Position numbers and translations under genes: made by a program. From NCBI RefSeq assembly GCF_013170705.1, contig NZ_CP033334.1, forward strand, positions 4,875,501 to 4,939,500: a stretch of DNA of 64,000 bases, read 5' to 3'. This DNA is from Mesorhizobium loti. GTDB lineage: Bacteria > Pseudomonadota > Alphaproteobacteria > Rhizobiales > Rhizobiaceae. Under the pieces are notes generated by a model. That model did no database searches. It had not been told where the DNA came from and saw only the letters and a program-made list of their open reading frames with translations. Positions within the stretch are counted from its first letter, which is position 1. Each line of letters starts with the position of its first letter. Positions 1-64,000 of the stretch are shown here, one piece after another.

Positions 1-117
1 CTCCATCCTAGACAGCAGCCCCCATGAAGAGCCGAGGATGAGGGGCTATATGCACCTCGCCTCTCCCGGCCACCGACTCTGCCACAATCACCTCGTTCCG
101 CGCACGGCCCCTGCAAG

Positions 118-131
118 TTGATCCAGATCAA
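118..131. promoter_or_regulatory. FNR/FixK-type box (anaerobox)
   Basis: The sequence reads TTGAT-CCAG-ATCAA, a perfect match to the TTGAT-N4-ATCAA palindrome bound by FNR, FnrN and FixK regulators in rhizobia. Its centre is about 61 bases before the ATG of the 37-codon gene at 186. With the usual -41.5 placement the transcript would start near 166, just ahead of the Shine-Dalgarno sequence at 173-178. I noticed no second copy in the window. The palindrome could also act on a gene to the left, outside the window. Confidence 0.75.
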
Positions 132-185
132 CGCAGATGCATCGCCAGTGCTGTCTCTTCGGATATCATCCCAAGGAGAACGAAC

Positions 186-299
186 ATGTCGACCTACGAC
201 CTCATGGTTGTCACAGCAGTCCTGCTCAGCTTCGCGTCATTTTCCGGGGTCCTGGCCTTTGCCACTTTCGATGAATCGCGTCGCCGTCGCGCGAGATAG
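186..299 (+). CDS. 37-residue single-pass membrane peptide
   Basis: This short reading frame starts at ATG after a good ribosome binding site (AAGGAGAA at 173-180). The product has a short polar start (MSTYDL), one hydrophobic span of about 20 residues (residues 6-26) and a strongly basic tail (SRRRRAR), which predicts a single transmembrane helix with the tail in the cytoplasm. It lies directly downstream of a perfect FixK/FNR-type palindrome, so induction by low oxygen is likely. I do not recognise the family. By analogy, small one-helix proteins of this kind often serve as subunits or regulators of respiratory oxidases, but nothing here proves that. Confidence 0.65.
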   Translation: MSTYDLMVVTAVLLSFASFSGVLAFATFDESRRRRAR

Positions 300-426
300 G
301 GTTAGGGGATCGGACCAGGCGGATGGGCGTTCCGCGGCCATCCACACGACGAAGTGATATAGGTGCAATTTGACGGCGGATCGGATCGAATGAGAACGTC
401 TGGTAGATAGCAACCGGAAAGTGGCC

Positions 427-615
427 ATGAGCGACGACCCCGAGGACGACACCGACATCGTCAACCAACTCGCCTACGTCAGAGCCGATCCAACCCAGCA
501 CGATACGCTCACACTTCTCACCATGATCGATGCCGCGATTGCCGAGATCATGGCGTTGAGGAGAAAGTTGCGGCTGAGCGAGGACAAGAATGCGGGGAGC
601 AACCAGCTCCAGTAG
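427..615 (+). CDS. small hypothetical protein, 62 residues
   Basis: The frame encodes an acidic start (MSDDPEDDTD) followed by a helical stretch with leucines and basic residues (residues 35-55), a composition suited to a small soluble helical protein. The ATG at 427 is chosen because GGAAAG at 416-421 is well spaced for it; a GTG two codons upstream is an alternative. No known domain is recognised. The gene lies between the membrane peptide at 186 and a palindromic repeat. Confidence 0.45.
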   Translation: MSDDPEDDTDIVNQLAYVRADPTQHDTLTLLTMIDAAIAEIMALRRKLRLSEDKNAGSNQLQ

Positions 616-647
616 GCGGCAGCACCAGAGCGAAGGCGACGCGAACC

Positions 648-753
648 CCTAAAGCGCGTCGCACCGGAACGGATTCATGCGACGCGCTTTAGGTCTTTGT
701 CTTATGCATGTCGTTCTCCCAAAACCGAGTTCACTTTTGGGCGACATGCATTA
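648..753. repeat. double-hairpin intergenic repeat
   Basis: Two adjacent inverted repeats lie here. The first has perfect 16-base arms (648-663 and 678-693, beginning CCTAAAGCGCGTC). The second has 10-base outer arms (704-713 and 742-751, ATGCATGTCG) and 7-base inner arms (718-724 CCCAAAA and 735-741 TTTTGGG). The right end overlaps the stop codon of the lysozyme gene (751-753). The form matches the palindromic intergenic elements scattered through Mesorhizobium genomes. It could also act as a transcription end for the minus-strand gene. Confidence 0.7.
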
Positions 754-1824
754 GTCCGCGTCGGCCATCATCTGACGACCGCCGCCGCCAGCCCAGGCGC
801 GCCATTGCCGCTCGTCGCCATGGAAGACGTTGAGGTCGATGCGGCCGGTCACGCCATGGGACAGGCCCGAGCCGGAATACTGCCAGAACAGCCACTTGCG
901 GCCGGGATAGACCTTGGACGGGTGCCGTGCCACCGCGCGCAGCCAGAACGGGTAGTCAAGGAAAGCGCCCTGCAGATTGTCGCGATAGAAATCCGGCGCG
1001 GTGTAGATGATGGGACGCTGGCCGTAGTGACGCTCCAGCTTGTCCATGAACACCTGCATCTTCTCCAGCACCTTTTCGCGTGACGGGCGCCGCTTGCAGC
1101 TGGAATCGCCGTTCCATTCGACGTCGATCACCGGCGGCAAGGCGCCATCCACCTTCGGCACGTTGCGGATGAACCAGTCGGCCTGTTCGCCGGCGGTGCG
1201 GCACCAGTAGAAGAAATGATAGGCGCCACGCTTCAGCCCGGCGGCGTCGGCATTGCGCCAGTTCTTCATGAACATCGGATCAAGATGGTCGCCACCATCG
1301 GTCGCCTTGATGTAGGCGAAGTTGGCCCCCTGGGCGCGCAGCTTTTCCCAGTTCACGTCGCCCTGCCAGCGCGAGACGTCGACCCCGTGCACGGCAAGGT
1401 GACGGGGCGAGGAGCGGCCGAAATTGATCGGCTTGGCATCGCGAAAACCGTAGCGCGTGACCGGCCCGGCAAGCATCGGCGGTGCTGCCCGCGACAACAG
1501 CCTTGGCGGCGAGACCAGAGCCGCGGGCTCGATGGGTGGATCGACATTGTCCGGCAATTCGGGCGCCGGAAACGCCACCGTCTCTTCTTCCGCCAGGCCG
1601 AAGGGCCGATCAGTGTCTTGCGCCGGCGCCGCCTCGGCCAGCTTGCGCGCTTTGCCGGCCTTGGTTGCGGGAACGGATGCGATCGGCGCGCTTGGCCGCA
1701 CCACCGAACTGGTGGTTTCATTCGACGGCTTCTGCATGTCGAGCGCGTCCATGCCCGATGTCGACGAACAGCCGGCAAGGCACAGCGATGCGATCACGAA
1801 ACTGATGACGCCTGGTAACCGCAT
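751..1824 (-). CDS. GH25 family lysozyme (lipoprotein)
   Basis: A secreted muramidase of glycoside hydrolase family 25, which cleaves the beta-1,4 bond between N-acetylmuramic acid and N-acetylglucosamine. Residues 1-19 form a lipoprotein signal with lipobox LAGC (Cys19), followed by a long Pro/Ala-rich low-complexity linker to about residue 140. The catalytic domain covers roughly 147-340, with GVDVSRWQG at the first strand (Asp149) and DVEW (Asp234, Glu236) as the catalytic pair, then YTAPDFY and DLNVF. At 357 residues it is longer than the bare domain because of the linker. It opens a run of envelope genes and is divergent from the DUF1402 gene. Confidence 0.9.
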   Translation of the reverse strand: MRLPGVISFVIASLCLAGCSSTSGMDALDMQKPSNETTSSVVRPSAPIASVPATKAGKARKLAEAAPAQDTDRPFGLAEEETVAFPAPELPDNVDPPIEPAALVSPPRLLSRAAPPMLAGPVTRYGFRDAKPINFGRSSPRHLAVHGVDVSRWQGDVNWEKLRAQGANFAYIKATDGGDHLDPMFMKNWRNADAAGLKRGAYHFFYWCRTAGEQADWFIRNVPKVDGALPPVIDVEWNGDSSCKRRPSREKVLEKMQVFMDKLERHYGQRPIIYTAPDFYRDNLQGAFLDYPFWLRAVARHPSKVYPGRKWLFWQYSGSGLSHGVTGRIDLNVFHGDERQWRAWAGGGGRQMMADAD

Positions 1825-2058
1825 CTGGACCTGTACTCAAAACACAACAGACCGAGGGCGACGGCCCACGGACAACCAGCGCTAGTTATGAACGAGAAAT
1901 TACCAATAAAGTTTGAATCAAGTTTTTACCATGACTGTGACCCGTTTCAGACACTCGCCAGCGACGGCCGGCCAAGCCTTGACAGCGCCATGATGTGGCT
2001 GTTGAGACGGGAGGCGGCTCTCGCGCCGGCATTTCCCGCTATTTGAAAAAGGCACCCG

Positions 2059-3042
2059 ATGACTGTGTTGCAGCGGCTTCTCCCGATCCTCCTGCTCGCG
2101 GCGCTTTCCTGCGGAGGCGTGCCCTTGGCCGGGTCAGCGCATGCCGGCGGGCTGGTCGTCGTCCCCGCAGGCAATCGCTCCGAGACGCAACCGCCGATCC
2201 CGGATGCATCGGCGACGCGGACCCGCGCCTTCAAGACCACCTACGCGGAAAAATACGAGAAGATCGTCGCGCTCCTGAAGCGCGAGAAGAAACTGGTGGC
2301 GCATATCAAGCAGGCGGCCGCGGCTTACGATATCGACCCCATCCATATCGTCGGCGCGCTGGTCGGCGAACACACCTACAACGTGACCGCCGTCGGCTCG
2401 GTCCAGACCTACTATGTGAAAGCGCTGTCCTATTCCGGCCTCGATTTCTCCTTCCGCTACAAGGGCGTGCCGGTGCAGAGCTTTGTCCAGCGGCCGGAGT
2501 TCGCGGCCTGCGCCGGGGCCCGGGACAGTGCCGCCCTGTGGAGCTGCCGCGACAGGGTCTGGGTCGACCATTTCCGCGGCAAGACGGTCGACGGCGTCAC
2601 CTATGACGCGATGACCTTCCAGCAGGCGTTTTTCCAGCCCTTCTTCGCCGGCCAGACATTCGGCCTCGGCCAGATCAGCCCGCTGACCGCGCTAGAGGTC
2701 ACCGACCTGGTCAACAAGGTCAGCGGCTACGACAAGCTCACACCTGATCATCCGCAGGCCATCTATCGCGATGTCATGGATCCCGACCGCAGCATCGTTT
2801 ACATCGCCGCGATCGTGCGTGACGCCATCGACGCCTACAAGGAACAGGGCTTCGACATATCGAGCAATCCAGGCATCACGGCCACGCTCTACAATGTCGG
2901 CCAGCCCCGGCAGCGGGCGGCGGATCTGCGCGCGGCGCTCACCAGCGGCAAGGGCCGCAAGCTGCCGGTCGAGAATTATTACGGCTGGCTCGTCAACGAC
3001 AAGCTCGGCGAACTCAGGAGCCTGCTCGACAGCGGCAGCTGA
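2059..3042 (+). CDS. DUF1402 family periplasmic protein (lysozyme-like)
   Basis: A protein of 327 residues with a clear Sec signal peptide (residues 1 to about 29, ending SAHA). The mature part contains motifs seen in the rhizobial DUF1402 family and suggestive of a transglycosylase-like fold: a glutamate in LVGEHTYN, the segment FGLGQISPLTAL, and a late ITATLYNVG. An enzymatic role on peptidoglycan is inferred from this resemblance and from the neighbouring lysozyme, not shown. The start has AAGG close upstream. The dedA gene follows 22 bases later, so the two probably form an operon. Confidence 0.8.
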   Translation: MTVLQRLLPILLLAALSCGGVPLAGSAHAGGLVVVPAGNRSETQPPIPDASATRTRAFKTTYAEKYEKIVALLKREKKLVAHIKQAAAAYDIDPIHIVGALVGEHTYNVTAVGSVQTYYVKALSYSGLDFSFRYKGVPVQSFVQRPEFAACAGARDSAALWSCRDRVWVDHFRGKTVDGVTYDAMTFQQAFFQPFFAGQTFGLGQISPLTALEVTDLVNKVSGYDKLTPDHPQAIYRDVMDPDRSIVYIAAIVRDAIDAYKEQGFDISSNPGITATLYNVGQPRQRAADLRAALTSGKGRKLPVENYYGWLVNDKLGELRSLLDSGS

Positions 3043-3064
3043 AACATTTTTAACAGGAGCTTGC

Positions 3065-3688
3065 GTGCAGTCGTTCATCGACCAGAGCGTTTTTTTCATC
3101 GAGAACCATCAGGCGTGGGCCGGCCTCGTGGTCGGGCTGCTGGCTTTTGGCGAGTCGCTGGTGCTGGTCGGCATCCTGTTGCCGGGCACCACGGTGCTTA
3201 TCATCGTCGGCGGCCTGGTCGGGGCCGGCATCGTCCAGCCTTTGCCCGTTCTCCTGGCGGCGATGATCGGGGCGGCGCTCGGCGACACCATCTCCTATCT
3301 CCTCGGCAGATGGCTGGGGCGCGGCGTCGTCCATAAATGGCCGCTCAACCGCTATCGCCGCGAGGTCGCCAGGGCGCGGCTGTTCTTCCATCGTTATGGT
3401 TTCGCGGCGGTTTTCATCGGCCGCTTCTTCGGCCCGGTCCGCGCAACGGTGCCGCTGGTCGCGGGCATGATGGGCATGCACCGGCGCCGCTTCCAGATCG
3501 CCAACATCCTGTCGGCGATCATCTGGGCTCCGGTCGTGCTGTCGCCAGGATGGCTGGTGGCCAAGGGCGCCGGCAGCATCCCCGAACTCGATGCGACCAG
3601 CCTGTTCGGGTTGGCGGCGATCGGCGTCGTTGTCCTGATCATCATGGCGGTGATTGCCCTCAAGCTGCGAAGCAGGCGAACCGTCTAA
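3065..3688 (+). CDS. DedA family membrane protein
   Basis: A DedA/SNARE-associated family integral membrane protein of 207 residues, the usual length. DedA proteins are linked to membrane lipid handling, including recycling of undecaprenyl phosphate, and to proton-motive-force homeostasis. Visible family marks are the re-entrant segment FGESLVLVGILLPGTT, GAALGDTISYLLGRWLG, and the arginine-containing block IGRFFGPVRATVPLVAGMMGM. The start is GTG at 3065, set by AGGAG at 3055-3059. Its place 22 bases after the DUF1402 gene and a few kb from uppP fits a role in lipid-carrier turnover. Confidence 0.88.
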   Translation: MQSFIDQSVFFIENHQAWAGLVVGLLAFGESLVLVGILLPGTTVLIIVGGLVGAGIVQPLPVLLAAMIGAALGDTISYLLGRWLGRGVVHKWPLNRYRREVARARLFFHRYGFAAVFIGRFFGPVRATVPLVAGMMGMHRRRFQIANILSAIIWAPVVLSPGWLVAKGAGSIPELDATSLFGLAAIGVVVLIIMAVIALKLRSRRTV

Positions 3689-3690
3689 GC

Positions 3691-4482
3691 CTAGCCACGT
3701 TTCCTGAACACGCCGATCATCGGCCCCAGATTCCAGTAATCGTCGCTGCGGCCGATGGCAGGCGCGAACAGGCTAGAAATCGTGCCGTCGAGAAAAAGCG
3801 CATTGTCGCAGCCTAGCGCATCGCGAAACAGCCGGGCGAATGCATAGAAATTTACCGTGCCGTTCGAAATGGCAAAGACCGCGACACCATCCTTGCGCAC
3901 CCCGACACCGTCGCGGGTCTTGCGCGAGGTGCCGTCGGACTGGAACTTCGGATGCAGCTGGCCGTCGATCACCAGCATCGGTCCCGATTGCGTCGCATAT
4001 TCGGTGGACGGCCGCTTCCTGACGAAATCCCAGGTCGCGCGAACCGCGGCCTTGCCGCCGCTGATGTAGAAGATGCCGTTCGGTTGCAGCGAAAAATTGC
4101 CGCTTCCCGATCCCGTCTTCACACCGGCCATTTCCTGGCCACGCTCGACATAGAGACCAACCGGCCTGAGATCTGGGTGATACATGCCGGCGTTGATGGC
4201 AAACAGCATGGTGCGGCCGGCCGCGCGCTGGGCGTTGTCGAGATTGTGCAGCGATTGGAAGGGCTTGCCGGCCGGATCCTTCCAGAACAGTTCGATCGAA
4301 TAGAGTTTCGGGTCCACCTCGCAGACCAGATAGCTGGTCGCCTCGAAGGCGAGATCGCGGCACGGCGGCACAGACGCGAACCACTGGCCGAACACCATCG
4401 TAGTGGCGACGGCCTGCGGCAGCGCGGCCTTGACCAGGGCCACCAGCAGAGGCGCGGAATTGAGAAGTGTCAGAAAGTCCAT
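3691..4482 (-). CDS. phosphodiester glycosidase family protein (DUF2233/NAGPA-like)
   Basis: A 263-residue protein of the phosphodiester glycosidase fold, related to the uncovering enzyme NAGPA and bacterial DUF2233 proteins, which act on sugar-phosphodiester linkages. Typical motifs are FAINAGMYH, LQPNGIFYI, TQSGPMLVIDG and DNALFLDGTISSL. A weakly hydrophobic N-terminus (residues 5-30) may anchor or export it. It converges on dedA with two bases between the stops. The natural substrate is unknown; cell-wall or polysaccharide phosphodiesters are plausible given the neighbours. Confidence 0.8.
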   Translation of the reverse strand: MDFLTLLNSAPLLVALVKAALPQAVATTMVFGQWFASVPPCRDLAFEATSYLVCEVDPKLYSIELFWKDPAGKPFQSLHNLDNAQRAAGRTMLFAINAGMYHPDLRPVGLYVERGQEMAGVKTGSGSGNFSLQPNGIFYISGGKAAVRATWDFVRKRPSTEYATQSGPMLVIDGQLHPKFQSDGTSRKTRDGVGVRKDGVAVFAISNGTVNFYAFARLFRDALGCDNALFLDGTISSLFAPAIGRSDDYWNLGPMIGVFRKRG

Positions 4483-4605
4483 GCGCCTGCGGATGCCAGA
4501 TTCAATCAGCTTTCGTGGTTATCACCACTTGCTGGCACCATGGAAGACCGGCACGAAAGGATCGGGCCGAGGTTCATGCCCAGGGGCGCGGCGGAGCCGA
4601 CCAGA

Positions 4606-5232
4606 CTATTTGACAGCGCTGACCAGTTGTTCGTCGCCACCAAGGATGGAGACCCAGTGCCCTGTGTTGTCGCTCGCCTGCCGCTTCAGGTAGCGATAGC
4701 TCGTCTGGTTCCAGAGGCGGACCTTATCGGTCAGATTGTCGAGGATGAAGTCGCCCTTGTCGGTGCGCACCGTCAGCACGGCATGGCCTTCGCCATCGGG
4801 CTTGCGGACCACCGTCATCAACAGATTAGCTATGGCAATGCCCATGCCGTTGAGCTCACGCCGCTTTTCCAGCGCGTAGTCTTCGCAGTCGCCGAAGCCG
4901 TTGTCCGGATAGGCCCACCACTCGTCCTTGCCGTAATTGTCCATGTCGCTCATCGGCTTGACGCGCGCGTTGACGGAGAAATTGACGGCCGAGATATCGT
5001 GCAGCAGCTTGCTGGTCATCTGTTCCGGCACGCTGTCAGGCGAGCGGATCGAGCATTCGTCGAGATGGATCTTGCAAAAATCATAGTGGCCGATCGGCTG
5101 CGACGTCGATCCGCCGACAACCATGGAAGCAGGCGCGGCATGGGCCGAACCCACCGCCGCACAGAAAACTGTCAGGGCAAACGCCAGCCCCAGCCCCTTC
5201 GCCTTGCGGCGCCAACCCATCGAGGATGCCAT
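4606..5232 (-). CDS. transglutaminase-like cysteine peptidase (BTLCP family)
   Basis: A 208-residue member of the bacterial transglutaminase-like cysteine protease family (DUF920), common in Rhizobiales. A signal peptide spans residues 1 to about 32 (ending SAHA). The papain-like triad is visible as Cys in FGDCEDYAL, His in GEGHAVLTV and Asp in FILDNLTD. Members with known context, such as LapG, cleave surface adhesins; no lapD-like partner is seen here, so the substrate is open. The gene is transcribed alone, with no close same-strand neighbour upstream. Confidence 0.88.
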   Translation of the reverse strand: MASSMGWRRKAKGLGLAFALTVFCAAVGSAHAAPASMVVGGSTSQPIGHYDFCKIHLDECSIRSPDSVPEQMTSKLLHDISAVNFSVNARVKPMSDMDNYGKDEWWAYPDNGFGDCEDYALEKRRELNGMGIAIANLLMTVVRKPDGEGHAVLTVRTDKGDFILDNLTDKVRLWNQTSYRYLKRQASDNTGHWVSILGGDEQLVSAVK

Positions 5233-5367
5233 GCGGCCCCACCCATCTGTTTTGTTAACAGAACGTTAAGGGCTGTTATATTCCGAAGTCAATGAACCCG
5301 GCCGATCACATCTTTGCGGATCGATGCATGCATCCGAGTGGTTGCCCGCGCGCAACACCGGTCCTGA

Positions 5368-6240
5368 TTAAGCCAGCCACCCCATCGCCACGCTCAGCAG
5401 CAGGATGACGCCGAGCAGGCCGCGATAGATGACGAAGGGCCAGGCGGAAAAGCGCTCCAGCACGCGCATCAGGCCCCATATGGCGAAGAAGGCGGAAATA
5501 GAGGCGACGACCAGTCCGGTCGCAAGAACCGACCAGCCATGGGCGTCAAGGTGAACCTTGTGCAGTTCCCATAACTCCTTGAGGCCTGCAAGCGCGATCG
5601 CCGGCAGGCCGAGCAGAAACGAGAAACGCGCCGCCTCAGCCCGCTTGAAGCCGAGCCCGAGCGCCGCGGTCAAGGTCGAGCCAGAGCGCGAGACGCCAGG
5701 GATTAGCGCGCCGATCTGGGCAACGCCGACAAGCAGCGCATCGGTGAGCGACGCTTCGCCGATGGTCCGCTTGTGGCGGGCGAAAATCTCGGCAAGCGCC
5801 AAAAGGATCGCCATGGCGATGCAGGACCAGCCGATCACGCTCAGGCTGCGCAGCGGAGAATTGCAGGCGTTGAGGATGCCCGACAGCGCGACGCCCGCGA
5901 CAATGATCGGGATCGTCGCCAGCACGATCCAGGAAGCCAGCCTGAAACTCCGGTCGGCGAAATCGCGCCGCGTGAGCGCGTCGAGCGAGCCGAACAGGAG
6001 GTCCCTGACATCGCCCCAGAAATAGCTGATCACGGCGGCAAGAGCGGCAAGCTGCATGGCGGCGGAGAAGGCGGAACCCGGATCCTGCCAGCCGAGCACC
6101 GCCGGTACGATGCGCATATGGGCGGTCGACGAAATCGGCAGCAATTCGGTGATGCCCTGCACCAGGCCGAGGAAGGCGACCTTGGCAAATCCCAGGCCGA
6201 CGAAGCCGGTGTCCACGCCCTGGGTGCAGATGTCAGCCAT
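5368..6240 (-). CDS. uppP: undecaprenyl-diphosphatase UppP (BacA)
   Basis: The integral membrane phosphatase that converts undecaprenyl diphosphate to the monophosphate, recycling the lipid carrier for peptidoglycan and polysaccharide synthesis and giving some bacitracin tolerance. Both catalytic signatures are present: LVQGITELLPISSTAH near the N-terminus and PGVSRSGSTL in the second half, with about eight hydrophobic spans. The start at 6240 has GGAAAGG eight bases upstream; an in-frame GTG at 6303 would add 21 residues. The product has 290 residues, slightly above the common length of about 270. It ends the envelope-gene stretch. Confidence 0.93.
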   Translation of the reverse strand: MADICTQGVDTGFVGLGFAKVAFLGLVQGITELLPISSTAHMRIVPAVLGWQDPGSAFSAAMQLAALAAVISYFWGDVRDLLFGSLDALTRRDFADRSFRLASWIVLATIPIIVAGVALSGILNACNSPLRSLSVIGWSCIAMAILLALAEIFARHKRTIGEASLTDALLVGVAQIGALIPGVSRSGSTLTAALGLGFKRAEAARFSFLLGLPAIALAGLKELWELHKVHLDAHGWSVLATGLVVASISAFFAIWGLMRVLERFSAWPFVIYRGLLGVILLLSVAMGWLA

Positions 6241-6342
6241 GTCGAGCCTTTCCGTCGGATAATCGTAAGGGGCAATCCCCGCCTCGCAATAGACTCGCGA
6301 CACCTGAAAGCCAATTTACGGATTTGTAAGGCGTCTTTCCCG

Positions 6343-6370
6343 TTGACAAGTCGCGCCACAATATTATTAT
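6343..6370 (+). promoter_or_regulatory. near-consensus sigma-70 promoter
   Basis: TTGACA (6343-6348) is followed after 16 bases by TATTAT (6365-6370), a nearly ideal vegetative promoter, which is rare in this GC-rich genome. It would start transcription near 6377, in front of the interrupted acetyltransferase gene at 6411. Confidence 0.7.
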
Positions 6371-6378
6371 TCGCTAAT

Positions 6379-6391
6379 CTTACACTGTAAG
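6379..6391. promoter_or_regulatory. operator-like palindrome CTTAC-ACT-GTAAG
   Basis: A perfect inverted repeat CTTAC-N3-GTAAG lies at the predicted transcription start of the gene at 6411. A looser half-site pair (TTAC...GTAAG, 6316-6330) lies just upstream of the -35 box. The geometry suggests a repressor such as a TetR-type protein, but no candidate regulator gene is adjacent. Confidence 0.5.
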
Positions 6392-6410
6392 TCTGACGAT
6401 GGAGGAGAGC

Positions 6411-7316
6411 ATGCAGACCGCCCTGTCAGAATTGCAACTCCCACCTGAACCTCATCCGCCTGTCATCGCGATCGAGGATGTCTCGCGCGACCTCAGCCGT
6501 ATTCTCGAGCGCGCCGAAGTGTAGGCCTGGCTCGACCTCTACGCCGCCGCGCCGGCCGATTTCGCCGCGCGGCAAGAACTTTCGCTGGCGAGACAGGGCG
6601 ACCTTGCCTGGACCACCTGCACAACGATCCCGTTCATCCATTTCAACTGCGTGAAGAATTTCGGCGTCGACAGCGAGGCCAACGAAAGCCAGCTCGACGC
6701 GCTGCTGGCGCATTACCGCGCCGCGGGCATTTCGCGGCCTTGGTTCTATGTCAATCCGCACAGCGAACCATCACGCCTCAGATGCTGGCTCGAGGCGCGT
6801 GGCCTGCAGCGCCAGGGCGGCTGGGAGCGGATTTATCGGGAGGCGGAACCACTGCCATCCGAGCCGCTCTTCACGGTTGACGGCGTTTCGATCGAACGCG
6901 TGACGATGGCAACGGCAAGCGATTGGGCCGGTTTCATCGACAGAAGCTACCGGCTGCCAACCTCGCCCTGGCTGCTGGCTCTGGTCGGCCGGCCGGGCTG
7001 GCATCACTACATAGCGAAGCGAAATGGCGCGGTGGCCGCGGCGCGCTCGCTGTTCATCGGCGCCGACGGTGCTGCTTGGAGCGGCATCGACGCGCCGGTG
7101 CCCGGCATAATGACGCCGAGCTTCGACCTGGACGCCGTGCTTGGAGAAGCGCTGGTGCGCGACGGCATCGCGGCCGGCGCGAAATTGTTTGTCGCCGACA
7201 TCGAGGCGCCGCACAGGGAGCGCGATGGACCGGCCTATCGCAACTATGCCCGCCTCGGCTTCAGGATTGCCTATTTCCGCTGCCATTACAGCTATTTGCC
7301 AGCCAGCTCGAACTGA
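6411..7316 (+). pseudogene. GNAT family N-acetyltransferase with in-frame amber stop
   Basis: From ATG 6411, after a strong ribosome binding site (GGAGGAG), one frame runs to 7316, about 301 codons, but codon 38 is TAG (6522-6524). The protein-like sequence continues on both sides (...RILERAEV, stop, AWLDLYAAAP...). The long downstream part has an acetyltransferase-like C-terminal domain with the aromatic-rich NYARLGFRIAYFRCHY end typical of GNAT proteins. A GTG at 6651 could restart translation and give a 221-residue product, but it lacks a clear ribosome binding site. Either the gene is newly dead or the stop is read through; a sequencing error is also possible. Confidence 0.7.
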
Positions 7317-7321
7317 CCGCG

Positions 7322-7534
7322 CTAATTGCGCAGCCATTGCTGGAAACAGCTCCTGACCACCATATGCGCCGGTGGAACGACCGGCACGTCCGTGGATGCG
7401 TCATCGGCCGCCCGGCCGCGGGCCCGTTCGAGCAGGAGGCGTACCTGTTCGGGTCGCACCCGGTCGCGCTCCATCACAAGCAGGACCATCGGATCGTTCA
7501 AAAGCTCGTCCAGGGTGCTGATGCTGTCGTTCAT
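7322..7534 (-). CDS. small hypothetical protein, 70 residues
   Basis: A 70-residue protein with an acidic helical start (NDSISTLDELLNDPMV) and an amphipathic segment rich in Arg and Leu (residues 18-40). The ATG at 7534 is preferred over an upstream start at 7582 because a GAGGAG sequence precedes it. No domain is recognised. It converges on the interrupted acetyltransferase gene, with only five bases between their ends. Confidence 0.55.
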   Translation of the reverse strand: MNDSISTLDELLNDPMVLLVMERDRVRPEQVRLLLERARGRAADDASTDVPVVPPAHMVVRSCFQQWLRN

Positions 7535-7688
7535 CCGTCGTCTCCTCGAATGCCGGCCCGCGCAGCGTAGATAGGACGACAAAGATGGCTCGCCAATGAC
7601 GCTTTGCCGGCTATCGCGTGTCGATATGGATTAATTTTTTTTGTCATGGTGGGCGCTTGCTTCCGCTCTTGAAGGCGGAACGGAAGAA

Positions 7689-8084
7689 CTAGGCCGGCGG
7701 AGCGCCCTCATGTTGCGGCAGGTCGTCGTCGAGCAGCACCCAAGGCTGCTTCGACGCGGTGAAAATATGCATCTGCGGCCGGAACAGCGAAGGGTCGTCG
7801 AGCGAGCCCGTGGTGATGCCGATGATGCCGGCCGAGTCGCGCCGCGAAAACATCGTCGTGCCGCAGCTCGGGCAAAAACCGCGCTTGAGATCGGGCGAGG
7901 TGTTGACTGTTGCCAGCGGCCCCTCGACCGTCACATCGTCGATGCGAAACAGCACGCGCGCGTTGAAGGCGGCGCCAATCGCCTTCTGGCAAAGCCGGCA
8001 ATGGCAGATGCGCTCGTTGATGGGAGCCGCCTCGGTGCTGTAACGCACCGCGCCGCACAGGCATCCGCCTTCATACCTTGCCAT
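7689..8084 (-). CDS. GFA/CENP-V family zinc protein
   Basis: A 131-residue protein of the GFA family (glutathione-dependent formaldehyde-activating enzyme-like, CENP-V fold). The zinc-binding cysteines stand in three groups: CLCGAVRY at residues 8-15, CHCRLCQK near 27-34 and FCPSCGTTMF near 70-79. The founding member Gfa was proposed to help form S-hydroxymethylglutathione from formaldehyde and glutathione; most members have no proven reaction. No formaldehyde dehydrogenase lies nearby, so the name should not be taken as function. Confidence 0.9.
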   Translation of the reverse strand: MARYEGGCLCGAVRYSTEAAPINERICHCRLCQKAIGAAFNARVLFRIDDVTVEGPLATVNTSPDLKRGFCPSCGTTMFSRRDSAGIIGITTGSLDDPSLFRPQMHIFTASKQPWVLLDDDLPQHEGAPPA

Positions 8085-8195
8085 GGCCTTGATCCAAGAT
8101 GGAGAGAATAGGCGTCAAGGTTAGTCGTCCAGCCGATAGGGTCAATTGAAATACCTTGATACGATGCCATCGATAACCGTGATGCGAGGCTCATC

Positions 8196-9224
8196 ATGAC
8201 CCGAGACATCGAAACCATCGGCATTGCGGATCTGTTCGGGCCACCCTCGCCCGCCCGTGACCGCGCCGACGGCCGCATCATGGCCGCGGCCTCGGGAATA
8301 GGCTTCATGGCGGTCCGGGATTTTCCCGGCGACGCCTGGCTGACTCCGGACAGAAGGGCGCAATTGCTACGCATCTTCGCCCTCCCCGACATCGAGAAGC
8401 AGAAATTGCTGCGCTGGAATTTCGATAGCACCAGGAAGAACTTTTATCGCGGCTGGTTCCCCCTCCAGCCGGCAGCCGTGTCCTACAAGGAAGGCATCGA
8501 CATGGGGCCGGACATTGCCGATGCGGCGCGAGTCTCGGTTGTCGACGATCCGCTGTGCGAGCCGACACCCTTGCCGGCCGAAGGCACCTTGCCCGGCTGG
8601 CGCACGGCCGCGGCGGATTACTATCGCGCGATGGAGAGGGTCGGAAACGCGCTTATGTGGTCGATAGCGCGCGGGCTTGGCCTGCCGGAAACGATCTTCG
8701 ATCCGTATTTCGAGCACGGCATCTCGACGTTGCGCCTGATCCGCTATCCCTTGCGCGACGCCACTGCCGGCATCGACACCGGCGGCCCGGAGTTCTCGGT
8801 GGTCCACAAGGGGGAAATACGCACGATCATCGGCCGCGAACATGCCGATTCCGGTTTCGTCACCTTGTTGGCCCAAGATGGCGTCGAAGGCTTGCAGGCA
8901 AAAAACCGCGCCGACGAGTGGATCGACGTGCCGCCGGCCAACGGCACGCTGGCGGTCAATTTCGGCCAGTTGCTGGAACGCTGGACCGGCGGGCGTGTCC
9001 GGGCGACGCGGCATCGGGTGATCGCGCCAAAGACAACTCGGTTTTCGATCCCGTTTTTCTATGAACCGCGCGTCGACGCCGAGATCGCGCCCTTGCCGCT
9101 AAGCGGCGCCGAGCCCTTCGAGCCATTTCTTTACGGCGACTATCTCTGGGAGTCGGCGACGAATTTCGTCGAAATGAGCGGCATCAAGAATCTCAGGCAG
9201 CCGCGCCGCGCCAAGGTTTCCTGA
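8196..9224 (+). CDS. isopenicillin N synthase family 2-oxoglutarate/Fe(II) oxygenase
   Basis: A 342-residue non-haem iron oxygenase of the IPNS-like branch. The iron triad is visible as His216 and Asp218 (REHADSGF) and His273 (ATRHRV), and the co-substrate-binding Arg282-x-Ser284 (TRFSIPFF) follows. The N-terminal non-haem dioxygenase domain covers roughly residues 5-120. Members hydroxylate or otherwise oxidise diverse small molecules using 2-oxoglutarate and O2, so the substrate cannot be told from sequence. The neighbours (GFA protein on the opposite strand, SRPBCC protein) give no pathway. Confidence 0.88.
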   Translation: MTRDIETIGIADLFGPPSPARDRADGRIMAAASGIGFMAVRDFPGDAWLTPDRRAQLLRIFALPDIEKQKLLRWNFDSTRKNFYRGWFPLQPAAVSYKEGIDMGPDIADAARVSVVDDPLCEPTPLPAEGTLPGWRTAAADYYRAMERVGNALMWSIARGLGLPETIFDPYFEHGISTLRLIRYPLRDATAGIDTGGPEFSVVHKGEIRTIIGREHADSGFVTLLAQDGVEGLQAKNRADEWIDVPPANGTLAVNFGQLLERWTGGRVRATRHRVIAPKTTRFSIPFFYEPRVDAEIAPLPLSGAEPFEPFLYGDYLWESATNFVEMSGIKNLRQPRRAKVS

Positions 9225-9257
9225 GCCGGGCGCGGCCGTCGTCAAGGCGGCCCGATT

Positions 9258-9743
9258 TCAAAGCGTCCTGGCAAGGTCTTCGAGCTGGTCGGTGCACTGG
9301 CCCCAGCCTGCGTGAAAACCCATCGCCTCGTGCTGTTCGCGGTCGGCGACACTCCAGTGCCGGACGCGCGCGATGTAGCGGGTCTTGCCATCGCCTTCAT
9401 CCTCGAAGGTCAGCACGCCGGTCATGAACGGCTTTTCCGATGGCTCCCAAGCCTTTGTATAGGCATCGGTGAAGACGATCTTCTTGCCGGGAATGACGTC
9501 CAGGAACACGCCGGAGTTGGGGAATTCATTGCCGTCGGGGCCGGCCATGACGACAAGGCTCGAACCACCAGTGCGGACATCCATTTCGGCGCGCGGCGTC
9601 GTCCAAGGTTTCGGGGCGAACCACTGCGTCAAAAGCTTGGCGTCGGTCCAGCAGCGATAGACATTCTCGCGCGGCGCATCGATGATGCGGGCGACAACCA
9701 GTTCACGGTCATTGGCGGGGGCGATGTCGAGCTTGGTGGTCAA
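9258..9743 (-). CDS. SRPBCC (AHSA1-like) family protein
   Basis: A 161-residue protein of the START/Bet v1-like AHSA1 group. Family marks are RIIDAPRENVYRCWTD at the first helix, LTQWFAPKPW, and the C-terminal GFHAGWGQCTDQLEDLA. These small proteins have a hydrophobic cavity and often accompany ArsR regulators, but none is adjacent here. The start is TTG at 9743, chosen because GAGGAG stands a few bases upstream and homologous folds begin there; the open frame extends further upstream without support. Confidence 0.85.
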   Translation of the reverse strand: MTTKLDIAPANDRELVVARIIDAPRENVYRCWTDAKLLTQWFAPKPWTTPRAEMDVRTGGSSLVVMAGPDGNEFPNSGVFLDVIPGKKIVFTDAYTKAWEPSEKPFMTGVLTFEDEGDGKTRYIARVRHWSVADREQHEAMGFHAGWGQCTDQLEDLARTL

Positions 9744-9868
9744 GGTGGTCTCCTCGGGTTTGATCTGACTTGCGCGCGCCAAGGACGAGCCGACAGACCG
9801 CAACCCGACATGGCCGGCGAAAAAAGATTCTGGAGATTGTGCCAGGAGGACGGCGAACCAGGTGGGCG

Positions 9869-10117
9869 TCAGTGGCGCTTGGCTTGCACCAGATAGGCGT
9901 CGATCTCGGTCTCGCCGAGCCACTTGGCCGCTTCCAGCCGGTGCAGGCCTTCAACAAGGATATGGCGCTTGCCATCGTGGCGGACCTGGATCGGTGTCTT
10001 CATGCCGTTCTCCAATATGTCCTCGGCGAGATGGCGGACGGTCTCGGGGTGTAATGTCTTCTTGCGCGCTGTCGGCACGTAGATGTCGTCGACCTTGACC
10101 TTTTGCACTCTGAGCAT
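9869..10117 (-). CDS. ParB/sulfiredoxin-like domain protein, 82 residues
   Basis: A short protein consisting of little more than a ParB N-terminal-like (ParB/Srx) domain. It begins with VQKVKVDDIYVPT, followed by LAEDILENGMKTPIQVRHDG and the characteristic HILVEGLHRLEAAKWLG, the stretch that forms the nucleotide-binding pocket in this fold. It lacks the helix-turn-helix of chromosomal ParB, so it is not a partition protein. The start at 10117 is preceded by a GGGGACAGG region. Its role is unknown. Confidence 0.75.
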   Translation of the reverse strand: MLRVQKVKVDDIYVPTARKKTLHPETVRHLAEDILENGMKTPIQVRHDGKRHILVEGLHRLEAAKWLGETEIDAYLVQAKRH

Positions 10118-10315
10118 GCCTGTCCCCGTGGCGGAAACGCCGCCACCCCTGAGATAGTCGGTTTGGTTCGGAGGGCCAAGGGCACGGCTAACGAATGTCG
10201 GCCCCAAGGCCACTCGCTGTCCGAAGGCCATCGTCCAGGTCGGCCGGTTTGCCTCTCGCCGCGCGTTTCGATATGGCGTCTCGCCATCCTCAACGACGGT
10301 AACGGAGCAATCCCC

Positions 10316-10732
10316 ATGAGTAAATCTCTCGTCACCTTTGTCGGCGTTGCTCATCCCTGGATGTGCGACGTGATGGGACACATGAATGTGCGCCACTACG
10401 CGGCGATGTTCGACGATGCCAGCTTCCAGCTTCTTGGCCACATCGCCGGGCAGGATAGCACCCAGGCCTCGGCAAGGGGATGGGCCGATGTGCGCACCGA
10501 AATCGACTACCGGCACGAGACAAAAGCCGGCTCGCTTCTCACCATCCGCTCGCATGTGGTGAAGATCGGCCGCACCTCCGTCACCTTCGAACAGGTCATG
10601 TCGGGATCGCTCGACGGCATCGTCCATGCATCGAGCCGGACCACCAGCGTACACTTCGACCTTGCCGCGCGTGCCTCGGTGGCGCTGGACGAAGCGATGC
10701 GCGGCCGCGCGGCGACCTTCCTCGTCGAATAG
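10316..10732 (+). CDS. acyl-CoA thioesterase (4HBT hotdog fold)
   Basis: A 138-residue hotdog-fold thioesterase of the 4-hydroxybenzoyl-CoA thioesterase group, hydrolysing acyl-CoA to the free acid and CoA. The catalytic loop reads CDVMGHMNVRHYAAMFDDAS, with the usual Asp and HMN. The middle strand region (GWADVRTEIDYRHETKAGS) also fits. The ATG at 10316 follows a GGAG. It stands alone, converging on the LysR gene, and its acyl substrate is unknown; a role beside the CoA-dependent catabolic operon is possible but unproven. Confidence 0.8.
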   Translation: MSKSLVTFVGVAHPWMCDVMGHMNVRHYAAMFDDASFQLLGHIAGQDSTQASARGWADVRTEIDYRHETKAGSLLTIRSHVVKIGRTSVTFEQVMSGSLDGIVHASSRTTSVHFDLAARASVALDEAMRGRAATFLVE

Positions 10733-10743
10733 GCCTGCGTCGA

Positions 10744-11703
10744 TCAGCCGTTGTAGATGCGCTCGTCCAGCGGCGTCTCGGCGATCAGTGCCTGCAGCCC
10801 CGACAGTAGCGCCTTCTCGGCACGATTCATCGCCTTGTCGGGATTGGTGAGCAGGAAGATGTCGATGGCCGGCGGCGTGTCGTAGGGCGGCAGCCGCCAC
10901 AGCGTGCCGTCGGCCACGTCGCGTCGCGCCACGTGTAGCGGCAGCGGACCAATGCCGAGCCCGGCGACGATCATGCGCCTGACTTCCTCCAGGCTCGAGG
11001 AGACACCGACGACGTCGGCGTTCAGCCGGGCTTCGCTGCGCAACAGGGCGACCGGCCGCAGCGCGTCGGAAATGTGGTCGGTCTGGAAGGATACAGAGGG
11101 CTCGCCGCGCAGATCGGCAAGCTTCAGCCCGGTCTTTCCGTAAAGCCTGTGCTGCGGGCCGCAGAAGAAGCCGAAGAACTCGCGATAGACCATCGCGTAG
11201 TCCAGCGCCGGATCGCGCTGGCTGACAAGGCAGATGCCGAAGGAGGCGCGCCGCTCCCGCACCTGCTTGGCCACTTCCGTGCTTGCCGCGACCGAGATGG
11301 TGATGCTGGCACGCGGATAGTTACGGTGAAACTCCGCCAGCGCCCGATCGAACAGCGGCGAGACGACATGGCTGGCCGTGGCGATCATGACATGGCCGGT
11401 GACATCGTCGCTGATGCCCCGCATCAAGAGTGGCAGTTGCGATATCGAGCCGAACACCTCGACGCTCTGCTCATAGATCAGCCGCCCGACCTCCGTGAGC
11501 TCGAAGCGAGTAGCGTCGCGGTCGACCAGCCGCCTGCCAACCCGATCCTCCAGCCGCCGCAAGGCGTTGCTGACGCTGGGTTGTTTGAGGTTCAGGCGCT
11601 CGGCGGCGCGGGTAATGCTCTTGACTTCCGCGATGACGACGAACGTACGCAGAAGGTTCCAGTCGAGATCCCAGACCAGACGTTCGGGGCGAGGCAAGGC
11701 CAT
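10744..11703 (-). CDS. LysR family transcriptional regulator
   Basis: A 319-residue LysR-type regulator with the N-terminal winged helix-turn-helix at about residues 13-75 (LLRTFVVIAEVKSITRAAER, then LKQPSVSNALRRLE) and a periplasmic-binding-protein-like effector domain (about 100-310). It is transcribed away from the ABC transporter operon at 11840 with 136 bases between them, the classic layout of a LysR regulator controlling the divergent operon. The effector is probably the transported compound or a pathway intermediate. Confidence 0.92.
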   Translation of the reverse strand: MALPRPERLVWDLDWNLLRTFVVIAEVKSITRAAERLNLKQPSVSNALRRLEDRVGRRLVDRDATRFELTEVGRLIYEQSVEVFGSISQLPLLMRGISDDVTGHVMIATASHVVSPLFDRALAEFHRNYPRASITISVAASTEVAKQVRERRASFGICLVSQRDPALDYAMVYREFFGFFCGPQHRLYGKTGLKLADLRGEPSVSFQTDHISDALRPVALLRSEARLNADVVGVSSSLEEVRRMIVAGLGIGPLPLHVARRDVADGTLWRLPPYDTPPAIDIFLLTNPDKAMNRAEKALLSGLQALIAETPLDERIYNG

Positions 11704-11839
11704 TCCTAATATCTATGCTCCTTATTCCCATTATCTATTTGCGCAATGCTGATGCAAAGGCAATCATTGACATCAGGAGAGCGCCCCAACGCCTCCCAAG
11801 AACAAGCCTTCGCGCTCCATCCAGAGGACAGGAATTTAG
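11704..11839. promoter_or_regulatory. divergent control region of the LysR gene and the catabolic operon
   Basis: An AT-rich stretch (about 11708-11750) in a GC-rich setting contains the palindrome TTGCGCAA at 11739-11746 and repeated TATCT/ATCTAT words (11710-11738). This is where the LysR protein should bind; I cannot assign an exact T-N11-A operator by eye. A ribosome binding site (AGGA, 11829-11832) precedes the ATG at 11840. Confidence 0.5.
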
Positions 11840-12622
11840 ATGAACAGGGTATTTTCCGGCATTGCAGTTGCCGCGCTGCTGCTTGCATCGGCCTTCACCG
11901 CCGTTCCGGCCAAGGCCGACGACCTCGAGAAGATCAAGGCGGCGGGCGAATTGAAGATTTCCATGAGTGGGCAGTATCCGCCCTTCAACTTCGTCAACGA
12001 CCAGAACGAGGTCGTCGGCTTCGACGCCGATATCGGCAAAGCCATCGCTGAACGCATCGGCGTCAAGGGCACCATCATCACCACGGCCTGGGATGGCATC
12101 ATCGCCGGCCTGCTCGCCAACAAATACGACACTGTCGTCGGCTCGATGACGATCACGCCCGAGCGAGAGAAAGTGGTCGATTTCGTCGGCCCCTACTACC
12201 ATGCCGGCCGGGCGGTTTTCGTGAGCCAGGATTCCAAGTTGCAGAGCCTCGACGACCTCAAGGGCAAGACGCTTGGCGTGACGCTCGGCGAGACGCATGA
12301 GAAATGGGCGCGCGAACAGGGCGGCTGGGATATCCGCACCTATAAGGGCCTGCCGGAACTGCTGCTCGAACTGAAGGCCGGCCGCGTCGACGCCATCGTC
12401 GTCGACAACATTCCGGTCATGGTCGCCGTCAAGGAAACCGGCGAAAAGGTCCGCAAGCTCGACACACCCAACATCGAGGGCGGCAGCGTCGCCATCGGCA
12501 TCGCCATCCGCAAGGACAATCCGGAACTCAAGGCCGCCATGCAGAAGGCGCTGGACGGGATGTTGGCCGACGGCACCTACGAGAAGATCTCCAAGCAGTG
12601 GGTCGGCAGCGACATCCGCTGA
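11840..12622 (+). CDS. polar amino-acid-type ABC transporter substrate-binding protein
   Basis: A 260-residue periplasmic binding protein of family 3 (polar amino acids). A signal peptide spans residues 1-26 (ending PAKA). The ligand-binding fold shows SGQYPPFNFVNDQNEVVGFD near the N-terminus, DIGKAIAERIG, and the phosphate/carboxylate-contact region GSMTITPEREKVVDF. It is the first gene of the nine-gene operon. A hairpin between it and the permease gene may keep its transcript more abundant. The ligand is presumably an amino acid or similar cationic/zwitterionic compound and sets the substrate of the pathway. Confidence 0.93.
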   Translation: MNRVFSGIAVAALLLASAFTAVPAKADDLEKIKAAGELKISMSGQYPPFNFVNDQNEVVGFDADIGKAIAERIGVKGTIITTAWDGIIAGLLANKYDTVVGSMTITPEREKVVDFVGPYYHAGRAVFVSQDSKLQSLDDLKGKTLGVTLGETHEKWAREQGGWDIRTYKGLPELLLELKAGRVDAIVVDNIPVMVAVKETGEKVRKLDTPNIEGGSVAIGIAIRKDNPELKAAMQKALDGMLADGTYEKISKQWVGSDIR

Positions 12623-12630
12623 TTCTTGCC

Positions 12631-12661
12631 CGGCTCCAGGCGGTGAAACCACCTGGAGCCG
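12631..12661 (+). other. intercistronic hairpin between binding-protein and permease genes
   Basis: Inverted repeat CGGCTCCAGG (12631-12640) and CCTGGAGCCG (12652-12661), extended by GGT/ACC around a GAA loop. There is no T-run after it, so it is not a rho-independent terminator. Hairpins at this place in ABC transporter operons commonly stabilise the upstream mRNA so that more binding protein than permease is made. Confidence 0.65.
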
Positions 12662-12686
12662 ATCGCCACTCCAGCCGAGTCATTCC

Positions 12687-13334
12687 ATGGATTTCGCCTT
12701 GATGAGCCGTGTCTTCCCGTTCTTCGTGGAAGCCGCTTTGGTGACGCTGGAACTGACAGCGCTGGCCCTGGTTCTCGGGCTGGCGGCGGCAGCACTGGCC
12801 GCGGCCGCCAGGATGTCGAGGTCGGCGATCCCGCGCGCCATCGGTACGGCCTATGTCAGCCTGTTTCGCGGCACGCCCTGCCTGATACAACTCTTCGTGC
12901 TCTATTTCGGCGGTCCGCAGATCGGCATCAATCTGGATCCGTTCGCGGCCGGGGTCATCGGGCTTGGTCTCAATATCGGCGCCTATATGGCGGAATCGAT
13001 CCGCGGCGCGGTGACGGCGGTTGACCGCGGTCAGACGGAAGCTGCCCGCACGATCGGCTTCAGCCGCTTCCAGACCTTGCGCAAGGTCGTGCTGCCGCAG
13101 GCCGCCCGGCTGATGATCCGCCCGCTCGGCGTCAACACGGTCGCGCTGTTGAAGGGTTCCGCACTGGTCTCCACCATCTCGGTCGTGGAACTGACCTATA
13201 CCGCCCAGCGCTTCATCGGCTCGACCTACAAGCCGTTCGAGATCTTCGGCGTCGCGGCCCTGCTCTACATGGTCATGGTCTACGCCGTCGCCCGCATCGT
13301 CGACTTGCTCGACAAGCGCTTCGCCATCGTCTGA
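12687..13334 (+). CDS. polar amino-acid-type ABC transporter permease
   Basis: A 215-residue inner-membrane permease with about five transmembrane helices. The cytoplasmic coupling (EAA) loop is clear: EAARTIGFSRFQTLRKVVLP. The N-terminal HisM-type segment reads SLFRGTPCLIQLFVLYFGGP. It pairs with the next gene to make a heterodimeric channel with the ATPase at 14003. It follows the binding protein after 64 bases and precedes the second permease by 12 bases. Confidence 0.92.
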   Translation: MDFALMSRVFPFFVEAALVTLELTALALVLGLAAAALAAAARMSRSAIPRAIGTAYVSLFRGTPCLIQLFVLYFGGPQIGINLDPFAAGVIGLGLNIGAYMAESIRGAVTAVDRGQTEAARTIGFSRFQTLRKVVLPQAARLMIRPLGVNTVALLKGSALVSTISVVELTYTAQRFIGSTYKPFEIFGVAALLYMVMVYAVARIVDLLDKRFAIV

Positions 13335-13346
13335 GAGGGGAGCACG

Positions 13347-14006
13347 ATGCAAGGTTTGGATTTCACCATCATCGCCCCATACTGGGACCTTTTGCTGACG
13401 GGCGCCTGGTGGACCGCGCTGCTTACGGTCTCGGCCGGGGCGCTCAGCTTCATCTTCGGCATCCTGTTCGCCGTCATCGTGCTCTATGCGCCGGCGATCC
13501 TCGCCTACCCCGTTCGTGCCTTCATGTGGCTGTTCATGGGCACGCCGCTGCTGCTGCAGCTTTTCCTGATCTATTTCGGCCTTGTGCAGATCGGCATCGA
13601 CATCCCCGCGCTTGCCGCCGGCATAATCGGGCTTGGCCTGCACTTCGCCGTCTACAATGCCGATGTCATCCGTGCCGGCATCGTGGCGGTCGATCCCGGT
13701 CAGACGGAAGGCGCGCGCAGCATCGGCTTCGGCAAGTGGCAGACGCTGCGCTACGTCGTGATACCGCAGGCCATCCGCAACACGGCGCCGCCGATCGGAA
13801 GCAATTTGATCGCACTGTTGAAGGAGTCCTCCATCGTCTCGGTCATCGGCATCGCCGAGCTTGTCCATTCGGCGCAACTGGCGATCAGCGAAACCTTCCG
13901 CCCGTTCGAGTTCTACATCGCGGCCGCCGCGCTCTATTACATCTTGAACCTTGTGCTCGAGGCGGCCTTGCATCGGTTTGAAAGACATGTGGAGGTTTCC
14001 CGATGA
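13347..14006 (+). CDS. polar amino-acid-type ABC transporter permease (second)
   Basis: A 219-residue permease of the same family as its upstream neighbour, with [20 protein letters not shown] near the N-terminus and the coupling loop [20 protein letters not shown]. Its stop overlaps the ATPase start by four bases (ATGA, 14003-14006), so the two are probably translationally coupled. Together with the preceding permease it would form the membrane channel. Confidence 0.92.
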
Positions 14007-14767
14007 GCACGCAGCGGCCAATGGTCGAGGTTCGCGGCGCGCGCAAATCGTTCGGCGCGGTCGAGGTCCTCAGGGGTATCGACCTGTCGGTGGATCGGGG
14101 GCAGATCGTCGCGATTATCGGACCGAGCGGTTCAGGCAAGAGCACGCTGCTGCGCTCCATCAACCATCTCGAAACCTTGAACGGCGGCGAAGTGTGGCTG
14201 GACGGTGTGCAGGTCAACCAGAAACTGCACGGCCAGGCCTTCGAGCGGCACATCAACAAGGTGCGCCAGCACATGGGCATGGTGTTCCAGCACTTCAACC
14301 TGTTCCCGCACCTGACCGTGATCGAGAACATCACCATGGGGCCAGTGATCCTGAAGGGCATGGCAAAAGGCGAAGCCCGCGCCTTGGCGCATGGCCTCCT
14401 GTCCAAGGTCGGGCTGGCCGAAAAGATCGACGCCTATCCGTCGCGGCTTTCGGGCGGCCAGAAGCAGCGCGTGGCGATTGCGCGCGCGCTGGCCATGCAG
14501 CCCAAGGTGATGCTGTTCGACGAGGCAACCTCGGCCCTCGACCCGGAGTTGGTCGACGAGGTCAACGCGGTGATGAAACAGCTTGCCGCCGAACACATGA
14601 CCATGCTCATCGTAACGCACGAGATGCGCTTTGCCGGCGAGGTGGCCGACAGGGTGCTGTTCATGGACGGCGGCGTGGTGGTCGAGGAAGGCCCGCCGGG
14701 CGAGATCTTTCGCGCTCCCCAGAAGGAACGCACCCGCACCTTCCTCAAGAAATATCTTTCCGCTTGA
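14003..14767 (+). CDS. polar amino-acid-type ABC transporter ATP-binding protein
   Basis: A 254-residue ABC ATPase. Walker A is GPSGSGKST (residues 40-48), the Q-loop region [11 protein letters not shown] follows, the signature is LSGGQKQR (149-156), and Walker B plus D-loop is [12 protein letters not shown] (169-180), then the switch histidine in VTHEM. It belongs to the GlnQ/HisP group that powers amino-acid uptake. It begins inside the end of the upstream permease gene and is followed after eight bases by the first catabolic gene. Confidence 0.95.
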
Positions 14768-14775
14768 GTACGACG

Positions 14776-16416
14776 ATGACCGGATTGCCCACGGAATTTC
14801 CCGATTTTGGACTGACGCCTGAGCAGCGCCGCCACGCGGTGCGCGGCCATTACTACGAATGGCCGGGCATGGATGGCGAGCGCGGCGAGATCTGGTGCTA
14901 TAGCGACCGCTTCTCCTATCGTGCCGGCGAAACGGTGACACTGCATGTCAGCTCCACGGCTCCCTCCTTCGGCATGACCATCGTCCGCGACGGCGGCACC
15001 GAGACAAAGGTGTTCGACAAGTCGGGAATCGCGGCGCGCTGGCAGGACAGCCCGGACCAGTGCTCGGCGGAGGGCTGTGGCTGGGAAGCGTCCTTCGAAT
15101 TTCGTGTCGGCGGCGACTGGCCGTCCGGCGCCTATCGGATAACGCTGAGTGCCGAGGGCCGAGACGGCAAGCCGATCCACAGCCACCACCTTTTCATCGT
15201 CTCCCCCCTGCCCGGCAAGAAGCCCGGCCGCGTGCTGCAAGTGGCGGCGACGGGTACCTGGCTCGCCTACAACACCTGGGGCGGCTCCAACCACTATCAG
15301 GGCATCACCGGGCCGGATCGCGACCAGTACTCGCCCATCGTGTCGACGCAGCGACCCTGGTGCCGTGGCTTCGTCGTGCTGCCGAAGGATGCGCCACGCG
15401 TGCCGCTGGAGGTCGCCGTGCCGCCGAAGACGGTGCCGCGCTACCCCCATATGGAATGGGCGCTTGCCACTGGCCATTCGAAGAAATACGCCTCGTCAGG
15501 CTGGGCAAGCTACGACAGCCACTTCTTCCGTTTTGCCGAACGGGCCGGCTATGAGGTTGACCTCGCCAGCCAGCACGATCTGCATTTCTCGCCCGATATT
15601 CTCGATGGCTATGACTGCGCCGTCTTCGTTGGCCATGACGAGTACTGGACCTGGGAAATGCGCGACGCGGTCGACAGTTACGTCGAACGCGGCGGCCATG
15701 CGGCGCGCTTTGCCGGTAATTTCATGTGGCAGACGCGGCTGGAGGACGAAGGCCGCCGGCAGGTCTGCTACAAATACCGCGCCCGCGCCGAAGACCCGGC
15801 CTATCGCGGCGGCGACGTCACCCGCGCCACCAATTCCTGGGAAGCGCCGGAAATCGGCCGGCCGGGTTCAGCAACCTTCGGGCTCGACGCGACACGCGGC
15901 CTCTATGCCGGCTGGGGCGGTTGCGCGCCGCGCGGCGTGCGCGGCTTTCCGGTCTATCGGCCCGAACACTGGGCGTTTGCCGGCACCGGCATCTATTATG
16001 GCGACCTTCTCGGCGCCGACAGCCATGTCTATGGCTACGAGGTCGACGGGCTCGATTTCGAGATCCGCGGCGGCCTGCCCTACCCTACCGCGACCAGCGG
16101 CGCGCCTGATGGACTGCAGGTTCTCGCCGTCGGCATGGCGTCCCAGGTCGAGGAGAGCGCCGACATCCCGATCGAGGACCAGTTCCTCACAGACGAGGAT
16201 GGCCGTTTCAGCGCCGAGACGCTGTTTGGCGACAGGAGCGACGCCAACCTTGAAAAAGTCAAACGTGGCAACGGCATGATCGTCAACTTCCCGCGCGGCA
16301 AGGGCGAGGTCTTTCATGCCGGAAGCTGCGAATGGGTCGCCGGCCTGCTAAGACAAGACCCGATGGTCGAACGCGTCACCCAGAATGTCCTTGATCGCTA
16401 CCTTGGAAAGTCCTGA
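14776..16416 (+). CDS. N,N-dimethylformamidase large-subunit-like protein
   Basis: A 546-residue protein resembling the large (beta) subunit of N,N-dimethylformamidase, an iron-dependent amidohydrolase splitting dimethylformamide into dimethylamine and formate. An Ig-like beta region (about residues 40-145) is followed by AYNTWGGSNHYQG (164-176) and the family hallmark VGHDEYW (285-291), then GGHAARFAGNFMWQTR. The characterised enzyme has a two-Tyr, one-carboxylate iron site and a small alpha subunit; no small-subunit gene is present here and the protein is shorter than the characterised large subunit of roughly 760 residues. It probably hydrolyses another amide. It sits eight bases after the ABC ATPase and one base before the aminotransferase. 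Confidence 0.8.
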   Translation: MTGLPTEFPDFGLTPEQRRHAVRGHYYEWPGMDGERGEIWCYSDRFSYRAGETVTLHVSSTAPSFGMTIVRDGGTETKVFDKSGIAARWQDSPDQCSAEGCGWEASFEFRVGGDWPSGAYRITLSAEGRDGKPIHSHHLFIVSPLPGKKPGRVLQVAATGTWLAYNTWGGSNHYQGITGPDRDQYSPIVSTQRPWCRGFVVLPKDAPRVPLEVAVPPKTVPRYPHMEWALATGHSKKYASSGWASYDSHFFRFAERAGYEVDLASQHDLHFSPDILDGYDCAVFVGHDEYWTWEMRDAVDSYVERGGHAARFAGNFMWQTRLEDEGRRQVCYKYRARAEDPAYRGGDVTRATNSWEAPEIGRPGSATFGLDATRGLYAGWGGCAPRGVRGFPVYRPEHWAFAGTGIYYGDLLGADSHVYGYEVDGLDFEIRGGLPYPTATSGAPDGLQVLAVGMASQVEESADIPIEDQFLTDEDGRFSAETLFGDRSDANLEKVKRGNGMIVNFPRGKGEVFHAGSCEWVAGLLRQDPMVERVTQNVLDRYLGKS

Positions 16417-16417
16417 C

Positions 16418-17803
16418 ATGTCGAAGTCCCAGACCGCCGCCCAAGCAACCGAGGCGCGCCGAGAATCGCATCTGTTCTACCTCTCCAGCCTGCGCCGGCC
16501 GCTCATCGACCGGGCCGAGGGCATCTACATGTGGACGCAGGACGGCCGCCGTTTCATAGACGGATCGAGCGGGCCGATGGTCGCCAATATCGGCCATTCC
16601 AACCGCAACGTCCTGGACGCCATGAAGCGGCAGATGGACCGTGCCACGTTCGCCTATCGCCTGCACTTCGAAAACGAGCCGGCGGAGGAACTGGCGCGCG
16701 AGCTTGCGGGCAAACTGCCGGAAGGCATGGACCGCATCTTTTTCGTCTCGGGCGGCTCGGAAGCGACGGAATCCTGCATCAAGCTGGCAAGGCAATGGGC
16801 GGTCGCAACCGGCCAGGCCAGCCGCTGGAAGGTGATCACGCGTTTTCCCTCCTATCACGGCGGCACGCTGGGTTCGCTCTCGATCACCGGCGACGATGCG
16901 CTGGCCGAAACCTTTGAGCCGATGATGCGGGTGATGCCGACCGTGCCCGCTCCAACAGCCTGGCGAGACCGCGACAATCTTTCGATGGAGCAACGCGGCG
17001 TCCGCTACGCCGACATGCTGGAGGACAAGATCCTTGCAGAAGGCCCGGAGAGTGTCGTCGCCTTCATCATGGAGCCGATCGGCGGCGCCGCCACCGCCGC
17101 TCTTGTGGCGCCCGACAGCTATTACGCACGCATCCGCGAAATCTGCGACCGCTACGGCATCCTGCTCATCCATGACGAAGTGATGAGCGGCGCCGGCCGC
17201 ACCGGTAAATTCCTCGGCGGCGACCATTGGAACTGCAAGCCCGACATCGTCGCGCTGTCGAAGGGGCTGGGCTCCGGCTATGCGCCGCTCGGCGCGCTGG
17301 CGGCTCCGATGCGGCTGGTGCAGCCGCTGCTCGCTTCGGGCGGGTTCCAGCATGGCCACACCTATGCGGGCAATCCGTTGGCCTGCGCCGCCGGTCTTGC
17401 GGTGCTGGGCGAAATGGACCGCCTCGACCTGATCGCCAATGCCGCTGCCATGGGCGACGTGCTGATGGACGGGCTGAAGGCGCTGGCGAAACGCTTTCCG
17501 TTCATTGCCGACGTGCGCGGCAAGGGCCTGCTGACTGGAGCCGAGATGGTGGCCGATCCGGAGACATTGCGGCCGATCGACCAAGGCAAAAAAGCCACGC
17601 AGCGTCTGCTCGACCTCGCCTATGAGCGCGGGCTGATCATCTATGGCCGCAGGGTCAAGGGCGGCGTCGACGGCGACAATTTCATGGTTGCGCCGCCGAT
17701 GATCGTCACCAGCGAGCAGGTCGGCGAGATCGTCTCCATCATCGGCGACTCGCTGGAGGTTCTGGCTTCCGAGCTCGACCTGCCGGTCGAAGGCCGGGGG
17801 TAA
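16418..17803 (+). CDS. class III (omega) aminotransferase
   Basis: A 461-residue PLP enzyme of aminotransferase class III, the group that moves amino groups from omega-amines, beta-amino acids or diamines to 2-oxo acids. The PLP site shows SGGSEATESCIKLAR (phosphate cup), the ring-binding Asp253 in LLIHDEVMSGAGRTG and the Schiff-base Lys282 in ALSKGLGSGYAPLGA. The start at 16418 has GGAAAG upstream; an in-frame upstream start at 16385 lies inside the previous gene. Placed just before a beta-keto acid cleavage enzyme, it may convert a beta-amino acid to the matching beta-keto acid. Confidence 0.92.
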   Translation: MSKSQTAAQATEARRESHLFYLSSLRRPLIDRAEGIYMWTQDGRRFIDGSSGPMVANIGHSNRNVLDAMKRQMDRATFAYRLHFENEPAEELARELAGKLPEGMDRIFFVSGGSEATESCIKLARQWAVATGQASRWKVITRFPSYHGGTLGSLSITGDDALAETFEPMMRVMPTVPAPTAWRDRDNLSMEQRGVRYADMLEDKILAEGPESVVAFIMEPIGGAATAALVAPDSYYARIREICDRYGILLIHDEVMSGAGRTGKFLGGDHWNCKPDIVALSKGLGSGYAPLGALAAPMRLVQPLLASGGFQHGHTYAGNPLACAAGLAVLGEMDRLDLIANAAAMGDVLMDGLKALAKRFPFIADVRGKGLLTGAEMVADPETLRPIDQGKKATQRLLDLAYERGLIIYGRRVKGGVDGDNFMVAPPMIVTSEQVGEIVSIIGDSLEVLASELDLPVEGRG

Positions 17804-17807
17804 GGAA

Positions 17808-18737
17808 ATGGCGCCGCGAAAAGTCATCATCACCTGCGCCGTCACCGGCTCGGTGCACACGCCGTCGATGTCGCCCTATCTGCCGGTAACGCCGGACCAG
17901 ATCGCGGCCGACGCGATCGCGGCAGCGGGAGCCGGCGCCTCGATCCTGCATCTGCATGCCCGCGACCCCAAGGACGGACGGCCGACGGCCGATCCGGACG
18001 TGTTCATGCAGTTCCTGCCGCGCATCAAGCAGGCAACCGACGCGGTGATCAACATCACCACCGGCGGCTCCTCGTTGATGACACTCGATCAGCGGCTGGA
18101 GGCCCCACTCCGAGCCGAGCCCGAAATGTGCTCGCTCAACATGGGCTCGATGAATTTCGCGCTGTTCCCGATGCTCGACAAGCCACGGGAGTGGCGGCAC
18201 GAGTGGGAGCCAAAGCTGCTCGAAGCCACCCGCGACACCATCTTCAAGAACACATTCGCCGACATGGAGGGCGTGCTCGAGAGGCTGGGCAAGGGCTGCG
18301 GCACGCGCTTCGAATTCGAGTGCTACGATGTCGGCCATCTCTATTCGCTGGCGCATTTCCGCGATCGGGGCCTGGTGTCGGGGCCGCTGTTCATCCAGTT
18401 CGTGCTGGGTATTCTGGGCGGTATCGGCGCCGACCCGGACAATCTCATCCATATGAAGCGGATCGCCGACAAGCTGTTCGGCGACAGCTACCAGTTCTCC
18501 GTGCTGGCCGCGGGCCGCAACCAGATGCCGCTGATCTCGATCGCCGCGGCAATGGGCGGCAATGTCCGAGTCGGGCTGGAGGACAGTCTCTTTGATGGCC
18601 GCCAGCTGGCGAAATCCAATGCCGACCAGGTGCGCCGCATCCGTGGCATTCTCGACGGGCTGTCGCTGGAGGTTGCCACGCCGGCCGAGGCGCGCGACAT
18701 GCTGGCGCTGAAAGGCGGCGACCGGGTGGCGTTTTGA
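17808..18737 (+). CDS. BKACE family beta-keto acid cleavage enzyme (DUF849)
   Basis: A 309-residue TIM-barrel enzyme of the family of 3-keto-5-aminohexanoate cleavage enzyme (Kce), which condenses a beta-keto acid with acetyl-CoA and splits it into acetoacetate and a new acyl-CoA. The zinc motif ILHLHARDP (His48, His50) and the late glutamate motif VRVGLEDSLF are present, as is FECYDVGHLY. Family members differ mainly in side-chain pocket residues and accept charged, polar or hydrophobic beta-keto acids. It follows the aminotransferase by four bases. No lysine-fermentation genes are adjacent. Confidence 0.92.
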   Translation: MAPRKVIITCAVTGSVHTPSMSPYLPVTPDQIAADAIAAAGAGASILHLHARDPKDGRPTADPDVFMQFLPRIKQATDAVINITTGGSSLMTLDQRLEAPLRAEPEMCSLNMGSMNFALFPMLDKPREWRHEWEPKLLEATRDTIFKNTFADMEGVLERLGKGCGTRFEFECYDVGHLYSLAHFRDRGLVSGPLFIQFVLGILGGIGADPDNLIHMKRIADKLFGDSYQFSVLAAGRNQMPLISIAAAMGGNVRVGLEDSLFDGRQLAKSNADQVRRIRGILDGLSLEVATPAEARDMLALKGGDRVAF

Positions 18738-18746
18738 GGCAAGGCC

Positions 18747-19265
18747 GTGACCAATCCAACCCACAGTGACGTCCTGATCCGTCCCGGACGGATCGAAGAC
18801 GCCGAAACCATCCACGCCGCGCTTCTCAAACTCGGTACCCATATCGGCGCGCATCAGGAGATCACGTCCACATCAGACGATCTCCGCCGCTACGGCTTTG
18901 GCGAAAAGCCGGCCTTCTCGACCCTGATTGCCGAAGTTGGCGGCGAGTTCGCCGGCCTCTGCCTGCATTTCCCGATCTTCTCGACCTGGATGGGGCGGCC
19001 CGGCGTCTATGTGCAGGACCTCTATGTCGAGCACCGCTTTCGCGGCCGCAAGATCGGCGAACGGCTGCTACGGCGCGTGGCCGCGGAATGCCGGAAAGAA
19101 GGCGGCGTCTATCTCAGGCTGTCGGTCGACACCGACAATGAAGGTGCCAAGGCCTTCTACGAGAAGCTTGGCATCGCCTGGTCGAGTTACGAACAAACGC
19201 AGAAGATCACCGGCGAAGCCTTCTTTGCCTTCGCCGACGCGCCGGAAAATGGGGGACAGGAATGA
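18747..19265 (+). CDS. GNAT family N-acetyltransferase
   Basis: A 172-residue GNAT protein. The acetyl-CoA loop reads VEHRFRGRKIGERLLRRVAA (V/I-x-x-x-x-R-G-x-G-type signature), preceded by PGVYVQDLYV and followed by DTDNEGAKAFYEKLGI, the usual C-terminal motif. This layout is typical of enzymes that acetylate small amines such as diamines and polyamines. The start is GTG at 18747. Its last four bases overlap the start of the deacetylase gene (ATGA), so acetylating and deacetylating enzymes are made together. Confidence 0.9.
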   Translation: MTNPTHSDVLIRPGRIEDAETIHAALLKLGTHIGAHQEITSTSDDLRRYGFGEKPAFSTLIAEVGGEFAGLCLHFPIFSTWMGRPGVYVQDLYVEHRFRGRKIGERLLRRVAAECRKEGGVYLRLSVDTDNEGAKAFYEKLGIAWSSYEQTQKITGEAFFAFADAPENGGQE

Positions 19266-20290
19266 AAGCTCTTTATGCCGAGGAGCAGAAGCGGCACGAC
19301 CCCAAGGCCTTTCTTTCCAGCGGCGCGCCGCAGCCAAACCCGGAAATGCCCGAGCGCGTCGAGAGATTGTTATCCGGCGCAAGATCTGCCGGCTGCACGA
19401 TCGAGCGGCCGCGCAATCACGGGCTCGGTCCGATTGCCGCCGTGCATACGCCCGAATATCTCGACTTCCTCGAACATATTTTCGAGCGCTGGCAACGAAT
19501 CGACGGCGCGTCCGCCGAAGTGATCCCCAACATCCACCCGATCGCACGTAACGGCTCCTATCCGGCCTCGGCGGTTGGCCAGGCCGGCTACCACATGGCC
19601 GACACAGCCTGCCCGATCTCGGGCGAGACCTGGCAAAGCGCATTGTGGAGCGCCTGGAGCGCGGTCGAAGCCGCTGAAACGGTAATTGCTGGCGCGCCGG
19701 CGGCCTATGCGCTGTGCCGCCCGCCCGGCCATCATGCCTTTGCCGATGTCGCCGGGGGCTTCTGCTTCATCAACAATTCGGCGGTGGCGGCGCAGGTGCT
19801 GCGCAAGCAGGCAGCACGCGTGGCGATCCTCGATGTCGACCTGCACCACGGCAACGGCACGCAGGGCATCTTCTATGCGCGGCCCGATGTGCTCACCGTC
19901 TCGCTGCATGCCGATCCGGTGCGCTTCTACCCGTTCTTCTGGGGTCATGCCGACGAGCGCGGCGAAGGCGCGGGCCTCGGCTACAATTTCAACCTGCCGC
20001 TGCCGCGCAAATCCGCCGACGCGGCGTTTCTGGAAGCGCTGGCGGTGGCCTTCCAGCGTATCCGCGCCTTTTCACCGGATGCGCTGGTGGTGGCGCTTGG
20101 TCTCGACGCCTTCGAGGGCGACCCGTTCGGCGGGCTTTCGGTGACGACGCCCGGCTTCTCACGCATCGGCGAAGCGATCGCAAAGCTTGGCCTGCCGACG
20201 GTCATCGTCCAGGAAGGCGGTTATCTCTGCGACGCGCTTGGCGACAATCTCACCGCCTTCCTCACCGGCTTCGACGGCAAGGCGCGGTGA
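19262..20290 (+). CDS. histone deacetylase/acetylpolyamine amidohydrolase family protein
   Basis: A 342-residue zinc deacetylase of the HDAC superfamily. Catalytic elements are RPPGHHAF (His157, His158), the zinc ligands in ILDVDLHHGNGT (Asp193, His195) and LGLDAFEGDPFGG (Asp282), and the transition-state Tyr321 in QEGGYLC. The loop FYPFFWGHADERGEGAGLGY resembles bacterial acetylpolyamine amidohydrolases, which remove acetyl groups from acetylated diamines and polyamines. Translational coupling to the GNAT gene suggests that it removes the acetyl group added by that enzyme. It ends the operon and converges on the class V aminotransferase-like gene. Confidence 0.92.
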   Translation: MKALYAEEQKRHDPKAFLSSGAPQPNPEMPERVERLLSGARSAGCTIERPRNHGLGPIAAVHTPEYLDFLEHIFERWQRIDGASAEVIPNIHPIARNGSYPASAVGQAGYHMADTACPISGETWQSALWSAWSAVEAAETVIAGAPAAYALCRPPGHHAFADVAGGFCFINNSAVAAQVLRKQAARVAILDVDLHHGNGTQGIFYARPDVLTVSLHADPVRFYPFFWGHADERGEGAGLGYNFNLPLPRKSADAAFLEALAVAFQRIRAFSPDALVVALGLDAFEGDPFGGLSVTTPGFSRIGEAIAKLGLPTVIVQEGGYLCDALGDNLTAFLTGFDGKAR

Positions 20291-20305
20291 CGGCTCAAGC
20301 TTGCG

Positions 20306-21583
20306 TCAGGAACGCTGCTGCCTGAGCATGGCGATGACCCGGTGGACGCTCTCCAGCGTCTCGTCGATCTCAGCCGCCGTGTTGTAGTGGGCGATGCCGA
20401 TGCGCACGACGCCCTGTTCGGCTGGAATGCCGAGCTGGTGGACGATCTCCCAGGCGTAGTTGTGGCCCGACCACAGGAAGATGTTCTCGGCATTCATCTG
20501 CCGCACGATCGTCTCCGGTACGATGCCGTCGACGGTGAACGAAACCGTCGGCACACGATCGCCGAGCCGCTTCGGATCGGTGATGCCATGGATCGTCAGG
20601 CCCGAAATGCCGGACAGGCCATCGATCAGTCTTTGTGCCAGCGGGTTTTCATAGGCGATGGAAACTTCGAACGCCTTGGCGATCTTTTGCCTGCGCGAAC
20701 CAGTCTCGCCCACCGCCGCGCCCAGCCCGGCAAAATGATCGACCGCCGCCGTGAGGCCGGCCATCAACTCGATCTGCGGCGTGCCAAGCTCGAATCGCTC
20801 CGGCAGGCCGTTGGACGAACAGCGGCATTTGTAGGGTTTCAGGCCTTCGATGACGTCCAGCCTGCCCCACAATATACCCATATGCGGGCCGAAGAATTTG
20901 TAGGCCGAGCAGATCAGAAAATCGCAGCCGAGGTGCTGCACGTCGATCAGGCCATGCGGCGCGAACTGCACGGCGTCGACATAGACCAGGGCGCCGGCTT
21001 GCTTTGCGATGGCAGTGAGCGACCTGACCCGGTTGATCGAGCCGGTCAGGTTGCTGGCGTAGTTCAATGCGACCAGCCGTGTCTTGTCGGAGAGCAGACC
21101 AGCCAGGGCCGCCTCTTCGACCTGCCAGCTCTGTTCATCGAATGGCAGCCAGCGCACGACGAGGCCAAGGTCCTCGGCCAGTTGCAGCCAGGGCGAGACA
21201 TTGCCCTCGTGATCCATGCGGGTGAGGATGATCTCGTCGCCGGGCTTCAGTGAGCGGCCGAGCGTGCGCGACATATGATAGGTCAGCGTCGTCATGTTGG
21301 CGCCGATGATGATTTCCTCGGGGCTCGCGGCGCCAAGGAAATCGGCCATCGCCTGATGCGCCTCGTCGACCACGGCCTGGGCGGCGACCGTCGTTTCGAA
21401 ATAGCCGCCGAGATTGGCATTGGTCGTGAGCAGGCAGCGCGATACCGCATCGGCGACGGCCTGGGGTACCTGCGTGCCGGCCGGGTTGTCGAGATAGATG
21501 CGGCGGCGTCCCTTGTCGCTCAGGGAAAGAGCGGGGAACTTTCCACGCACGGCCTCTATCGGAAAATCCACCATCGTCTCCAC
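20306..21583 (-). CDS. cysteine desulfurase-like class V aminotransferase
   Basis: A 425-residue PLP protein of the cysteine desulfurase-like group of class V aminotransferases. Visible marks are RRIYLDNPAGTQVP at the N-terminus, the cofactor contacts MDHEGNVSPW and VYVDAVQFAPH, and the Schiff-base lysine in CSAYKFFGPHMG. Members of this subgroup are often named for cysteine desulfuration or selenocysteine lyase without proof. It is on the strand opposite the catabolic operon, with its 3' end 16 bases from that of the deacetylase gene. The start could also be three codons inside (MVDFP). Confidence 0.85.
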   Translation of the reverse strand: METMVDFPIEAVRGKFPALSLSDKGRRRIYLDNPAGTQVPQAVADAVSRCLLTTNANLGGYFETTVAAQAVVDEAHQAMADFLGAASPEEIIIGANMTTLTYHMSRTLGRSLKPGDEIILTRMDHEGNVSPWLQLAEDLGLVVRWLPFDEQSWQVEEAALAGLLSDKTRLVALNYASNLTGSINRVRSLTAIAKQAGALVYVDAVQFAPHGLIDVQHLGCDFLICSAYKFFGPHMGILWGRLDVIEGLKPYKCRCSSNGLPERFELGTPQIELMAGLTAAVDHFAGLGAAVGETGSRRQKIAKAFEVSIAYENPLAQRLIDGLSGISGLTIHGITDPKRLGDRVPTVSFTVDGIVPETIVRQMNAENIFLWSGHNYAWEIVHQLGIPAEQGVVRIGIAHYNTAAEIDETLESVHRVIAMLRQQRS

Positions 21584-21619
21584 CCTTTGTTATTCCTCGA
21601 TAATCCTGCCCCCTCCCGA

Positions 21620-22687
21620 TCAGGGACAGGGATTGCCGACCCGCTGATGAACCGCATCCACCGCCTTTTGCATCTCTTCGGTCCAGACAACATCCACCGA
21701 CGACAATGCCATTTCGAGTTGCGAAAGGGTTGTCGCGCCAATGATATTCGACGTGACGAAGGGCCGGCTCGAGACATAGGCGTTGGCGAACAGGGCCGGC
21801 TCAAGGCCAAAGGAGCGCGCCAGCTCATTGTATTCGAGCAGCACCGCGGCGGCATTCGGTGTCTCGTAGCGCTGGCCGCGATTGAACAGCTGCGAGCGTG
21901 AGCCCTGCGGGCGGGCGCCATGGTCGTATTTGCCGGTCAGATAGCCTTGCGCCAGCGGCGAATAGGCAAGCAATGAGACGTCTTCGCGCTCGCAGACCTC
22001 GGCGAGGTTCACCTCGAAGGTGCGGTTGACGAGATTGTAGGCGTTCTGGATTGAGTCCACGCGCGGGCCGATCCCCTTGTCGGCCTCTGAGAGGTAACGC
22101 ATGACGCCCCAGGAACTTTCGTTCGACAGGCCGATGTGGCGGATCTTTCCTACCTTCACCAATTCATCGAAAACGCCAAGCGTCTCGGCGATCGGCGTTT
22201 TGTTGGCCGGTGCGCCGTCGGCATCGGCGCGCCGCGCCACCGCCCCGACACGCGTCGGGTTGGCGCCCCAGGGGATGTCCCGTTCCGGCCAGTGGATCTG
22301 GTAGAGATCGAGATAGTCGGTGCCGAGCTTGGCCAGCGACTTGTCGATGGCGTCAAGAATATCGGCGCGCACCAGTTGCGACGGCCTGTCGCCGCGAAAC
22401 CATTTATTGGCCGTGCGACCGACGACCTTGGAGGCCAGGATCACCTTGTCGCGGTTGCCCTTGGCCTTCATCCAGCTGCCGATGATCTTTTCCGTCCGCC
22501 CCTGCGTCTCCGCCTTGGGCGGGATCGGATAGAGCTCGGCGGTGTCGATGAAATTGACGCCGCGCGAAAAAGCCAAATCCATCTGGGCGTGGCCCTCGGC
22601 TTCGGTGTTCTGCTGGCCCCAGGTCATCGAACCAAGGCAGATCTGGGTAACAAGAAGATCGGTCCGACCGAGACGGCGTTTGTGCAT
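21620..22687 (-). CDS. aldo/keto reductase (Tas-like)
   Basis: A 355-residue NADPH-dependent aldo/keto reductase, TIM barrel. It shows RLGRTDLLVTQICLGSMTWG at the N-terminus, the catalytic Asp/Tyr in FIDTAELYP, and the strands DYLDLYQIHWP and IRHIGLSNES. Length and motifs fit the Tas/YghZ-like group rather than short AKRs. The start at 22687 is set by GGAG upstream; the frame extends 14 codons further without support. It lies 36 bases downstream of the class V gene's start on the same strand, so the two may be co-transcribed. Confidence 0.9.
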   Translation of the reverse strand: MHKRRLGRTDLLVTQICLGSMTWGQQNTEAEGHAQMDLAFSRGVNFIDTAELYPIPPKAETQGRTEKIIGSWMKAKGNRDKVILASKVVGRTANKWFRGDRPSQLVRADILDAIDKSLAKLGTDYLDLYQIHWPERDIPWGANPTRVGAVARRADADGAPANKTPIAETLGVFDELVKVGKIRHIGLSNESSWGVMRYLSEADKGIGPRVDSIQNAYNLVNRTFEVNLAEVCEREDVSLLAYSPLAQGYLTGKYDHGARPQGSRSQLFNRGQRYETPNAAAVLLEYNELARSFGLEPALFANAYVSSRPFVTSNIIGATTLSQLEMALSSVDVVWTEEMQKAVDAVHQRVGNPCP

Positions 22688-22798
22688 GAAATTCTGCTCC
22701 GGAGGGAAAGCGTGCGCGGGAGGCTGCATCTATAGGGAAAGCGACGGCGCTCTCCAAGCCTCGCCAGGCCGACTTTTGCGTGAACCAGCGCTGGTTGA

Positions 22799-23293
22799 CT
22801 AGCGGCGAGCGCCGGCCACGGCGCGGCGCTTGGCCTCGTCGATCAGCATGTTGGCCACCTGCATACGGATCATGGCGCGCTGGCGCAGATGCGGGGCCAC
22901 GCGATCGGGATGGTTGCTGAAAGCAAAGCTGCGGCGCATGCGGCCGAAATCGGCAACGCCCTTGGGCTTGTCCAGCCCGAGTTCGGCCGCGATCGATTCA
23001 GGATCGATGGGCGGCAGTTTTTCCTCAGGCTTGGGTTCCTCGCCGCCCAGGGCCAGTTTGGCGTGGTCGAGCAAGGCGGCGAATTCGCTCGCCAGATCAG
23101 CGCCGGCCTCGCGATATTCGGCGGCGGATACTTTTATGCGGCCGGAATGGAGTTCATCGGCAACCGAGAGATAGTCGAATGGAATGGAAGGACGCGCACC
23201 AGCCTCATCGCCCTCGATGCCGTCGCCCTTGTCGGAGGCAACGAAGAGGTCGTCGAGCAGCGAAGCGAAATCGCGCCTGGCGCTGGTAGCGAT
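22799..23293 (-). CDS. J-domain-like protein (C-terminal HPD motif)
   Basis: A protein whose last ~60 residues resemble helices II-III of a J domain, with the HPD tripeptide in FAFSNHPDRVAPHLRQRA and the following MQVANMLIDEAKRR; such proteins stimulate DnaK. The rest is acidic and helical, with a Pro/Glu linker (GGEEPKPEEKLPPIDP). The start is uncertain. The only in-frame ATG (23434) lies in the loop of a terminator hairpin, an in-frame TTG (23326) has no ribosome binding site, and the best site (AAGGGGAGG) stands six bases before an ATC at 23293. I have used that ATC, giving about 164 residues. Confidence 0.55.
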   Translation of the reverse strand: MATSARRDFASLLDDLFVASDKGDGIEGDEAGARPSIPFDYLSVADELHSGRIKVSAAEYREAGADLASEFAALLDHAKLALGGEEPKPEEKLPPIDPESIAAELGLDKPKGVADFGRMRRSFAFSNHPDRVAPHLRQRAMIRMQVANMLIDEAKRRAVAGARR

Positions 23294-23644
23294 GTCAGCC
23301 TCCCCTTGCCCGACTGTCAGGTTCAAGGAACATAGAACCGGCTCGTTAAAAATACATGCCACCGATCTTAATGAATTTAGCCATTCGAAGGATCGCACAA
23401 GGCGCTCAAACAAAAAGCCGGACTGCACTTTCATGCAGTCCGGGAATTCGCCAGGAGTGGCGAGGAAAAACTGGCCATGAGCCAGCGTCGAAGCCTACGG
23501 TTCATGCAGCCCCAAAGTTTCACTGGGCTGCAAAAAGTTTGATGAAAATCATCCGGACATAGCAGGCATGCAAATGCTGCACTGCACAATCATCACGATT
23601 CACCTATATTGGCAGCCGTGGAGGACCAACCAGGAGCCTGAATC
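23294..23644. other. 351-base gap with a probable minus-strand small RNA
   Basis: No protein gene is visible. On the minus strand the stretch holds two hairpins: a GC-rich stem around 23503-23535 (GCAGCCC pairing with GGGGCTGC) and, downstream, a rho-independent terminator ending near 23411. The ribosome binding site of the plus-strand gene at 23645 lies at 23632-23636. I could not place a convincing minus-strand promoter; CTATGT near 23566 is a weak candidate -10 box. Confidence 0.45.
23411..23443 (-). terminator. rho-independent terminator on the minus strand
   Basis: A perfect 10-base stem (23418-23427 CCGGACTGCA with 23434-23443) with a six-base loop. Read on the minus strand it is followed by CTTTTTG. 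It lies upstream of the J-domain-like gene, so it cannot end that gene. It must end a transcript coming from the right, either a small RNA or read-through from the DUF1993 gene. Confidence 0.75.
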
Positions 23645-23809
23645 ATGGGTTTCTTCACGGAAATGTTCGCCCGGCCGCGTCCACAGGAACATCTGAGATA
23701 TCGCGCGGCGCTCGCGCTGCTTCATTCGATGAGCAATGCCGACCGCGCCGACATCGGCATAAAACCCGCCGATTTTCCGCGCATCGCCCGCGAGATGTCC
23801 ATTCGCTAA
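23645..23809 (+). CDS. small protein, 54 residues, DUF1127-like ending
   Basis: A short frame with a good ribosome binding site (AGGAG at 23632-23636, eight bases from the ATG). The product starts MGFFTEMFARPRPQEH and continues as a helical stretch with NADRADIGIKPADFPRIA, which recalls the short C-terminal motif of DUF1127/YjiS-like proteins (D-I-G-hydrophobic...). DUF1127 proteins are small regulators of phosphate and carbon metabolism and RNA turnover in some alphaproteobacteria; membership here is only suggested. It converges on the DUF1993 gene. Confidence 0.6.
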   Translation: MGFFTEMFARPRPQEHLRYRAALALLHSMSNADRADIGIKPADFPRIAREMSIR

Positions 23810-23863
23810 GCAGCCTGCGAGATGTCCCGGATCGACCCGGGACATCTCGCAATTTTCATCCGC

Positions 23864-24370
23864 TCAACGCGATCCCAGGAATGTCGCCTTGCCCAGCGGC
23901 ACGCCATTGTGGCGAAGGATGTCGTAAGCGGTGGTGAGGTGGAAGTAGAAGTTGGGCATGGCCACATGCAGCAGATACTGCATGCCGCCCAATGTCGTTT
24001 CGCGCCCGCCAAGCTTCAACTCGATCACCTTGTCGTCGGAACCGTTGATATCGGCGGCCGAGAACGTTGCCAGAAGCGCTAGCGTCTTGGCTATCCGCGC
24101 CTCGAGATCGGCAAAGCTTGCCTCATTGTCCTCGTATTTCGGCACCTCGCGGCCGGCAAGGCGCGACGGCGCCCCCTTGGCATGGTCGGTGGCAATCTGC
24201 ACCTGCCGGGTCAGCGCGAACATGTCCGGCGCAAGCCGCGCCGTCAAAAACACCTGCGGGTCGATCTTGCGGTCAAGCGCGTTTTGTTCGGCAGCCGCCA
24301 GCACACTGGAAAGTGCTTTCAGCCTGGCTGAAAACACGGGCACGGATGCCTCATACATCGATATCGTCAC
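23864..24370 (-). CDS. DUF1993 family protein
   Basis: A 168-residue protein of the DUF1993 family, helical and related in fold to DinB-like four-helix bundles. Recognisable stretches are SMYEASVPVFSARLKALSSV at the N-terminus, APDMFALTRQVQIATDHAKG in the middle and LHVAMPNFYFHLTTAYDILR near the C-terminus, with conserved His residues that could bind a metal. The GTG at 24370 is chosen as the start because of AGGAGAG just upstream. The function of the family is unknown. Confidence 0.82.
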   Translation of the reverse strand: MTISMYEASVPVFSARLKALSSVLAAAEQNALDRKIDPQVFLTARLAPDMFALTRQVQIATDHAKGAPSRLAGREVPKYEDNEASFADLEARIAKTLALLATFSAADINGSDDKVIELKLGGRETTLGGMQYLLHVAMPNFYFHLTTAYDILRHNGVPLGKATFLGSR

Positions 24371-24510
24371 GTCAACTCTCCTGTCCGGTCCGAGTGCCGG
24401 CGAAGGGACGTAGCGCCTGTGCGGACGATTCTTCAAGCGCCGCGGGCACCGCGTCACCACGCCGCCGCAATCACCGTGGTAGAATCTCCGTTATCGAGCG
24501 GAGATTCCCG

Positions 24511-25566
24511 ATGAGACGCGTCCTTCTCGCAGCGACTTCCCTTCTCTCCCTTGCCATATCCGGCCAAACGGCGTTGGCCGCCGATGACGCCGTGCCCGAA
24601 GCGCCCTATGTCGACGACCGCTCGAGCGCCGAGGCGGTGATCCGCTCCCTCTACAGCGCCATCAGCCGGCACGAATTCGCCCGCGCCTGGGGTTACTACG
24701 GCGATACCAAGCCAGCCAAGGATTTCGACAGCTTCGTCAAAGGCTATGACGGCACCAACAAGGTGGAAGTCGCGACCGGTGCCATTTCGGACGAAGGTGC
24801 TGCAGGCAGCATCTTCTACAACGTCCCTGTCGCCATTCGTGCCACGGACAAGAGCGGCGGCGAGAAGGTCTTTGCCGGCTGCTACACGCTGCGCCAGGTG
24901 AATGCCCAGATCCAGGCGGCGCCGCCCTTTGATCCGATCCACATCGAAAAAGGCGCGTTGAAACCTTCGACCGCCGATTTCGAGAAAGCTGTGCCGCCAA
25001 GCTGCGGCGACGGTCCGCAGCCGCCCAAGAAGGACACGGCGCTGGAGCAGGCCAAGAAGGCTTTCCTGGCGACCTACGGCGACCAGTGCGACAAGGAGCT
25101 TCTGGCCAATGAGCCGGAGACTTTTTCGATCAAATACAAGGACAAGGATGCGCAGCCCGCCGACCCCGACAAGGAAACACGCCTCTTCCATTTCTCCTGC
25201 TCGGCCGCAGCCTACAATGAAAACTCCGTCTACTACATGAGCGACGATGTATCAGGGGTCCGGCAGTTGCAGTTCACCGAGCCCGAGATGGACATTCGCT
25301 ACGTGAACAATGACAGCGAAGGCAAGGTCGAATCCATGCACATCGTCGGCTTCCTGACGACAGGGTGGGCGACCAATTCCGATTATGACAAGAATGCCCA
25401 CACGATCACGACGTTCAACAAATGGCGCGGCGTCGGTGATGCCTCTTCATCGGGCACTTATCTGTTCCGCAATGGCGATTTCTCGCTGGTCCAGTATGAT
25501 GTCGACGCGTCCTATGACGGCGAGGAAAACCCGCAGACGGTTGTCGACTACAACACCGCACCTTGA
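24511..25566 (+). CDS. DUF1176 domain periplasmic protein
   Basis: A 351-residue exported protein (signal peptide 1 to about 23, ending ALAA). The C-terminal part carries the DUF1176 pattern, with KWRGVGDASSSGTYLFRNGD followed by VQYDVDASYDGEENPQTVVD; the N-terminal half (about 30-150) resembles lumazine-binding-like or NTF2-like folds. The family is common in Rhizobiales and has no known function. The ATG at 24511 is preceded by GCGGAG. The gene stands alone, converging on the hydrolase gene at 25593. Confidence 0.8.
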   Translation: MRRVLLAATSLLSLAISGQTALAADDAVPEAPYVDDRSSAEAVIRSLYSAISRHEFARAWGYYGDTKPAKDFDSFVKGYDGTNKVEVATGAISDEGAAGSIFYNVPVAIRATDKSGGEKVFAGCYTLRQVNAQIQAAPPFDPIHIEKGALKPSTADFEKAVPPSCGDGPQPPKKDTALEQAKKAFLATYGDQCDKELLANEPETFSIKYKDKDAQPADPDKETRLFHFSCSAAAYNENSVYYMSDDVSGVRQLQFTEPEMDIRYVNNDSEGKVESMHIVGFLTTGWATNSDYDKNAHTITTFNKWRGVGDASSSGTYLFRNGDFSLVQYDVDASYDGEENPQTVVDYNTAP

Positions 25567-25592
25567 GCACCGGACGGCTTCAGGCCAGTCGA

Positions 25593-26486
25593 TCAAGGCG
25601 CCTTCGACAGCATCCAATTGAGCGTTTCGCGCCAGTCGGCCATGCGGATTGGCGTGCCGTGGGTGCCGGTCTCGAAACGGACGAAGCGGGTTGGGTAGGT
25701 CTTCGATTTGGCCAGGATGGAGCGGAAGAACGCTTCCTGGTTCGCCACGGGAAAGACCACGTCATGGCTGCCTTGACCGAAGAAGACCGGCACGCGGCGT
25801 TTGAAGGCGGGGCTGGCAAAAAAGCTCTCGTCCCATAGCGATCCGAGCAGCAGCAAGCCATTTATGCGGCCGCCCGTGTCCTTGCGTCCGGCAAGCTTCC
25901 AGCACAGTGCACCACCCATTGAGCCGCAGGCGACGAAGATCTTCGCGCCAGGCGACTGTTCGGCATAGTGATCGATCAGAGCCGCGACCTGTGCGGCGCC
26001 CTTGTCGCCGAAATCGGGAAAATCCGGCGAGAGATAAAGACCGCCATTGCCGGCCATCAGGTTCTTGATGCGGTTGAAATTGCCGCCGAAGGTGAAGTCG
26101 TCGACCCCCTGCTTGCGGCTGCCGCCCTGCCCGTGGAGGTAGAGCACGATGATCGCAGCGCCTTGCGTCTTGCCGACGGCGACATGCCTGACATCGCCGG
26201 CATCGGTCTTCAACATCAGATCCTGCTGCACCTTGCGTACGCCGGCGTCGGTGTACTGCGGGTGCACGCGCTTTTCCGGCACCTCGTCACGCTGGTTGAT
26301 GTCGCGCATCTCGCGATAGTCGATGACCGTATAGGCGCCGCCGTCGCCGCTGGATAATGTCGCCGGATAGGCGAAAAGATCATCCTTGAACGGTTTCAGT
26401 TCGAGAGCATGGGCGTAACCGACAGCGCAAAGAACAAACGCTGCGACCAGAAAGCCGTGGAATGGAGAGAGGGTACGAAAAGCCAT
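25593..26486 (-). CDS. secreted alpha/beta hydrolase
   Basis: A 297-residue exported alpha/beta-fold hydrolase. A signal peptide covers residues 1-27 (ending YAHA). The oxyanion region reads VLYLHGQGGSRKQG, the nucleophile elbow is ACGSMGG, and the acid and base are in GQGSHDVVFP and ETGTHGTPI. The ATG at 26486 gives a normal signal peptide; a TTG at 26522 would overlap the upstream stop (TTGA) but has no usable ribosome binding site spacing. It follows the molybdenum cofactor gene on the same strand and may be co-transcribed, though its substrate is unknown. Confidence 0.8.
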   Translation of the reverse strand: MAFRTLSPFHGFLVAAFVLCAVGYAHALELKPFKDDLFAYPATLSSGDGGAYTVIDYREMRDINQRDEVPEKRVHPQYTDAGVRKVQQDLMLKTDAGDVRHVAVGKTQGAAIIVLYLHGQGGSRKQGVDDFTFGGNFNRIKNLMAGNGGLYLSPDFPDFGDKGAAQVAALIDHYAEQSPGAKIFVACGSMGGALCWKLAGRKDTGGRINGLLLLGSLWDESFFASPAFKRRVPVFFGQGSHDVVFPVANQEAFFRSILAKSKTYPTRFVRFETGTHGTPIRMADWRETLNWMLSKAP

Positions 26487-26518
26487 AACGCAGGCATGCG
26501 TAATGGAACTCGGGTTTG

Positions 26519-28129
26519 TCAATCCTGCAGCACGCCGCCGGCGCCTTCGAGCGCTTCGCGGGTGTCGACATCGACAGACGCGCCCTCCCCAATCTCTACA
26601 TCGATGACATCAAGCCCTTCGGCCTCGACCAGATGGCGAGCGCCGGTGTCGCCTTCGAGGTGGGCGATGGCCGGGAACAGCGAGCGCGGCAAAAGCACCG
26701 GATTGCCGCGCTTGCCCGCGTGCGAGGCGCGGACCACGGAATTGCCTCCGGCTCTACGGAAGGCATCGATCAACCGGTCGAGATCGTCCGACTCAACGCC
26801 AGGCATGTCGCCGAGAACGATCATCGCGGCGGCTGTGTCTTCGGGCAGATAGGCAATGCCGGCTTTCAGCGAGGTGGACAGGCCATCGGCGAAATCGGGA
26901 TTGTCGGCGAAGGTGACGTCGAGGCCCGACAAGGCCGCGCGCACCCGTTCGCGCTGATGGCCGGTGACGACGATCGTGCCCGATACCTTCGAGCCAAGCG
27001 CGCGCTCGGCGGTGCGGCGCACCAGCGGCTTGCCATCGAACAGCGCCATTAGCTTGTTCGGTCCACCCATGCGGCTCGACCGACCAGCGGCAAGAAGCAC
27101 GGCGGCAACCTTGAGATGGGTCTTGGCCGGCAGGGGTTCGCGCGGCTGCGGCCGCGTCGGGATTTCCATCAACAGTCCGCCGACCCCCATGCCGGCGATG
27201 TCCTTCGCGGTGACGTCGAGGCCGGCAACCAGACGGTCAAGCACCCAGTCGAAGCCGTTTTCCTTGGGGCTGCGGGCACAGCCGGGGGCGCCGATGACGC
27301 GCTTGCCGGCAAGGGTTCCCAGCACCAGAAGATTGCCGGGGTCGACAGGCATGCCGGCGCGGATGACAGTTCCACCGGCCATCTCGATCGCCGCCGGAAC
27401 GACATCGGCGAAATCGCTCATGGCAGAAGCGCCGAAGATCACCACCATGTCGTTCTCGCGCGCCAGCAAGCGCGCGGCCTCCGCCACCGGCGCGATCTCA
27501 TGCGGCGTGCGGCGCTCCGCCGTCAGCCTGCCGCCCGAACGCGCCAACCGTGCCTCGGTGACGCGCAGCGTCTTGTCGAGCACGCTGGGCTTGATGCCCG
27601 GCAGGACCGTCTGGATGACCCCGACGCGCACCGGCCGATAGGTATTGACGGCAAAGATCTCGCCGCTGGCGCAGATTTTAGCGACCGCATCGACCAGCGC
27701 GGAGCTGACTGCGAATGGGATGATCTTCACCGTTGCGACCATCTGCCCTTTTTCGACCGGCGCATGCCGCGCCAGCGTCGCAAGGGTGATGGCGGGATCG
27801 ACGGCGTTGATGGCGTCGATCATCTCGGCATCGACCGTGAAGATGCCCGATGCCCTGGCGTGGAGATTGACCCGGCCGGTAGCGGCCGGCCTGACATCGA
27901 TGCCGCTGAAAGTCATGCTCTCGGCAATTTTCTGCGCCGCGGCGTCCTCCCCGAGATCATCGGAGGAAAGCACGGCAGCGACGACCTGCGAGATACCTGC
28001 CCGCTTGAGCAGGGATACGTCTTCGGCACTCAATCTGTGCGCCTTGCGAAACCGCTTTTCGCCAGCGGTGGTGGCGTGCGCCAAGACCGCGCCTTCGGCC
28101 TCTTCAATGGCAACCGGACCGAATTTCAC
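26519..28129 (-). CDS. molybdopterin-binding (MoeA-like)/MocA-like nucleotidyltransferase fusion
   Basis: A 536-residue two-domain protein. Residues 1 to about 330 resemble the molybdopterin-binding part of MoeA/MogA-type proteins (FGASAMSDFADVVPAAIE and PVDPGNLLVLG). Residues from about 343 form a MobA/MocA-type nucleotidyltransferase with LLAAGRSSRMGGPNK and VLGDMPGV. MocA adds CMP to molybdopterin to make the cytosine dinucleotide cofactor used by xanthine dehydrogenase and CO dehydrogenase family enzymes. Its place beside XdhC, MoxR and CoxE homologues supports that. The start is GTG. The stop overlaps an alternative start of the downstream hydrolase. Confidence 0.88.
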   Translation of the reverse strand: MKFGPVAIEEAEGAVLAHATTAGEKRFRKAHRLSAEDVSLLKRAGISQVVAAVLSSDDLGEDAAAQKIAESMTFSGIDVRPAATGRVNLHARASGIFTVDAEMIDAINAVDPAITLATLARHAPVEKGQMVATVKIIPFAVSSALVDAVAKICASGEIFAVNTYRPVRVGVIQTVLPGIKPSVLDKTLRVTEARLARSGGRLTAERRTPHEIAPVAEAARLLARENDMVVIFGASAMSDFADVVPAAIEMAGGTVIRAGMPVDPGNLLVLGTLAGKRVIGAPGCARSPKENGFDWVLDRLVAGLDVTAKDIAGMGVGGLLMEIPTRPQPREPLPAKTHLKVAAVLLAAGRSSRMGGPNKLMALFDGKPLVRRTAERALGSKVSGTIVVTGHQRERVRAALSGLDVTFADNPDFADGLSTSLKAGIAYLPEDTAAAMIVLGDMPGVESDDLDRLIDAFRRAGGNSVVRASHAGKRGNPVLLPRSLFPAIAHLEGDTGARHLVEAEGLDVIDVEIGEGASVDVDTREALEGAGGVLQD

Positions 28130-28132
28130 GCC

Positions 28133-28169
28133 ACGGCGCCCGCAGGGCGCCGCGCGTCCGCTTGGACGC
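28133..28169. repeat. paired short GC hairpins between xdhC-like and mocA-like genes
   Basis: Two small inverted repeats follow one another: GGCGCC at 28135-28140 and 28146-28151, and GCGTCC/GGACGC at 28154-28159 and 28164-28169. They fill the 66-base gap between two minus-strand genes and resemble the common palindromic intergenic elements of this lineage. They could damp read-through or stabilise the upstream message. Confidence 0.5.
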
Positions 28170-28195
28170 CCAAAGGACGCTCTGCCGCTTTGAAC

Positions 28196-28933
28196 CTACG
28201 CATCGTGCTTCTCCAAAATCGATGCCGATCCTTGGGCCGATGCTGAGGCATCGAGGCCGCGCGAGCGGAAGGCGTAGATGGTCTGCGCCAGCACCGCGAC
28301 AGCAATCTCGGCGGGGCTGGCGGCACCGATGTCGAGCCCTATCGGCGCATGAATGCGGGCGATCTGGTCGGCGCTCGCGCCCAGCGCCAGCAGGCGTTCG
28401 ACGCGCTTTGCGTGCGTCTTGCGGCTGCCAAGCGCACCAACATAGAAGCAGTTGGCGTCGAGCGCCGCCTTCAACGCGAAGTCGTCGATCTTCGGGTCAT
28501 GAGTGACGGCGGCAAGCGCCGTGTAACTGTCGAGTGGCTGGCGCTTCAGGACATCCTCCGGCCACTCGGCATGCAAGGCGATGTCGGGAAAGCGGTCCGA
28601 TGTGGCGAAGGCCGTGCGCGGATCGATGATCTCCAGGGGATAGCCGGCGATCCTGGCCATCGGCGCCAGCGCCTGGCTGATATGGACGGCACCGATCACC
28701 ACCAGGCGTGGTTGGGGCAGATGCGCATTGAGAAAGAAGGTTCGTCCTTCCGCCTCCACGGAACCGGAATTGCCCGATCGAAATGCCCTGGCGATCGCGG
28801 CTCCAAGATCGCCCGCGACGTGGTCGCCCTCGCGCACGATGCGGTCGCGGCCATCGCCGAGATCGGTGACGAGGATCGCCGCGCGGCGGGCGCGGCGCTC
28901 GGCGTTGAGCGTCTTCAGCGCGTAGGGATCCAT
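28196..28933 (-). CDS. XdhC-family protein, C-terminal Rossmann part
   Basis: A 245-residue protein with the XdhC Rossmann domain: VVIGAVHISQALAPMA, EIIDPRTAFAT, and ALGSRKTHAKRVERL with IHAPIGLDIGAASPAEIAVA, the usual C-terminal signature. XdhC-type proteins bind molybdenum cofactor, protect it, help add the sulfido ligand and insert it into xanthine dehydrogenase-family enzymes. Here the family is split in two: the N-terminal part is encoded by the gene just upstream, four bases away. The ATG at 28933 is used. Confidence 0.9.
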   Translation of the reverse strand: MDPYALKTLNAERRARRAAILVTDLGDGRDRIVREGDHVAGDLGAAIARAFRSGNSGSVEAEGRTFFLNAHLPQPRLVVIGAVHISQALAPMARIAGYPLEIIDPRTAFATSDRFPDIALHAEWPEDVLKRQPLDSYTALAAVTHDPKIDDFALKAALDANCFYVGALGSRKTHAKRVERLLALGASADQIARIHAPIGLDIGAASPAEIAVAVLAQTIYAFRSRGLDASASAQGSASILEKHDA

Positions 28934-28937
28934 TGGA

Positions 28938-29276
28938 TTAGCCAAGCCTTTCCACATAAACCTTGATACGGCCACCGCAGGACAGGCCGACCTGCCAGGC
29001 GGTCTCGTCGGCAACGCCGAACTCCAGCATCCTGGCCTTGCCGGAGCCGATGACGTCGATCGCTTCGGTCACCACGGCGCCCTCCACGCAGCCGCCGGAG
29101 ACAGAACCGTGGAAATTGCCGTCAGCATCGATGACAAGGTGGCTGCCGACGGGGCGTGGCGCCGAACCCCAGGTATCGACCACGGTCGCGATAGCGACAT
29201 CCTTGCCGTCCTTCATCCAACCTTCCGCGATGATCAGCGGATCGCGGGCTTCATCGAGATAAAGACTGTCACTCAT
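28938..29276 (-). CDS. XdhC/CoxI-family protein, N-terminal part
   Basis: A 112-residue protein equal to the XdhC_CoxI N-terminal domain: ATVVDTWGSAPRPVGSHLVI, SVSGGCVEGAV and QVGLSCGGRIKVYVERLG. The conserved cysteines in GGCVEG and LSCGG are the expected cofactor-contact residues. Together with the next gene it would complete a two-piece XdhC. The start at 29276 follows AGAGAAG; the frame continues ten codons upstream without support. It lies 48 bases downstream of the VWA gene. Confidence 0.88.
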   Translation of the reverse strand: MSDSLYLDEARDPLIIAEGWMKDGKDVAIATVVDTWGSAPRPVGSHLVIDADGNFHGSVSGGCVEGAVVTEAIDVIGSGKARMLEFGVADETAWQVGLSCGGRIKVYVERLG

Positions 29277-29324
29277 CGTTGCTTCTCTCAGGGTCTGTTT
29301 TTCCAAGGGCCGAGAAACATATGG

Positions 29325-30590
29325 CTATGCGGCGTGCCTCTCGCCAGCGTCAATCCATCGGCGCGGATCGACGGATTGCGCCGACGTCTTGTCGAGTGAA
29401 GCGCAGAGGTCGGCGAGCGCATCGAGATTGTGCACCGAGCGAAATTCGTCGACATGCGGCAGCATCGCCTTGACGCCGCGGGCGCGCGCCTGGAAACCAT
29501 CAAAGCGCAGCAACGGGTTCAGCCAGATCAGCCGCCGGCAGGATTTGTGCAGCCGCTCCATCTCCTCCGAGAGGCCGGCGACATCGTCACGCTCCAGCCC
29601 GTCGGTTATCAGAAGCACCACCGCACCCTGTCCCAGCACGCGCCGCGACCATATCAGGTTGAACTCGGCCAGCGTGTCGCCGATGCGTGTGCCGCCGGAC
29701 CAATCCTTGACCGCCATCGAACAGTCGGCAAGTGCGGCATCGGGATCGCGATGGCGCATCTGCCGGGTCAGGTTTGTCAGCCGCGTACCGAAGACGAAGG
29801 TGTGCACGCGCCGGCGCTTTTCCGTCAGGGCGTGCAGGAAATGCAGGAAGATGCGCGTGTACTGGCTCATCGAGCCGGAAATGTCGGCCAGCACCACCAG
29901 CGGCGGATGAACTTCGCGCGCTGAACGGAATTTCGGCAGGATCAATTCGCCGCCGGTGCGCGCGGCTGAGCGCATCATGGCGCGCGGATCAATGCGGCGG
30001 CCATGCGCGTCGGCCTTGAAGCGCCTTGTCCGCACCATGTCGACGGGCAGCCGCAGCTCGGTGATCGCCTTCCTGGCATCAGCCATCTCGGCTGCGTTCA
30101 TCTGGGCGAAATCCTTGCCCCGCAGCACCTCGCTGCCGGAAAAGGTAAAGCGGGCATCGACCTCGATCTCAGGGACTTCCCGCGGTGGCTGGTTCTTCTG
30201 GTGGCCTTCGAACATCGCCTGACTGACACGGTTTTCGGCCGCGCGCGGCTTCTGCTTCTCGCTGACGTCGGGCGCCACAGGGGAAAACATCGCCAGCAAT
30301 TTCTCGATCAGTTCGCGCGATTTCCAGAACAGCCGGAAGGCCTCGTCGAAGATCGGGTGATCCTCATGCCTGGACACCAGCACGGCATGCAGGGTCCAAT
30401 AGAAATCGTCGCGCGAGCCGATGCCGGCGGCCAGAACCGCCTCGATGGCATCCTTGACCGAGGCCGGCCCGACCCGCATGCCGGCCTTGCGCAAGGTGCG
30501 GGCGAAATAGACGATGTTGTCGGCGATGCGCCCATCCGCCGTCGCCTCCGTGGGGTCGGCCTCTTTGAGGTAGGCACCCGGCGCCGTCAT
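29325..30590 (-). CDS. CoxE-like VWA domain protein
   Basis: A 421-residue protein with a C-terminal von Willebrand A domain, of the CoxE family that works with a MoxR-type AAA ATPase. The metal-ion-dependent adhesion site is visible as LADISGSMSQYTR, with SGGTRIGDT and LLITDGLERDDVAG supplying the other MIDAS elements. In CO-oxidising bacteria CoxD (ATPase) and CoxE take part in building the copper-molybdenum site. The gene starts four bases after the ATPase stop, so the two are coupled. Confidence 0.88.
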   Translation of the reverse strand: MTAPGAYLKEADPTEATADGRIADNIVYFARTLRKAGMRVGPASVKDAIEAVLAAGIGSRDDFYWTLHAVLVSRHEDHPIFDEAFRLFWKSRELIEKLLAMFSPVAPDVSEKQKPRAAENRVSQAMFEGHQKNQPPREVPEIEVDARFTFSGSEVLRGKDFAQMNAAEMADARKAITELRLPVDMVRTRRFKADAHGRRIDPRAMMRSAARTGGELILPKFRSAREVHPPLVVLADISGSMSQYTRIFLHFLHALTEKRRRVHTFVFGTRLTNLTRQMRHRDPDAALADCSMAVKDWSGGTRIGDTLAEFNLIWSRRVLGQGAVVLLITDGLERDDVAGLSEEMERLHKSCRRLIWLNPLLRFDGFQARARGVKAMLPHVDEFRSVHNLDALADLCASLDKTSAQSVDPRRWIDAGERHAA

Positions 30591-30594
30591 CGCG

Positions 30595-31524
30595 CTACTC
30601 CGCCGCCGCGAGCTCGGCCTTGACCTCGTCGAGGATGCGCCGGCCCTCGCCCGAACCGATGCGGGCAATGTCGTCCTGGTATTTCAACAGCACGCCGATC
30701 GTGTCGGATACGGTCTCCGGATCGAGCGCCACCTTGTCGAGTTCGGTCAGCGCGCCGGCCCAGTCTATGGTTTCCGCGACGCCCGGCACCTTGAACAGCT
30801 CGATCTGGCGCAGCTTCTGGATGAAGGAGACCACCTCCGCCGAAAGCCGCTGGTTGGCCCGAGGCACTTTGCGGCGCACGATCTCCAGTTCGCGCTCGGC
30901 ATTGGGATAATCGACCCAATGATAGAGGCAGCGCCGCTTCAAAGCGTCGTGGATCTCGCGGGTGCGGTTGGTGGTAATGATGACGATCGGCGGCTCTTCC
31001 GCCTTGATGGTGCCGAGTTCGGGCACGGTCACCTGGTAGTCGGAGAGGATTTCGAGCAGGAAAGCCTCGAAGGCTTCGTCGGTGCGGTCGAGTTCGTCGA
31101 TCAGAAAGACAGGCGCGGCACCTGCCTTGCCGGTCAGCGCATCGAGCACCGGGCGGCGAATAAGGTATTTTTCGGAGAAAACGTTGCGCTCCATGGCGGA
31201 GCGGTCGACCTTGCCGGCCGCCTCCTCCATGCGGATCTCGATCATCTGTGCGGCATAGTTCCACTCGTAGACGGCGGAGGAGACATCGAGCCCTTCATAG
31301 CACTGCAGCCGGATCAGCCGGCGGCCAAGCGCCTGCGCCAACACCTTGGCGATTTCGGTCTTGCCGACGCCGGCCTCGCCCTCCAGGAACAAGGGCCGGT
31401 TCATACGCAGCGACAGGAACAGCACGGTCGCCAGCGACCGGTCCGCCACATAGTCCGCTCCGGTCAAGAGATCGAGCGTCTCGTCGATCGTCCGCGGCAC
31501 GGGGCGCGGTTTCAACTCGGTCAT
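30595..31524 (-). CDS. MoxR family AAA+ ATPase (CoxD-like)
   Basis: A 309-residue MoxR-type AAA+ ATPase. Walker A is EGEAGVGKTEIAKV, Walker B is VFLIDELDRTDEAFEAFLLE, and sensor 1 lies in IITTNRTREIHDALKRRCLY with the arginine finger region. MoxR proteins act as chaperone-like ATPases with VWA partners in maturing metalloenzymes; the next gene encodes that partner. The start overlaps the stop of the flavin reductase gene (ATGA), placing the reductase first in the operon. Confidence 0.92.
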   Translation of the reverse strand: MTELKPRPVPRTIDETLDLLTGADYVADRSLATVLFLSLRMNRPLFLEGEAGVGKTEIAKVLAQALGRRLIRLQCYEGLDVSSAVYEWNYAAQMIEIRMEEAAGKVDRSAMERNVFSEKYLIRRPVLDALTGKAGAAPVFLIDELDRTDEAFEAFLLEILSDYQVTVPELGTIKAEEPPIVIITTNRTREIHDALKRRCLYHWVDYPNAERELEIVRRKVPRANQRLSAEVVSFIQKLRQIELFKVPGVAETIDWAGALTELDKVALDPETVSDTIGVLLKYQDDIARIGSGEGRRILDEVKAELAAAE

Positions 31525-32048
31525 TCTTTCTCCGTGAACGCCGCCGCTCCGCTGTCCAGGATGTGATAGCCGCGGGCGTAGTAGATCAGCGGCCGCAAAT
31601 TATCGCCCATGCGAAGGCCTGTCACCTTGCCAAAAAGCACACGATGGGTGGCCAGATCCTTGGTGTCGATCAATTCGCAGTCGAAGACCGCGAGCGCGCC
31701 CTTGAGCGTCGGCGCGCCGGTGGAAATCACATCCCATTCGCCGAGCGCGAAACGCTCCTCGACCGGCAGGCCGGTAATCCCGGAAAAGCCGATCGACAGC
31801 GGCTCCTGATGCGAAGCCAGCGTGTTCAAGGCAAACTTGCCGTTTTTCACGAACAGCTCATTCTTGGCATTTTCACGGTTGAGGCAGACCAGGATTGTCG
31901 GAGGGGTGTCCGACACGGAACAGGCGGCGATCACGGTGGTGCCGCGCTTGCCGGCAGGGCCGTCCGTCGTGACCACATGGACGTGACCGGCAAAATGGCT
32001 CATCGCGTCGCGATAGGCCTGCGGTCCAATGTCATTCTTCTTCAGCAC
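31521..32048 (-). CDS. flavin reductase family protein
   Basis: A 175-residue FMN-binding split-barrel protein of the flavin reductase group (HpaC/RutF-like), supplying reduced flavin with NAD(P)H. Marks include FAGHVHVVTTDGPAGKRGTT, ACSVSDTPPTILVCLNRE, and GKVTGLRMGD with YYARGYH at the C-terminus. The start is taken as the GTG at 32048, with GGAAAAG just upstream; the frame is open further 5' and an ATG at 32099 is an alternative. It begins the minus-strand cluster for molybdoenzyme maturation and is coupled to the MoxR gene. Confidence 0.85.
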   Translation of the reverse strand: MLKKNDIGPQAYRDAMSHFAGHVHVVTTDGPAGKRGTTVIAACSVSDTPPTILVCLNRENAKNELFVKNGKFALNTLASHQEPLSIGFSGITGLPVEERFALGEWDVISTGAPTLKGALAVFDCELIDTKDLATHRVLFGKVTGLRMGDNLRPLIYYARGYHILDSGAAAFTEKE

Positions 32049-32230
32049 AAGAACTTTTCCACAGCCAGAACCCCTACCGCTATATATGGCCAGACATGAC
32101 ATGCCACAAGCGAAGTGCTTGGCCCATATCCCTGAATTCGCGTGTTGCACCAAGGCCGGGCAGCCTTTAGGTCTTGGCGGTAATTGGCGCCCGCGCTGTC
32201 ATCGCGGGTCTGGAGGAACTCTTCGGCAGG

Positions 32231-33304
32231 ATGCGACCCGGGGCAACGATATCGGCCGCACTGGCCTGGCTGTTCCTGGCCGGCGGCGCCGGCGCACAGA
32301 CGCTGACGATCGGCGTCGCCGCTCCCTTGTCGGGCCCATCGGCCATCCTCGGCAAACAGATCCAGGCCGGTGCCGGACTGGCGGCGCAGGCAAACGGCAT
32401 TGAACTCAGGACCGAGGACGATGCCTGCACCGCCGATGGCGGTGCAGCCGCGGCCAGGGTTTTTGCCGCGGCCAAGGTCAGTGTCGTGGTCGGCTTCCTT
32501 TGCACCGAAGCCATCGAGGCGGCGATGCCGATCCTCAAGGACGCTAACATTCCGGTCATCACCGTCGGCGTGCGAACCGAGAGCCTGACCGACCGCCGCG
32601 CCAAGACCGGCTGGCCGGTCTATCGCCTCGGACCGCGCGGCGACGACGAGCGCAACGCCGTCGCCTCCACCCTCACCCGCCTATGGCAGAACGAGCTGTT
32701 CGCCATCATCGACGACGGCACCATCTACGGGCGCGAGATGGCGGAGACATTTCGCGCGGCCGCCGAGCAAGCGGCGCTGAAACCGGTGTTCGTCGACACG
32801 TTCCGGCCGCAGCTCGACAACCAGATTGGGATGATCGGGCGATTGAAGAAGGCCGGCGCCACGCATGTCTTTGCCGGCGGCGACGGCGACGACATCGCCA
32901 TTATGGGCCGCGACGCAGCGCAGCTGCAAGCCGGCATCGTCTTTGCCGGCGGCGAAAACCTGCGCACGCCGCCCGCAGACGTGCCCTATGCGACCGGCAC
33001 GCTGATGATCGCGCCGCCGGAATGGGCCGATGTCGCCGACGCAAAGGTGCTGGAAAGCTTCTCCGCGCGGAAAATCGTGCCGGACGGCTACACGCTGCCG
33101 GCCTATGCAGCGGTGGAGATCGCCAAGGCCGCATCGTCCTTGTCCGGGAGCTCGGGCGGGGCCCTCGCCGACGCGCTGACCGGTCGTGATTTCACCACGG
33201 CGATCGGGCCAGTCCGCTTCGACGCCAAGGGCGACCTCAGCCAGAGCCTCTACCGCGTCTTCCGCTTCGACGGCACGCGCTTCGTGCCCTTGGAAGGCAA
33301 CTGA
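32231..33304 (+). CDS. branched-chain amino-acid-type ABC transporter substrate-binding protein
   Basis: A 357-residue periplasmic binding protein of family 6 (LivJ-like). A signal peptide covers residues 1 to about 23 (ending GAGA). The fold shows LTIGVAAPLSGPSAILGKQI, VVVGFLCTEAIEAAMPIL and YTLPAYAAVEIAKAA. No permease or ATPase gene lies beside it, so it is an orphan binding protein. Its stop overlaps the start of the P1 peptidase gene (TGATG), so the ligand may be related to that enzyme's substrate or product. The ATG at 32231 is chosen for the signal peptide. Confidence 0.85.
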   Translation: MRPGATISAALAWLFLAGGAGAQTLTIGVAAPLSGPSAILGKQIQAGAGLAAQANGIELRTEDDACTADGGAAAARVFAAAKVSVVVGFLCTEAIEAAMPILKDANIPVITVGVRTESLTDRRAKTGWPVYRLGPRGDDERNAVASTLTRLWQNELFAIIDDGTIYGREMAETFRAAAEQAALKPVFVDTFRPQLDNQIGMIGRLKKAGATHVFAGGDGDDIAIMGRDAAQLQAGIVFAGGENLRTPPADVPYATGTLMIAPPEWADVADAKVLESFSARKIVPDGYTLPAYAAVEIAKAASSLSGSSGGALADALTGRDFTTAIGPVRFDAKGDLSQSLYRVFRFDGTRFVPLEGN

Positions 33305-34326
33305 TGTTCCGCACCGGCCCGCGCAATCTTATCACCGACGTTGCCGGCCTGCGCGTCGGCAACGCTTCCGACGCAAGGTTGAAGTCCGGCGTGACGACGG
33401 TGCTTTGCGACGAACCGGGGGTGGCCGGTGTCCAGATCCTGGGCGGCGCGCCGGGCACGCGCGAGACGGACCTGCTCGAACCCCACAATTCGGTCGAGGC
33501 GATCCATGCGGTGGTGCTGTCGGGAGGTTCGGCTTTCGGCCTTGATGCGGCGTCCGGCGTGCAGGCGGCGCTGCGCGAGCGCGGTACCGGCTTCGAGGTC
33601 GGCGGCTTTCGCGTGCCGATCGTGCCGGCGGCGATCCTGTTCGACCTTAGCAATGGCGGCGACAAGGACTGGGGCCGCTACCCCCCTTACCGCGACCTCG
33701 GCTATGAGGCAGCGCAATCCGCCGCCACCGATTTCCAGCTCGGCACGGTGGGCGCCGGCACCGGTGCGCTGACCGCGGGGCTGAAGGGCGGCCTGGGTTC
33801 GGCCTCGATGCTGCTCGATAGCGGCGTCACCATCGGCGCGCTGGCCGCCGTCAATCCGACCGGATCGGTGACCGTCGGCCGCACCCGCCATTTCTGGGCA
33901 GCACCCTTCGAAATTCTCGATGAATTCGGCGGGCTCGGTTATCCCTCGCCGATGCCCGACGATGCGAAGCGGATTTTGCTGAAATACCGCGACAATCAGG
34001 CAGGCATGCAGATGGAAACCGGCGGCAACACCACCATTGCCGTCATTGCGACGGACGCGATCCTCACCAAGGCGGCGGCGAAGCGCCTGGCCATGTCGGC
34101 GCATGACGGCTTCGTGCGCGCCATCTGGCCGACACATACGCCGGCCGATGGCGATCTCGTGTTTGCACTGGCGACGGGAACGAGCGGCATCCGGCTCGAA
34201 GCCGATACGGCAATCGACCTCTATGCCGCGGCCGGCGCCACCATGGCACGCGCCATCAGCCGCGGCGTGTTTGCCGCGACGCCAGCCGACAACGATCTGT
34301 TCCCGGTATGGTCGCGCCGGAGCTGA
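33304..34326 (+). CDS. P1 family peptidase (DmpA/S58-like)
   Basis: A 340-residue N-terminal-nucleophile hydrolase of the P1/S58 family (DmpA, NylC and relatives), which are made as a precursor and cleave themselves. The expected autocleavage site is GGNTTIAVIATD (Asn-Thr), leaving a threonine nucleophile; GAGTGALTAGLKGGLGSAS and VLSGGSAFGLDAASG are family blocks. Known members are aminopeptidases or amide hydrolases acting on D- or beta-amino acid peptides or oligomers. No signal peptide is visible. Translation is coupled to the binding-protein gene. Confidence 0.9.
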   Translation: MFRTGPRNLITDVAGLRVGNASDARLKSGVTTVLCDEPGVAGVQILGGAPGTRETDLLEPHNSVEAIHAVVLSGGSAFGLDAASGVQAALRERGTGFEVGGFRVPIVPAAILFDLSNGGDKDWGRYPPYRDLGYEAAQSAATDFQLGTVGAGTGALTAGLKGGLGSASMLLDSGVTIGALAAVNPTGSVTVGRTRHFWAAPFEILDEFGGLGYPSPMPDDAKRILLKYRDNQAGMQMETGGNTTIAVIATDAILTKAAAKRLAMSAHDGFVRAIWPTHTPADGDLVFALATGTSGIRLEADTAIDLYAAAGATMARAISRGVFAATPADNDLFPVWSRRS

Positions 34327-34335
34327 CGGCGTCGA

Positions 34336-34590
34336 TCAGGTCGGATCGGACTTTTCTTCCTCGAACGTCACCGCGACATCGGAATTCGCCGACAGCCAGA
34401 CCTTCTTGCCGTCGACCTCGGCAACCAGGGCCAGGGGAATGTAGTGATGATGGCCCTTGTGAGCACCCTCGCCGCTGTCGGCCTTGGTCAGTTTGATACG
34501 CTGGCCGTCAACCTTGTCGACGGTGCCGACATGCACGCCATCGGCGCCGACGACTTCCATATGCTCACGGATCTTGCTTGTGTCGGTCAT
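34336..34590 (-). CDS. DUF2171 family protein
   Basis: An 84-residue protein of the DUF2171 family, a small PRC-barrel-like beta fold. The pattern is REHMEVVGADGVHVGTVDKV, then IKLTKADSGEGAHKGHHHYI, ending in a strand-rich WLSANSDVAVTFEEE. The start at 34590 follows GGAGAA. The family is common in soil proteobacteria, often beside stress genes; the function is unknown. It converges on the P1 peptidase gene. Confidence 0.85.
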   Translation of the reverse strand: MTDTSKIREHMEVVGADGVHVGTVDKVDGQRIKLTKADSGEGAHKGHHHYIPLALVAEVDGKKVWLSANSDVAVTFEEEKSDPT

Positions 34591-34720
34591 GGTGGTTCTC
34601 CATTGGGACTGCCGACAATAACAAATGACAAGCCGTTTGGATGCATTGGCTTTCAACCCGCACGACGTTTTGATTCGGTCGTGCTAGGGATTGAACGATC
34701 GCGGCCGTCGGAGTGAAACC

Positions 34721-35446
34721 ATGCGACTGCTTTTCCTGTTTGCCGTTTCCCTGGCCGTGCAGTTTGCGGCGTCGATCGTCGCCCAGGCCGGCGATGTCGC
34801 CGAGCTTGAAATCCTTGGCTTCACCAAGGACGGCGGCGTGTTCGCCTTCGAGGAATATGGCGTCCAAGACGGGTCGGGCTTTCCCTATGCCAACCGCTAT
34901 TACATCGACACGAGCAATGACAGCTTTCTCAAGGGCACCCCAATCAGGGTCCGGCTTGACGACGAGAATGCCACGCTCGACACCGCCCGCCTCCAGGTCC
35001 GGCAAAAGGGCGAGGCCATTGTCAGTCAGACCGAGCTGAGCGCCAATCGCGGCATCACCGCCGGCTTCAACCCGGTGACCGAGCTTTCGGCGGATCCGCA
35101 CCGCATGGTGGTAAATCCGCGGCCGATCTTCTCTCCGGTCGACCAGCCGCTCGAGTTCCGGCTGGACGAGATCGGCATGAACAATACCGAAGGCTGCCAG
35201 AGCCAGGGCGAGATCAATGGCTTCAGGCTGCTGCGCATCGAAGCGCAGGACGGCGGTACCACCAAATTGCTGCATGAAGACAAGTCGATCCCCAAGAGTC
35301 GGGGATGTCCGAACGGCTACCGCATCGGCGCGGTGCAGACATTCTCGATGGACAGCCTCAGCGCCTATGCGGTGCTGATCGCGGTGCGCCAATACGGCTT
35401 CGAGGGGCCGGACTATCGCTGGATCGCGGTGACCGGCCGCCTGTGA
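34721..35446 (+). CDS. DUF2259 family exported protein
   Basis: A 241-residue exported protein, signal peptide about residues 1-24 (ending VAQA). The family pattern is ELEILGFTKDGGVFAFEEYG and DGSGFPYANRYYIDTSND near the N-terminus, with YAVLIAVRQYGFEGPDYRWI at the end. The start at 34721 has CGGAG upstream. DUF2259 proteins are periplasmic and uncharacterised. Its stop overlaps the GTG of the following membrane-protein gene (GTGA). Confidence 0.75.
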   Translation: MRLLFLFAVSLAVQFAASIVAQAGDVAELEILGFTKDGGVFAFEEYGVQDGSGFPYANRYYIDTSNDSFLKGTPIRVRLDDENATLDTARLQVRQKGEAIVSQTELSANRGITAGFNPVTELSADPHRMVVNPRPIFSPVDQPLEFRLDEIGMNNTEGCQSQGEINGFRLLRIEAQDGGTTKLLHEDKSIPKSRGCPNGYRIGAVQTFSMDSLSAYAVLIAVRQYGFEGPDYRWIAVTGRL

Positions 35447-35970
35447 CACCGCCTGTTCAACTCGCCACGTCCAACCGTGCCCTCGCCCGCTTTCGCCACG
35501 CGACACCAACGCCGCGCACGGCCCTTCTCGGTGCCCTCCTGTGGGCTGCCACAATGGGCGCCAGCGCGCTCGTCAATCTGTCGTTGCTGGATAGTTGGGT
35601 GACGCCGGACAAAATCCGCAAAGTGTCGCTGCTGTTCGCGGGCGGCGGCGCCCTGGCCTTTCCGGTTGGCCTGTTCGCGGCACGGCTGGTCTCGCTCGGA
35701 AGGGGCTGGGAGGTCGCCTTCGCGGCAGCAATGGTGTGCCTTGCGGTCGTGACGATCGGGCTGACCGCCGGGCTCTATGCCTTGCAGTACCGGTCCTACT
35801 ATGCCGAATGGCATGCGCCCGTCTTCACTCTCACCTGGGGGCTTCAGTTCGCCTTCACAATGGCGGTGGCGCTCTACCAGTTCGTTGTGCTGGGCATCCG
35901 GCTCTATTTTCCGCTTGGGTTCATCGCCTTGTTTGCCGCCAGCCTCTGGTTTGCGCGGCAGCGGCGTTGA
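35443..35970 (+). CDS. hypothetical membrane protein, about five helices
   Basis: A 175-residue protein with hydrophobic spans near residues 23-40, 55-75, 83-105, 120-140 and 145-165. The frame starts at GTG 35443, which overlaps the stop of the DUF2259 gene, so translational coupling is likely and supports this start. No family is recognised. The C-terminus ends with basic residues (WFARQRR), consistent with a cytoplasmic tail. Confidence 0.7.
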   Translation: MTPPVQLATSNRALARFRHATPTPRTALLGALLWAATMGASALVNLSLLDSWVTPDKIRKVSLLFAGGGALAFPVGLFAARLVSLGRGWEVAFAAAMVCLAVVTIGLTAGLYALQYRSYYAEWHAPVFTLTWGLQFAFTMAVALYQFVVLGIRLYFPLGFIALFAASLWFARQRR

Positions 35971-36008
35971 GCATTTCGTCCGCCTCTGTTAGGACGCGGG
36001 CTAACCCG

Positions 36009-36109
36009 GAGCGGTTCAGCGTTTGGTAGAACCGCCGACCCGCTCTACTCCTTCTTTTTCGCAATTCCGGACGGAAAACCGCTGCGAACGTTTCCTGGAT
36101 TGCTCTAGA
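36009..36109. repeat. intergenic mosaic repeat, copy 1
   Basis: This element begins GAGCGGTTCAGCGTTTGG and ends TTTCCTGGATTGCTCTAGA. It shares both ends and the core (GCAATTCC...GGAAAACCGC) with the element at 50338-50466. It has an internal inverted repeat (GCGGTTC with GAACCGC-like arms). It lies just upstream of purB, whose promoter may be inside or next to it. Confidence 0.75.
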
Positions 36110-36126
36110 TACATCAGGACTGACCG

Positions 36127-37434
36127 ATGATCCCTCGCTATTCCCGGCCGGAAATGGTCGCCATCTGGTCGCCCGAAACCCGGTTTCGCATCTGGTTCGA
36201 AATCGAGGCTCATGCTTGCGATGCGTTGGCCGAACTCGGCGTCATTCCCAAGGAAGCGGCAAAAACCATCTGGGAGAAGGGCAATGCCGCGAAATTCGAC
36301 GTGGAGAAGATCGACGAGATCGAGCGCGTCACCAAGCATGACGTGATCGCCTTCCTGACCCATCTTGCCGAATTCGTTGGACCGGACGCGCGTTTCATCC
36401 ACCAGGGCATGACGTCTTCGGATGTGCTGGACACCTGCTTTGCCGTCCAGCTTACCCGCGCCAGCGACATTCTGCTCGCTGACATTGACGGCCTGCTTGC
36501 GGCCCTCAAGCGCCGTGCCTTCGAGCACAAGGATACCGTCACCATCGGCCGCAGCCACGGCATCCATGCCGAGCCGACAACCTTCGGCATCAAGCTGGCG
36601 CAGGCCTATGCCGAATTCTCGCGCTGCCGCGAGCGGCTGGTGCATGCGCGGGAAGATATCGCTACCTGCGCCATTTCCGGGGCGGTCGGCACCTTCGCCA
36701 ACATCGAACCCTATGTCGAGGAGCATGTTGCGGCGAAGCTCGGGCTGAAGCCGGAACCGGTGTCGACGCAAGTGATCCCGCGCGACCGCCATGCCATGTT
36801 CTTTGCCACGCTCGGTGTCATCGCCTCATCGATGGAGCGGCTGGCAACCGAGATCCGACATCTGCAGCGTACCGAGGTGCTGGAAGCGGAAGAGTATTTT
36901 TCGCCGGGCCAGAAAGGCTCGTCGGCGATGCCGCACAAGCGCAATCCGGTACTGACGGAAAACCTCACCGGCCTTGCCCGCATGGTGCGCTCCATGGCGC
37001 TGCCGGCGATGGAGGACGTGGCGCTCTGGCATGAGCGCGACATCTCGCACTCGTCGGTCGAGCGCATGATCGGGCCGGACGCCACCGTGACGCTGGATTT
37101 CGCGCTGTCACGCCTGACCGGTGTCATCGAAAAGCTGGTCGTCTATCCCGAGAACATGCTGAAGAACATGAACAAGTTCCGCGGCCTGGTGCATTCGCAG
37201 CGCGTGATGCTGGCGCTGACGCAGGCCGGCCTGTCGCGCGAGGATTCCTACCGGCTGGTGCAACGCAACGCCATGAAGGTGTGGGAACAAGGCGCTGATT
37301 TTCTTGAGGAACTTTTGGCCGACAGGGAAGTCACCGCCGCGCTTCCCGAGGCGGAAATCCGCGAGAAATTCGATCTTGGCTATCACACCAAGCATGTCGA
37401 CACGATCTTCAGGCGGGTGTTCGGGAAAGCTTGA
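36127..37434 (+). CDS. purB: adenylosuccinate lyase
   Basis: The 435-residue PurB enzyme, which removes fumarate from SAICAR and from adenylosuccinate in purine synthesis. The N-terminus MIPRYSRPEMVAIWSPE, the catalytic HQGMTSSDVLDTC and GRSHGIHAEPTTFG blocks and the fumarase-superfamily signature GSSAMPHKRNP are all present. It is transcribed alone, ahead of other pur genes by a few kb (purC, purS, purQ, purL), which is the usual rhizobial arrangement. Confidence 0.97.
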   Translation: MIPRYSRPEMVAIWSPETRFRIWFEIEAHACDALAELGVIPKEAAKTIWEKGNAAKFDVEKIDEIERVTKHDVIAFLTHLAEFVGPDARFIHQGMTSSDVLDTCFAVQLTRASDILLADIDGLLAALKRRAFEHKDTVTIGRSHGIHAEPTTFGIKLAQAYAEFSRCRERLVHAREDIATCAISGAVGTFANIEPYVEEHVAAKLGLKPEPVSTQVIPRDRHAMFFATLGVIASSMERLATEIRHLQRTEVLEAEEYFSPGQKGSSAMPHKRNPVLTENLTGLARMVRSMALPAMEDVALWHERDISHSSVERMIGPDATVTLDFALSRLTGVIEKLVVYPENMLKNMNKFRGLVHSQRVMLALTQAGLSREDSYRLVQRNAMKVWEQGADFLEELLADREVTAALPEAEIREKFDLGYHTKHVDTIFRRVFGKA

Positions 37435-37444
37435 GGCGAGCTTT

Positions 37445-37607
37445 CCTTCTCCCCGTCACCATGCAGGGAGAAGGTGCCGGCAGGCGGACGAGGGGCGGCG
37501 CCTACTTTGGCGACCGTCGCACCTACTGCCCTTTGACAATATCAAACCTCGGCGCTGCCCCTCATTGCCCTGCCGGGCATTTCTCCCCATATGGTGACGG
37601 GGAGAAC
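37445..37607. repeat. MITE-like repeat with terminal inverted repeats
   Basis: The ends are perfect 16-base inverted repeats, TTCTCCCCGTCACCAT at 37447-37462 and its complement at 37591-37606. Subterminal arms also pair (GGTGCCGGCAGG with CCTGCCGGGCA). The inner part has no reading frame. It fits a miniature non-autonomous transposable element or a structured intergenic repeat of Mesorhizobium type, inserted between purB and the VOC gene. I did not see a clear target duplication. Confidence 0.8.
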
Positions 37608-37627
37608 GACGCTTTACCTAAGTCAAA

Positions 37628-38527
37628 TCAGGCCTTTCCAGGCACAGTCCTGATCACCGTGCCCCAGGGATCCTCGCGGGTCGTTTCGCCGGTGACATTG
37701 TCCGAACGCATCTCGACCCAGGCAAGGCCCGAGCGGGCCGGGTCGCGGCGGCCGGCGCCGGCGCTTTGCCAGGCATTGGCGCCGATGTGGTGGTGGTAAT
37801 GGCCTGACGACAGGAACACCGCCTGACCGCCATATTTGGCCACCGTGTCGAAGCCGAATTCCTGGTTCCACCAGGCTTCGGCCTCTTCCGGCCTGCCGAC
37901 GCGCAGGTGGACATGGCCGACAATGCTGTTCTCCGGCGCACCTTGCCAGCCCGCATCGCCCGCTGGCACTTCGCCAACGACCGCAGGAATATTCAACCGC
38001 TCCGTCGCCATGGCGATCTTGTCACCATTCCATTTCCAGTCCTGCGGACGGCGGTCGGCATAGATTTCGATGCCGTTGCCTTCGGGATCGGTCAGGTACA
38101 GCGCTTCGCTGACCAGATGATCCGAAGCGCCCTCGATGGCGATCTTGTCTGATATGGCATGGTTGATCCAGCGGCCGAGATCGGCACGGCTGGGCAGCAG
38201 GAAGGCCGTGTGGAACAGGCCGGCGCTGCGCGGATCGTCCGGCTTGGCGGAAGCATCCGGCTCCAGCACCAGCAACGGTCGGTTGGCGGCGCCGAGCGTG
38301 ATCGCGCCATCGGCACGGCTCAATTCCTGAAGGCCGACGACCCGGCGGTAATAGGCAGCGAGGCTTTCGGCATCGCGCGCCTTCAGCCCGACGCGGGCAA
38401 CGCTCACAGGCGTGGTGGCGGCAAAGGGCAGTTCACTCATCATTGTCTCCGTTGCGGCAACGCTTGGTGAAACTCCCAAAGCCAGGAGCCCGGCGCCGCC
38501 GATCATTGTACGTCGTGTCAGTGCCAA
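37628..38527 (-). CDS. VOC (glyoxalase/extradiol dioxygenase) family protein with Tat-like leader
   Basis: A 299-residue vicinal-oxygen-chelate protein with two VOC modules, similar to CatE-type catechol 2,3-dioxygenase-like proteins. The modules are around ARVGLKARDAESLAAYYRRV to YLTDPEGNGIEIYADR, and HVHLRVGRPEEAEAWWNQEF to SSGHYHHHIG. The first ~25 residues form a twin-arginine-type signal (TRRTMIGGAGLLALG). That start is TTG at 38527 with GGAGGA upstream. A second start (ATG, 38440) has its own GGAG and would give a 270-residue cytoplasmic form. The substrate is unknown. Confidence 0.82.
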   Translation of the reverse strand: MALTRRTMIGGAGLLALGVSPSVAATETMMSELPFAATTPVSVARVGLKARDAESLAAYYRRVVGLQELSRADGAITLGAANRPLLVLEPDASAKPDDPRSAGLFHTAFLLPSRADLGRWINHAISDKIAIEGASDHLVSEALYLTDPEGNGIEIYADRRPQDWKWNGDKIAMATERLNIPAVVGEVPAGDAGWQGAPENSIVGHVHLRVGRPEEAEAWWNQEFGFDTVAKYGGQAVFLSSGHYHHHIGANAWQSAGAGRRDPARSGLAWVEMRSDNVTGETTREDPWGTVIRTVPGKA

Positions 38528-38686
38528 AATCCCGGTCCTCCACGGCTGTTTTCTCTCAATCGACAGATCGTCGATCTCGATCGTTCACACAAGACAGCGA
38601 AAAGCGAACATGGTGTTCACCATTCCAGCTCAAGAGCTTGCCCGTCGATGGTTGCATGAGACAATCGCGCTCGCTATCTCAGCGCC

Positions 38687-39241
38687 ATGAAAGTCAAAGA
38701 CGCAGATATTTTGATCGTTCCGGGCTACACCAATTCCGGACCCGAGCATTGGCAGACCCGCTGGGAGTCGAAACTGTCGACGGCGCGCCGCGTCGAGCAG
38801 GCGGAGTGGTCGAAGCCGGTGCGCGAGGACTGGACGGCGAGCGTGGCCAAAGCGGTCAACGAGGCCGAGAGGCCTGTCGTCATCGTCGCGCATTCGCTGG
38901 GCGTGGCCGCGGCCGTGCAGGCCATACCGCAATTCGTGAAACCGGTCGCCGGGGCCTTCTTCGTGGCGCCGCCCGATGTCGCCAACCCCAAGCTCAAGCC
39001 GAAGCACCTGATGACCTTCGGTCCCTATCCGCGCGAGCCGCTGCCCTTCCCTTCGATCCTGATTGCCAGTCGCAACGATCCGTTCTGCGCCTTCGATGTC
39101 GCCGAGGACATTGCCGGCGCCTGGGGTTCGCTGTTCATCGATGCCGGCGAGACCGGCCATCTCAATGCGGATTCAGGCTTTGGCCCGTGGCCAGAGGGAT
39201 CGATGACCTTCGCCAAGTTCCTGACCGACCTGAAGGCTTAG
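38687..39241 (+). CDS. RBBP9/YdeN-type small serine hydrolase
   Basis: A 184-residue alpha/beta hydrolase of the RBBP9/YdeN family. N-terminal LIVPGYTNSGPEHWQTRWE gives the family pattern, the nucleophile is in VAHSLGVAAAV, the acid in ASRNDPFC, and the catalytic His in AGETGHLNADSGFGPWPEG. The role in bacteria is unknown; some members hydrolyse short esters or aminopeptide substrates. It converges on the aldolase gene. Confidence 0.9.
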   Translation: MKVKDADILIVPGYTNSGPEHWQTRWESKLSTARRVEQAEWSKPVREDWTASVAKAVNEAERPVVIVAHSLGVAAAVQAIPQFVKPVAGAFFVAPPDVANPKLKPKHLMTFGPYPREPLPFPSILIASRNDPFCAFDVAEDIAGAWGSLFIDAGETGHLNADSGFGPWPEGSMTFAKFLTDLKA

Positions 39242-39260
39242 CGTCTCGGGCCGTACCCCG

Positions 39261-40034
39261 TCAGGCGTCGATGGACGCCTTGATGTCTTTCAGCAGGGTC
39301 TTTGCGCCCAGCGAAATCAGCGCATGCTCGGACCCCGTGGCGAGCAGACGATAGCCCATCGCCACGACACGGCCGGCAATTGCCGGTTCGACGACATAGA
39401 TGGCGGCATGTTTTCCGGCCTTGCGGGTGCGTTCGGCAACCGACGCCACCGTCTCCATCATGCTCTCCAGCGTGGAATTGACCGTGGCGCCGTTGGTCCA
39501 GGCGATCGAGAAATCCGATGGCCCGAGGAAAATGCCGTCGATGCCCGGCGTGTCGAGAATGCCGTCGAGCGCGTCAAGCGCGGCGCGGGTCTCGACCATC
39601 GCAAACGCCATCGTGCGCTGGTTGGTGTCGCGCAGCCATTCGGCATAATCGCCCTTGCCATGGCGTGGAAAGGCATAGGTCGGACCCCATGAGCGCTCGC
39701 CGAGCGGCGGATACTTCATCGCCGCGGCGAACAGCTTTGCATCGGCCACCGAATTCACCATCGGCGCGATGACCGCCTCGGCGCCGAAATCGAGCGCCCG
39801 GCTGGCCATGTCGAAACGGCCGACGGGAATACGCACCAGTCCGGGCTTGCCGGTGGCGAGCACCGGCGCCAGACCGCGCAGCACGCTGTCTTCATGATGG
39901 CCGCCATGCTGCATATCGAGCGTGACGGCGTCGAAGCCCTGTTTGGCGAGGATCTCGACGGTCAGGGCATCCGGCACACCCGACCAGGCGGTGATCAGCG
40001 TTTCATCGGCGGCAAGGCGTGACTTCAGCGACAT
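39261..40034 (-). CDS. HpcH/HpaI-type class II aldolase
   Basis: A 257-residue TIM-barrel aldolase of the HpaI/citrate lyase family, which cleaves 4-hydroxy-2-oxo acids into pyruvate and an aldehyde using a divalent metal. Family marks are AVTLDMQHGGH, the RIPVG segment, EAVIAPMVNSVADAK, MVETRAALDALDGI (metal-binding Glu) and GIFLGPSDFSIAW (metal-binding Asp region). No aromatic-degradation genes surround it, so the real substrate is open. Confidence 0.9.
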   Translation of the reverse strand: MSLKSRLAADETLITAWSGVPDALTVEILAKQGFDAVTLDMQHGGHHEDSVLRGLAPVLATGKPGLVRIPVGRFDMASRALDFGAEAVIAPMVNSVADAKLFAAAMKYPPLGERSWGPTYAFPRHGKGDYAEWLRDTNQRTMAFAMVETRAALDALDGILDTPGIDGIFLGPSDFSIAWTNGATVNSTLESMMETVASVAERTRKAGKHAAIYVVEPAIAGRVVAMGYRLLATGSEHALISLGAKTLLKDIKASIDA

Positions 40035-40112
40035 CTAATCTCTTTCCTCGTTGACGTCGCATCGGACCGAAAACCGGTTCGATTTCGGAAGCACGGTGCG
40101 ACAACGCCATTA

Positions 40113-40158
40113 GCGTGAGAGCGACGTGCGTCCAACAGGACGCACGTCGCTCTCACGC
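40113..40158. repeat. perfect 21-base palindromic repeat
   Basis: Arms 40113-40133 and 40138-40158 are perfect inverted copies (GCGTGAGAGCGACGTGCGTCC) around an AACA loop. Just upstream (about 40070-40090) is a smaller palindrome CCGAAA...TTTCGG around ACCGGT. The unit sits between the aldolase gene start and the terminator of the DUF1476 gene. It has the form of the palindromic intergenic repeats of this lineage. Confidence 0.75.
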
Positions 40159-40189
40159 AGTTCAGCCGGAAACCAAGGCAAAGGCAAAG

Positions 40190-40215
40190 AAAAACCGCCC
40201 GGCTTGGCCGGGCGG
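40190..40215 (-). terminator. rho-independent terminator after the DUF1476 gene
   Basis: The stem CCGCCCGGC (40195-40203) pairs with GCCGGGCGG (40207-40215) around a TTG loop. Read on the minus strand the stem is followed by TTTTTCTTTG. It lies about 80 bases past the stop of the DUF1476 gene. Confidence 0.85.
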
Positions 40216-40298
40216 TCGATTGGTCCAGTCATTCTTCTTTGTCGCGGGTCCGGTCGCAAAACCGTGGGACATTCTTGCGGAACCTGCTCCGGCCCGGA

Positions 40299-40619
40299 TC
40301 AGGTGTTTTTGATCTGCTCGATCGCCTGCGCCATCAGTTCGTCCATGGTGCGGCGGATCTGATGGTCCGACTGATCGACGCCGGCGGCATCGAAATCCTT
40401 GCGGATCTTGCGGAACACGTCGTGGTCGCCGGCTTCCTCGATATCGGAAACAACCACTTCCTTGGCGTAGGCGTCGGCGTCCGCACCCGACTTTCCGAGC
40501 TTTTCGGCGGCCCACAGGCCGAGCGCCTTGTTGCGGCGCGCCGAAGCCTTGAACCGAAGCTCCTCGTCGAATGCAAATTTGCGCTCGAAGCCCTCTTCGC
40601 GGTCTTTCATGCTGCTCAT
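40299..40619 (-). CDS. DUF1476 protein, F1-ATPase zeta subunit
   Basis: A 106-residue helical protein of the DUF1476 family, known in alphaproteobacteria as the zeta subunit that inhibits the F1-ATPase by inserting its N-terminal helix. The pattern is MKDREEGFERKFAFDEELRF at the inhibitory N-terminus, ARRNKALGLWAAEKLGKSG and ADAYAKEVVVSDIEEAGD. The start at 40619 follows GGAGGG; a second ATG three codons later is possible. It is divergent from purC, an arrangement conserved in Rhizobiales. Confidence 0.92.
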   Translation of the reverse strand: MSSMKDREEGFERKFAFDEELRFKASARRNKALGLWAAEKLGKSGADADAYAKEVVVSDIEEAGDHDVFRKIRKDFDAAGVDQSDHQIRRTMDELMAQAIEQIKNT

Positions 40620-40894
40620 GGCGTCCCTCCGGTCAAATCCGATTCGTTGGCAAGGTGATATGTGTGTTGCCGAAGCACAAACCAAAAGGTCGCGAGCCGG
40701 TCAATACGCTTCGTCATATGCTGCGCTGCGGCATTTCAGTCCCGAAAGCGGTTGATTGGAAGGATTTGCCGATTGAGCAAACGATGTGATTGGGATAGAC
40801 CCGGCATTGAACCCCGCCGTCGCCGCACTAATTTAGGCGGACGGACAGGAACTGGTCGCTTGCCGCCTGCCCGCAAATCCAGAGAAAAAATCAG

Positions 40895-41689
40895 ATGAAA
40901 AATCGCCGCCGCATTTATGAAGGCAAGGCCAAAATCCTCTATGAGGGACCCGAACCCGGTACGCTGATCCAGTTCTTCAAGGACGATGCAACCGCGTTCA
41001 ACAAGAAGAAGCACGAGGTCATCGACGGCAAGGGCGTGCTCAACAACCGGATTTCCGAGTACATTTTCAATCATTTGAACCGCATGGGCATTCCGACCCA
41101 CTTCATCCGCCGGCTCAACATGCGCGAGCAACTGATCAAGGAAGTCGAGATCATCCCGCTCGAAGTGGTGGTGCGTAACGTCGCCGCCGGCTCGCTGTCG
41201 AAGCGCCTCGGCATCGAGGAAGGCACCGTTCTGCCGCGCTCGATCATCGAGTTCTACTACAAGGCCGACGCGCTCGACGATCCGATGGTGTCGGAAGAGC
41301 ACATTACGGCGTTCGGCTGGGCCTCCCCGCAGGAGATCGACGATGTCATGGCGCTCGCCATCCGCGTCAACGATTTCCTCTCCGGCCTGTTCATGGGCGT
41401 CGGCATCCAGCTCGTCGATTTCAAGATCGAGTGCGGCCGCCTGTTCGAGGGCGACATGATGCGCATCGTCGTCGCCGATGAGATTTCGCCGGATTCCTGC
41501 CGCCTGTGGGATGTGGCGACGCAGGACAAGCTCGACAAGGACCGTTTCCGCCGCGACATGGGCGGCCTGGTCGAAGCCTACCAGGAAGTCGCCCGCCGCC
41601 TCGGCATCATGAACGAGAACGAGCCGCCACGCCCGACCGGCCCAGTGCTCGTCGCCTCGACCGACGGCCTCAAGGGTAAGCCGCACTAA
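40895..41689 (+). CDS. purC: SAICAR synthase
   Basis: The 264-residue PurC enzyme (phosphoribosylaminoimidazole-succinocarboxamide synthase), joining aspartate to CAIR with ATP. The N-terminal [11 protein letters not shown], the [20 protein letters not shown] block, [17 protein letters not shown] and the signature [14 protein letters not shown] with [13 protein letters not shown] are all present. It starts a short operon: purS follows after 29 bases and purQ overlaps closely behind. Confidence 0.97.
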
Positions 41690-41718
41690 CCGAGAATTCG
41701 AACAGGAACCTGCCCAGT

Positions 41719-41961
41719 ATGATCAAGGCTCGCATTACCGTCACTCTCAAGAACGGCGTCCTCGACCCGCAAGGCAAGGCGATCGAACACGCGCTGTCGG
41801 GGCTTGGCTTTGATGGCGTCGGCGCGGTGCGGCAGGGCAAGGTGTTCGACGTCGAACTGGCGGAAAGCGACAAGGCCAAGGCCGAAGCCGACCTGAAAGC
41901 CATGTGCGACAAGCTGCTGGCGAACACGGTGATCGAGAATTACGCGGTGGAGATCGCCTAA
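41719..41961 (+). CDS. purS: FGAM synthase subunit PurS
   Basis: The 80-residue small subunit that bridges PurL and PurQ in the three-part phosphoribosylformylglycinamidine synthase, helping ammonia transfer. It shows the usual [20 protein letters not shown] start and [13 protein letters not shown] end. It lies between purC and purQ, with one base before the purQ start. Confidence 0.95.
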
Positions 41962-41962
41962 C

Positions 41963-42631
41963 GTGAAATCAGCCGTTGTCCTCCTGCCTGGCCTCAATCG
42001 CGACCGCGACATGATCGCGGCGCTGACCAAGATTTCCGGCAAGGCGCCAGCCACCGTCTGGCAGACCGACACTGAAATCCCCGATGTCGACCTGATCGCC
42101 ATTCCCGGCGGCTTTTCCTTCGGCGACTATCTGCGCTGTGGCGCCATCGCCGCGCGCATGCCGGTCATGCGGGCTGTCGCTGAAAAGGCGGCCAAGGGCG
42201 TGATGGTCATCGGCGTCTGCAACGGGTTTCAGATCCTGGTCGAGGCCGGCCTGCTGCCGGGTGCCTTGATGCGCAACAGTTCGCTGAAATTCGTTTGCCG
42301 GCAGGTAAAACTGCAGATCACCAACGCCAACACCATGTTCACTCGCGGCTATCAGCCGGGCCAGATCATCCGCTCGCCGGTGGCGCACCATGACGGCAAC
42401 TATTTTGCCGACACAGAGACGCTCGCCCGCGTCGAAGGCGAAGGCCAGGTGGTGTTCCGCTATGCGGAAGGCACAAACCCCAACGGTTCGATCAACGACA
42501 TTGCCGGCATCATCAACGACCAAGGCAATGTGCTCGGCCTGATGCCACATCCCGAAAACCTGATCGAAGCCGCCCATGGCGGCAGCGACGGCCGTGCACT
42601 CTTCGAAGGTGCGCTCGGTATCGCCGCTTGA
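41963..42631 (+). CDS. purQ: FGAM synthase glutaminase subunit PurQ
   Basis: The 222-residue class I glutamine amidotransferase that supplies ammonia to PurL. It shows [12 protein letters not shown] near the N-terminus, the catalytic cysteine in [19 protein letters not shown] and the His-Glu pair in GLMPHPENL. The start is GTG, one base after the purS stop. The catalytic partner purL is about 4 kb downstream, separated by unrelated genes. Confidence 0.96.
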
Positions 42632-42701
42632 CGAGTTCAGCCGCGAATGCGGTAAAAATGACAAGGACATCAAGTCCATTGCTCTGGGGAGAGAGACGGT
42701 C

Positions 42702-43367
42702 ATGAAACTCTATTCGCGGCCGTTGTCGCCCTACTCGTCGATCGTGCGCGCGCTGGCCTATATCAAGGACGTACCGCTCAAGATCATCGCGCCGCCGCCG
42801 GGTTTTCCGATCCCCGAGGAGTTTCGCGCCATCTCGCCGATGAACCGGATTCCGGTGCTGATCACCGGCTCGGGCGAAACCATTGTCGAATCGGTGGTCA
42901 TCGCCGAATATCTCGAGGAACGGTTTCCGGAACCGGCGCTGCTGCCACCCGATTCCAAGGACCGCGCGCTGGTGCGCATGTTCGCCCGCATCACCGATCT
43001 CGACGTGCTGACGCCGACGATGAAGCTTTTCGAACTGCATTCCGTGCCGAAGCGCAACAATGCCGAGATCGACGCCCAATTCGCACGCCTGCACGACGGG
43101 TTGGCGGCGATCGAGGCGCGCATGGCGCAGGGCCCCTTCGCCCTCGGCAACGACATCAGCTTCGCCGATGCCTGGCTGACGCCGACCCGGTTCATCTTCA
43201 ACAATTTCCGCGCCATGACGGGCCGCCAAGACCTGCTCGACGCCTATCCCAAATTCGATGCCTATGAGCAGATCGCGTCGCAGCATCCAGCCTTGTCGCG
43301 CGTATGGGGCGAGATGACCGACGGCCTGAAAATCTTTCTGTCCGAACTCGAGATGGGTGCCGCTTGA
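42702..43367 (+). CDS. glutathione S-transferase family protein
   Basis: A 221-residue GST-fold protein. The thioredoxin-like N-terminal domain has LYSRPLSPYSSIVRALAYIK, with a serine at the usual activating position, NRIPVLITGSGETIVESVVI (cis-Pro and Glu/Ser glutathione contacts), and a helical C-terminal domain with DISFADAWLTPT. The start at 42702 is preferred over frames further upstream that lie in purQ. Its stop overlaps the TTG of the lipoprotein gene (TTGA). Confidence 0.88.
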   Translation: MKLYSRPLSPYSSIVRALAYIKDVPLKIIAPPPGFPIPEEFRAISPMNRIPVLITGSGETIVESVVIAEYLEERFPEPALLPPDSKDRALVRMFARITDLDVLTPTMKLFELHSVPKRNNAEIDAQFARLHDGLAAIEARMAQGPFALGNDISFADAWLTPTRFIFNNFRAMTGRQDLLDAYPKFDAYEQIASQHPALSRVWGEMTDGLKIFLSELEMGAA

Positions 43368-43771
43368 TCAAGAGCAAGACGATCGTTCTCGTCGCCGCCG
43401 CAGGCCTTGTTCTGACATCGTGCCAATCGACCCCGAAAAGCACGCCTGTGCCCTCGGGCAAGAGTGCGTCACTGTTGGCCATGGAGCAGGTCGCAATCGC
43501 CGCCCACAAATGCTGGATCGCCAGCAAGGACCCGGCCTTCAGGCAATATCAGATGGCCAATGAGCTGAATTCCTTCAGCGGCACGCCGCGTTTCCTCTTG
43601 GTGCCGGCCAAGCACTATGGCGGAAAGCCATTGCTGGTCGTGCAGGCGCAAGGCAATTCGAGCCGCGTCGACGTGTTCGGACCGTTGATGAACGACCCGC
43701 TCGGCGCACGCATCGGTTCGGATATTGCGCGCTGGCAAGCCGGTAATCCGGCCTGCGCAGCGACCGCCTGA
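43364..43771 (+). CDS. hypothetical lipoprotein
   Basis: A 135-residue protein with a lipoprotein signal (KTIVLVAAAGLVLTSC, lipobox LTSC), followed by a short polar linker and a domain of about 100 residues with one further cysteine pair (HKCWIASKD and GNPACAATA). The TTG at 43364 overlaps the GST stop (TTGA), supporting translational coupling and this start. No family is recognised. The membrane-protein gene follows after two bases. Confidence 0.65.
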   Translation: MIKSKTIVLVAAAGLVLTSCQSTPKSTPVPSGKSASLLAMEQVAIAAHKCWIASKDPAFRQYQMANELNSFSGTPRFLLVPAKHYGGKPLLVVQAQGNSSRVDVFGPLMNDPLGARIGSDIARWQAGNPACAATA

Positions 43772-43773
43772 CG

Positions 43774-44415
43774 ATGGGCCGCTTCCTGCAGGTAGCGGGT
43801 CTGGCCATCGGTCTGGCCGGCCTTGTCCTGCAATTCTGCCTCACGATTCCAGCGTCGATGGAAGCCGGCCGCAGCCTGCTCGGCTCGATCGTGTTCTATT
43901 TCAGTTTCTTCACCATCCTGACCAACATCGGCGCGGTGCTGGTCCATACCTCGCTGCTGTCATCCAGCGGCTACGCGTGGCTACCCGCCTTCGCCGGCCC
44001 CCGGATGCGCGCTGGGGTCGCCGTGTCGATCGCCCTGGTCCTCATCGTCTACGCCACCGTTCTGGCGCGTCTGTGGCAGCCGCAGGGCCTGTTCCTGCTC
44101 TGCGATGTGCTGCTGCATTACGTGACGCCGGTTATCTTCGTGCTGTGGTGGCTGATATCAGGTGCCGACGGTAGAACGAGATGGAGCGACATTTCCTGGT
44201 GGGTACTCTATCCCATCGCCTACCTGGCCTATGCGCTGGCGAGGGCGCCGTTCGCCGGCGAGGTGCCCTACCCCTTCCTTGATGTTGCCAAGAACGGCGC
44301 AACCAGTGTCGCCATCGCTGCGCTGGCCATCACCGCGCTGTTTCTGGTGATATGCGTCGTTGCCGTTCTGGCCGATCGCGGCGTCGCGCGTCTCAGGACC
44401 AACAGCGTCCGGTAG
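43774..44415 (+). CDS. Pr6Pr family membrane protein
   Basis: A 213-residue integral membrane protein with six predicted helices, matching the Pr6Pr (FAR-17a/AIG1-like) group: FYFSFFTILTNIGAVLVHTS, DVLLHYVTPVIFVLWWLIS and WVLYPIAYLAYALARAPF are its typical segments, with conserved His and Tyr in the membrane. Relatives in eukaryotes are lipid hydrolases of the AIG1/ADTRP type, but bacterial members are uncharacterised. It is the third gene of the GST-lipoprotein-Pr6Pr run. Confidence 0.85.
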   Translation: MGRFLQVAGLAIGLAGLVLQFCLTIPASMEAGRSLLGSIVFYFSFFTILTNIGAVLVHTSLLSSSGYAWLPAFAGPRMRAGVAVSIALVLIVYATVLARLWQPQGLFLLCDVLLHYVTPVIFVLWWLISGADGRTRWSDISWWVLYPIAYLAYALARAPFAGEVPYPFLDVAKNGATSVAIAALAITALFLVICVVAVLADRGVARLRTNSVR

Positions 44416-44423
44416 GATCGGAC

Positions 44424-44675
44424 CTATTCCCAGAAACGCCTGATACCTTCACGGTGGGCGTCGCAGCGCGAGATGCCGATATCCTTGAGCTGATCGTCGG
44501 TCATTTCCAGCAATGCCAGCCGGCTGCGCCGGCGTTCCAGCAAATGGTCTATCCATCGCGCCAGCGAACCGGCCACCCGCACCAGGCGGTTGACAAAGCC
44601 GCGACGACCCGACGGGCGGAGCGCCTGGCCTGCAAATGCTACTCTTGAAGGACGGATTGTCGCGATTGTATCCAT
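44424..44675 (-). CDS. DUF1127 family protein
   Basis: An 83-residue protein whose C-terminal 40 residues match DUF1127 (LLEMTDDQLKDIGISRCDAH), preceded by a basic, Arg-rich helical stretch. In alphaproteobacteria such short proteins affect phosphate and carbon metabolism and RNA turnover. The start at 44675 has AGAAAG upstream. It is divergent from the MocR gene, with 94 bases of shared control region between them, so it is a likely regulatory target of that protein. Confidence 0.85.
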   Translation of the reverse strand: MDTIATIRPSRVAFAGQALRPSGRRGFVNRLVRVAGSLARWIDHLLERRRSRLALLEMTDDQLKDIGISRCDAHREGIRRFWE

Positions 44676-44697
44676 TTTCTTTCTGCCAAAATTATTA

Positions 44698-44760
44698 ATT
44701 GCACCCCCTTTTGGTGCGCGATTGATATGTATTGACTCAGATTTCGGTGCAATATAGAAA
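44698..44760. promoter_or_regulatory. divergent MocR/DUF1127 control region with GGTGC repeats
   Basis: ATTGCACC at 44698-44705 and GGTGCAAT at 44746-44753 are exact inverted repeats, with a third GGTGC at 44713-44717. For the MocR gene, TTGACT (44732-44737) and TAGAAA (44755-44760) form a promoter with 17-base spacing, and one GGTGC box lies between its two boxes. This suits autorepression. Transcription would start only a few bases before the ATG at 44770, and no ribosome binding site is visible. Confidence 0.55.
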
Positions 44761-44769
44761 ATTGTCACC

Positions 44770-46182
44770 ATGACAAATTGGCTTCCAGATCTCACCGCCA
44801 GCACCGGACCGCTCTATCAACGCCTTGCGGACTCCATCGAAGCGGGCATCGACCAGGGCGTGATCGGTGCCGGAACAAAACTGCCGCCACAGCGCGACCT
44901 CGCCTACGACATCGGCGCCACCGTCGGCACGGTCGGCAGGGCCTACCAATTGCTGCGCGAGCGCGGGCTGGTGAGCGGCGAAGTGGGCCGTGGAACCTAT
45001 GTGCTTGGCCAGCACGCCGACGGCGCGAAGCCGGAAGCGCCCGACGTCAGCGTGGAAGGCACCCGCACCGTCGATGCGCCGCAGGACAAGCTGCGTTTCG
45101 ACAGCACGGCGGCACCCGATGTCGGCCAGGGCACCATTGTTGCCGATGTGCTGTCGCGCACCGCTCAGGATCATCCTCACGAGATTTCAAGCTATACGCG
45201 CGATTTTCCAACCCGCTGGTACGAAGCCGGCGCCCGCTGGCTGTCGCGCAACTCCTTGCGCCCAGCGGTCGACAGCATCGTTCCGACGCTCGGCACCCAT
45301 GCCGCGGTGATGGCGGCGATCGCCGCACTCACCACGCCCGGCGACTACGTCGCCTTCGAACACCTCACCTATTCTCAGATTTCCCGCAGTGCCGGGTTGA
45401 TCGGCCGGCGCACCGCGCTGGTGGCGTCGGACGACGAAGGTCTCGATCCCGAGGATTTCGAGCGCGTCTGCGCGCAAAAACATCCCAGGATGATCTTCCT
45501 GATGCCGACGGCCAAGAATCCGACACTGGTGACGCTGTCGGCGGCGCGCCGGGAGGCAATTGCGGGGATAGCGCGCGAATACAATGTTGTCCTGGTCGAG
45601 GATGACCTCTACGGCAACCTCACCGATGACCCGACACCGCTGCTTGCCGAATTCGCGCCCGAACGCACCATCGTCGCCAGCGGCCTGTCGAAATCGGTGG
45701 CGGCCGGCGTGCGCGGCGGCTGGCTCTCCTGCCCGCCCGCCTATCGCCACCGTATCCGTGTCGCCCACAAGATGATGACCGGCGGCATGCCCTTCCTGCT
45801 GGCGGAGGTGAATGCCCGCCTGGTGCTCTCTGGTCAGGCCGGCGAAATCCGCAAGCGCAGCATCGCTGAAATCAGCGCCCGCATCGCGATCGTGCGCGAG
45901 ACGCTGGCCGGCTTCGCGTTCAAGTCACACGACAAGGTGCCCTTTGTCTGGCTGACTTTGCCCGATCCGTGGCTTTCCGGCACATTCAAGAATGCCTGCC
46001 TCGAACACGGCGTGCTGATCGACGACGAAGACGAGTTCAAGGCTGGCCGCTCCGAACAGGTCTTTCACGGCGTCCGCTTCGGCGTTTCGCAGCCGAGGCA
46101 GCGCGGCGATGTCGCCAACGGCGTTTCGGTCCTGCGTCGGCTTCTCGATGAGGGCCGTGCCGGCTACGACAGCTTCTCCTGA
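44770..46182 (+). CDS. MocR-like regulator (GntR wHTH with aminotransferase domain)
   Basis: A 470-residue MocR/PdxR-type regulator. Residues 1-80 form a GntR winged helix-turn-helix (PLYQRLADSIEAGI to LVSGEVGRGTYVLG). The rest is a fold-type I aminotransferase domain that binds PLP as an effector, with the Schiff-base lysine in SGLSKSVAAGVRGGWL and the ring-binding Asp in VLVEDDLYGN. Such regulators sense PLP-linked amino compounds and often control a divergent gene. The divergent neighbour here is a DUF1127 gene. It interrupts the purine genes. Confidence 0.92.
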   Translation: MTNWLPDLTASTGPLYQRLADSIEAGIDQGVIGAGTKLPPQRDLAYDIGATVGTVGRAYQLLRERGLVSGEVGRGTYVLGQHADGAKPEAPDVSVEGTRTVDAPQDKLRFDSTAAPDVGQGTIVADVLSRTAQDHPHEISSYTRDFPTRWYEAGARWLSRNSLRPAVDSIVPTLGTHAAVMAAIAALTTPGDYVAFEHLTYSQISRSAGLIGRRTALVASDDEGLDPEDFERVCAQKHPRMIFLMPTAKNPTLVTLSAARREAIAGIAREYNVVLVEDDLYGNLTDDPTPLLAEFAPERTIVASGLSKSVAAGVRGGWLSCPPAYRHRIRVAHKMMTGGMPFLLAEVNARLVLSGQAGEIRKRSIAEISARIAIVRETLAGFAFKSHDKVPFVWLTLPDPWLSGTFKNACLEHGVLIDDEDEFKAGRSEQVFHGVRFGVSQPRQRGDVANGVSVLRRLLDEGRAGYDSFS

Positions 46183-46198
46183 GAGCGCTGGGCCCGGA

Positions 46199-46363
46199 TC
46201 AGCCTTCGGCCTTGAAGTTGCTGGCTTCCTCCTTGGCCTTGTCCTTGCCGTGCTTTTCGGCCAGTTCCTTGGCCTGCCCGGGTGAAACGTCGGTGGTCTC
46301 CGCGATACGCATGGCCTCCTTGTCCGAGAGGCGGTTGTCTTTCTTGCCTTGCCTGGTAGCCAT
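46199..46363 (-). CDS. small highly charged hypothetical protein, 54 residues
   Basis: A compact gene with AGGAG upstream of its ATG at 46363. The product is very rich in Lys and Glu and helical (NRLSDKEAMRIAETTDVSPG, then AKELAEKHGKDKAKEEAS). The pattern loosely recalls DUF3606-type small proteins of rhizobia, but I cannot confirm this. It is short and lies between MocR and purL on the opposite strand. Confidence 0.65.
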   Translation of the reverse strand: MATRQGKKDNRLSDKEAMRIAETTDVSPGQAKELAEKHGKDKAKEEASNFKAEG

Positions 46364-46617
46364 GGTCCGATCTCCTGAATGGTCGGAGACGTAACGGCCG
46401 GGACATCATAGCGTTCCGCATTCGGCTTTGCCTTCCTCGTGCGGTCTCGCCCCGAAGATGGCCCGATGGGCGCCCGGAAAGACCCTGGTGCGGGCCTGCC
46501 CTGGTCTTCACCTTGTTGCTTTCTGTCTTTTTCCTCGGTCGACGGGTGTATCGGCCGCAAAGCTTGCGATAAGAGGAGACTCAAAATCCCCGCTTCCATG
46601 GACATTAATCGCCGCCC

Positions 46618-48849
46618 ATGACCATTTCCAATTCCGTGCCGATCACCCCCGAGCTCATCGCCGCCCACGGGCTGAAGCCCGACGAGTATCAGCGCATCCT
46701 CGATCTCGTCGGACGCGAACCCAGCTTCACCGAACTCGGCATCTTCTCGGCGATGTGGAACGAGCACTGCTCCTACAAATCCTCGAAGAAGTGGCTGCGC
46801 ACGCTGCCGACCACCGGGCCCCAGGTCATCCAGGGACCGGGCGAGAATGCCGGCGTCGTCGATATCGGCGATGGCGACTGCGTCGTCTTCAAGATGGAAA
46901 GCCACAACCACCCTTCCTTCATCGAGCCCTACCAGGGCGCGGCGACCGGCGTCGGCGGCATTCTGCGTGACGTCTTCACCATGGGCGCGCGGCCGATCGC
47001 GGCGATGAACGCGCTGCGCTTTGGCGCCCCCGACCACCCCAAGACCAGGCATCTCGTCGCCGGCGTGGTGTCGGGCGTCGGCGGCTACGGCAATTCCTTC
47101 GGCGTGCCGACGGTCGGCGGCGAGGTCAATTTCGATGCCCGCTACAACGGCAACATCCTGGTCAACGCCTTTGCCGCCGGTCTCGCCAAGACCAACGCCA
47201 TCTTCCTCTCGGAAGCCAAGGGCGTCGGCCTGCCGGTCGTCTATCTCGGCGCCAAGACCGGCCGCGACGGCGTCGGCGGCGCCACCATGGCCTCGGCAGA
47301 GTTCGACGACAAGATCGACGAGAAGCGCCCGACCGTGCAGGTCGGCGATCCCTTCACCGAAAAATGCCTGCTGGAGGCCTGCCTCGAACTGATGGCCTCG
47401 GGTGCCGTCATCGCCATCCAGGACATGGGCGCGGCCGGCCTCACCTGTTCGGCGGTCGAGATGGGCGCCAAGGGCGACCTCGGCATCGAGCTCGACCTCG
47501 ACAAGGTGCCGGTGCGCGAAGAGCGCATGAGCGCCTATGAGATGATGCTGTCGGAAAGCCAGGAGCGCATGCTGATGGTGCTGCGCCCCGAGAAGGAAAA
47601 GGAAGCCGAGGCGATCTTCCACAAATGGGGCCTCGACTTCGCCATCGTCGGCAAGACCACCGATGACCTGCGCTTCCGCGTCCTGCATCAAGGCGACCAG
47701 GTCGCCGACCTGCCGATCAAGGATCTCGGCGACAAGGCGCCGGAATATGACCGGCCATGGATCGAGCCGAAGAAGCCGGCGCCGCTTGCCGCCAATGACG
47801 TTCCGCAGGCCGATGTTGCGGACACGCTGCTGAAACTGCTCGGCGGCCCGGACCTGTCCTCGCGCCGCTGGGTGTGGGAGCAGTACGACACGCTGATCCA
47901 GGGCAATTCGCTGCAGCTCCCGGGCGGCGATGCCGGCGTGGTGCGGGTGGAAGGCCATGCGACCAAGGCGCTTGCCTTCTCGTCCGACGTGACGCCGCGC
48001 TATTGCGAGGCCGATCCCTATGAGGGCGGCAAGCAGGCGGTTGCCGAATGCTGGCGAAACCTGACCGCCACCGGCGCGGTGCCGCTGGCGGCCACCGACA
48101 ACCTCAATTTCGGCAACCCGGAGCGGCCCGAGATCATGGGCCAGCTGGTCGGGGCGGTGAAGGGCATCGGCGATGCCTGTCGCGCGCTCGGCTTTCCGAT
48201 CGTGTCCGGCAATGTCTCGCTCTACAACGAGACCAACGGCCAGGGTATCCTGCCGACACCGACCATTGGCGGCGTCGGCCTGATATCAGACTGGTCGAAG
48301 ATGGTGCGGATCGGCTTTGCCGCGCAGGGCCAGATGATCCTGCTGGTCGGCGCCCCCGCCGCCTGGGGAACGCATCTTGGCCAGTCGGTCTATCTCAGAG
48401 ACATCCATGGCCGCACGGACGGTCCGCCGCCGCCGGTCGACCTCGCTCATGAGAAGCGCGTCGGCGACCACGTGCGTTCGTTGATCGCGTCCGGCATCGT
48501 CACCGCGGCGCATGACGTTTCCGATGGCGGCATCGCCGTGGCGCTAGCCGAAATGGCGATGGCGTCCGGCATCGGCGCGACCGTTCCCGGCCTTGTCGGG
48601 ACGGATCCGATCCCGGTCTGGTTCGGCGAGGACCAGGGCCGCTATCTCCTGACGCTGTCGATCGACCCGCATGGCGAGGAATGGGACGCCATCCGCAAGC
48701 AGCAGGGCGAACTCGGCATCTTCGCGCCGTGGATCGGCTCGACCGGCGGCGACGCGTTGAAGCTTGGCGATGGCAGGGCAATCCCTGTCAGCGACCTGAC
48801 CGCCGTCCACGAAGGCTGGTTCCCGCGCTTCATGGACCAGGCCAGTTGA
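46618..48849 (+). CDS. purL: FGAM synthase large subunit PurL
   Basis: The 743-residue small-type PurL, the ATP-dependent synthetase that makes formylglycinamidine ribonucleotide with PurQ and PurS. Signatures include [55 protein letters not shown], and the second half [20 protein letters not shown] and [17 protein letters not shown]. Length is typical of the alphaproteobacterial form, which needs the separate PurS and PurQ encoded at 41719-42631. No clear ribosome binding site precedes the ATG. Confidence 0.97.
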
Positions 48850-49370
48850 GCACACTGGCTGCCCGGGCGCTGCTCGCAGTCGTCTTCTGGCCGTCGCTGT
48901 TCTTCTTCTGGTTTCTCGGGCCGTTCGTCTTCTTCCTGCTGTCGACGACATCGAGCGAGGTTTGCACCAGGCTGGAAACGCGCGCCGAGTTCCTTGGCGC
49001 GGCCAATGGCACGCTTCCGATGCTGGCCCTGCAGACCCTCCTCTATGCGGTTCCGATCGCCTGCCTGGTGCTCTGGAGCCGGCTTTTGCCGGATCCGGCC
49101 CGGACGAGGCACATCGTCACCTGCATCAAGCTTTTCGCCGTCGCGGCAGTCCTCGGAGCCCTGTGGGAGTATGGCTCTTCGCTGGCCTGCGATGGTTACG
49201 GCCAACCGTTTTTCTCGCCCGCCTGGAAAATGACCAGCTATTTGCCGATCGCCAATCTGGCGGTCAACCTCCCCCTCTACGTGCTGGTCTTCAGCCTCGG
49301 CCGCGCCTTCTCGATGCGCGAAGACGACCCTGCGGCCGATGCGAACCGTCCGGACGAGAACGCGGCCTAG
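48846..49370 (+). CDS. hypothetical membrane protein after purL
   Basis: A 174-residue protein with about four hydrophobic segments (residues 5-32, 50-75, 90-108, 125-148) and a polar Asp/Glu-rich tail. The frame starts with TTG at 48846, overlapping the purL stop (TTGA), so it is probably translated by coupling to purL. I do not recognise a family. The few cysteines (two in the loops) might pair in the periplasm. Confidence 0.65.
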
Positions 49371-49488
49371 GTGACAATCGCGCCAGTGCCGGACGGAACG
49401 GCTTCAATCCCGGCCGGAAAGGCTTTAGGTTTACCCCGACTCTCATCGCACGGGCGCGTTGCCGCCCGCCCGAAACAGGAATTCTGCA

Positions 49489-49722
49489 ATGGCAATGGAC
49501 GCCCGCGACATAGAAAAACTGATCAAGGACGGCATACCGGATGCCCGCGTGACGATCCGCGACCTCGCCGGCGATGGCGACCACTACGCGGCGGAAGTCG
49601 TCGCCGAGAGCTTTCGCGGAAAAAGCCGCGTCCAGCAGCACCAGATGGTCTATGACGCGCTGAAGGGCAATATGGGCGGCGTGCTGCACGCGCTTGCCCT
49701 GCAGACCAGCGTCCCCGACTGA
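49489..49722 (+). CDS. BolA family protein
   Basis: A 77-residue BolA-like protein (IbaG/BOLA2-like short form). The pattern is [20 protein letters not shown] followed by [20 protein letters not shown], including the conserved histidine, and the end [11 protein letters not shown]. BolA proteins bind a [2Fe-2S] cluster together with a CGFS monothiol glutaredoxin, which is encoded 154 bases downstream, so the two products are expected to form a complex in iron-sulfur and iron control. The start has AGGA upstream. Confidence 0.93.
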
Positions 49723-49876
49723 GGGCAGTTCCAGCCCATACCCGCTTGGCCCAATACCGCCCATCCTTTGCGCCATTTCGGCCATGGCGCGGCTAATGTC
49801 TTGTTTCGGGCAACCTATGGGTTTATTTGAAAGACATGCTTCGAGCCTGACTCCCACAGGCGTGAAAGGATGTTCC

Positions 49877-50212
49877 ATGAGCGGTATCAACGACTACATC
49901 GACAATGAAGTGAAGGGCAACGACGTCGTCCTTTTCATGAAGGGCACGCCCGGTTTTCCGCAATGCGGTTTCTCCGGCCAGGTTGTCCAGATCCTCGACT
50001 ATATCGGCGCCGACTACAAAGGCGTGAATGTCTTGGACTCGGCTGAACTGCGCCAAGGCATCAAGGACTACTCCAACTGGCCGACGATCCCGCAGCTCTA
50101 CGTCAAGGGCGAATTCGTCGGCGGCTGCGATATTATCCGCGAGATGTTCCAGGCCGGCGAGTTGCAGACCTTCCTGGTCGAAAAGGGCGTGAGCGTCAAA
50201 GGCGCCGCCTGA
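49877..50212 (+). CDS. grxD: Grx4-type monothiol glutaredoxin
   Basis: A 111-residue monothiol glutaredoxin with the CGFS active site in [18 protein letters not shown] (Cys30), KGTP and [17 protein letters not shown] for glutathione binding. Such proteins carry [2Fe-2S] clusters bridged with glutathione and pass them on, and pair with BolA proteins; the BolA gene is immediately upstream. A terminator follows at 50308. Confidence 0.96.
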
Positions 50213-50279
50213 TTTCGGTTTCAGGTCCGTCGCAGCGACCGCGCTGAGTATCGGGTAGCCCCGCCTCGGCAATTTTTAT

Positions 50280-50295
50280 GTCCCGATATCGGGAC
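50280..50295. other. perfect 16-base palindrome
   Basis: GTCCCGATATCGGGAC is a full palindrome between grxD and its terminator. It could be a regulatory site or part of a larger folded 3' end of the grxD transcript. Confidence 0.45.
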
Positions 50296-50307
50296 CAAGA
50301 CGAGCCA

Positions 50308-50340
50308 ATGCGCCGGCCCGCCGGCGCATTTTTGTTTTAG
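50308..50340 (+). terminator. rho-independent terminator after grxD
   Basis: ATGCGCCGGC (50308-50317) pairs with GCCGGCGCAT (50320-50329), followed by TTTTTGTTTT. It ends the bolA-grxD transcript. Confidence 0.88.
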
Positions 50341-50466
50341 AGCGTTTCACCGTTTCATGGAAACGGCGAACCGCTCTAAATCTCTGTTTTGACGCAATTC
50401 CCAAGGGCAAGCGCTACGCGCTTGTCCCGGGAAAACCGCCCACACTTTTCCTGGAATTGCTCTAGA
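50338..50466. repeat. intergenic mosaic repeat, copy 2
   Basis: It begins TAGAGCGTTTCACCGTTTC and ends TTTCCTGGAATTGCTCTAGA, matching the element at 36009-36109 along most of its length but with about 26 extra bases in the middle (around 50402-50430, itself a hairpin GCAAGCG...CGCTTGTC). It starts at the tail of the grxD terminator and ends just before the exporter gene. Confidence 0.78.
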
Positions 50467-50480
50467 AGATCGGACTTGCC

Positions 50481-51749
50481 GTGGATCAGCAATCATCAGC
50501 GCCGCAATCGGCAAGCAAACTGCCTATTCCGCGCTGGGAGTTCATTGCGCTGTGCGCGGCGCTGATGGCGCTGAATTCCCTGGCCATCGACATCATGCTG
50601 CCGGCGCTGCAGCAGATCGGCGCCTCGCTCGGCGTCGAGAATGAAAACCACCGGCAATATGTGGTCACCGCCTACATTCTGGGTTTTGGTGGCGGCCAGC
50701 TGTTCTTCGGACCGATATCGGATCGTTTCGGCCGCCGCTCGCCGCTTGTCGCGGGTCTGATCATCTATGTGGCGGCAGCGGCCGCCGCGGCCATCGCGCC
50801 GAGCTTTGAAACGCTGCTGATATGTCGTGCCGTGCAAGGCATTGGCGCGGCCGCCACGCGCGTCATCGCGGTCTCGATCGTGCGCGATACATTCGACGGC
50901 CGGCGCATGGCCGAAGTCATGTCGCTGATCTTCATGGTGTTCATGGCGATACCGGTCATCGCGCCCGGCATCGGCCAGGTCATCATGCTGTTCGCGACCT
51001 GGCACTACATCTTCGTTACCATGGCCGTCGGCGCGCTGATCGTGTCGGCGTGGTCGCTGGTGCGGCTGCCTGAAACGCTGCACCCCGAATATCGCCGGTC
51101 CCTGACGTTCTCCTCCGTCGTCGGCGGATTCCGCATCGTGCTCACCAATCGCATCGCGCTCTGCTACGCCTTTGCCAGCACCTTCGTCTTCGCTGCCATG
51201 TTCGGCTTCATCGCCTCGGCACAGCAGATCTATGTCGACATCTTCCATGTCGGCGAGATGTTCCCGGTCATCTTCGCCGGGGTCGCGGGCGTGCTCGCCT
51301 TCTCCAATTTTCTGAATTCGCGCCTTGTCGGCCGTATCGGCATGCGCCGGCTGTCGCAAAGCGCGCTGCTTTTGTTTCTGGTCATCAGCCTGGTCTGGCT
51401 GGTCGTTTCGCTGGAAATCAAGATGCCGCTCTGGCTGTTCGTCACCTTCTTTGCCAGCGCCATGCTTCCCTTCGGCGCGCTCGGTGCCAATTTCAACGCC
51501 TTGGCCATGGAGCCGCTCGGCCAACTGGCCGGCACCGCGTCGTCCATCCTGGGTTTCATGCAGACGTTCCTCGGCGGCATTCTCGGCACGCTGATCGGCC
51601 AGGCGTTCAACGGCACGGTGACGCCGCTTGCCGCCGGCTTCTGCAGCGTCTCGGTCGCGGCGCTGCTGATGATCCTCATCGCCGAGCGCGGCAAGATGTT
51701 CCAGCCGCACAACCCACCCGTTTCAGGGCATATAACCGACCTGCACTAG
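50481..51749 (+). CDS. Bcr/CflA family MFS drug exporter
   Basis: A 422-residue 12-helix major facilitator of the Bcr/CflA drug:proton antiporter group. It has the loop 2-3 motif GQLFFGPISDRFGRRSPL, the conserved DIMLPALQQIG after helix 1, the fourth-helix RAVQGIGAAATRVIA and a GLIIYVAAAAAAAI-type helix. Typical substrates are drugs and sometimes amino acids or peptides such as cysteine. The start is GTG at 50481. No regulator is adjacent. Confidence 0.92.
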   Translation: MDQQSSAPQSASKLPIPRWEFIALCAALMALNSLAIDIMLPALQQIGASLGVENENHRQYVVTAYILGFGGGQLFFGPISDRFGRRSPLVAGLIIYVAAAAAAAIAPSFETLLICRAVQGIGAAATRVIAVSIVRDTFDGRRMAEVMSLIFMVFMAIPVIAPGIGQVIMLFATWHYIFVTMAVGALIVSAWSLVRLPETLHPEYRRSLTFSSVVGGFRIVLTNRIALCYAFASTFVFAAMFGFIASAQQIYVDIFHVGEMFPVIFAGVAGVLAFSNFLNSRLVGRIGMRRLSQSALLLFLVISLVWLVVSLEIKMPLWLFVTFFASAMLPFGALGANFNALAMEPLGQLAGTASSILGFMQTFLGGILGTLIGQAFNGTVTPLAAGFCSVSVAALLMILIAERGKMFQPHNPPVSGHITDLH

Positions 51750-51771
51750 ATCTTGCCGTCCGCCGCAGGAG

Positions 51772-52605
51772 TTAAGCCTGCTCAGCCCACAGCTCGCGAC
51801 GCAGTTCACGCCAGCTCTCCTTGTCGGGAGCGACCAGCAGGCCGCCGCCGACATGCGACGGCAGGTAAGGGCTGCCGTCGAAGCGCGCGGCATGGCCGCC
51901 GGCTTCGGCATGGATCAGCGCACCGGCGAGATGATCCCACGGCATCAGCTTGTTGTAGACGACGAAATGGCCGTGACCGCTGGCCAGCAAGCGGTATTCA
52001 TGGGCGGCGCAGCGGTAGTTGAACTGCGACAGCGTCTTGGTCTGGTTGCAGGCCAGCCGCGTGCGGTCCGGCTCGGCCATGTATTGCCATGAGACCGCGC
52101 CGGTCATCTCCGAGATCGGCGCACTCGCGGCAACCCGCACCCGCTCGAGCGTGCCGTGGGCATGGCGGATATGGCTGCCGGCGCCCTTGGCGCCGATCAG
52201 CCAGTCCTTGCCGACCGGATCGTGGATGATGCCGGCGACTGTTTCGCCCTGGACCACGACGGCAAGCATGACACCAAACAGCGGCACCCCTGAGGCGAAA
52301 TTGAAGGTGCCGTCAACCGGGTCTATGACGAAGGCCAGATCGGCATCACCCAGACCGTCGAGCAGCGCCGGGTCGTCGGAACAGGCTTCCTCGCCGACAA
52401 CCATGGCCGAGGGATAACGCTGGCGCAGCCTGACGGTGATCAGCCGCTCGGCGTTGACGTCCGCTTCCGTCACCAGGTCGGCGGCGGAGGTCTTCTGTCT
52501 GATGTCGCCACCGCCCAGCCGGCGAAAGCGGGGCATGATTTCGGTGTCGGCCGCCTCGGCCAGCAGGCTGGCCAGCCAGTCGATCTCGTTGTCGTCAAAT
52601 GTCAT
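51772..52605 (-). CDS. inositol monophosphatase family protein
   Basis: A 277-residue member of the inositol monophosphatase fold. Metal-binding motifs are [10 protein letters not shown] (Glu), [15 protein letters not shown] (Asp-Pro-x-Asp-Gly-Thr) and [16 protein letters not shown] (Trp-Asp-His...). The family includes SuhB, CysQ and histidinol phosphatases of the HisN type; the sequence alone does not choose. It overlaps the end of ttcA by 11 bases and is the second gene of that pair. Confidence 0.9.
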
Positions 52606-53482
52606 CGGAAGTGTCTTGTCCTGTGATGAGGGTTTGGTTCAGGGCGGCAAAATCGAACAGTTTCCTGTCGAGCAAATGTGACGGCCTGGTGTTGGACAGC
52701 GCACGGATCATCGTGTCCTTGCGGCCGGGCATGCGTTTTTCGATGTCATCCAGCATCGCCTTCATGGCGTTGCGCTGGAGGCCTTCCTGGCTGCCGCAAA
52801 GGTCGCAAGGGATAATCGGGAACCGCATCGCCGCGGCGAATTTTTCGAGATCGATCTCGGCGCTGTAGCTCAGCGGCCGCAGCACCATGACGTCGCCTTC
52901 GTCATTGAGCAGTTTTGGCGGCATGGCGGCGAGGCGGCCGCCATGGAACAGGTTCATGAAGAAGGTCTCTAGAATGTCCTCGCGGTGATGGCCGAGCACC
53001 AGCGCCGAACAGCCCTCTTCCCGCGCGACGCGGTAGAGATGGCCGCGCCGCAGCCGCGAGCAGAGCGAGCAATAGGTACTTCCCTGCGGCAGCTTGTCGG
53101 TGACGACCGAATAGGTGTCCTGGTACTCGATGCGGTGCGCAATGCCATTGGCGTTGAGGTAGTCCGGCAGGATGTGCTTGGGAAAGTTCGGCTGGCCCTG
53201 GTCGAGATTGCAGGCCAGCAAATCGACCGGCAGCAGCCCGCGCCATTTGAGATCGAGCAAGATAGCGAGCAGGCCGTAGGAATCCTTGCCGCCCGACAGC
53301 GCGACCAGCCAGCGCTGGCCCGGCTCCACCATCGAAAAATCCTCGATCGCCTGGCGAGTCAGCCGCAGCAGCCGCTTGCGCAATTTGTTGAACTCGACCG
53401 AGGATGGCACATCGGCGAACAGCGGGTGGGAGCCGCCTTCGGCAACAGGTTCAAGCGTCTCGATGTCTGGCAGCATATTCAT
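52595..53482 (-). CDS. ttcA: tRNA 2-thiocytidine(32) synthetase TtcA
   Basis: A 295-residue PP-loop enzyme that puts sulfur on C32 of some tRNAs. The ATP-binding PP-loop is LSGGKDS (62-68). The [4Fe-4S]-binding cysteines are in [11 protein letters not shown] (Cys138, Cys141) and PCDLCGSQ (Cys223, Cys226). The C-terminal part has [15 protein letters not shown]. It is the first gene of a pair with the inositol-phosphatase-family gene, with overlapping ends. Confidence 0.94.
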
Positions 53483-53560
53483 GGCGCGGCGGCCCCGGAG
53501 ATGTGACTTCCGCCCGGATTAGCGCATCGGCCGGAAAATCGAAACGGCAAAGCGGATGCG

Positions 53561-53593
53561 CCAAACAAAAAGGCCGCCTCGAGGGCGGCCTTT
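53561..53593 (-). terminator. rho-independent terminator after rpsD
   Basis: On the minus strand AAAGGCCGCC pairs with GGCGGCCTTT around a five-base loop (arms at 53584-53593 and 53569-53578), followed by TTGTTTGG. It lies 25 bases past the rpsD stop. Confidence 0.88.
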
Positions 53594-53617
53594 CCGATAT
53601 CGCAGAAAAGCGTTCGC

Positions 53618-54235
53618 TTAGCGCGAATAGAATTCGACGACCAGGTTCGGCTCCATCTGGACCGCGAACGGAACGTCCGCAAGGCCGGGAATACGTGAGA
53701 AGGTCGCGACCATCTTATTGTGATCGGCTTCGATGTAGTCCGGAACGTCACGCTCGGCGAGGCCGACCGATTCCAGGACGATGACCAGCTGCTTCGACTT
53801 CTCGCGCACTTCGACGACGTCGCCCGGCTTGCAGCGGTACGAGCCGATGTTGACGCGCTTGCCGTTGACGTTGATGTGGCCGTGGTTGACGAACTGACGG
53901 GCAGCAAAAATGGTCGGCACGAACTTGGCGCGGTAGACGACCGCGTCGAGACGCGATTCGAGCAGGCCGATCAGGTTCTCCGAGGTGTCGCCCTTGCGGC
54001 GGTCGGCCTCTTCATAGACCTTGCGGAACTGCTTTTCCGAAACGTCGCCATAGTGACCCTTCAGCTTCTGCTTGGCGCGCAGCTGCAGGCCGAAGTCGGA
54101 AAGCTTGCCCTTGCGGCGCTGGCCATGCTGGCCCGGGCCGTATTCACGCTTGTTGACCGGGGACTTCGGGCGGCCCCAGATGTTTTCGCCGAGACGGCGG
54201 TCGATCTTGTATTTCGCGGATTCGCGCTTGCTCAT
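53618..54235 (-). CDS. rpsD: 30S ribosomal protein S4
   Basis: The 205-residue primary-binding 16S rRNA protein, one of the early assembly proteins of the small subunit. N-terminal [20 protein letters not shown] and [20 protein letters not shown] are typical, and the S4 RNA-binding domain runs from about [11 protein letters not shown] to [10 protein letters not shown]. It is monocistronic here, with a long leader upstream and its own terminator downstream. In many bacteria S4 represses its own mRNA. Confidence 0.98.
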
Positions 54236-54611
54236 CGCATTCCCTTTTCAAAACAACACACCCGGCACCTCATGGCCCGGGTGAAGGAAACGCGCCCTCC
54301 TCTGGCCTCCGTTTTCGAGACCTGACAGGGTTTTCCCACGCAACGCGGCGGAAAACCCACGGGACACGTCAGTTCAAACAAAACCAGAAACAACCAAGGC
54401 AACCGGTCTTGCGCATATAAAACAAACACCAGACATCGCTGCCCGGCGTTGGCGGCTGGTTAAACCGAGATTTAACCGGTGTCAAGCTTGTGAGTGGCGC
54501 GGCGCAACGCAACCCTATAGCGTTCCCGGCGTTATGCGATGCCGGATGTGGGCGGGAAGTTTGCGCCAACGGCACCAGGAAGGGATCTGGAGCTAGAGGA
54601 GTCCAATTAGC
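54236..54611. promoter_or_regulatory. 376-base gap: rpsD promoter and long leader, and promoter of the small exported protein
   Basis: For rpsD (minus strand) a CTTGACA -35 box lies at 54480-54486 with a poor -10 (TAACCA) 17 bases on, giving a leader of about 215 bases. A perfect inverted repeat GGTTAAA-N6-TTTAACC (54458-54477) sits between these boxes. In the leader, GGGTTTTCC (54328-54336) pairs with GGAAAACCC (54350-54358). For the plus strand a CTATAG at 54515-54520 may be a -10 box, and GAGGAG precedes the ATG at 54612. I see no gene in the gap. Confidence 0.5.
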
Positions 54612-54809
54612 ATGAAGAAGTTCTTCCTTACCCTGGCCGGTGCCGCGGTACTGGCCGGATCGATGGCGGTTGCGCCGGAACCGGCGATGGCGCGCCATTG
54701 GCAGGGCCACAAACAGGTCTGCCGCGTCATCGTCAAGAAGCGGGTGGTGTGGCGGCACGGCCATCGCAAGGTGATCGTACAGAAGGTGCGGCGTTGCCAC
54801 CGCTGGTAA
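54612..54809 (+). CDS. small basic exported protein, 65 residues
   Basis: A 65-residue precursor with a clear signal peptide (KKFFLTLAGAAVLAGSMAVA, then a cut near AMA). The mature ~37 residues are extremely basic, with many Lys, Arg and His, and two cysteines bracketing KHWRGHR-like tracts (VCRVIVKKRVVWRHGHRK, then VIVQKVRRCHRW). GAGGAG stands ten bases before the ATG and a terminator follows. No family is recognised; a role in envelope binding or metal binding is possible. Confidence 0.75.
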   Translation: MKKFFLTLAGAAVLAGSMAVAPEPAMARHWQGHKQVCRVIVKKRVVWRHGHRKVIVQKVRRCHRW

Positions 54810-54833
54810 GGCGAACAGTCCAGCAATCTCCGA

Positions 54834-54862
54834 GGGCCAGCGAACTGTCGCTGGCCCTTTTC
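54834..54862 (+). terminator. rho-independent terminator after the small exported protein
   Basis: GGGCCAGCGA (54834-54843) pairs with TCGCTGGCCC (54848-54857) around ACTG, followed by TTTTC. It ends the one-gene transcript from 54612. Confidence 0.87.
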
Positions 54863-54894
54863 ATTCAATGAGTGCGGAGCCCGGCTCTAAGCCC

Positions 54895-55083
54895 TCAGTC
54901 CTTGGATTTTTTCTCCGGCAGACCTTTGCGCTTCGTCTCGGCGAATTCCTCGAGTTGTTGTTCGCTCATCGATTCGTACATTTCGCGTGAGGCGCCTTTG
55001 AGTTCGCTCTTTTTGGTCTCCCCGCGCTTGGCGGAGAGCGCGGCGCCGGCGGCTTTCTGCTGGGCTTTCGAGGTGGCAGGCAT
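54895..55083 (-). CDS. DUF3008 family protein
   Basis: A 62-residue very hydrophilic protein of the DUF3008 family: PATSKAQQKAAGAALSAKRG at the N-terminus, then SELKGASREMYESMSEQQLE and ending in a Lys-rich tail (RKGLPEKKSKD). These proteins are widespread in rhizobia and related soil bacteria, are probably intrinsically disordered and have no known function. The ATG at 55083 is preceded by GAGGAG. Confidence 0.88.
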   Translation of the reverse strand: MPATSKAQQKAAGAALSAKRGETKKSELKGASREMYESMSEQQLEEFAETKRKGLPEKKSKD

Positions 55084-55212
55084 GGCGGTTTCTCCTCTTC
55101 TGTCAGAAGAAACGCCGCGCTTGTGCGGCAGTTCCAGCGCCAGTGGTCCAGTTCCTCGCCGGGATCAATTCGCAGCCTTTCCGTGTCCGGAACTCCAGTG
55201 TAGGACGGCTGG

Positions 55213-56595
55213 ATGAAGTCTCTGACAGACCCCTCACAAGCTCTCTCCTCCGGCCTGACGAAAATCCGCACCGAATTCCACGTGCCGGATGGATTTCCGG
55301 CTGAGGTCATGGCCGCTGCGGAGGCGGCGGCCCGACGTGTGCCGAACCAGCATGCCGATCGAACGGACATGCCCTTCGTTACGCTCGATCCGGCAACCTC
55401 CACCGACCTTGACCAGGCGTTCTCGATCGAGGCGAGCGGCAGCGATCTTCTGCTGCGCTATGCCATTGCCGACGTGGCCTGGTTCGTCGAGGACGGTGAC
55501 GCGATCGACCTCGAAGCCTGGACGCGGGGCGAGACATTTTACTTGCCGGACGGCAAGGCCGGACTCTACCCGCCGGCACTTGCCGAGGGTGCGGCGAGCC
55601 TGTTGCCGGATGGACCGCGTCCTGCTGTCATCTTCACCGTCCGGGTCGCCGAAGACGGCGCGGCGAAGTTGGACGGCGCGGAGCGGGCAATCATTCGAAG
55701 CCGTGCGAAGCTCGCCTATGACAGCGTCAAGGCTTCCGACGTTCCGGCCGGCTTCGCTGAAATGGCGCGGCGCATGGCGATGAACGAAAAACGTCGTGGC
55801 GCGTCACGCGTCGACCCACCCGAGCAGGAGGTTGAAAGGCTCGCCGATGGCACATTCCGGCTGTCCTTCAGACCGCTCCTGCAATCCGAACAGGACAATG
55901 CCGCGCTTTCGCTGGCTGCCAACATAGCGATCGCCGACGCCATGTTTGCGCACAAGACCGGGCTGTTCCGCGTGATGTCCGGGCCGGACGCGTCCAAGGT
56001 GCAGAGACTTCGCAACGCGGCGCAGGCGCTCGACCTGTCCTGGCCCGCCTCAACCAGCCTGCGCGACTACCAGCGCACGCTCGATCCGGCTGACCCGAAA
56101 CAGGCTGCGTTGATGCTGGAAATCCGCCGCGCAGGCAACGGCGCGTCCTACCAGCCCTACCAGGAAGGTGTCGTTCCCTGGCATGAGGCGATGGCCGCGA
56201 CCTATGCTCACGCCACCGCGCCGCTCAGGCGGCTGGCCGACCGCTATGTCGTGCGCTGCGCGCTGGCAATCGCCAACGGCCAGCCTGTGCCGCAGCCAGT
56301 CACCGATGCGTTCACCAAATTGCCGAAGGTGATGGGGCGTGCGGATAGCCGCGCTTCCCAGATCAACCATGCGGCCATCGACCTTGCCGAGGCGGTCATG
56401 CTCAGGGGACGCGAGGGGGAAACGTTCAAAGCCGTAGTCACCGACTTCGTCGACCATGGCGTACGCGTTCAGCTTGCCGACATGCCAGTCGTTGCCACGG
56501 TGAAGGCCACCGGGATCAGACAGGGCGACAGCCTGACGCTAAGGCTGGCCTCGGCCGATCCGGATCAACGCAGCATCGTCTTCGAGCCTGTTTAA
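55213..56595 (+). CDS. RNB domain ribonuclease
   Basis: A 460-residue exoribonuclease of the RNase II (RNB) family, reading 3' to 5'. The catalytic loop is [13 protein letters not shown]: three of the four active-site aspartates known from RNase II are kept and the last is Gln, as in a subgroup of bacterial RNB proteins. Other RNB blocks are [20 protein letters not shown] (closely [15 protein letters not shown]) and [14 protein letters not shown]. The cold-shock and long S1 domains of RNase R are absent; a short OB-like end remains. Its stop overlaps that of murI by four bases. Confidence 0.87.
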
Positions 56596-57392
56596 GCGGC
56601 GGACGTTTCCACCACCAGTCCAAAGCCCTGCATCAGCCGGCTGACGGCAAAATCGGCCTTGCCCGAGGTGAAGACCGCGATATCGGGTTCGCCTTGCGGC
56701 AGCGCCCCATCGACGGGCGGCAGCAGTGAAAGCGCCCGCCGGGCGATCGCTTCGGCGGGATCGATCCAGTCGACCGGCCAGGGCGCCGTCTTGCGCATGC
56801 GATTGACCAGGAACGGATAATGCGTGCAGGCGAGTACGACGATGTCGGTCCGCATACCGTCACGCTCGATGAAGCAAGGCGCGATCTCGGCCCGCACGGC
56901 CTCCTCGTCGACAAAGCCCTCGCGCATATAGACTTCCGCAAGACCCGCCAGCCTGTCGCTGCCAACCAGGCGGACATGGCATTTCTGCGCCCACTTGCTG
57001 ATCAGGTCACGTGTGTATTGCCGCTTCACCGTGCCGGGCGTCGCCAGCACCGAGACCAGGCCCGAGCGGGTACGTTCCGCCGCCGGCTTGACCGCCGGCA
57101 CGGTGCCGACGAAGGGATGGCCGGGAAAGGCATCGCGCAAGGCGTCGATCACCAGTGTCGAGGCGGTGTTGCAGGCGATGACGGAAATCGCCGGCGTGAA
57201 CCTGTCGAGCAGTTTGCCGAAGAGATCGAGTATGTGGGTGCGCAACGCCGGTTCTTCCCAGGCGCCGAAGGGAAAGGCGGCGTCGTCCGCGACATAGATG
57301 AAGCGCCGGTCTGGCATCAGCACACGTGCCTCGCGCAAAACGGTCAGCCCGCCGACGCCGGAATCGAACATCAGGATCGGCAGGTCAGTCAT
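56592..57392 (-). CDS. murI: glutamate racemase
   Basis: A 266-residue MurI, making D-glutamate for peptidoglycan. It shows [20 protein letters not shown] at the N-terminus and the two catalytic cysteines in [17 protein letters not shown] and [16 protein letters not shown]. The start at 57392 is used; the frame is open further 5' inside trmJ. It overlaps the end of trmJ by eight bases and its end overlaps the RNB gene. Confidence 0.95.
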
Positions 57393-58302
57393 TGTCGGTT
57401 CCCTTGCCGCCCAGCGGCGGTGCGTCCTCATCGTCACCGGCAGGCCGGTGCGCCGGGTGATCGGCTTCTGCCTTGCCGGCGCGCGCGGCGGCCGGAAGCC
57501 GCCTGGGATCATCGCCCGGCGAACCATCGCCGCGCGGCATCGCCGGCGAGAACCTGTCGAGGGACGAGATGATGCCGCGCAGCACCTTGAGCTCCGGCTC
57601 GGCAAAGCCGGCACGCGTCAGCACGGCACGCAGATTGTCGACCATTTTCGGCTTCTTCGGCGCTGGCCGGAAATAGCCGCGCGCTTCCAATGCGCCTTCG
57701 AGATAGGCAAACAGGCCGTGCAATTCTTCCTTGCTGGCCGGTTTCATCTCCGGCCCGGTGAAGTTGGTCTTGGTCTCGTCCTCCAGGCCTGACTTCATCC
57801 ACTCATAGGACATCAGCAGCGCGGCCTGGGCGATGTTGAGCGAGGAGAAATCGGGATCGACGGGAAAGGTGACGATCTCGTCGGCAAGCCCGACTTCGTC
57901 ATTGTAGAGACCGAAGCGCTCGCGGCCGAACAGGATGCCAGTGCGCTGCCCCATACCGTGGCGGGCGCGGAGCACCCTGCCCGCTTCCACGGGGCCGCGC
58001 ACGGCCTTGAAGCCGTCGCGCTGCCTGGCGGTGGTGGCGAAAACGAAATTCAAATCGGCAAGCGCCGAGGCCAGGTCGTCGAACACTTTCACGGCGTCTA
58101 TGACATGGTCGGCGCGGCTGGCGGCGGCGCGCGCCTTCTCGCTCGGCCAGCCGTCGCGCGGATTGACAAGGCGCAGTTCGACGAGGCCGAAATTGGCCAT
58201 GGCGCGGGCAACCATGCCGATGTTCTCGCCAAGCTGCGGCTCGACCAGGATGATCGCCGGGCCGGCGGGTGGGATGTTATCGGGATCTTGGGTGACGGGC
58301 AT
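57385..58302 (-). CDS. trmJ: tRNA/rRNA methyltransferase TrmJ-like (SPOUT)
   Basis: A 305-residue SpoU/TrmH-type 2'-O-methyltransferase of the TrmJ group, acting on ribose 32 of tRNA. The SPOUT domain shows [38 protein letters not shown] and [15 protein letters not shown], and the knot motif [16 protein letters not shown]. The C-terminal extension is Pro/Asp-rich and long (about residues 250-305). TrmJ and TtcA both modify position 32, so two genes for the same tRNA site lie within 6 kb. The start is ATG 58302; no ribosome binding site stands out. Confidence 0.85.
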
Positions 58303-58518
58303 GATTGTCAAAGAACTGCTGTTTGCGGCATTTCAGCGTCCCCTGCCATATTCGGCCGCGAAAATGAAGCATTCGCAAATGACGGCGGCCATTGCCTCGC
58401 ATTCGTGACCGATCGCCGTTTGCGCGGCCAAAAACCCTTTGATATACGGGCGGCATCTCCCGGCCGAACGCCACGCGGGCAAGGCCGTCCCATATCCCAG
58501 CAACGAGGCATTCTTTCC

Positions 58519-59730
58519 ATGGCGAAGATCAAGGTGGCGAACCCGGTCGTCGAACTCGACGGCGACGAGATGACCCGCATCATCTGGCAGTTCATCAAGG
58601 ACAAGCTGATCCACCCTTATCTCGACCTGAAGCTTGAATATTACGACCTCGGTATCGAGCATCGCGACGCCACCAACGACCAGGTGACCATCGATTCGGC
58701 CAACGCCATCAAGAAATACGGCGTCGGTGTGAAGTGCGCGACGATCACCCCCGACGAACAGCGCGTCGAGGAATTCAAGCTGAAGAAGATGTGGAAGTCG
58801 CCGAACGGCACCATCCGCAACATCCTCGGCGGCACCATCTTCCGCGAGCCGATCATCATGAAGAACGTGCCGCGCCTGGTGCCCGGCTGGACCAAGCCGA
58901 TCATCGTCGGCCGTCACGCCTTCGGCGACCAGTATCGCGCCACCGATTTCCGCTTCCCCGGCAAGGGCAAGCTGACGATCAAGTTCGTCGGCGAGGACGG
59001 CCAGGTGATCGAGCACGACGTGTTCGACGCGCCCGGCGCCGGTGTCGCCATGGCCATGTACAATCTCGACGAGTCGATCCGCGAATTCGCCCGCGCCTCG
59101 CTGAATTACGGCCTGCTGCGCAACTATCCGGTCTATCTCTCGACCAAGAACACCATCCTCAAGGCCTATGACGGCCGCTTCAAGGACATCTTCCAGGAGG
59201 TCTACGAGGCTGAATTCGAGGCAGAGTTCAACTCGAAGAAGCTGTGGTACGAGCACCGGCTGATCGACGACATGGTGGCCTCCAGCCTGAAATGGTCGGG
59301 CGGCTATGTCTGGGCCTGCAAGAACTATGACGGCGACGTGCAATCCGACACGGTGGCGCAAGGCTTCGGCTCGCTCGGCCTGATGACCTCGGTGCTGATG
59401 ACGCCGGACGGCAAGACGGTGGAGGCGGAAGCCGCGCACGGCACCGTCACCCGCCACTATCGCCAGCACCAGAAGGGCGAGGAAACCTCGACCAATTCGA
59501 TCGCCTCGATCTTCGCCTGGACGCGCGGCCTCGCGCACCGCGCCAAGCTCGACGACAATGCCGAGTTGAAACGGTTCGCCGAGACGCTGGAGAAGGTCTG
59601 CATCCAGACCGTCGAGAGCGGCTTCATGACCAAGGACCTGTCGCTGTTGATCGGCCCGGACCAGCCCTGGCTCTCGACCACCGGCTTCCTCGACAAGATC
59701 GACGAGAATTTGCAGAAAGCGATGGCGTAA
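58519..59730 (+). CDS. icd: NADP-dependent isocitrate dehydrogenase
   Basis: A 403-residue NADP-isocitrate dehydrogenase of the eukaryotic-like homodimeric type found in rhizobia, converting isocitrate to 2-oxoglutarate in the TCA cycle. It has [36 protein letters not shown] (substrate loop with Ser/Asn/Arg), [20 protein letters not shown] with [19 protein letters not shown], and the nucleotide site [16 protein letters not shown] terminator follows at 59751. Confidence 0.97.
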
Positions 59731-59750
59731 GTACTCGCAGCTCCACATGC

Positions 59751-59782
59751 CGAAGGCTCCGAAAGGAGCCTTCGTCTTTTTG
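59751..59782 (+). terminator. rho-independent terminator after icd
   Basis: CGAAGGCTCC (59751-59760) pairs with GGAGCCTTCG (59765-59774) around a GAAA tetraloop, followed by TCTTTTTG. It lies 21 bases past the icd stop. Confidence 0.9.
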
Positions 59783-59811
59783 GGCCGATGAAGCAACGAA
59801 GGGCCGGCAGC

Positions 59812-60438
59812 ATGACCAAGCCAATCCTCTACGGAGCGGACTACAGCGTTTACGTGCGCATCGCGCGGATGACGCTGGAGGAGAAAGGCGTCGGCTACGA
59901 ACTCATTCCGCTCGACATCTTCGCAGCCGAAGGCATCCCGTCCTGGTATCTCGAACATCACCCGTTCGGCCGCATCCCGGCCTTCGAGCATGACGGGTTT
60001 CGGCTCTTCGAGACGAATGCCATCGCGCGCTATGTCGACGAGGCTTTCGACGGCCCGGCGCTGCGGCCCGCCGATCCGCGCGGCCGCGCCAGGATGGCGC
60101 AGATGACAGGCATGCTCGACGCCTATGGCTACCGCGCAATGGTCTGGGACGTCGCCGTCGAGCGGCTGGAAAAGGCGGAGCCGGATGAGAGCCTGATCGC
60201 CGATGGCCTGAGCCAGGCGGAAACGGTCCTCAGAGTGCTCACCGCACTCAAGGTTCCCGGACCGTGGCTGCTCGGCGATCAGGTGACGCTGGCCGACCTG
60301 CATGCGGCGCCGATCATCGCCTATTTCCTGAAGGCTGCCGACGGGCAAAAGCTGATGGCCGGGTTTGCCGAGATTCAGGCGTGGTGGGATCGGATCACTG
60401 ACAGACAGGCCTTTGGCGTGACCGAAAAGGCCGATTGA
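59812..60438 (+). CDS. glutathione S-transferase family protein
   Basis: A 208-residue GST-fold protein. The N-terminal thioredoxin-like domain shows LYGADYSVYVRIARMTLEEK with Tyr/Ser near the glutathione site, HPFGRIPAFEHDGFRLFETN (cis-Pro, Glu, Thr contacts), and the helical domain ends with QVTLADLHAAPIIAYF. It differs from the GST at 42702, so there are two paralogues in the window. It follows the icd terminator with AAGGG near its ATG; an upstream ATG eight codons earlier is less likely. Confidence 0.88.
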   Translation: MTKPILYGADYSVYVRIARMTLEEKGVGYELIPLDIFAAEGIPSWYLEHHPFGRIPAFEHDGFRLFETNAIARYVDEAFDGPALRPADPRGRARMAQMTGMLDAYGYRAMVWDVAVERLEKAEPDESLIADGLSQAETVLRVLTALKVPGPWLLGDQVTLADLHAAPIIAYFLKAADGQKLMAGFAEIQAWWDRITDRQAFGVTEKAD

Positions 60439-60453
60439 GAGCCGGTGGCCGGG

Positions 60454-60933
60454 CTAAAACCCTATCTCGGGCCTTGTGACCATCAGCCAGAGAATGGCAA
60501 GCACGGCGGCGAAAGCCGGGAAGCCGCAAGCAAACCAGATGCGAAACAGGCGCTTCTCTTCGGCGGGCAGTGCCACGTTTTCGATGGCCGCCTGCCGCGC
60601 CAGATTCCGAATCCGAATCTGAATCCAGACCACCGGCAGCCAGAACAGACCGGTCACGACATAAAGCAGCAAGGACAGCACAATCCAGCCTTCGGAGAGC
60701 GGCCAGCCAACCGCTTGCGCCAGCAACACGCCCGTGATTGGCTGCACGATGACGGCGGTCGCCGTAAAAATGGTGTCGGCGATGACGACAGTACCCGCGA
60801 CATGGGCGACGATATCGGCGCGGCCGCTGCGTTGCGCCATCAGCATGAAGAAGGCGATGCCGGCACCGGTGCCGAACAGAACCGTGCCGCCGATGACATG
60901 CGCCCAGCGCAATATGTCAGCCCAGAGGCTCAT
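60454..60933 (-). CDS. DUF2269 family membrane protein
   Basis: A 159-residue membrane protein of the DUF2269 family (predicted integral membrane protein). Helix 1 carries WAHVIGGTVLFGTGAGIAFF with a conserved His, and TGLFWLPVVWIQIRIRNLA contains a polar Trp/Gln/Arg cluster. Four hydrophobic spans are visible. It starts inside the end of the upstream SDR gene (ATGA), and both proteins have membrane domains, so they probably act together. Confidence 0.86.
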   Translation of the reverse strand: MSLWADILRWAHVIGGTVLFGTGAGIAFFMLMAQRSGRADIVAHVAGTVVIADTIFTATAVIVQPITGVLLAQAVGWPLSEGWIVLSLLLYVVTGLFWLPVVWIQIRIRNLARQAAIENVALPAEEKRLFRIWFACGFPAFAAVLAILWLMVTRPEIGF

Positions 60934-62225
60934 CGCTCGTCCAGCACCGCGAGCGCCACCAGCACCAGGCAAAGCCCGGGTATCGTCTTGACCAGCGGAC
61001 CCAGTGGATCAAGCCATAGACTTGGAACAAAAAGCGTCGCCCCCGCCAGATAGGAGAGTGTGATCGCAATCATCGCCAGCAGCGCGGGCTTGGCGAAAGG
61101 CCGGACCAGAACCGCCGCGCCAACGACGATATCCGCGGCGCTGCCGACCAGAACGCAAATATGCGCGAAATCCACCGACACACCGCGTGAGGCGAGAATG
61201 TCCGCGGCCTGATCTTGCCGGATCATGCCAACGATGCCCGAAACGAGCCAGAACAGAGACAGGCAAGCGAAGATAACAGGCTTCGCCAGCCAAAGGCGCG
61301 CGAACCATCGTTCCTGAGCATGTGCCGGCATATCGGCCAGCGTTGCCTCCAGCGGCTGAAGCGGATGGTCGCAAACGGCATTCCAGGACCGGGCATTGCC
61401 TGTGATGCCGTCCGCCAGCGCGGCAAGTGCCGAGCTGCGTAGAGGAGAGCGCCAACCAAGGACGCCAACGGCATCGGCAACGACACTGGCGAACCGGCCA
61501 AGGATGGCCGGCATCGGCATGACCCGTGCTTGCGGCAGACCAAGCCATGCGCGAAAGGACAGCAGAACATCGGAGAGAGATCTGGCATTGCCCTCGACGA
61601 GATCGATGGCAAGTCGGGGTGGCAGCGATCCGGCGACCGCGCGCGACACCGCTTCGGCAACATCGGCGACCGATACAGTCTGGATCGGTTGGCGCGGCAT
61701 GACGGCCGGAATAAAACCAGGGAATGCCGCAAGGGCACGCAGAAGCGCCGTGCCGCCATAGGCGGCGGGCGCGATCACAAGGCCCGGCCGCAGAATGGTC
61801 CACTCCAGGGATGAGCTTGCGACGGCTTTGTCGCCTTGCGCCTTGGTGCTGAAGAAAGGATTTGGCGAAGCGAGATCGGCGCCGATCGCGGATATCTGCG
61901 CAAAGCGATGCACACCGGCCTGTTCGCAAGCCGCGACAAGTGCCACCACCGAGCCCCGGTGAACGGCGTCCAGACGGTCGCGCGGGCCGTCCTGCAAGGC
62001 GCCCGCGGCGTTGACAACCGCGTCCATGCCCGCAACCACCGGCAGCCAGTCTTCAGCGGCGAGCAGTTTCGACATGTCCGCCGCGATCCAGCGAACCGCC
62101 GGCCGGCGCCGCCCGGCATCCCCGACTTCGCGACCGAGACCGGTCACCTGATGACCGTCGCGAAGCAAACGGCCAATGACGGCGTCCCCGATCAAACCAT
62201 AGCCGCCGAGGACGAGTATTTTCAT
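60930..62225 (-). CDS. NAD(P)-binding SDR protein with C-terminal DoxX-like membrane domain
   Basis: A 431-residue fusion. Residues 1 to about 285 are an atypical short-chain dehydrogenase/NDUFA9-like Rossmann domain (MKILVLGGYGLIGDAVIGRL; ISAIGAD; STKAQGDKAVASSSLEWTIL), in which the catalytic Tyr-x-x-x-Lys is reduced to a Lys. Residues from about 300 form four membrane spans of DoxX-like type. Its stop overlaps the start of the DUF2269 gene. Its function is unknown; related SDR-DoxX fusions are widespread in soil bacteria. An open frame continues upstream of the chosen ATG without support. Confidence 0.85.
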   Translation of the reverse strand: MKILVLGGYGLIGDAVIGRLLRDGHQVTGLGREVGDAGRRRPAVRWIAADMSKLLAAEDWLPVVAGMDAVVNAAGALQDGPRDRLDAVHRGSVVALVAACEQAGVHRFAQISAIGADLASPNPFFSTKAQGDKAVASSSLEWTILRPGLVIAPAAYGGTALLRALAAFPGFIPAVMPRQPIQTVSVADVAEAVSRAVAGSLPPRLAIDLVEGNARSLSDVLLSFRAWLGLPQARVMPMPAILGRFASVVADAVGVLGWRSPLRSSALAALADGITGNARSWNAVCDHPLQPLEATLADMPAHAQERWFARLWLAKPVIFACLSLFWLVSGIVGMIRQDQAADILASRGVSVDFAHICVLVGSAADIVVGAAVLVRPFAKPALLAMIAITLSYLAGATLFVPSLWLDPLGPLVKTIPGLCLVLVALAVLDER

Positions 62226-62235
62226 GTCGCGGCTT

Positions 62236-64000
62236 TCAGGCGGCTTCGAGTGCCGCCCTGACCGCCGCAATCGCATCATTGGCCTTCGAGGCGTCAGGGC
62301 CACCGGCCTGGGCCATGTCGGGCCGGCCGCCACCGCCCTGCCCGCCCAAGGCGGCGGAGGCGACGCGCACCAGGTCGACAGCGCTGAAGCGGCCGACGAG
62401 ATCGTCGGTGACGGCAACTACGACGCTTGCCTTGTTATCCTCACCGGCACCCACGAAGACGACGACGCCGGAGCCGAGCGAGGTCTTGCCGGCATCGGCC
62501 AGCGGCTTCAGGTCCTTCGGCGAGACGCCGGAGACGGCCTTGCCGAGGAAGCCGATGCCCGCGACCGTCTCGTTCTCCGAGGGCGCGCCGGCCGCGGCAC
62601 CGCCGCCCAGCGCCAGTTTCTTGCGCGCTTCGGTGAGGTCCTTCTCGAGCTTCTTGCGCTCCTCAAGCAAAGCCTCGACGCGCGCCGGCACGTCGGCGGG
62701 CGAGATCTTCAGCGTCGCTGCCGTCGCCTTCAGACGCCGATCCTGCTCGTCGAGATGTTTTCTGGCCGCCTCGCCGGTCAATGCCTCGATACGGCGCACG
62801 CCGGCGGCAACCGCGCTGTCGGAAACGACGCGCACCAGGCCGATGTCGCCGGTCGCCCTGACATGGGTGCCGCCGCAGAGTTCGACCGAATAGGGCCGGT
62901 TGGCCTTGGCGCCGTGCAGCCCGGTACCCATCGACACGACGCGCACTTCATCGCCATACTTCTCGCCGAACAGCGCCATGGCGCCCTCGGCAATGGCGTC
63001 GTCGACCGACATCAGGCGCGTGTTCACCGGGCCGTTCTGCACGACGATTTCATTGGCCATGCGCTCGACCTCTTCGAGTTCTTCGGCCGAAATCGGCTTG
63101 TTGTGCGAGATGTCGAAGCGCAGGCGCTCCGGCGCTACCAGCGAGCCCTTCTGCGCGACATGGGTGCCCAGCACCTCGCGCAGCGCCTCATGGATCAGGT
63201 GGGTGGCGGAGTGGTTGGCGCGCAGCCTGGAGCGCCTGTTATGGTCGACCTTGAGCTCAACGGCAGCGCCCGTCTTGACCGTGCCGCTCGCCACCTTGCC
63301 CAGATGCACGAACAGCCCATCCGCCTTCTTCTGCGTGTCGGAGATCTCGATCGAGAAGCCTTCGCCCGAAATCACGCCAGTATCGCCCATCTGGCCGCCT
63401 GACTCGCCATAGAATGGCGTCTGGTTGACGACCACCGCAACCGCGTCACCCTTGCCGGCGCTGTCGACGGTCTTGCCGTCCCGGACCAGCGCCTGGATGA
63501 GGCCTTCCGCGGCTTCAGTCTCGTAGCCGAGGAATTCGGTGGCACCGGTCTTTTCGCGCACCGAGAACCACACCGTCTCGGTGGCAGCCTCGCCAGATCC
63601 CGCCCAGTGTTTGCGCGCCTCGGCCTTCTGCTGCTCCATCGCATTGGTGAAGCCGGCAAGATCAACCGAGATGTTGCGCTGGCGTAGCGCGTCCTGCGTC
63701 AAGTCGAGCGGGAAGCCGTAGGTGTCGTAGAGCTTGAAAGCCGTTTCGCCATCCAGCATGTCGCCGGCATGCAGCGTGTCCGTCGCCTCGGAGAGCAGGC
63801 CGAGGCCGCGCACCAGCGTCTTGCGGAAGCGCGTCTCCTCGAGCTTCAACGTTTCCGTGATCAGCTGTTCGCCGCGCAGCAATTCGGGATAGGCTTGGCC
63901 CATCTCGCGCACCAGGGCCGGCACCAGCTTCCACATCAGCGGCTCGCTCGCGCCGAGCAGCTGCGCGTGGCGCATGGCGCGGCGCATGATGCGGCGCAGC
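62236..64000 (-). CDS. alaS: alanyl-tRNA synthetase (3' part, truncated at window edge)
   Basis: The C-terminal ~588 residues of AlaRS; the 5' end with the aminoacylation core lies beyond base 64000. The editing domain shows the zinc-binding HxxxH in [20 protein letters not shown] and the cysteine/histidine site in [18 protein letters not shown] coiled segment ([20 protein letters not shown]) is followed by the C-Ala domain rich in Gly/Ala that ends [16 protein letters not shown]. It is 10 bases upstream of the SDR gene on the same strand. Confidence 0.97.

Follow-up and report, generated by a model that had tools for sequence, protein, structure and literature searches.

Introduction

Beta-amino acids occur in antibiotics, in osmolytes and in a modified translation factor; to our knowledge, the aerobic routes for their breakdown are little worked out. 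In carnitine catabolism, a dehydrogenase produces 3-dehydrocarnitine, which is processed by a BKACE and then by a betainyl-CoA thioesterase. The Bacillus kamA/yod locus also includes a class III aminotransferase, a CoA-transferase pair, an ArgE/DapE deacylase and an acetyltransferase. In the available portions of the sources, the functions of B. subtilis KamA and YodT are given as open (PMC6522883), and B. thuringiensis is described as having a kam locus (PMC4428206). Within the BKACE family, Glu14 of Kce, an enzyme of lysine fermentation (2y7d family), binds the free amine of the substrate (excerpt of PMC10470551), and CsTAL (triacetate acetoacetate-lyase) and BKACE15 are members for neutral keto acids (excerpts of PMC10470551 and PMC11961710).

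Here we analyzed a 64,000-nucleotide stretch of Mesorhizobium loti DNA (the window), which carries a nine-gene operon that looks like a variant of the known BKACE pathways. No description of this operon was found among the matches listed in the open-licence literature, as far as the excerpts of those sources extend. We think it rather likely that the LysR-controlled operon serves a beta-amino-acid route in general; in our preferred reading, it takes up and degrades an N-acylated beta-amino acid. With carnitine catabolism it would share a beta-keto acid, cleavage by BKACE with acetyl-CoA and release by a thioesterase, but it would use a transaminase instead of a dehydrogenase to make the keto acid, and it adds an acylase, a GNAT and an HDAC. 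Its BKACE belongs to the same family as Kce but has Val16 in place of the amine-binding Glu14, and no aminomutase was found beside the aminotransferase. CsTAL likewise lacks Glu14 (Trp16 there), but it serves an anaerobic phloroglucinol route, unlike the window enzyme (excerpt of PMC10470551). The gene list of Bacillus kamA/yod is much the same as that of the CoA-transferase-type relatives of the operon, whereas the window has BKACE and HDAC where Bacillus has CoA-transferase and ArgE/DapE, and no lysine 2,3-aminomutase was found in the tabulated loci.

Results

Nine plus-strand genes occupy positions 11840..20290, where the first-pass annotation had placed them beside a divergent LysR gene; ORF coordinates and Pfam assignments bear this out. 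In operon order, they encode a PAAT-type periplasmic amino-acid binding protein (11840..12622; SBP_bac_3, PF00497), two PAAT permeases (12687..13334 and 13347..14006; both BPD_transp_1, PF00528, and both over the TIGR01726 cut-off), a PAAT ATPase (14003..14767; ABC_tran, PF00005), a DMFase-fold hydrolase (14776..16416; DMFA2_C), a class III aminotransferase (16418..17803, starting from the ATG at 16418; Aminotran_3, PF00202, 309 bits), a BKACE (17808..18737), a GNAT N-acetyltransferase (18747..19265; Acetyltransf_1) and an acetylpolyamine-type HDAC deacetylase (19262..20290; Hist_deacetyl), with all Pfam matches above cut-off. Coordinates and folding also agree with the tight spacing and the hairpin noted in the first reading. 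The permeases are 12 nt apart, and the gaps from ATPase to hydrolase, hydrolase to aminotransferase, aminotransferase to BKACE and BKACE to GNAT are 8, 1, 4 and 9 nt, while permease 2/ATPase and GNAT/HDAC share 4-nt ATGA overlaps. The largest gap, 64 nt between the binding-protein gene and permease 1 (12623..12686, plus strand), holds a hairpin with a folding energy of -28.5 kcal/mol against -16.7 (sd 2.9) in 200 shuffles (z -4.1), none of which was equally stable.

The LysR-type regulator (10744..11703, minus strand; PF00126, PF03466) adjoins most importer-bearing loci among those tabulated. Across 17 aligned LysR-binding protein intergenic regions, one of them the window's (11704..11839, the presumed promoter/operator), a block at roughly 11712-11748 is conserved; scans for sigma-70 promoters and terminators gave scores no better than shuffles. 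Among the nearest solved relatives of the binding protein are glutamine and nopaline binding proteins as well as ancestral ones, and the ATPase scores 333 bits on the EhuA model, slightly below the cut-off of 345. Downstream, a class V aminotransferase (20306-21583) and an aldo/keto reductase (21620-22729) follow the operon in 75 and 74, respectively, of 75 named loci. Both lie on the opposite strand, and near locus L159 the class V gene is dissimilar to that of the window; therefore, they look like neighbours at a chromosomal site and were rejected as pathway members.

The named loci were taken from the best 80 of 416 hydrolase relatives, mostly Mesorhizobium, 75 of which extend more than 6.5 kb past the hydrolase on its downstream side. 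All 75 carry the aminotransferase, the GNAT and the HDAC at more than 55% identity, in the same order in the maps printed. The importer is found in 17 and BKACE in 47, including all 16 complete importer-bearing named loci; the initial view of the nine genes as one conserved unit is not supported in that form. The other 28 loci retain hydrolase, aminotransferase, GNAT and HDAC without BKACE, and in the 13 BKACE-less genomes searched the best BKACE elsewhere was only 58-62% identical. Among relatives, importer, BKACE, GNAT and HDAC are each absent in some.

A second table, anchored on the aminotransferase, covers 59 loci with identities down to 56%; 51 of them have at least 5 kb downstream. Locus L163 of Sinorhizobium medicae entered the 59 rows through its own aminotransferase query and is excluded from the 51, the tree and the genus count, in which one genus may appear twice because genus codes and NCBI names do not map onto each other. 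Outside the table are L161 (53%), L167 (33%), L171 and L172 (47-48%) and L223-L231 (47-55%), as well as L162 and L173 (HDAC matches) and L164, L166 and L174 (hydrolase matches). Same-genus matches G069, G105, G136 and G209 were left out. Of 1960 matches to plasmid records, 25 were listed and ten examined; among those listed above 60% identity, H2, H4, H5, H7, H10, H12, H13 and H15 were left out.

The BKACE scores 352.6 bits on PF05853 (cut-off 24.8) and 519.3 bits on NF053538 (cut-off 430). When aligned with Kce by way of 3lot and a paralogue from the same genome, the TGAE motif of Kce matches TGSV in the window, which puts Val16 at the Glu14 position; this replacement suggests that a neutral side chain, for example an acetylated one, fits the enzyme. 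BKACE occurs in 34 of the 51 aminotransferase-anchored loci and a 3-oxoacid CoA-transferase pair in 12 (ten with a thiolase), never together in the same locus, so that one or the other lies near the aminotransferase in 46 of 51. At least two switches between them are required on the tree. Such an exchange is what a beta-keto-acid intermediate predicts, and the substitution by CoA-transferase and thiolase suggests that BKACE probably splits a beta-keto acid with acetyl-CoA. L239 and L241 have aminotransferase and HDAC without BKACE or CoA-transferase. In L229, where the aminotransferase is more distant (50% identical), a CoA-transferase pair lies 6.4 kb away, and L173 has HDAC, BKACE and ArgE/DapE with no class III aminotransferase found. 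Among the 13 outside-table loci with aminotransferase matches, only L172 has a BKACE nearby; it is 28% identical and lies 6 kb away in a group of pca genes.

The aminotransferase is nearest to PRK07483 (424 bits) and PRK06917 (417 bits), both below cut-off. In S. medicae L163, which has a similar gene set, the aminotransferase slot is filled by a member of the family of the Mesorhizobium sp. LUK beta-transaminase (2yku; 436 bits), and its nearest solved relatives are beta-amino-acid transaminases. The window enzyme represents another class III branch (PRK07483/PRK06917-like); it is 24% identical to the S. medicae protein over 328 residues (60 bits), and 2yku and 4ao9 are absent from the best 60 of its 193 solved-structure matches, so it is not a close member of their family. 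Judged by the slot it occupies, it is a probable beta-amino-acid transaminase. The displacement of BKACE by CoA-transferase, mostly with thiolase, and the beta-transaminase-family enzyme in the S. medicae slot both support the first-pass proposal that the aminotransferase makes the beta-keto acid for BKACE.

For the hydrolase, the ATG at 14776 was taken as the start instead of the mechanical TTG at 13951, which gives a protein of 546 aa, as long as many of its relatives. It has 2868 matches at E <= 0.001 among 7998 scored candidates, and a PDB sequence search found nothing. The first structural model was too poor (pLDDT 64), and a broader alignment raised pLDDT to 95. Against 1000 chains, N-acetyl-(R)-beta-phenylalanine acylase (8i59, 8huy, 8i5a) and dimethylformamidase (6lvb) were far the best matches and tied (Z within 1); these proteins are 723-762 aa long and 23-24% identical to the hydrolase. 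The predicted structure thus shares their fold and suggests a probable N-acyl-beta-amino-acid acylase, in keeping with the earlier idea that the substrate may come from an amide cleaved by the amidohydrolase. The iron site of DMFase comprises Y399, Y440 and E521 with H519, N547 and E657 (excerpt of PMC7686228). Judged by their spacing, H287, E289 and N315 may correspond to H519, E521 and N547; the offsets of Y165 and E422 would make them the counterparts of Y399 and E657, and Y440 has no settled counterpart. These five hydrolase residues are invariant in 86 sequences (alignment A2, window included). A DMFase small-subunit gene was not found among the nine operon genes. The link between hydrolase and aminotransferase does not hold in every locus: just three of 20 hydrolase-anchored loci (L136-L155) have a close aminotransferase, and in the other 17 the hydrolase is 34-60% identical, except in L139 (74%, short contig). 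Distant hydrolase relatives occur without the aminotransferase. In L174, a CoA-transferase, a thiolase and a PAAT-type importer lie near broken hydrolase copies.

The best named solved match of the GNAT is thialysine acetyltransferase 12jc (67.7 bits), followed by diamine acetyltransferase 2 (53 bits) and, among lower-ranked matches down to 31 bits, ornithine-N5 acetyltransferases. At no more than 68 bits, these are weak matches, and the protein falls below cut-off in all ten NCBIfam families listed. The HDAC (PF00850, 254 bits) is nearest to acetylpolyamine aminohydrolase 3men (348 bits) and contains DVDLHHG, GLDAFEGDP and QEGGY, starting at 191, 280 and 317, which we take to supply the Zn ligands and catalytic Tyr of the domain. 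By these relatives, the GNAT probably acetylates a distal amine and the HDAC would act on an acetylated amine, as first suggested. The pair is not obligatory, contrary to that scheme: GNAT was found in 25 of the 51 loci (four queries, E <= 1e-9, so some may be missed), and in five neither HDAC nor ArgE/DapE was found. In L207-L210, no GNAT or HDAC was found beside the importer, the hydrolase, the aminotransferase and BKACE; HDAC and ArgE/DapE occur together in L222 and, outside the table, in L162 and L173.

A 4HBT_2 thioesterase (10316..10732, plus strand; PF13279, 61 bits), absent from the first-pass gene list, weakly matches (33 bits) the C-terminal part of the carnitine 3-dehydrogenase model NF005716, presumably a thioesterase domain. 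It is the same-strand neighbour of the HDAC in L138 and adjoins LysR in Shinella L157 and L170. We suggest that its probable substrate for hydrolysis is the acyl-CoA product of BKACE.

Discussion

Taken together, these data point to the following order of reactions. The PAAT importer would bring in an N-acylated beta-amino acid, from which the DMFase-fold acylase, as its fold suggests, would release the beta-amine. GNAT may then acetylate the distal amine. The aminotransferase would convert the beta-amino acid to a beta-keto acid, and BKACE with acetyl-CoA would cleave this, yielding acetoacetate together with an acyl-CoA shortened by two carbons; gene displacement supports these two steps. 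By family and context, as for import and acetylation, the thioesterase would release the acid and the HDAC would strip the N-acetyl group to leave an omega-amino acid, which would be 4-aminobutyrate if the pathway starts from beta-lysine.

A second, distal amine is most likely present on the substrate, and a basic, beta-lysine-like compound is a tentative candidate. Beta-lysine itself is a guess, because no lysine 2,3-aminomutase was found up to about 9 kb from the aminotransferase across the tabulated loci printed (searched solely with the KamA-family protein of this genome, E <= 1e-9). That protein, the one KamA-family match in the genome, is encoded 1.5 Mb from the operon (frame of 391 aa; a 313-aa piece scores over the family cut-off and under the lysine aminomutase and EpmB cut-offs). 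Lysine 2,3-aminomutase is therefore not favoured as the substrate source.

It is rather unlikely that the substrate lacks a distal amine and is a simple beta-amino acid (beta-alanine, beta-aminoisobutyrate, beta-aminobutyrate or their N-acyl forms); HDAC and the DMFase-like protein would then be alternative N-deacylases of the beta-amine, and GNAT an accessory. The limited occurrence of GNAT would suit it, as would BKACE15, which accepts short neutral keto acids (excerpt of PMC11961710), and the aminotransferase and HDAC of L239, about 5 kb from a dihydropyrimidinase (615 bits on TIGR02033, cut-off 393) and an amidase of the hydantoinase/carbamoylase family (432 bits on TIGR01879, cut-off 204). 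However, distal alkyl amines are the substrates of the GNAT and HDAC relatives, and malonate semialdehyde from beta-alanine should not need the CoA-transferase and thiolase that replace BKACE. The two L239 genes lie upstream on the same strand and would suit plain beta-alanine.

Far less probable is the catabolism of acetylpolyamines or acetyl-diamines, in which HDAC would deacetylate the import, the aminotransferase oxidise a terminal amine and BKACE serve a downstream by-product. The kinship of the HDAC and PotABCD-type importers in 17 of the 51 loci speak for it (the sole binding protein scanned, in L213, is a weak PotD match at 43 bits), but the nine genes include no aldehyde dehydrogenase for the aldehyde from omega-transamination, and a beta-keto acid is indicated both by the CoA-transferase/thiolase swap and by the beta-transaminase that occupies the slot in S. 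medicae. Owing to this swap, simple omega-amine or polyamine transamination is not favoured. Least probable of all, the importer, the hydrolase-aminotransferase-GNAT-HDAC block and a BKACE acting on an unrelated keto acid might be chance neighbours, as their patchy occurrence in the named loci would allow, but the 46 of 51 loci with BKACE or its substitute and the 16 of 16 importer-bearing loci with BKACE argue against this.

Breakdown of an N-acylated beta-amino acid thus remains the preferred reading. DauA-like dehydrogenases (15 of 51 loci) and racemases (L159, L160) are not accounted for by it. A more specific version, which we regard as doubtful, is an undescribed, widespread alphaproteobacterial aerobic route that degrades N-acylated beta-amino acids of a basic kind, for instance beta-lysine and its amides. 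A DMFase-fold enzyme would serve as the beta-amino-acid acylase, and the distal amine would be acetylated for a time. The beta-keto acid would be cut in one of two chemically distinct, exchanged ways, by BKACE or by CoA-transferase and thiolase, an exchange largely matched by that of HDAC for ArgE/DapE. If true, the operon would be the importing counterpart of the Bacillus kamA/yod genes, and the dehydrogenases or racemases would handle the other enantiomer in some loci.

The annotations concerned are vague (DMFase-like, "aspartate aminotransferase family", "histone deacetylase family"). The displacement pattern turns such genes into a pathway with a testable order, suggests a candidate function for a branch of PF20254 proteins, and gives assayable predictions for BKACE, HDAC and GNAT proteins lacking assigned substrates. 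It also offers a point of comparison for kamA and yodT of Bacillus, the roles of which are given as open in the available portion of PMC6522883. Similar gene sets with two interchangeable cutting machines probably point to a widespread route that has not yet been described.

Results

The operon at 11840-20290 (+) comprises nine plus-strand genes, encoding a PAAT importer (binding protein, two permeases and an ATPase), a DMFA2_C hydrolase (14776-16416, +), a class III aminotransferase, a beta-keto acid cleavage enzyme (BKACE), a GNAT and an HDAC-family deacetylase. Its tight packing, described in the first-pass annotation, was confirmed: genes are separated by 1-12 nt or joined by ATGA overlaps, save for a 64-nt gap 3' of the binding-protein gene, which holds the reported hairpin (z -4.1), and a LysR gene (10744-11703, -) diverges from the operon. 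Behind this LysR gene, outside the operon coordinates and absent from the earlier gene list, lies a 4HBT thioesterase gene (10316-10732, +); in the related locus L138 it is on the same strand, 3' of the HDAC gene. The surrounding genome is 6.87 Mb, has its closest protein relatives in Mesorhizobium and contains five BKACE matches above the family cut-off. Further upstream of the operon are genes for a 2OG-Fe(II) oxygenase (8196-9224, +), recurring upstream in many of the loci of the 80 best hydrolase relatives, and a GFA-family protein (7689-8084, -).

Loci anchored on the aminotransferase came from two genome draws, one from the class (385 genomes, 29 of which matched at E <= 1e-120) and one from the order (297 genomes, 34 of which matched at E <= 1e-150), and from plasmids, for which the surroundings of ten of the 25 listed matches were taken. 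In the 51 loci that extend 5 kb or more downstream, 34 have BKACE, 12 have a CoA-transferase pair (accompanied by thiolase in 10), none has both and five have neither; L156, one of the five, carries a BKACE remnant. Such a lack of overlap between BKACE and CoA-transferase would arise by chance with a probability of 4e-8 when loci are counted and 9e-4 when the 30 genera are counted, with relatedness ignored. Placing the CoA-transferase label on the tree of the aminotransferase takes three changes, at least two of them forced by well-supported branches. Classically, beta-keto acids are cut by a CoA-transferase plus thiolase, a cut that BKACE makes in a single step. This exclusion, together with the shared chemistry, argues that the aminotransferase product is a beta-keto acid, and hence that its substrate is a beta-amino acid. 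Comparison of the loci thereby supports beta-keto acid cleavage as the predicted middle step of the pathway.

Three main layouts, plus mixtures, were seen in these loci: the arrangement of the window, in which BKACE is paired with a PAAT importer (9/51); a PotABCD-type importer with BKACE and HDAC, often with a DauA-like FAD dehydrogenase (16/51); and a PAAT importer combined with 3-oxoacid CoA-transferase A and B, in most cases together with an ArgE/DapE deacylase and thiolase (10/51). The deacylase is HDAC alone in 31 loci, ArgE/DapE alone in 14, both in one and neither in five. DauA-like genes (for example L212:6252-7358, L213:5762-6862 and L219:7092-8228) lie near the aminotransferase in 15 of the 51, 12 of these with a PotABCD-type importer; the L212 protein, the sole one compared, has D-arginine dehydrogenase as its closest match (302 bits). 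At L159 and L160, the aminotransferase is accompanied by genes for an alanine-racemase-family protein and for an M20-type amidohydrolase. Dehydrogenases, racemase and amidohydrolase possibly handle enantiomers. Two loci from other Alphaproteobacteria have a full-length (724-726 aa) DMFase/acylase-like gene (L161:11925-14105; L231:10620-12794) near an aminotransferase of 49-53% identity; these may represent additional pairings of a beta-amino-acid acylase with a transaminase. An Azospirillum plasmid (L173:660-13124) combines LysR, ArgE/DapE, a peptide-type importer, a Zn-hydrolase and HDAC with a BKACE of 66% identity; a class III aminotransferase was looked for at this locus and not found.

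The window BKACE scores 519 bits against NF053538 (cut-off 430) and 393 bits against the solved BKACE15 (8rio), with two uncharacterised entries higher. BKACE15 acts on short neutral keto acids (PMC11961710), and Glu14 of Kce, the BKACE of lysine fermentation, binds the free 5-amino group (PMC10470551). The window enzyme has Val16 at this position, which makes a free cationic side chain unlikely; an acetylated or neutral one would fit. Among named solved structures, the GNAT is closest to thialysine and diamine acetyltransferases, followed further down by ornithine N5-acetyltransferases, and the HDAC to proteins named acetylpolyamine amidohydrolases. These relationships would suit a diamino acid that carries an acetyl group on its distal amine during passage and loses it at the end.

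Such protection of the distal amine had been proposed in the first-pass annotation. The GNAT and HDAC relatives and Val16 agree with it here, but its generality is disfavoured: GNAT was detected in only 25 of the 51 loci, neither GNAT nor deacetylase was found when looked for at the related loci L207-L210, HDAC and ArgE/DapE co-occur at L222, L162 and L173, and at L239 the aminotransferase and HDAC genes are some 5 kb away from genes for dihydropyrimidinase and a carbamoylase-family protein, a setting that would suit simple beta-amino acids. Everything about the operon's substrate is what we infer, and beta-lysine, leading to 4-aminobutyrate, is one candidate of several.

We also examined the best 80 of 416 hydrolase relatives, most of them titled Mesorhizobium. 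Within this set, all 75 loci with enough downstream sequence combine the hydrolase with aminotransferase, GNAT and HDAC, and 47 of these 75 also have BKACE; the importer is present in 17 of the 75 with enough upstream sequence. The 71 complete loci comprise 16 with importer and BKACE, 30 with BKACE alone, 25 with neither and none with the importer without BKACE. In 13 genomes with a BKACE-less operon, the top BKACE elsewhere is 58-62% identical; in five with BKACE in the operon, the top one is 95-97% identical. The L156 remnant, that of Rhizobium sp. CB3171, is 133 aa long, occupies the BKACE position and still matches PF05853 at 40 bits. An Ensifer plasmid (L169) carries the full set with thioesterase and LysR in identical order. 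Among more distant relatives, the hydrolase separates from the other genes: only 3 of 20 other hydrolase-anchored loci (L136-L155) have a close aminotransferase.

Convergent with the operon, 3' of it, lie class V aminotransferase and aldo/keto reductase genes (20306-22729, -), found in 75/75 and 74/75 of the Mesorhizobium-dominated loci whether or not importer and BKACE are present. The chromosomal site itself appears stable, with modules being gained and lost. Some Mesorhizobium operons have a 2-thiouracil desulfurase family gene between BKACE and GNAT (L006:13983-14513, assigned by PF04463; L054:13955-14509, by a similar start of sequence). In eleven loci (L025, L038, L047, L048, L050, L054, L055, L059, L065, L071 and L074), the aminotransferase is 67-71% identical to that of the window versus 89-94% for the hydrolase, suggesting one gene replaced or fast-changing inside a conserved operon.

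Discussion

Most likely, the substrate would be imported, an acylase would release its beta-amine, and the distal amine would be acetylated before transamination. BKACE would then cleave the keto acid with acetyl-CoA, yielding acetoacetate together with a shortened acyl-CoA, on which the thioesterase would act, and deacetylation would follow.

Carnitine breakdown likewise proceeds through a keto acid, BKACE and then a thioesterase; however, its keto-acid-forming dehydrogenase is not among the nine genes. The Bacillus kamA/yod genes, reportedly encoding an aminotransferase, CoA-transferases, a deacylase and an acetyltransferase, work like the operon but differ in their aminomutase: a lysine 2,3-aminomutase, sought beside the pathway genes, was not found. 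The roles of KamA and YodT are themselves given as open in PMC6522883. Taken together, on the evidence here, the operon belongs to neither the carnitine nor the kamA/yod system, and we regard it as a variant among the known BKACE pathways.
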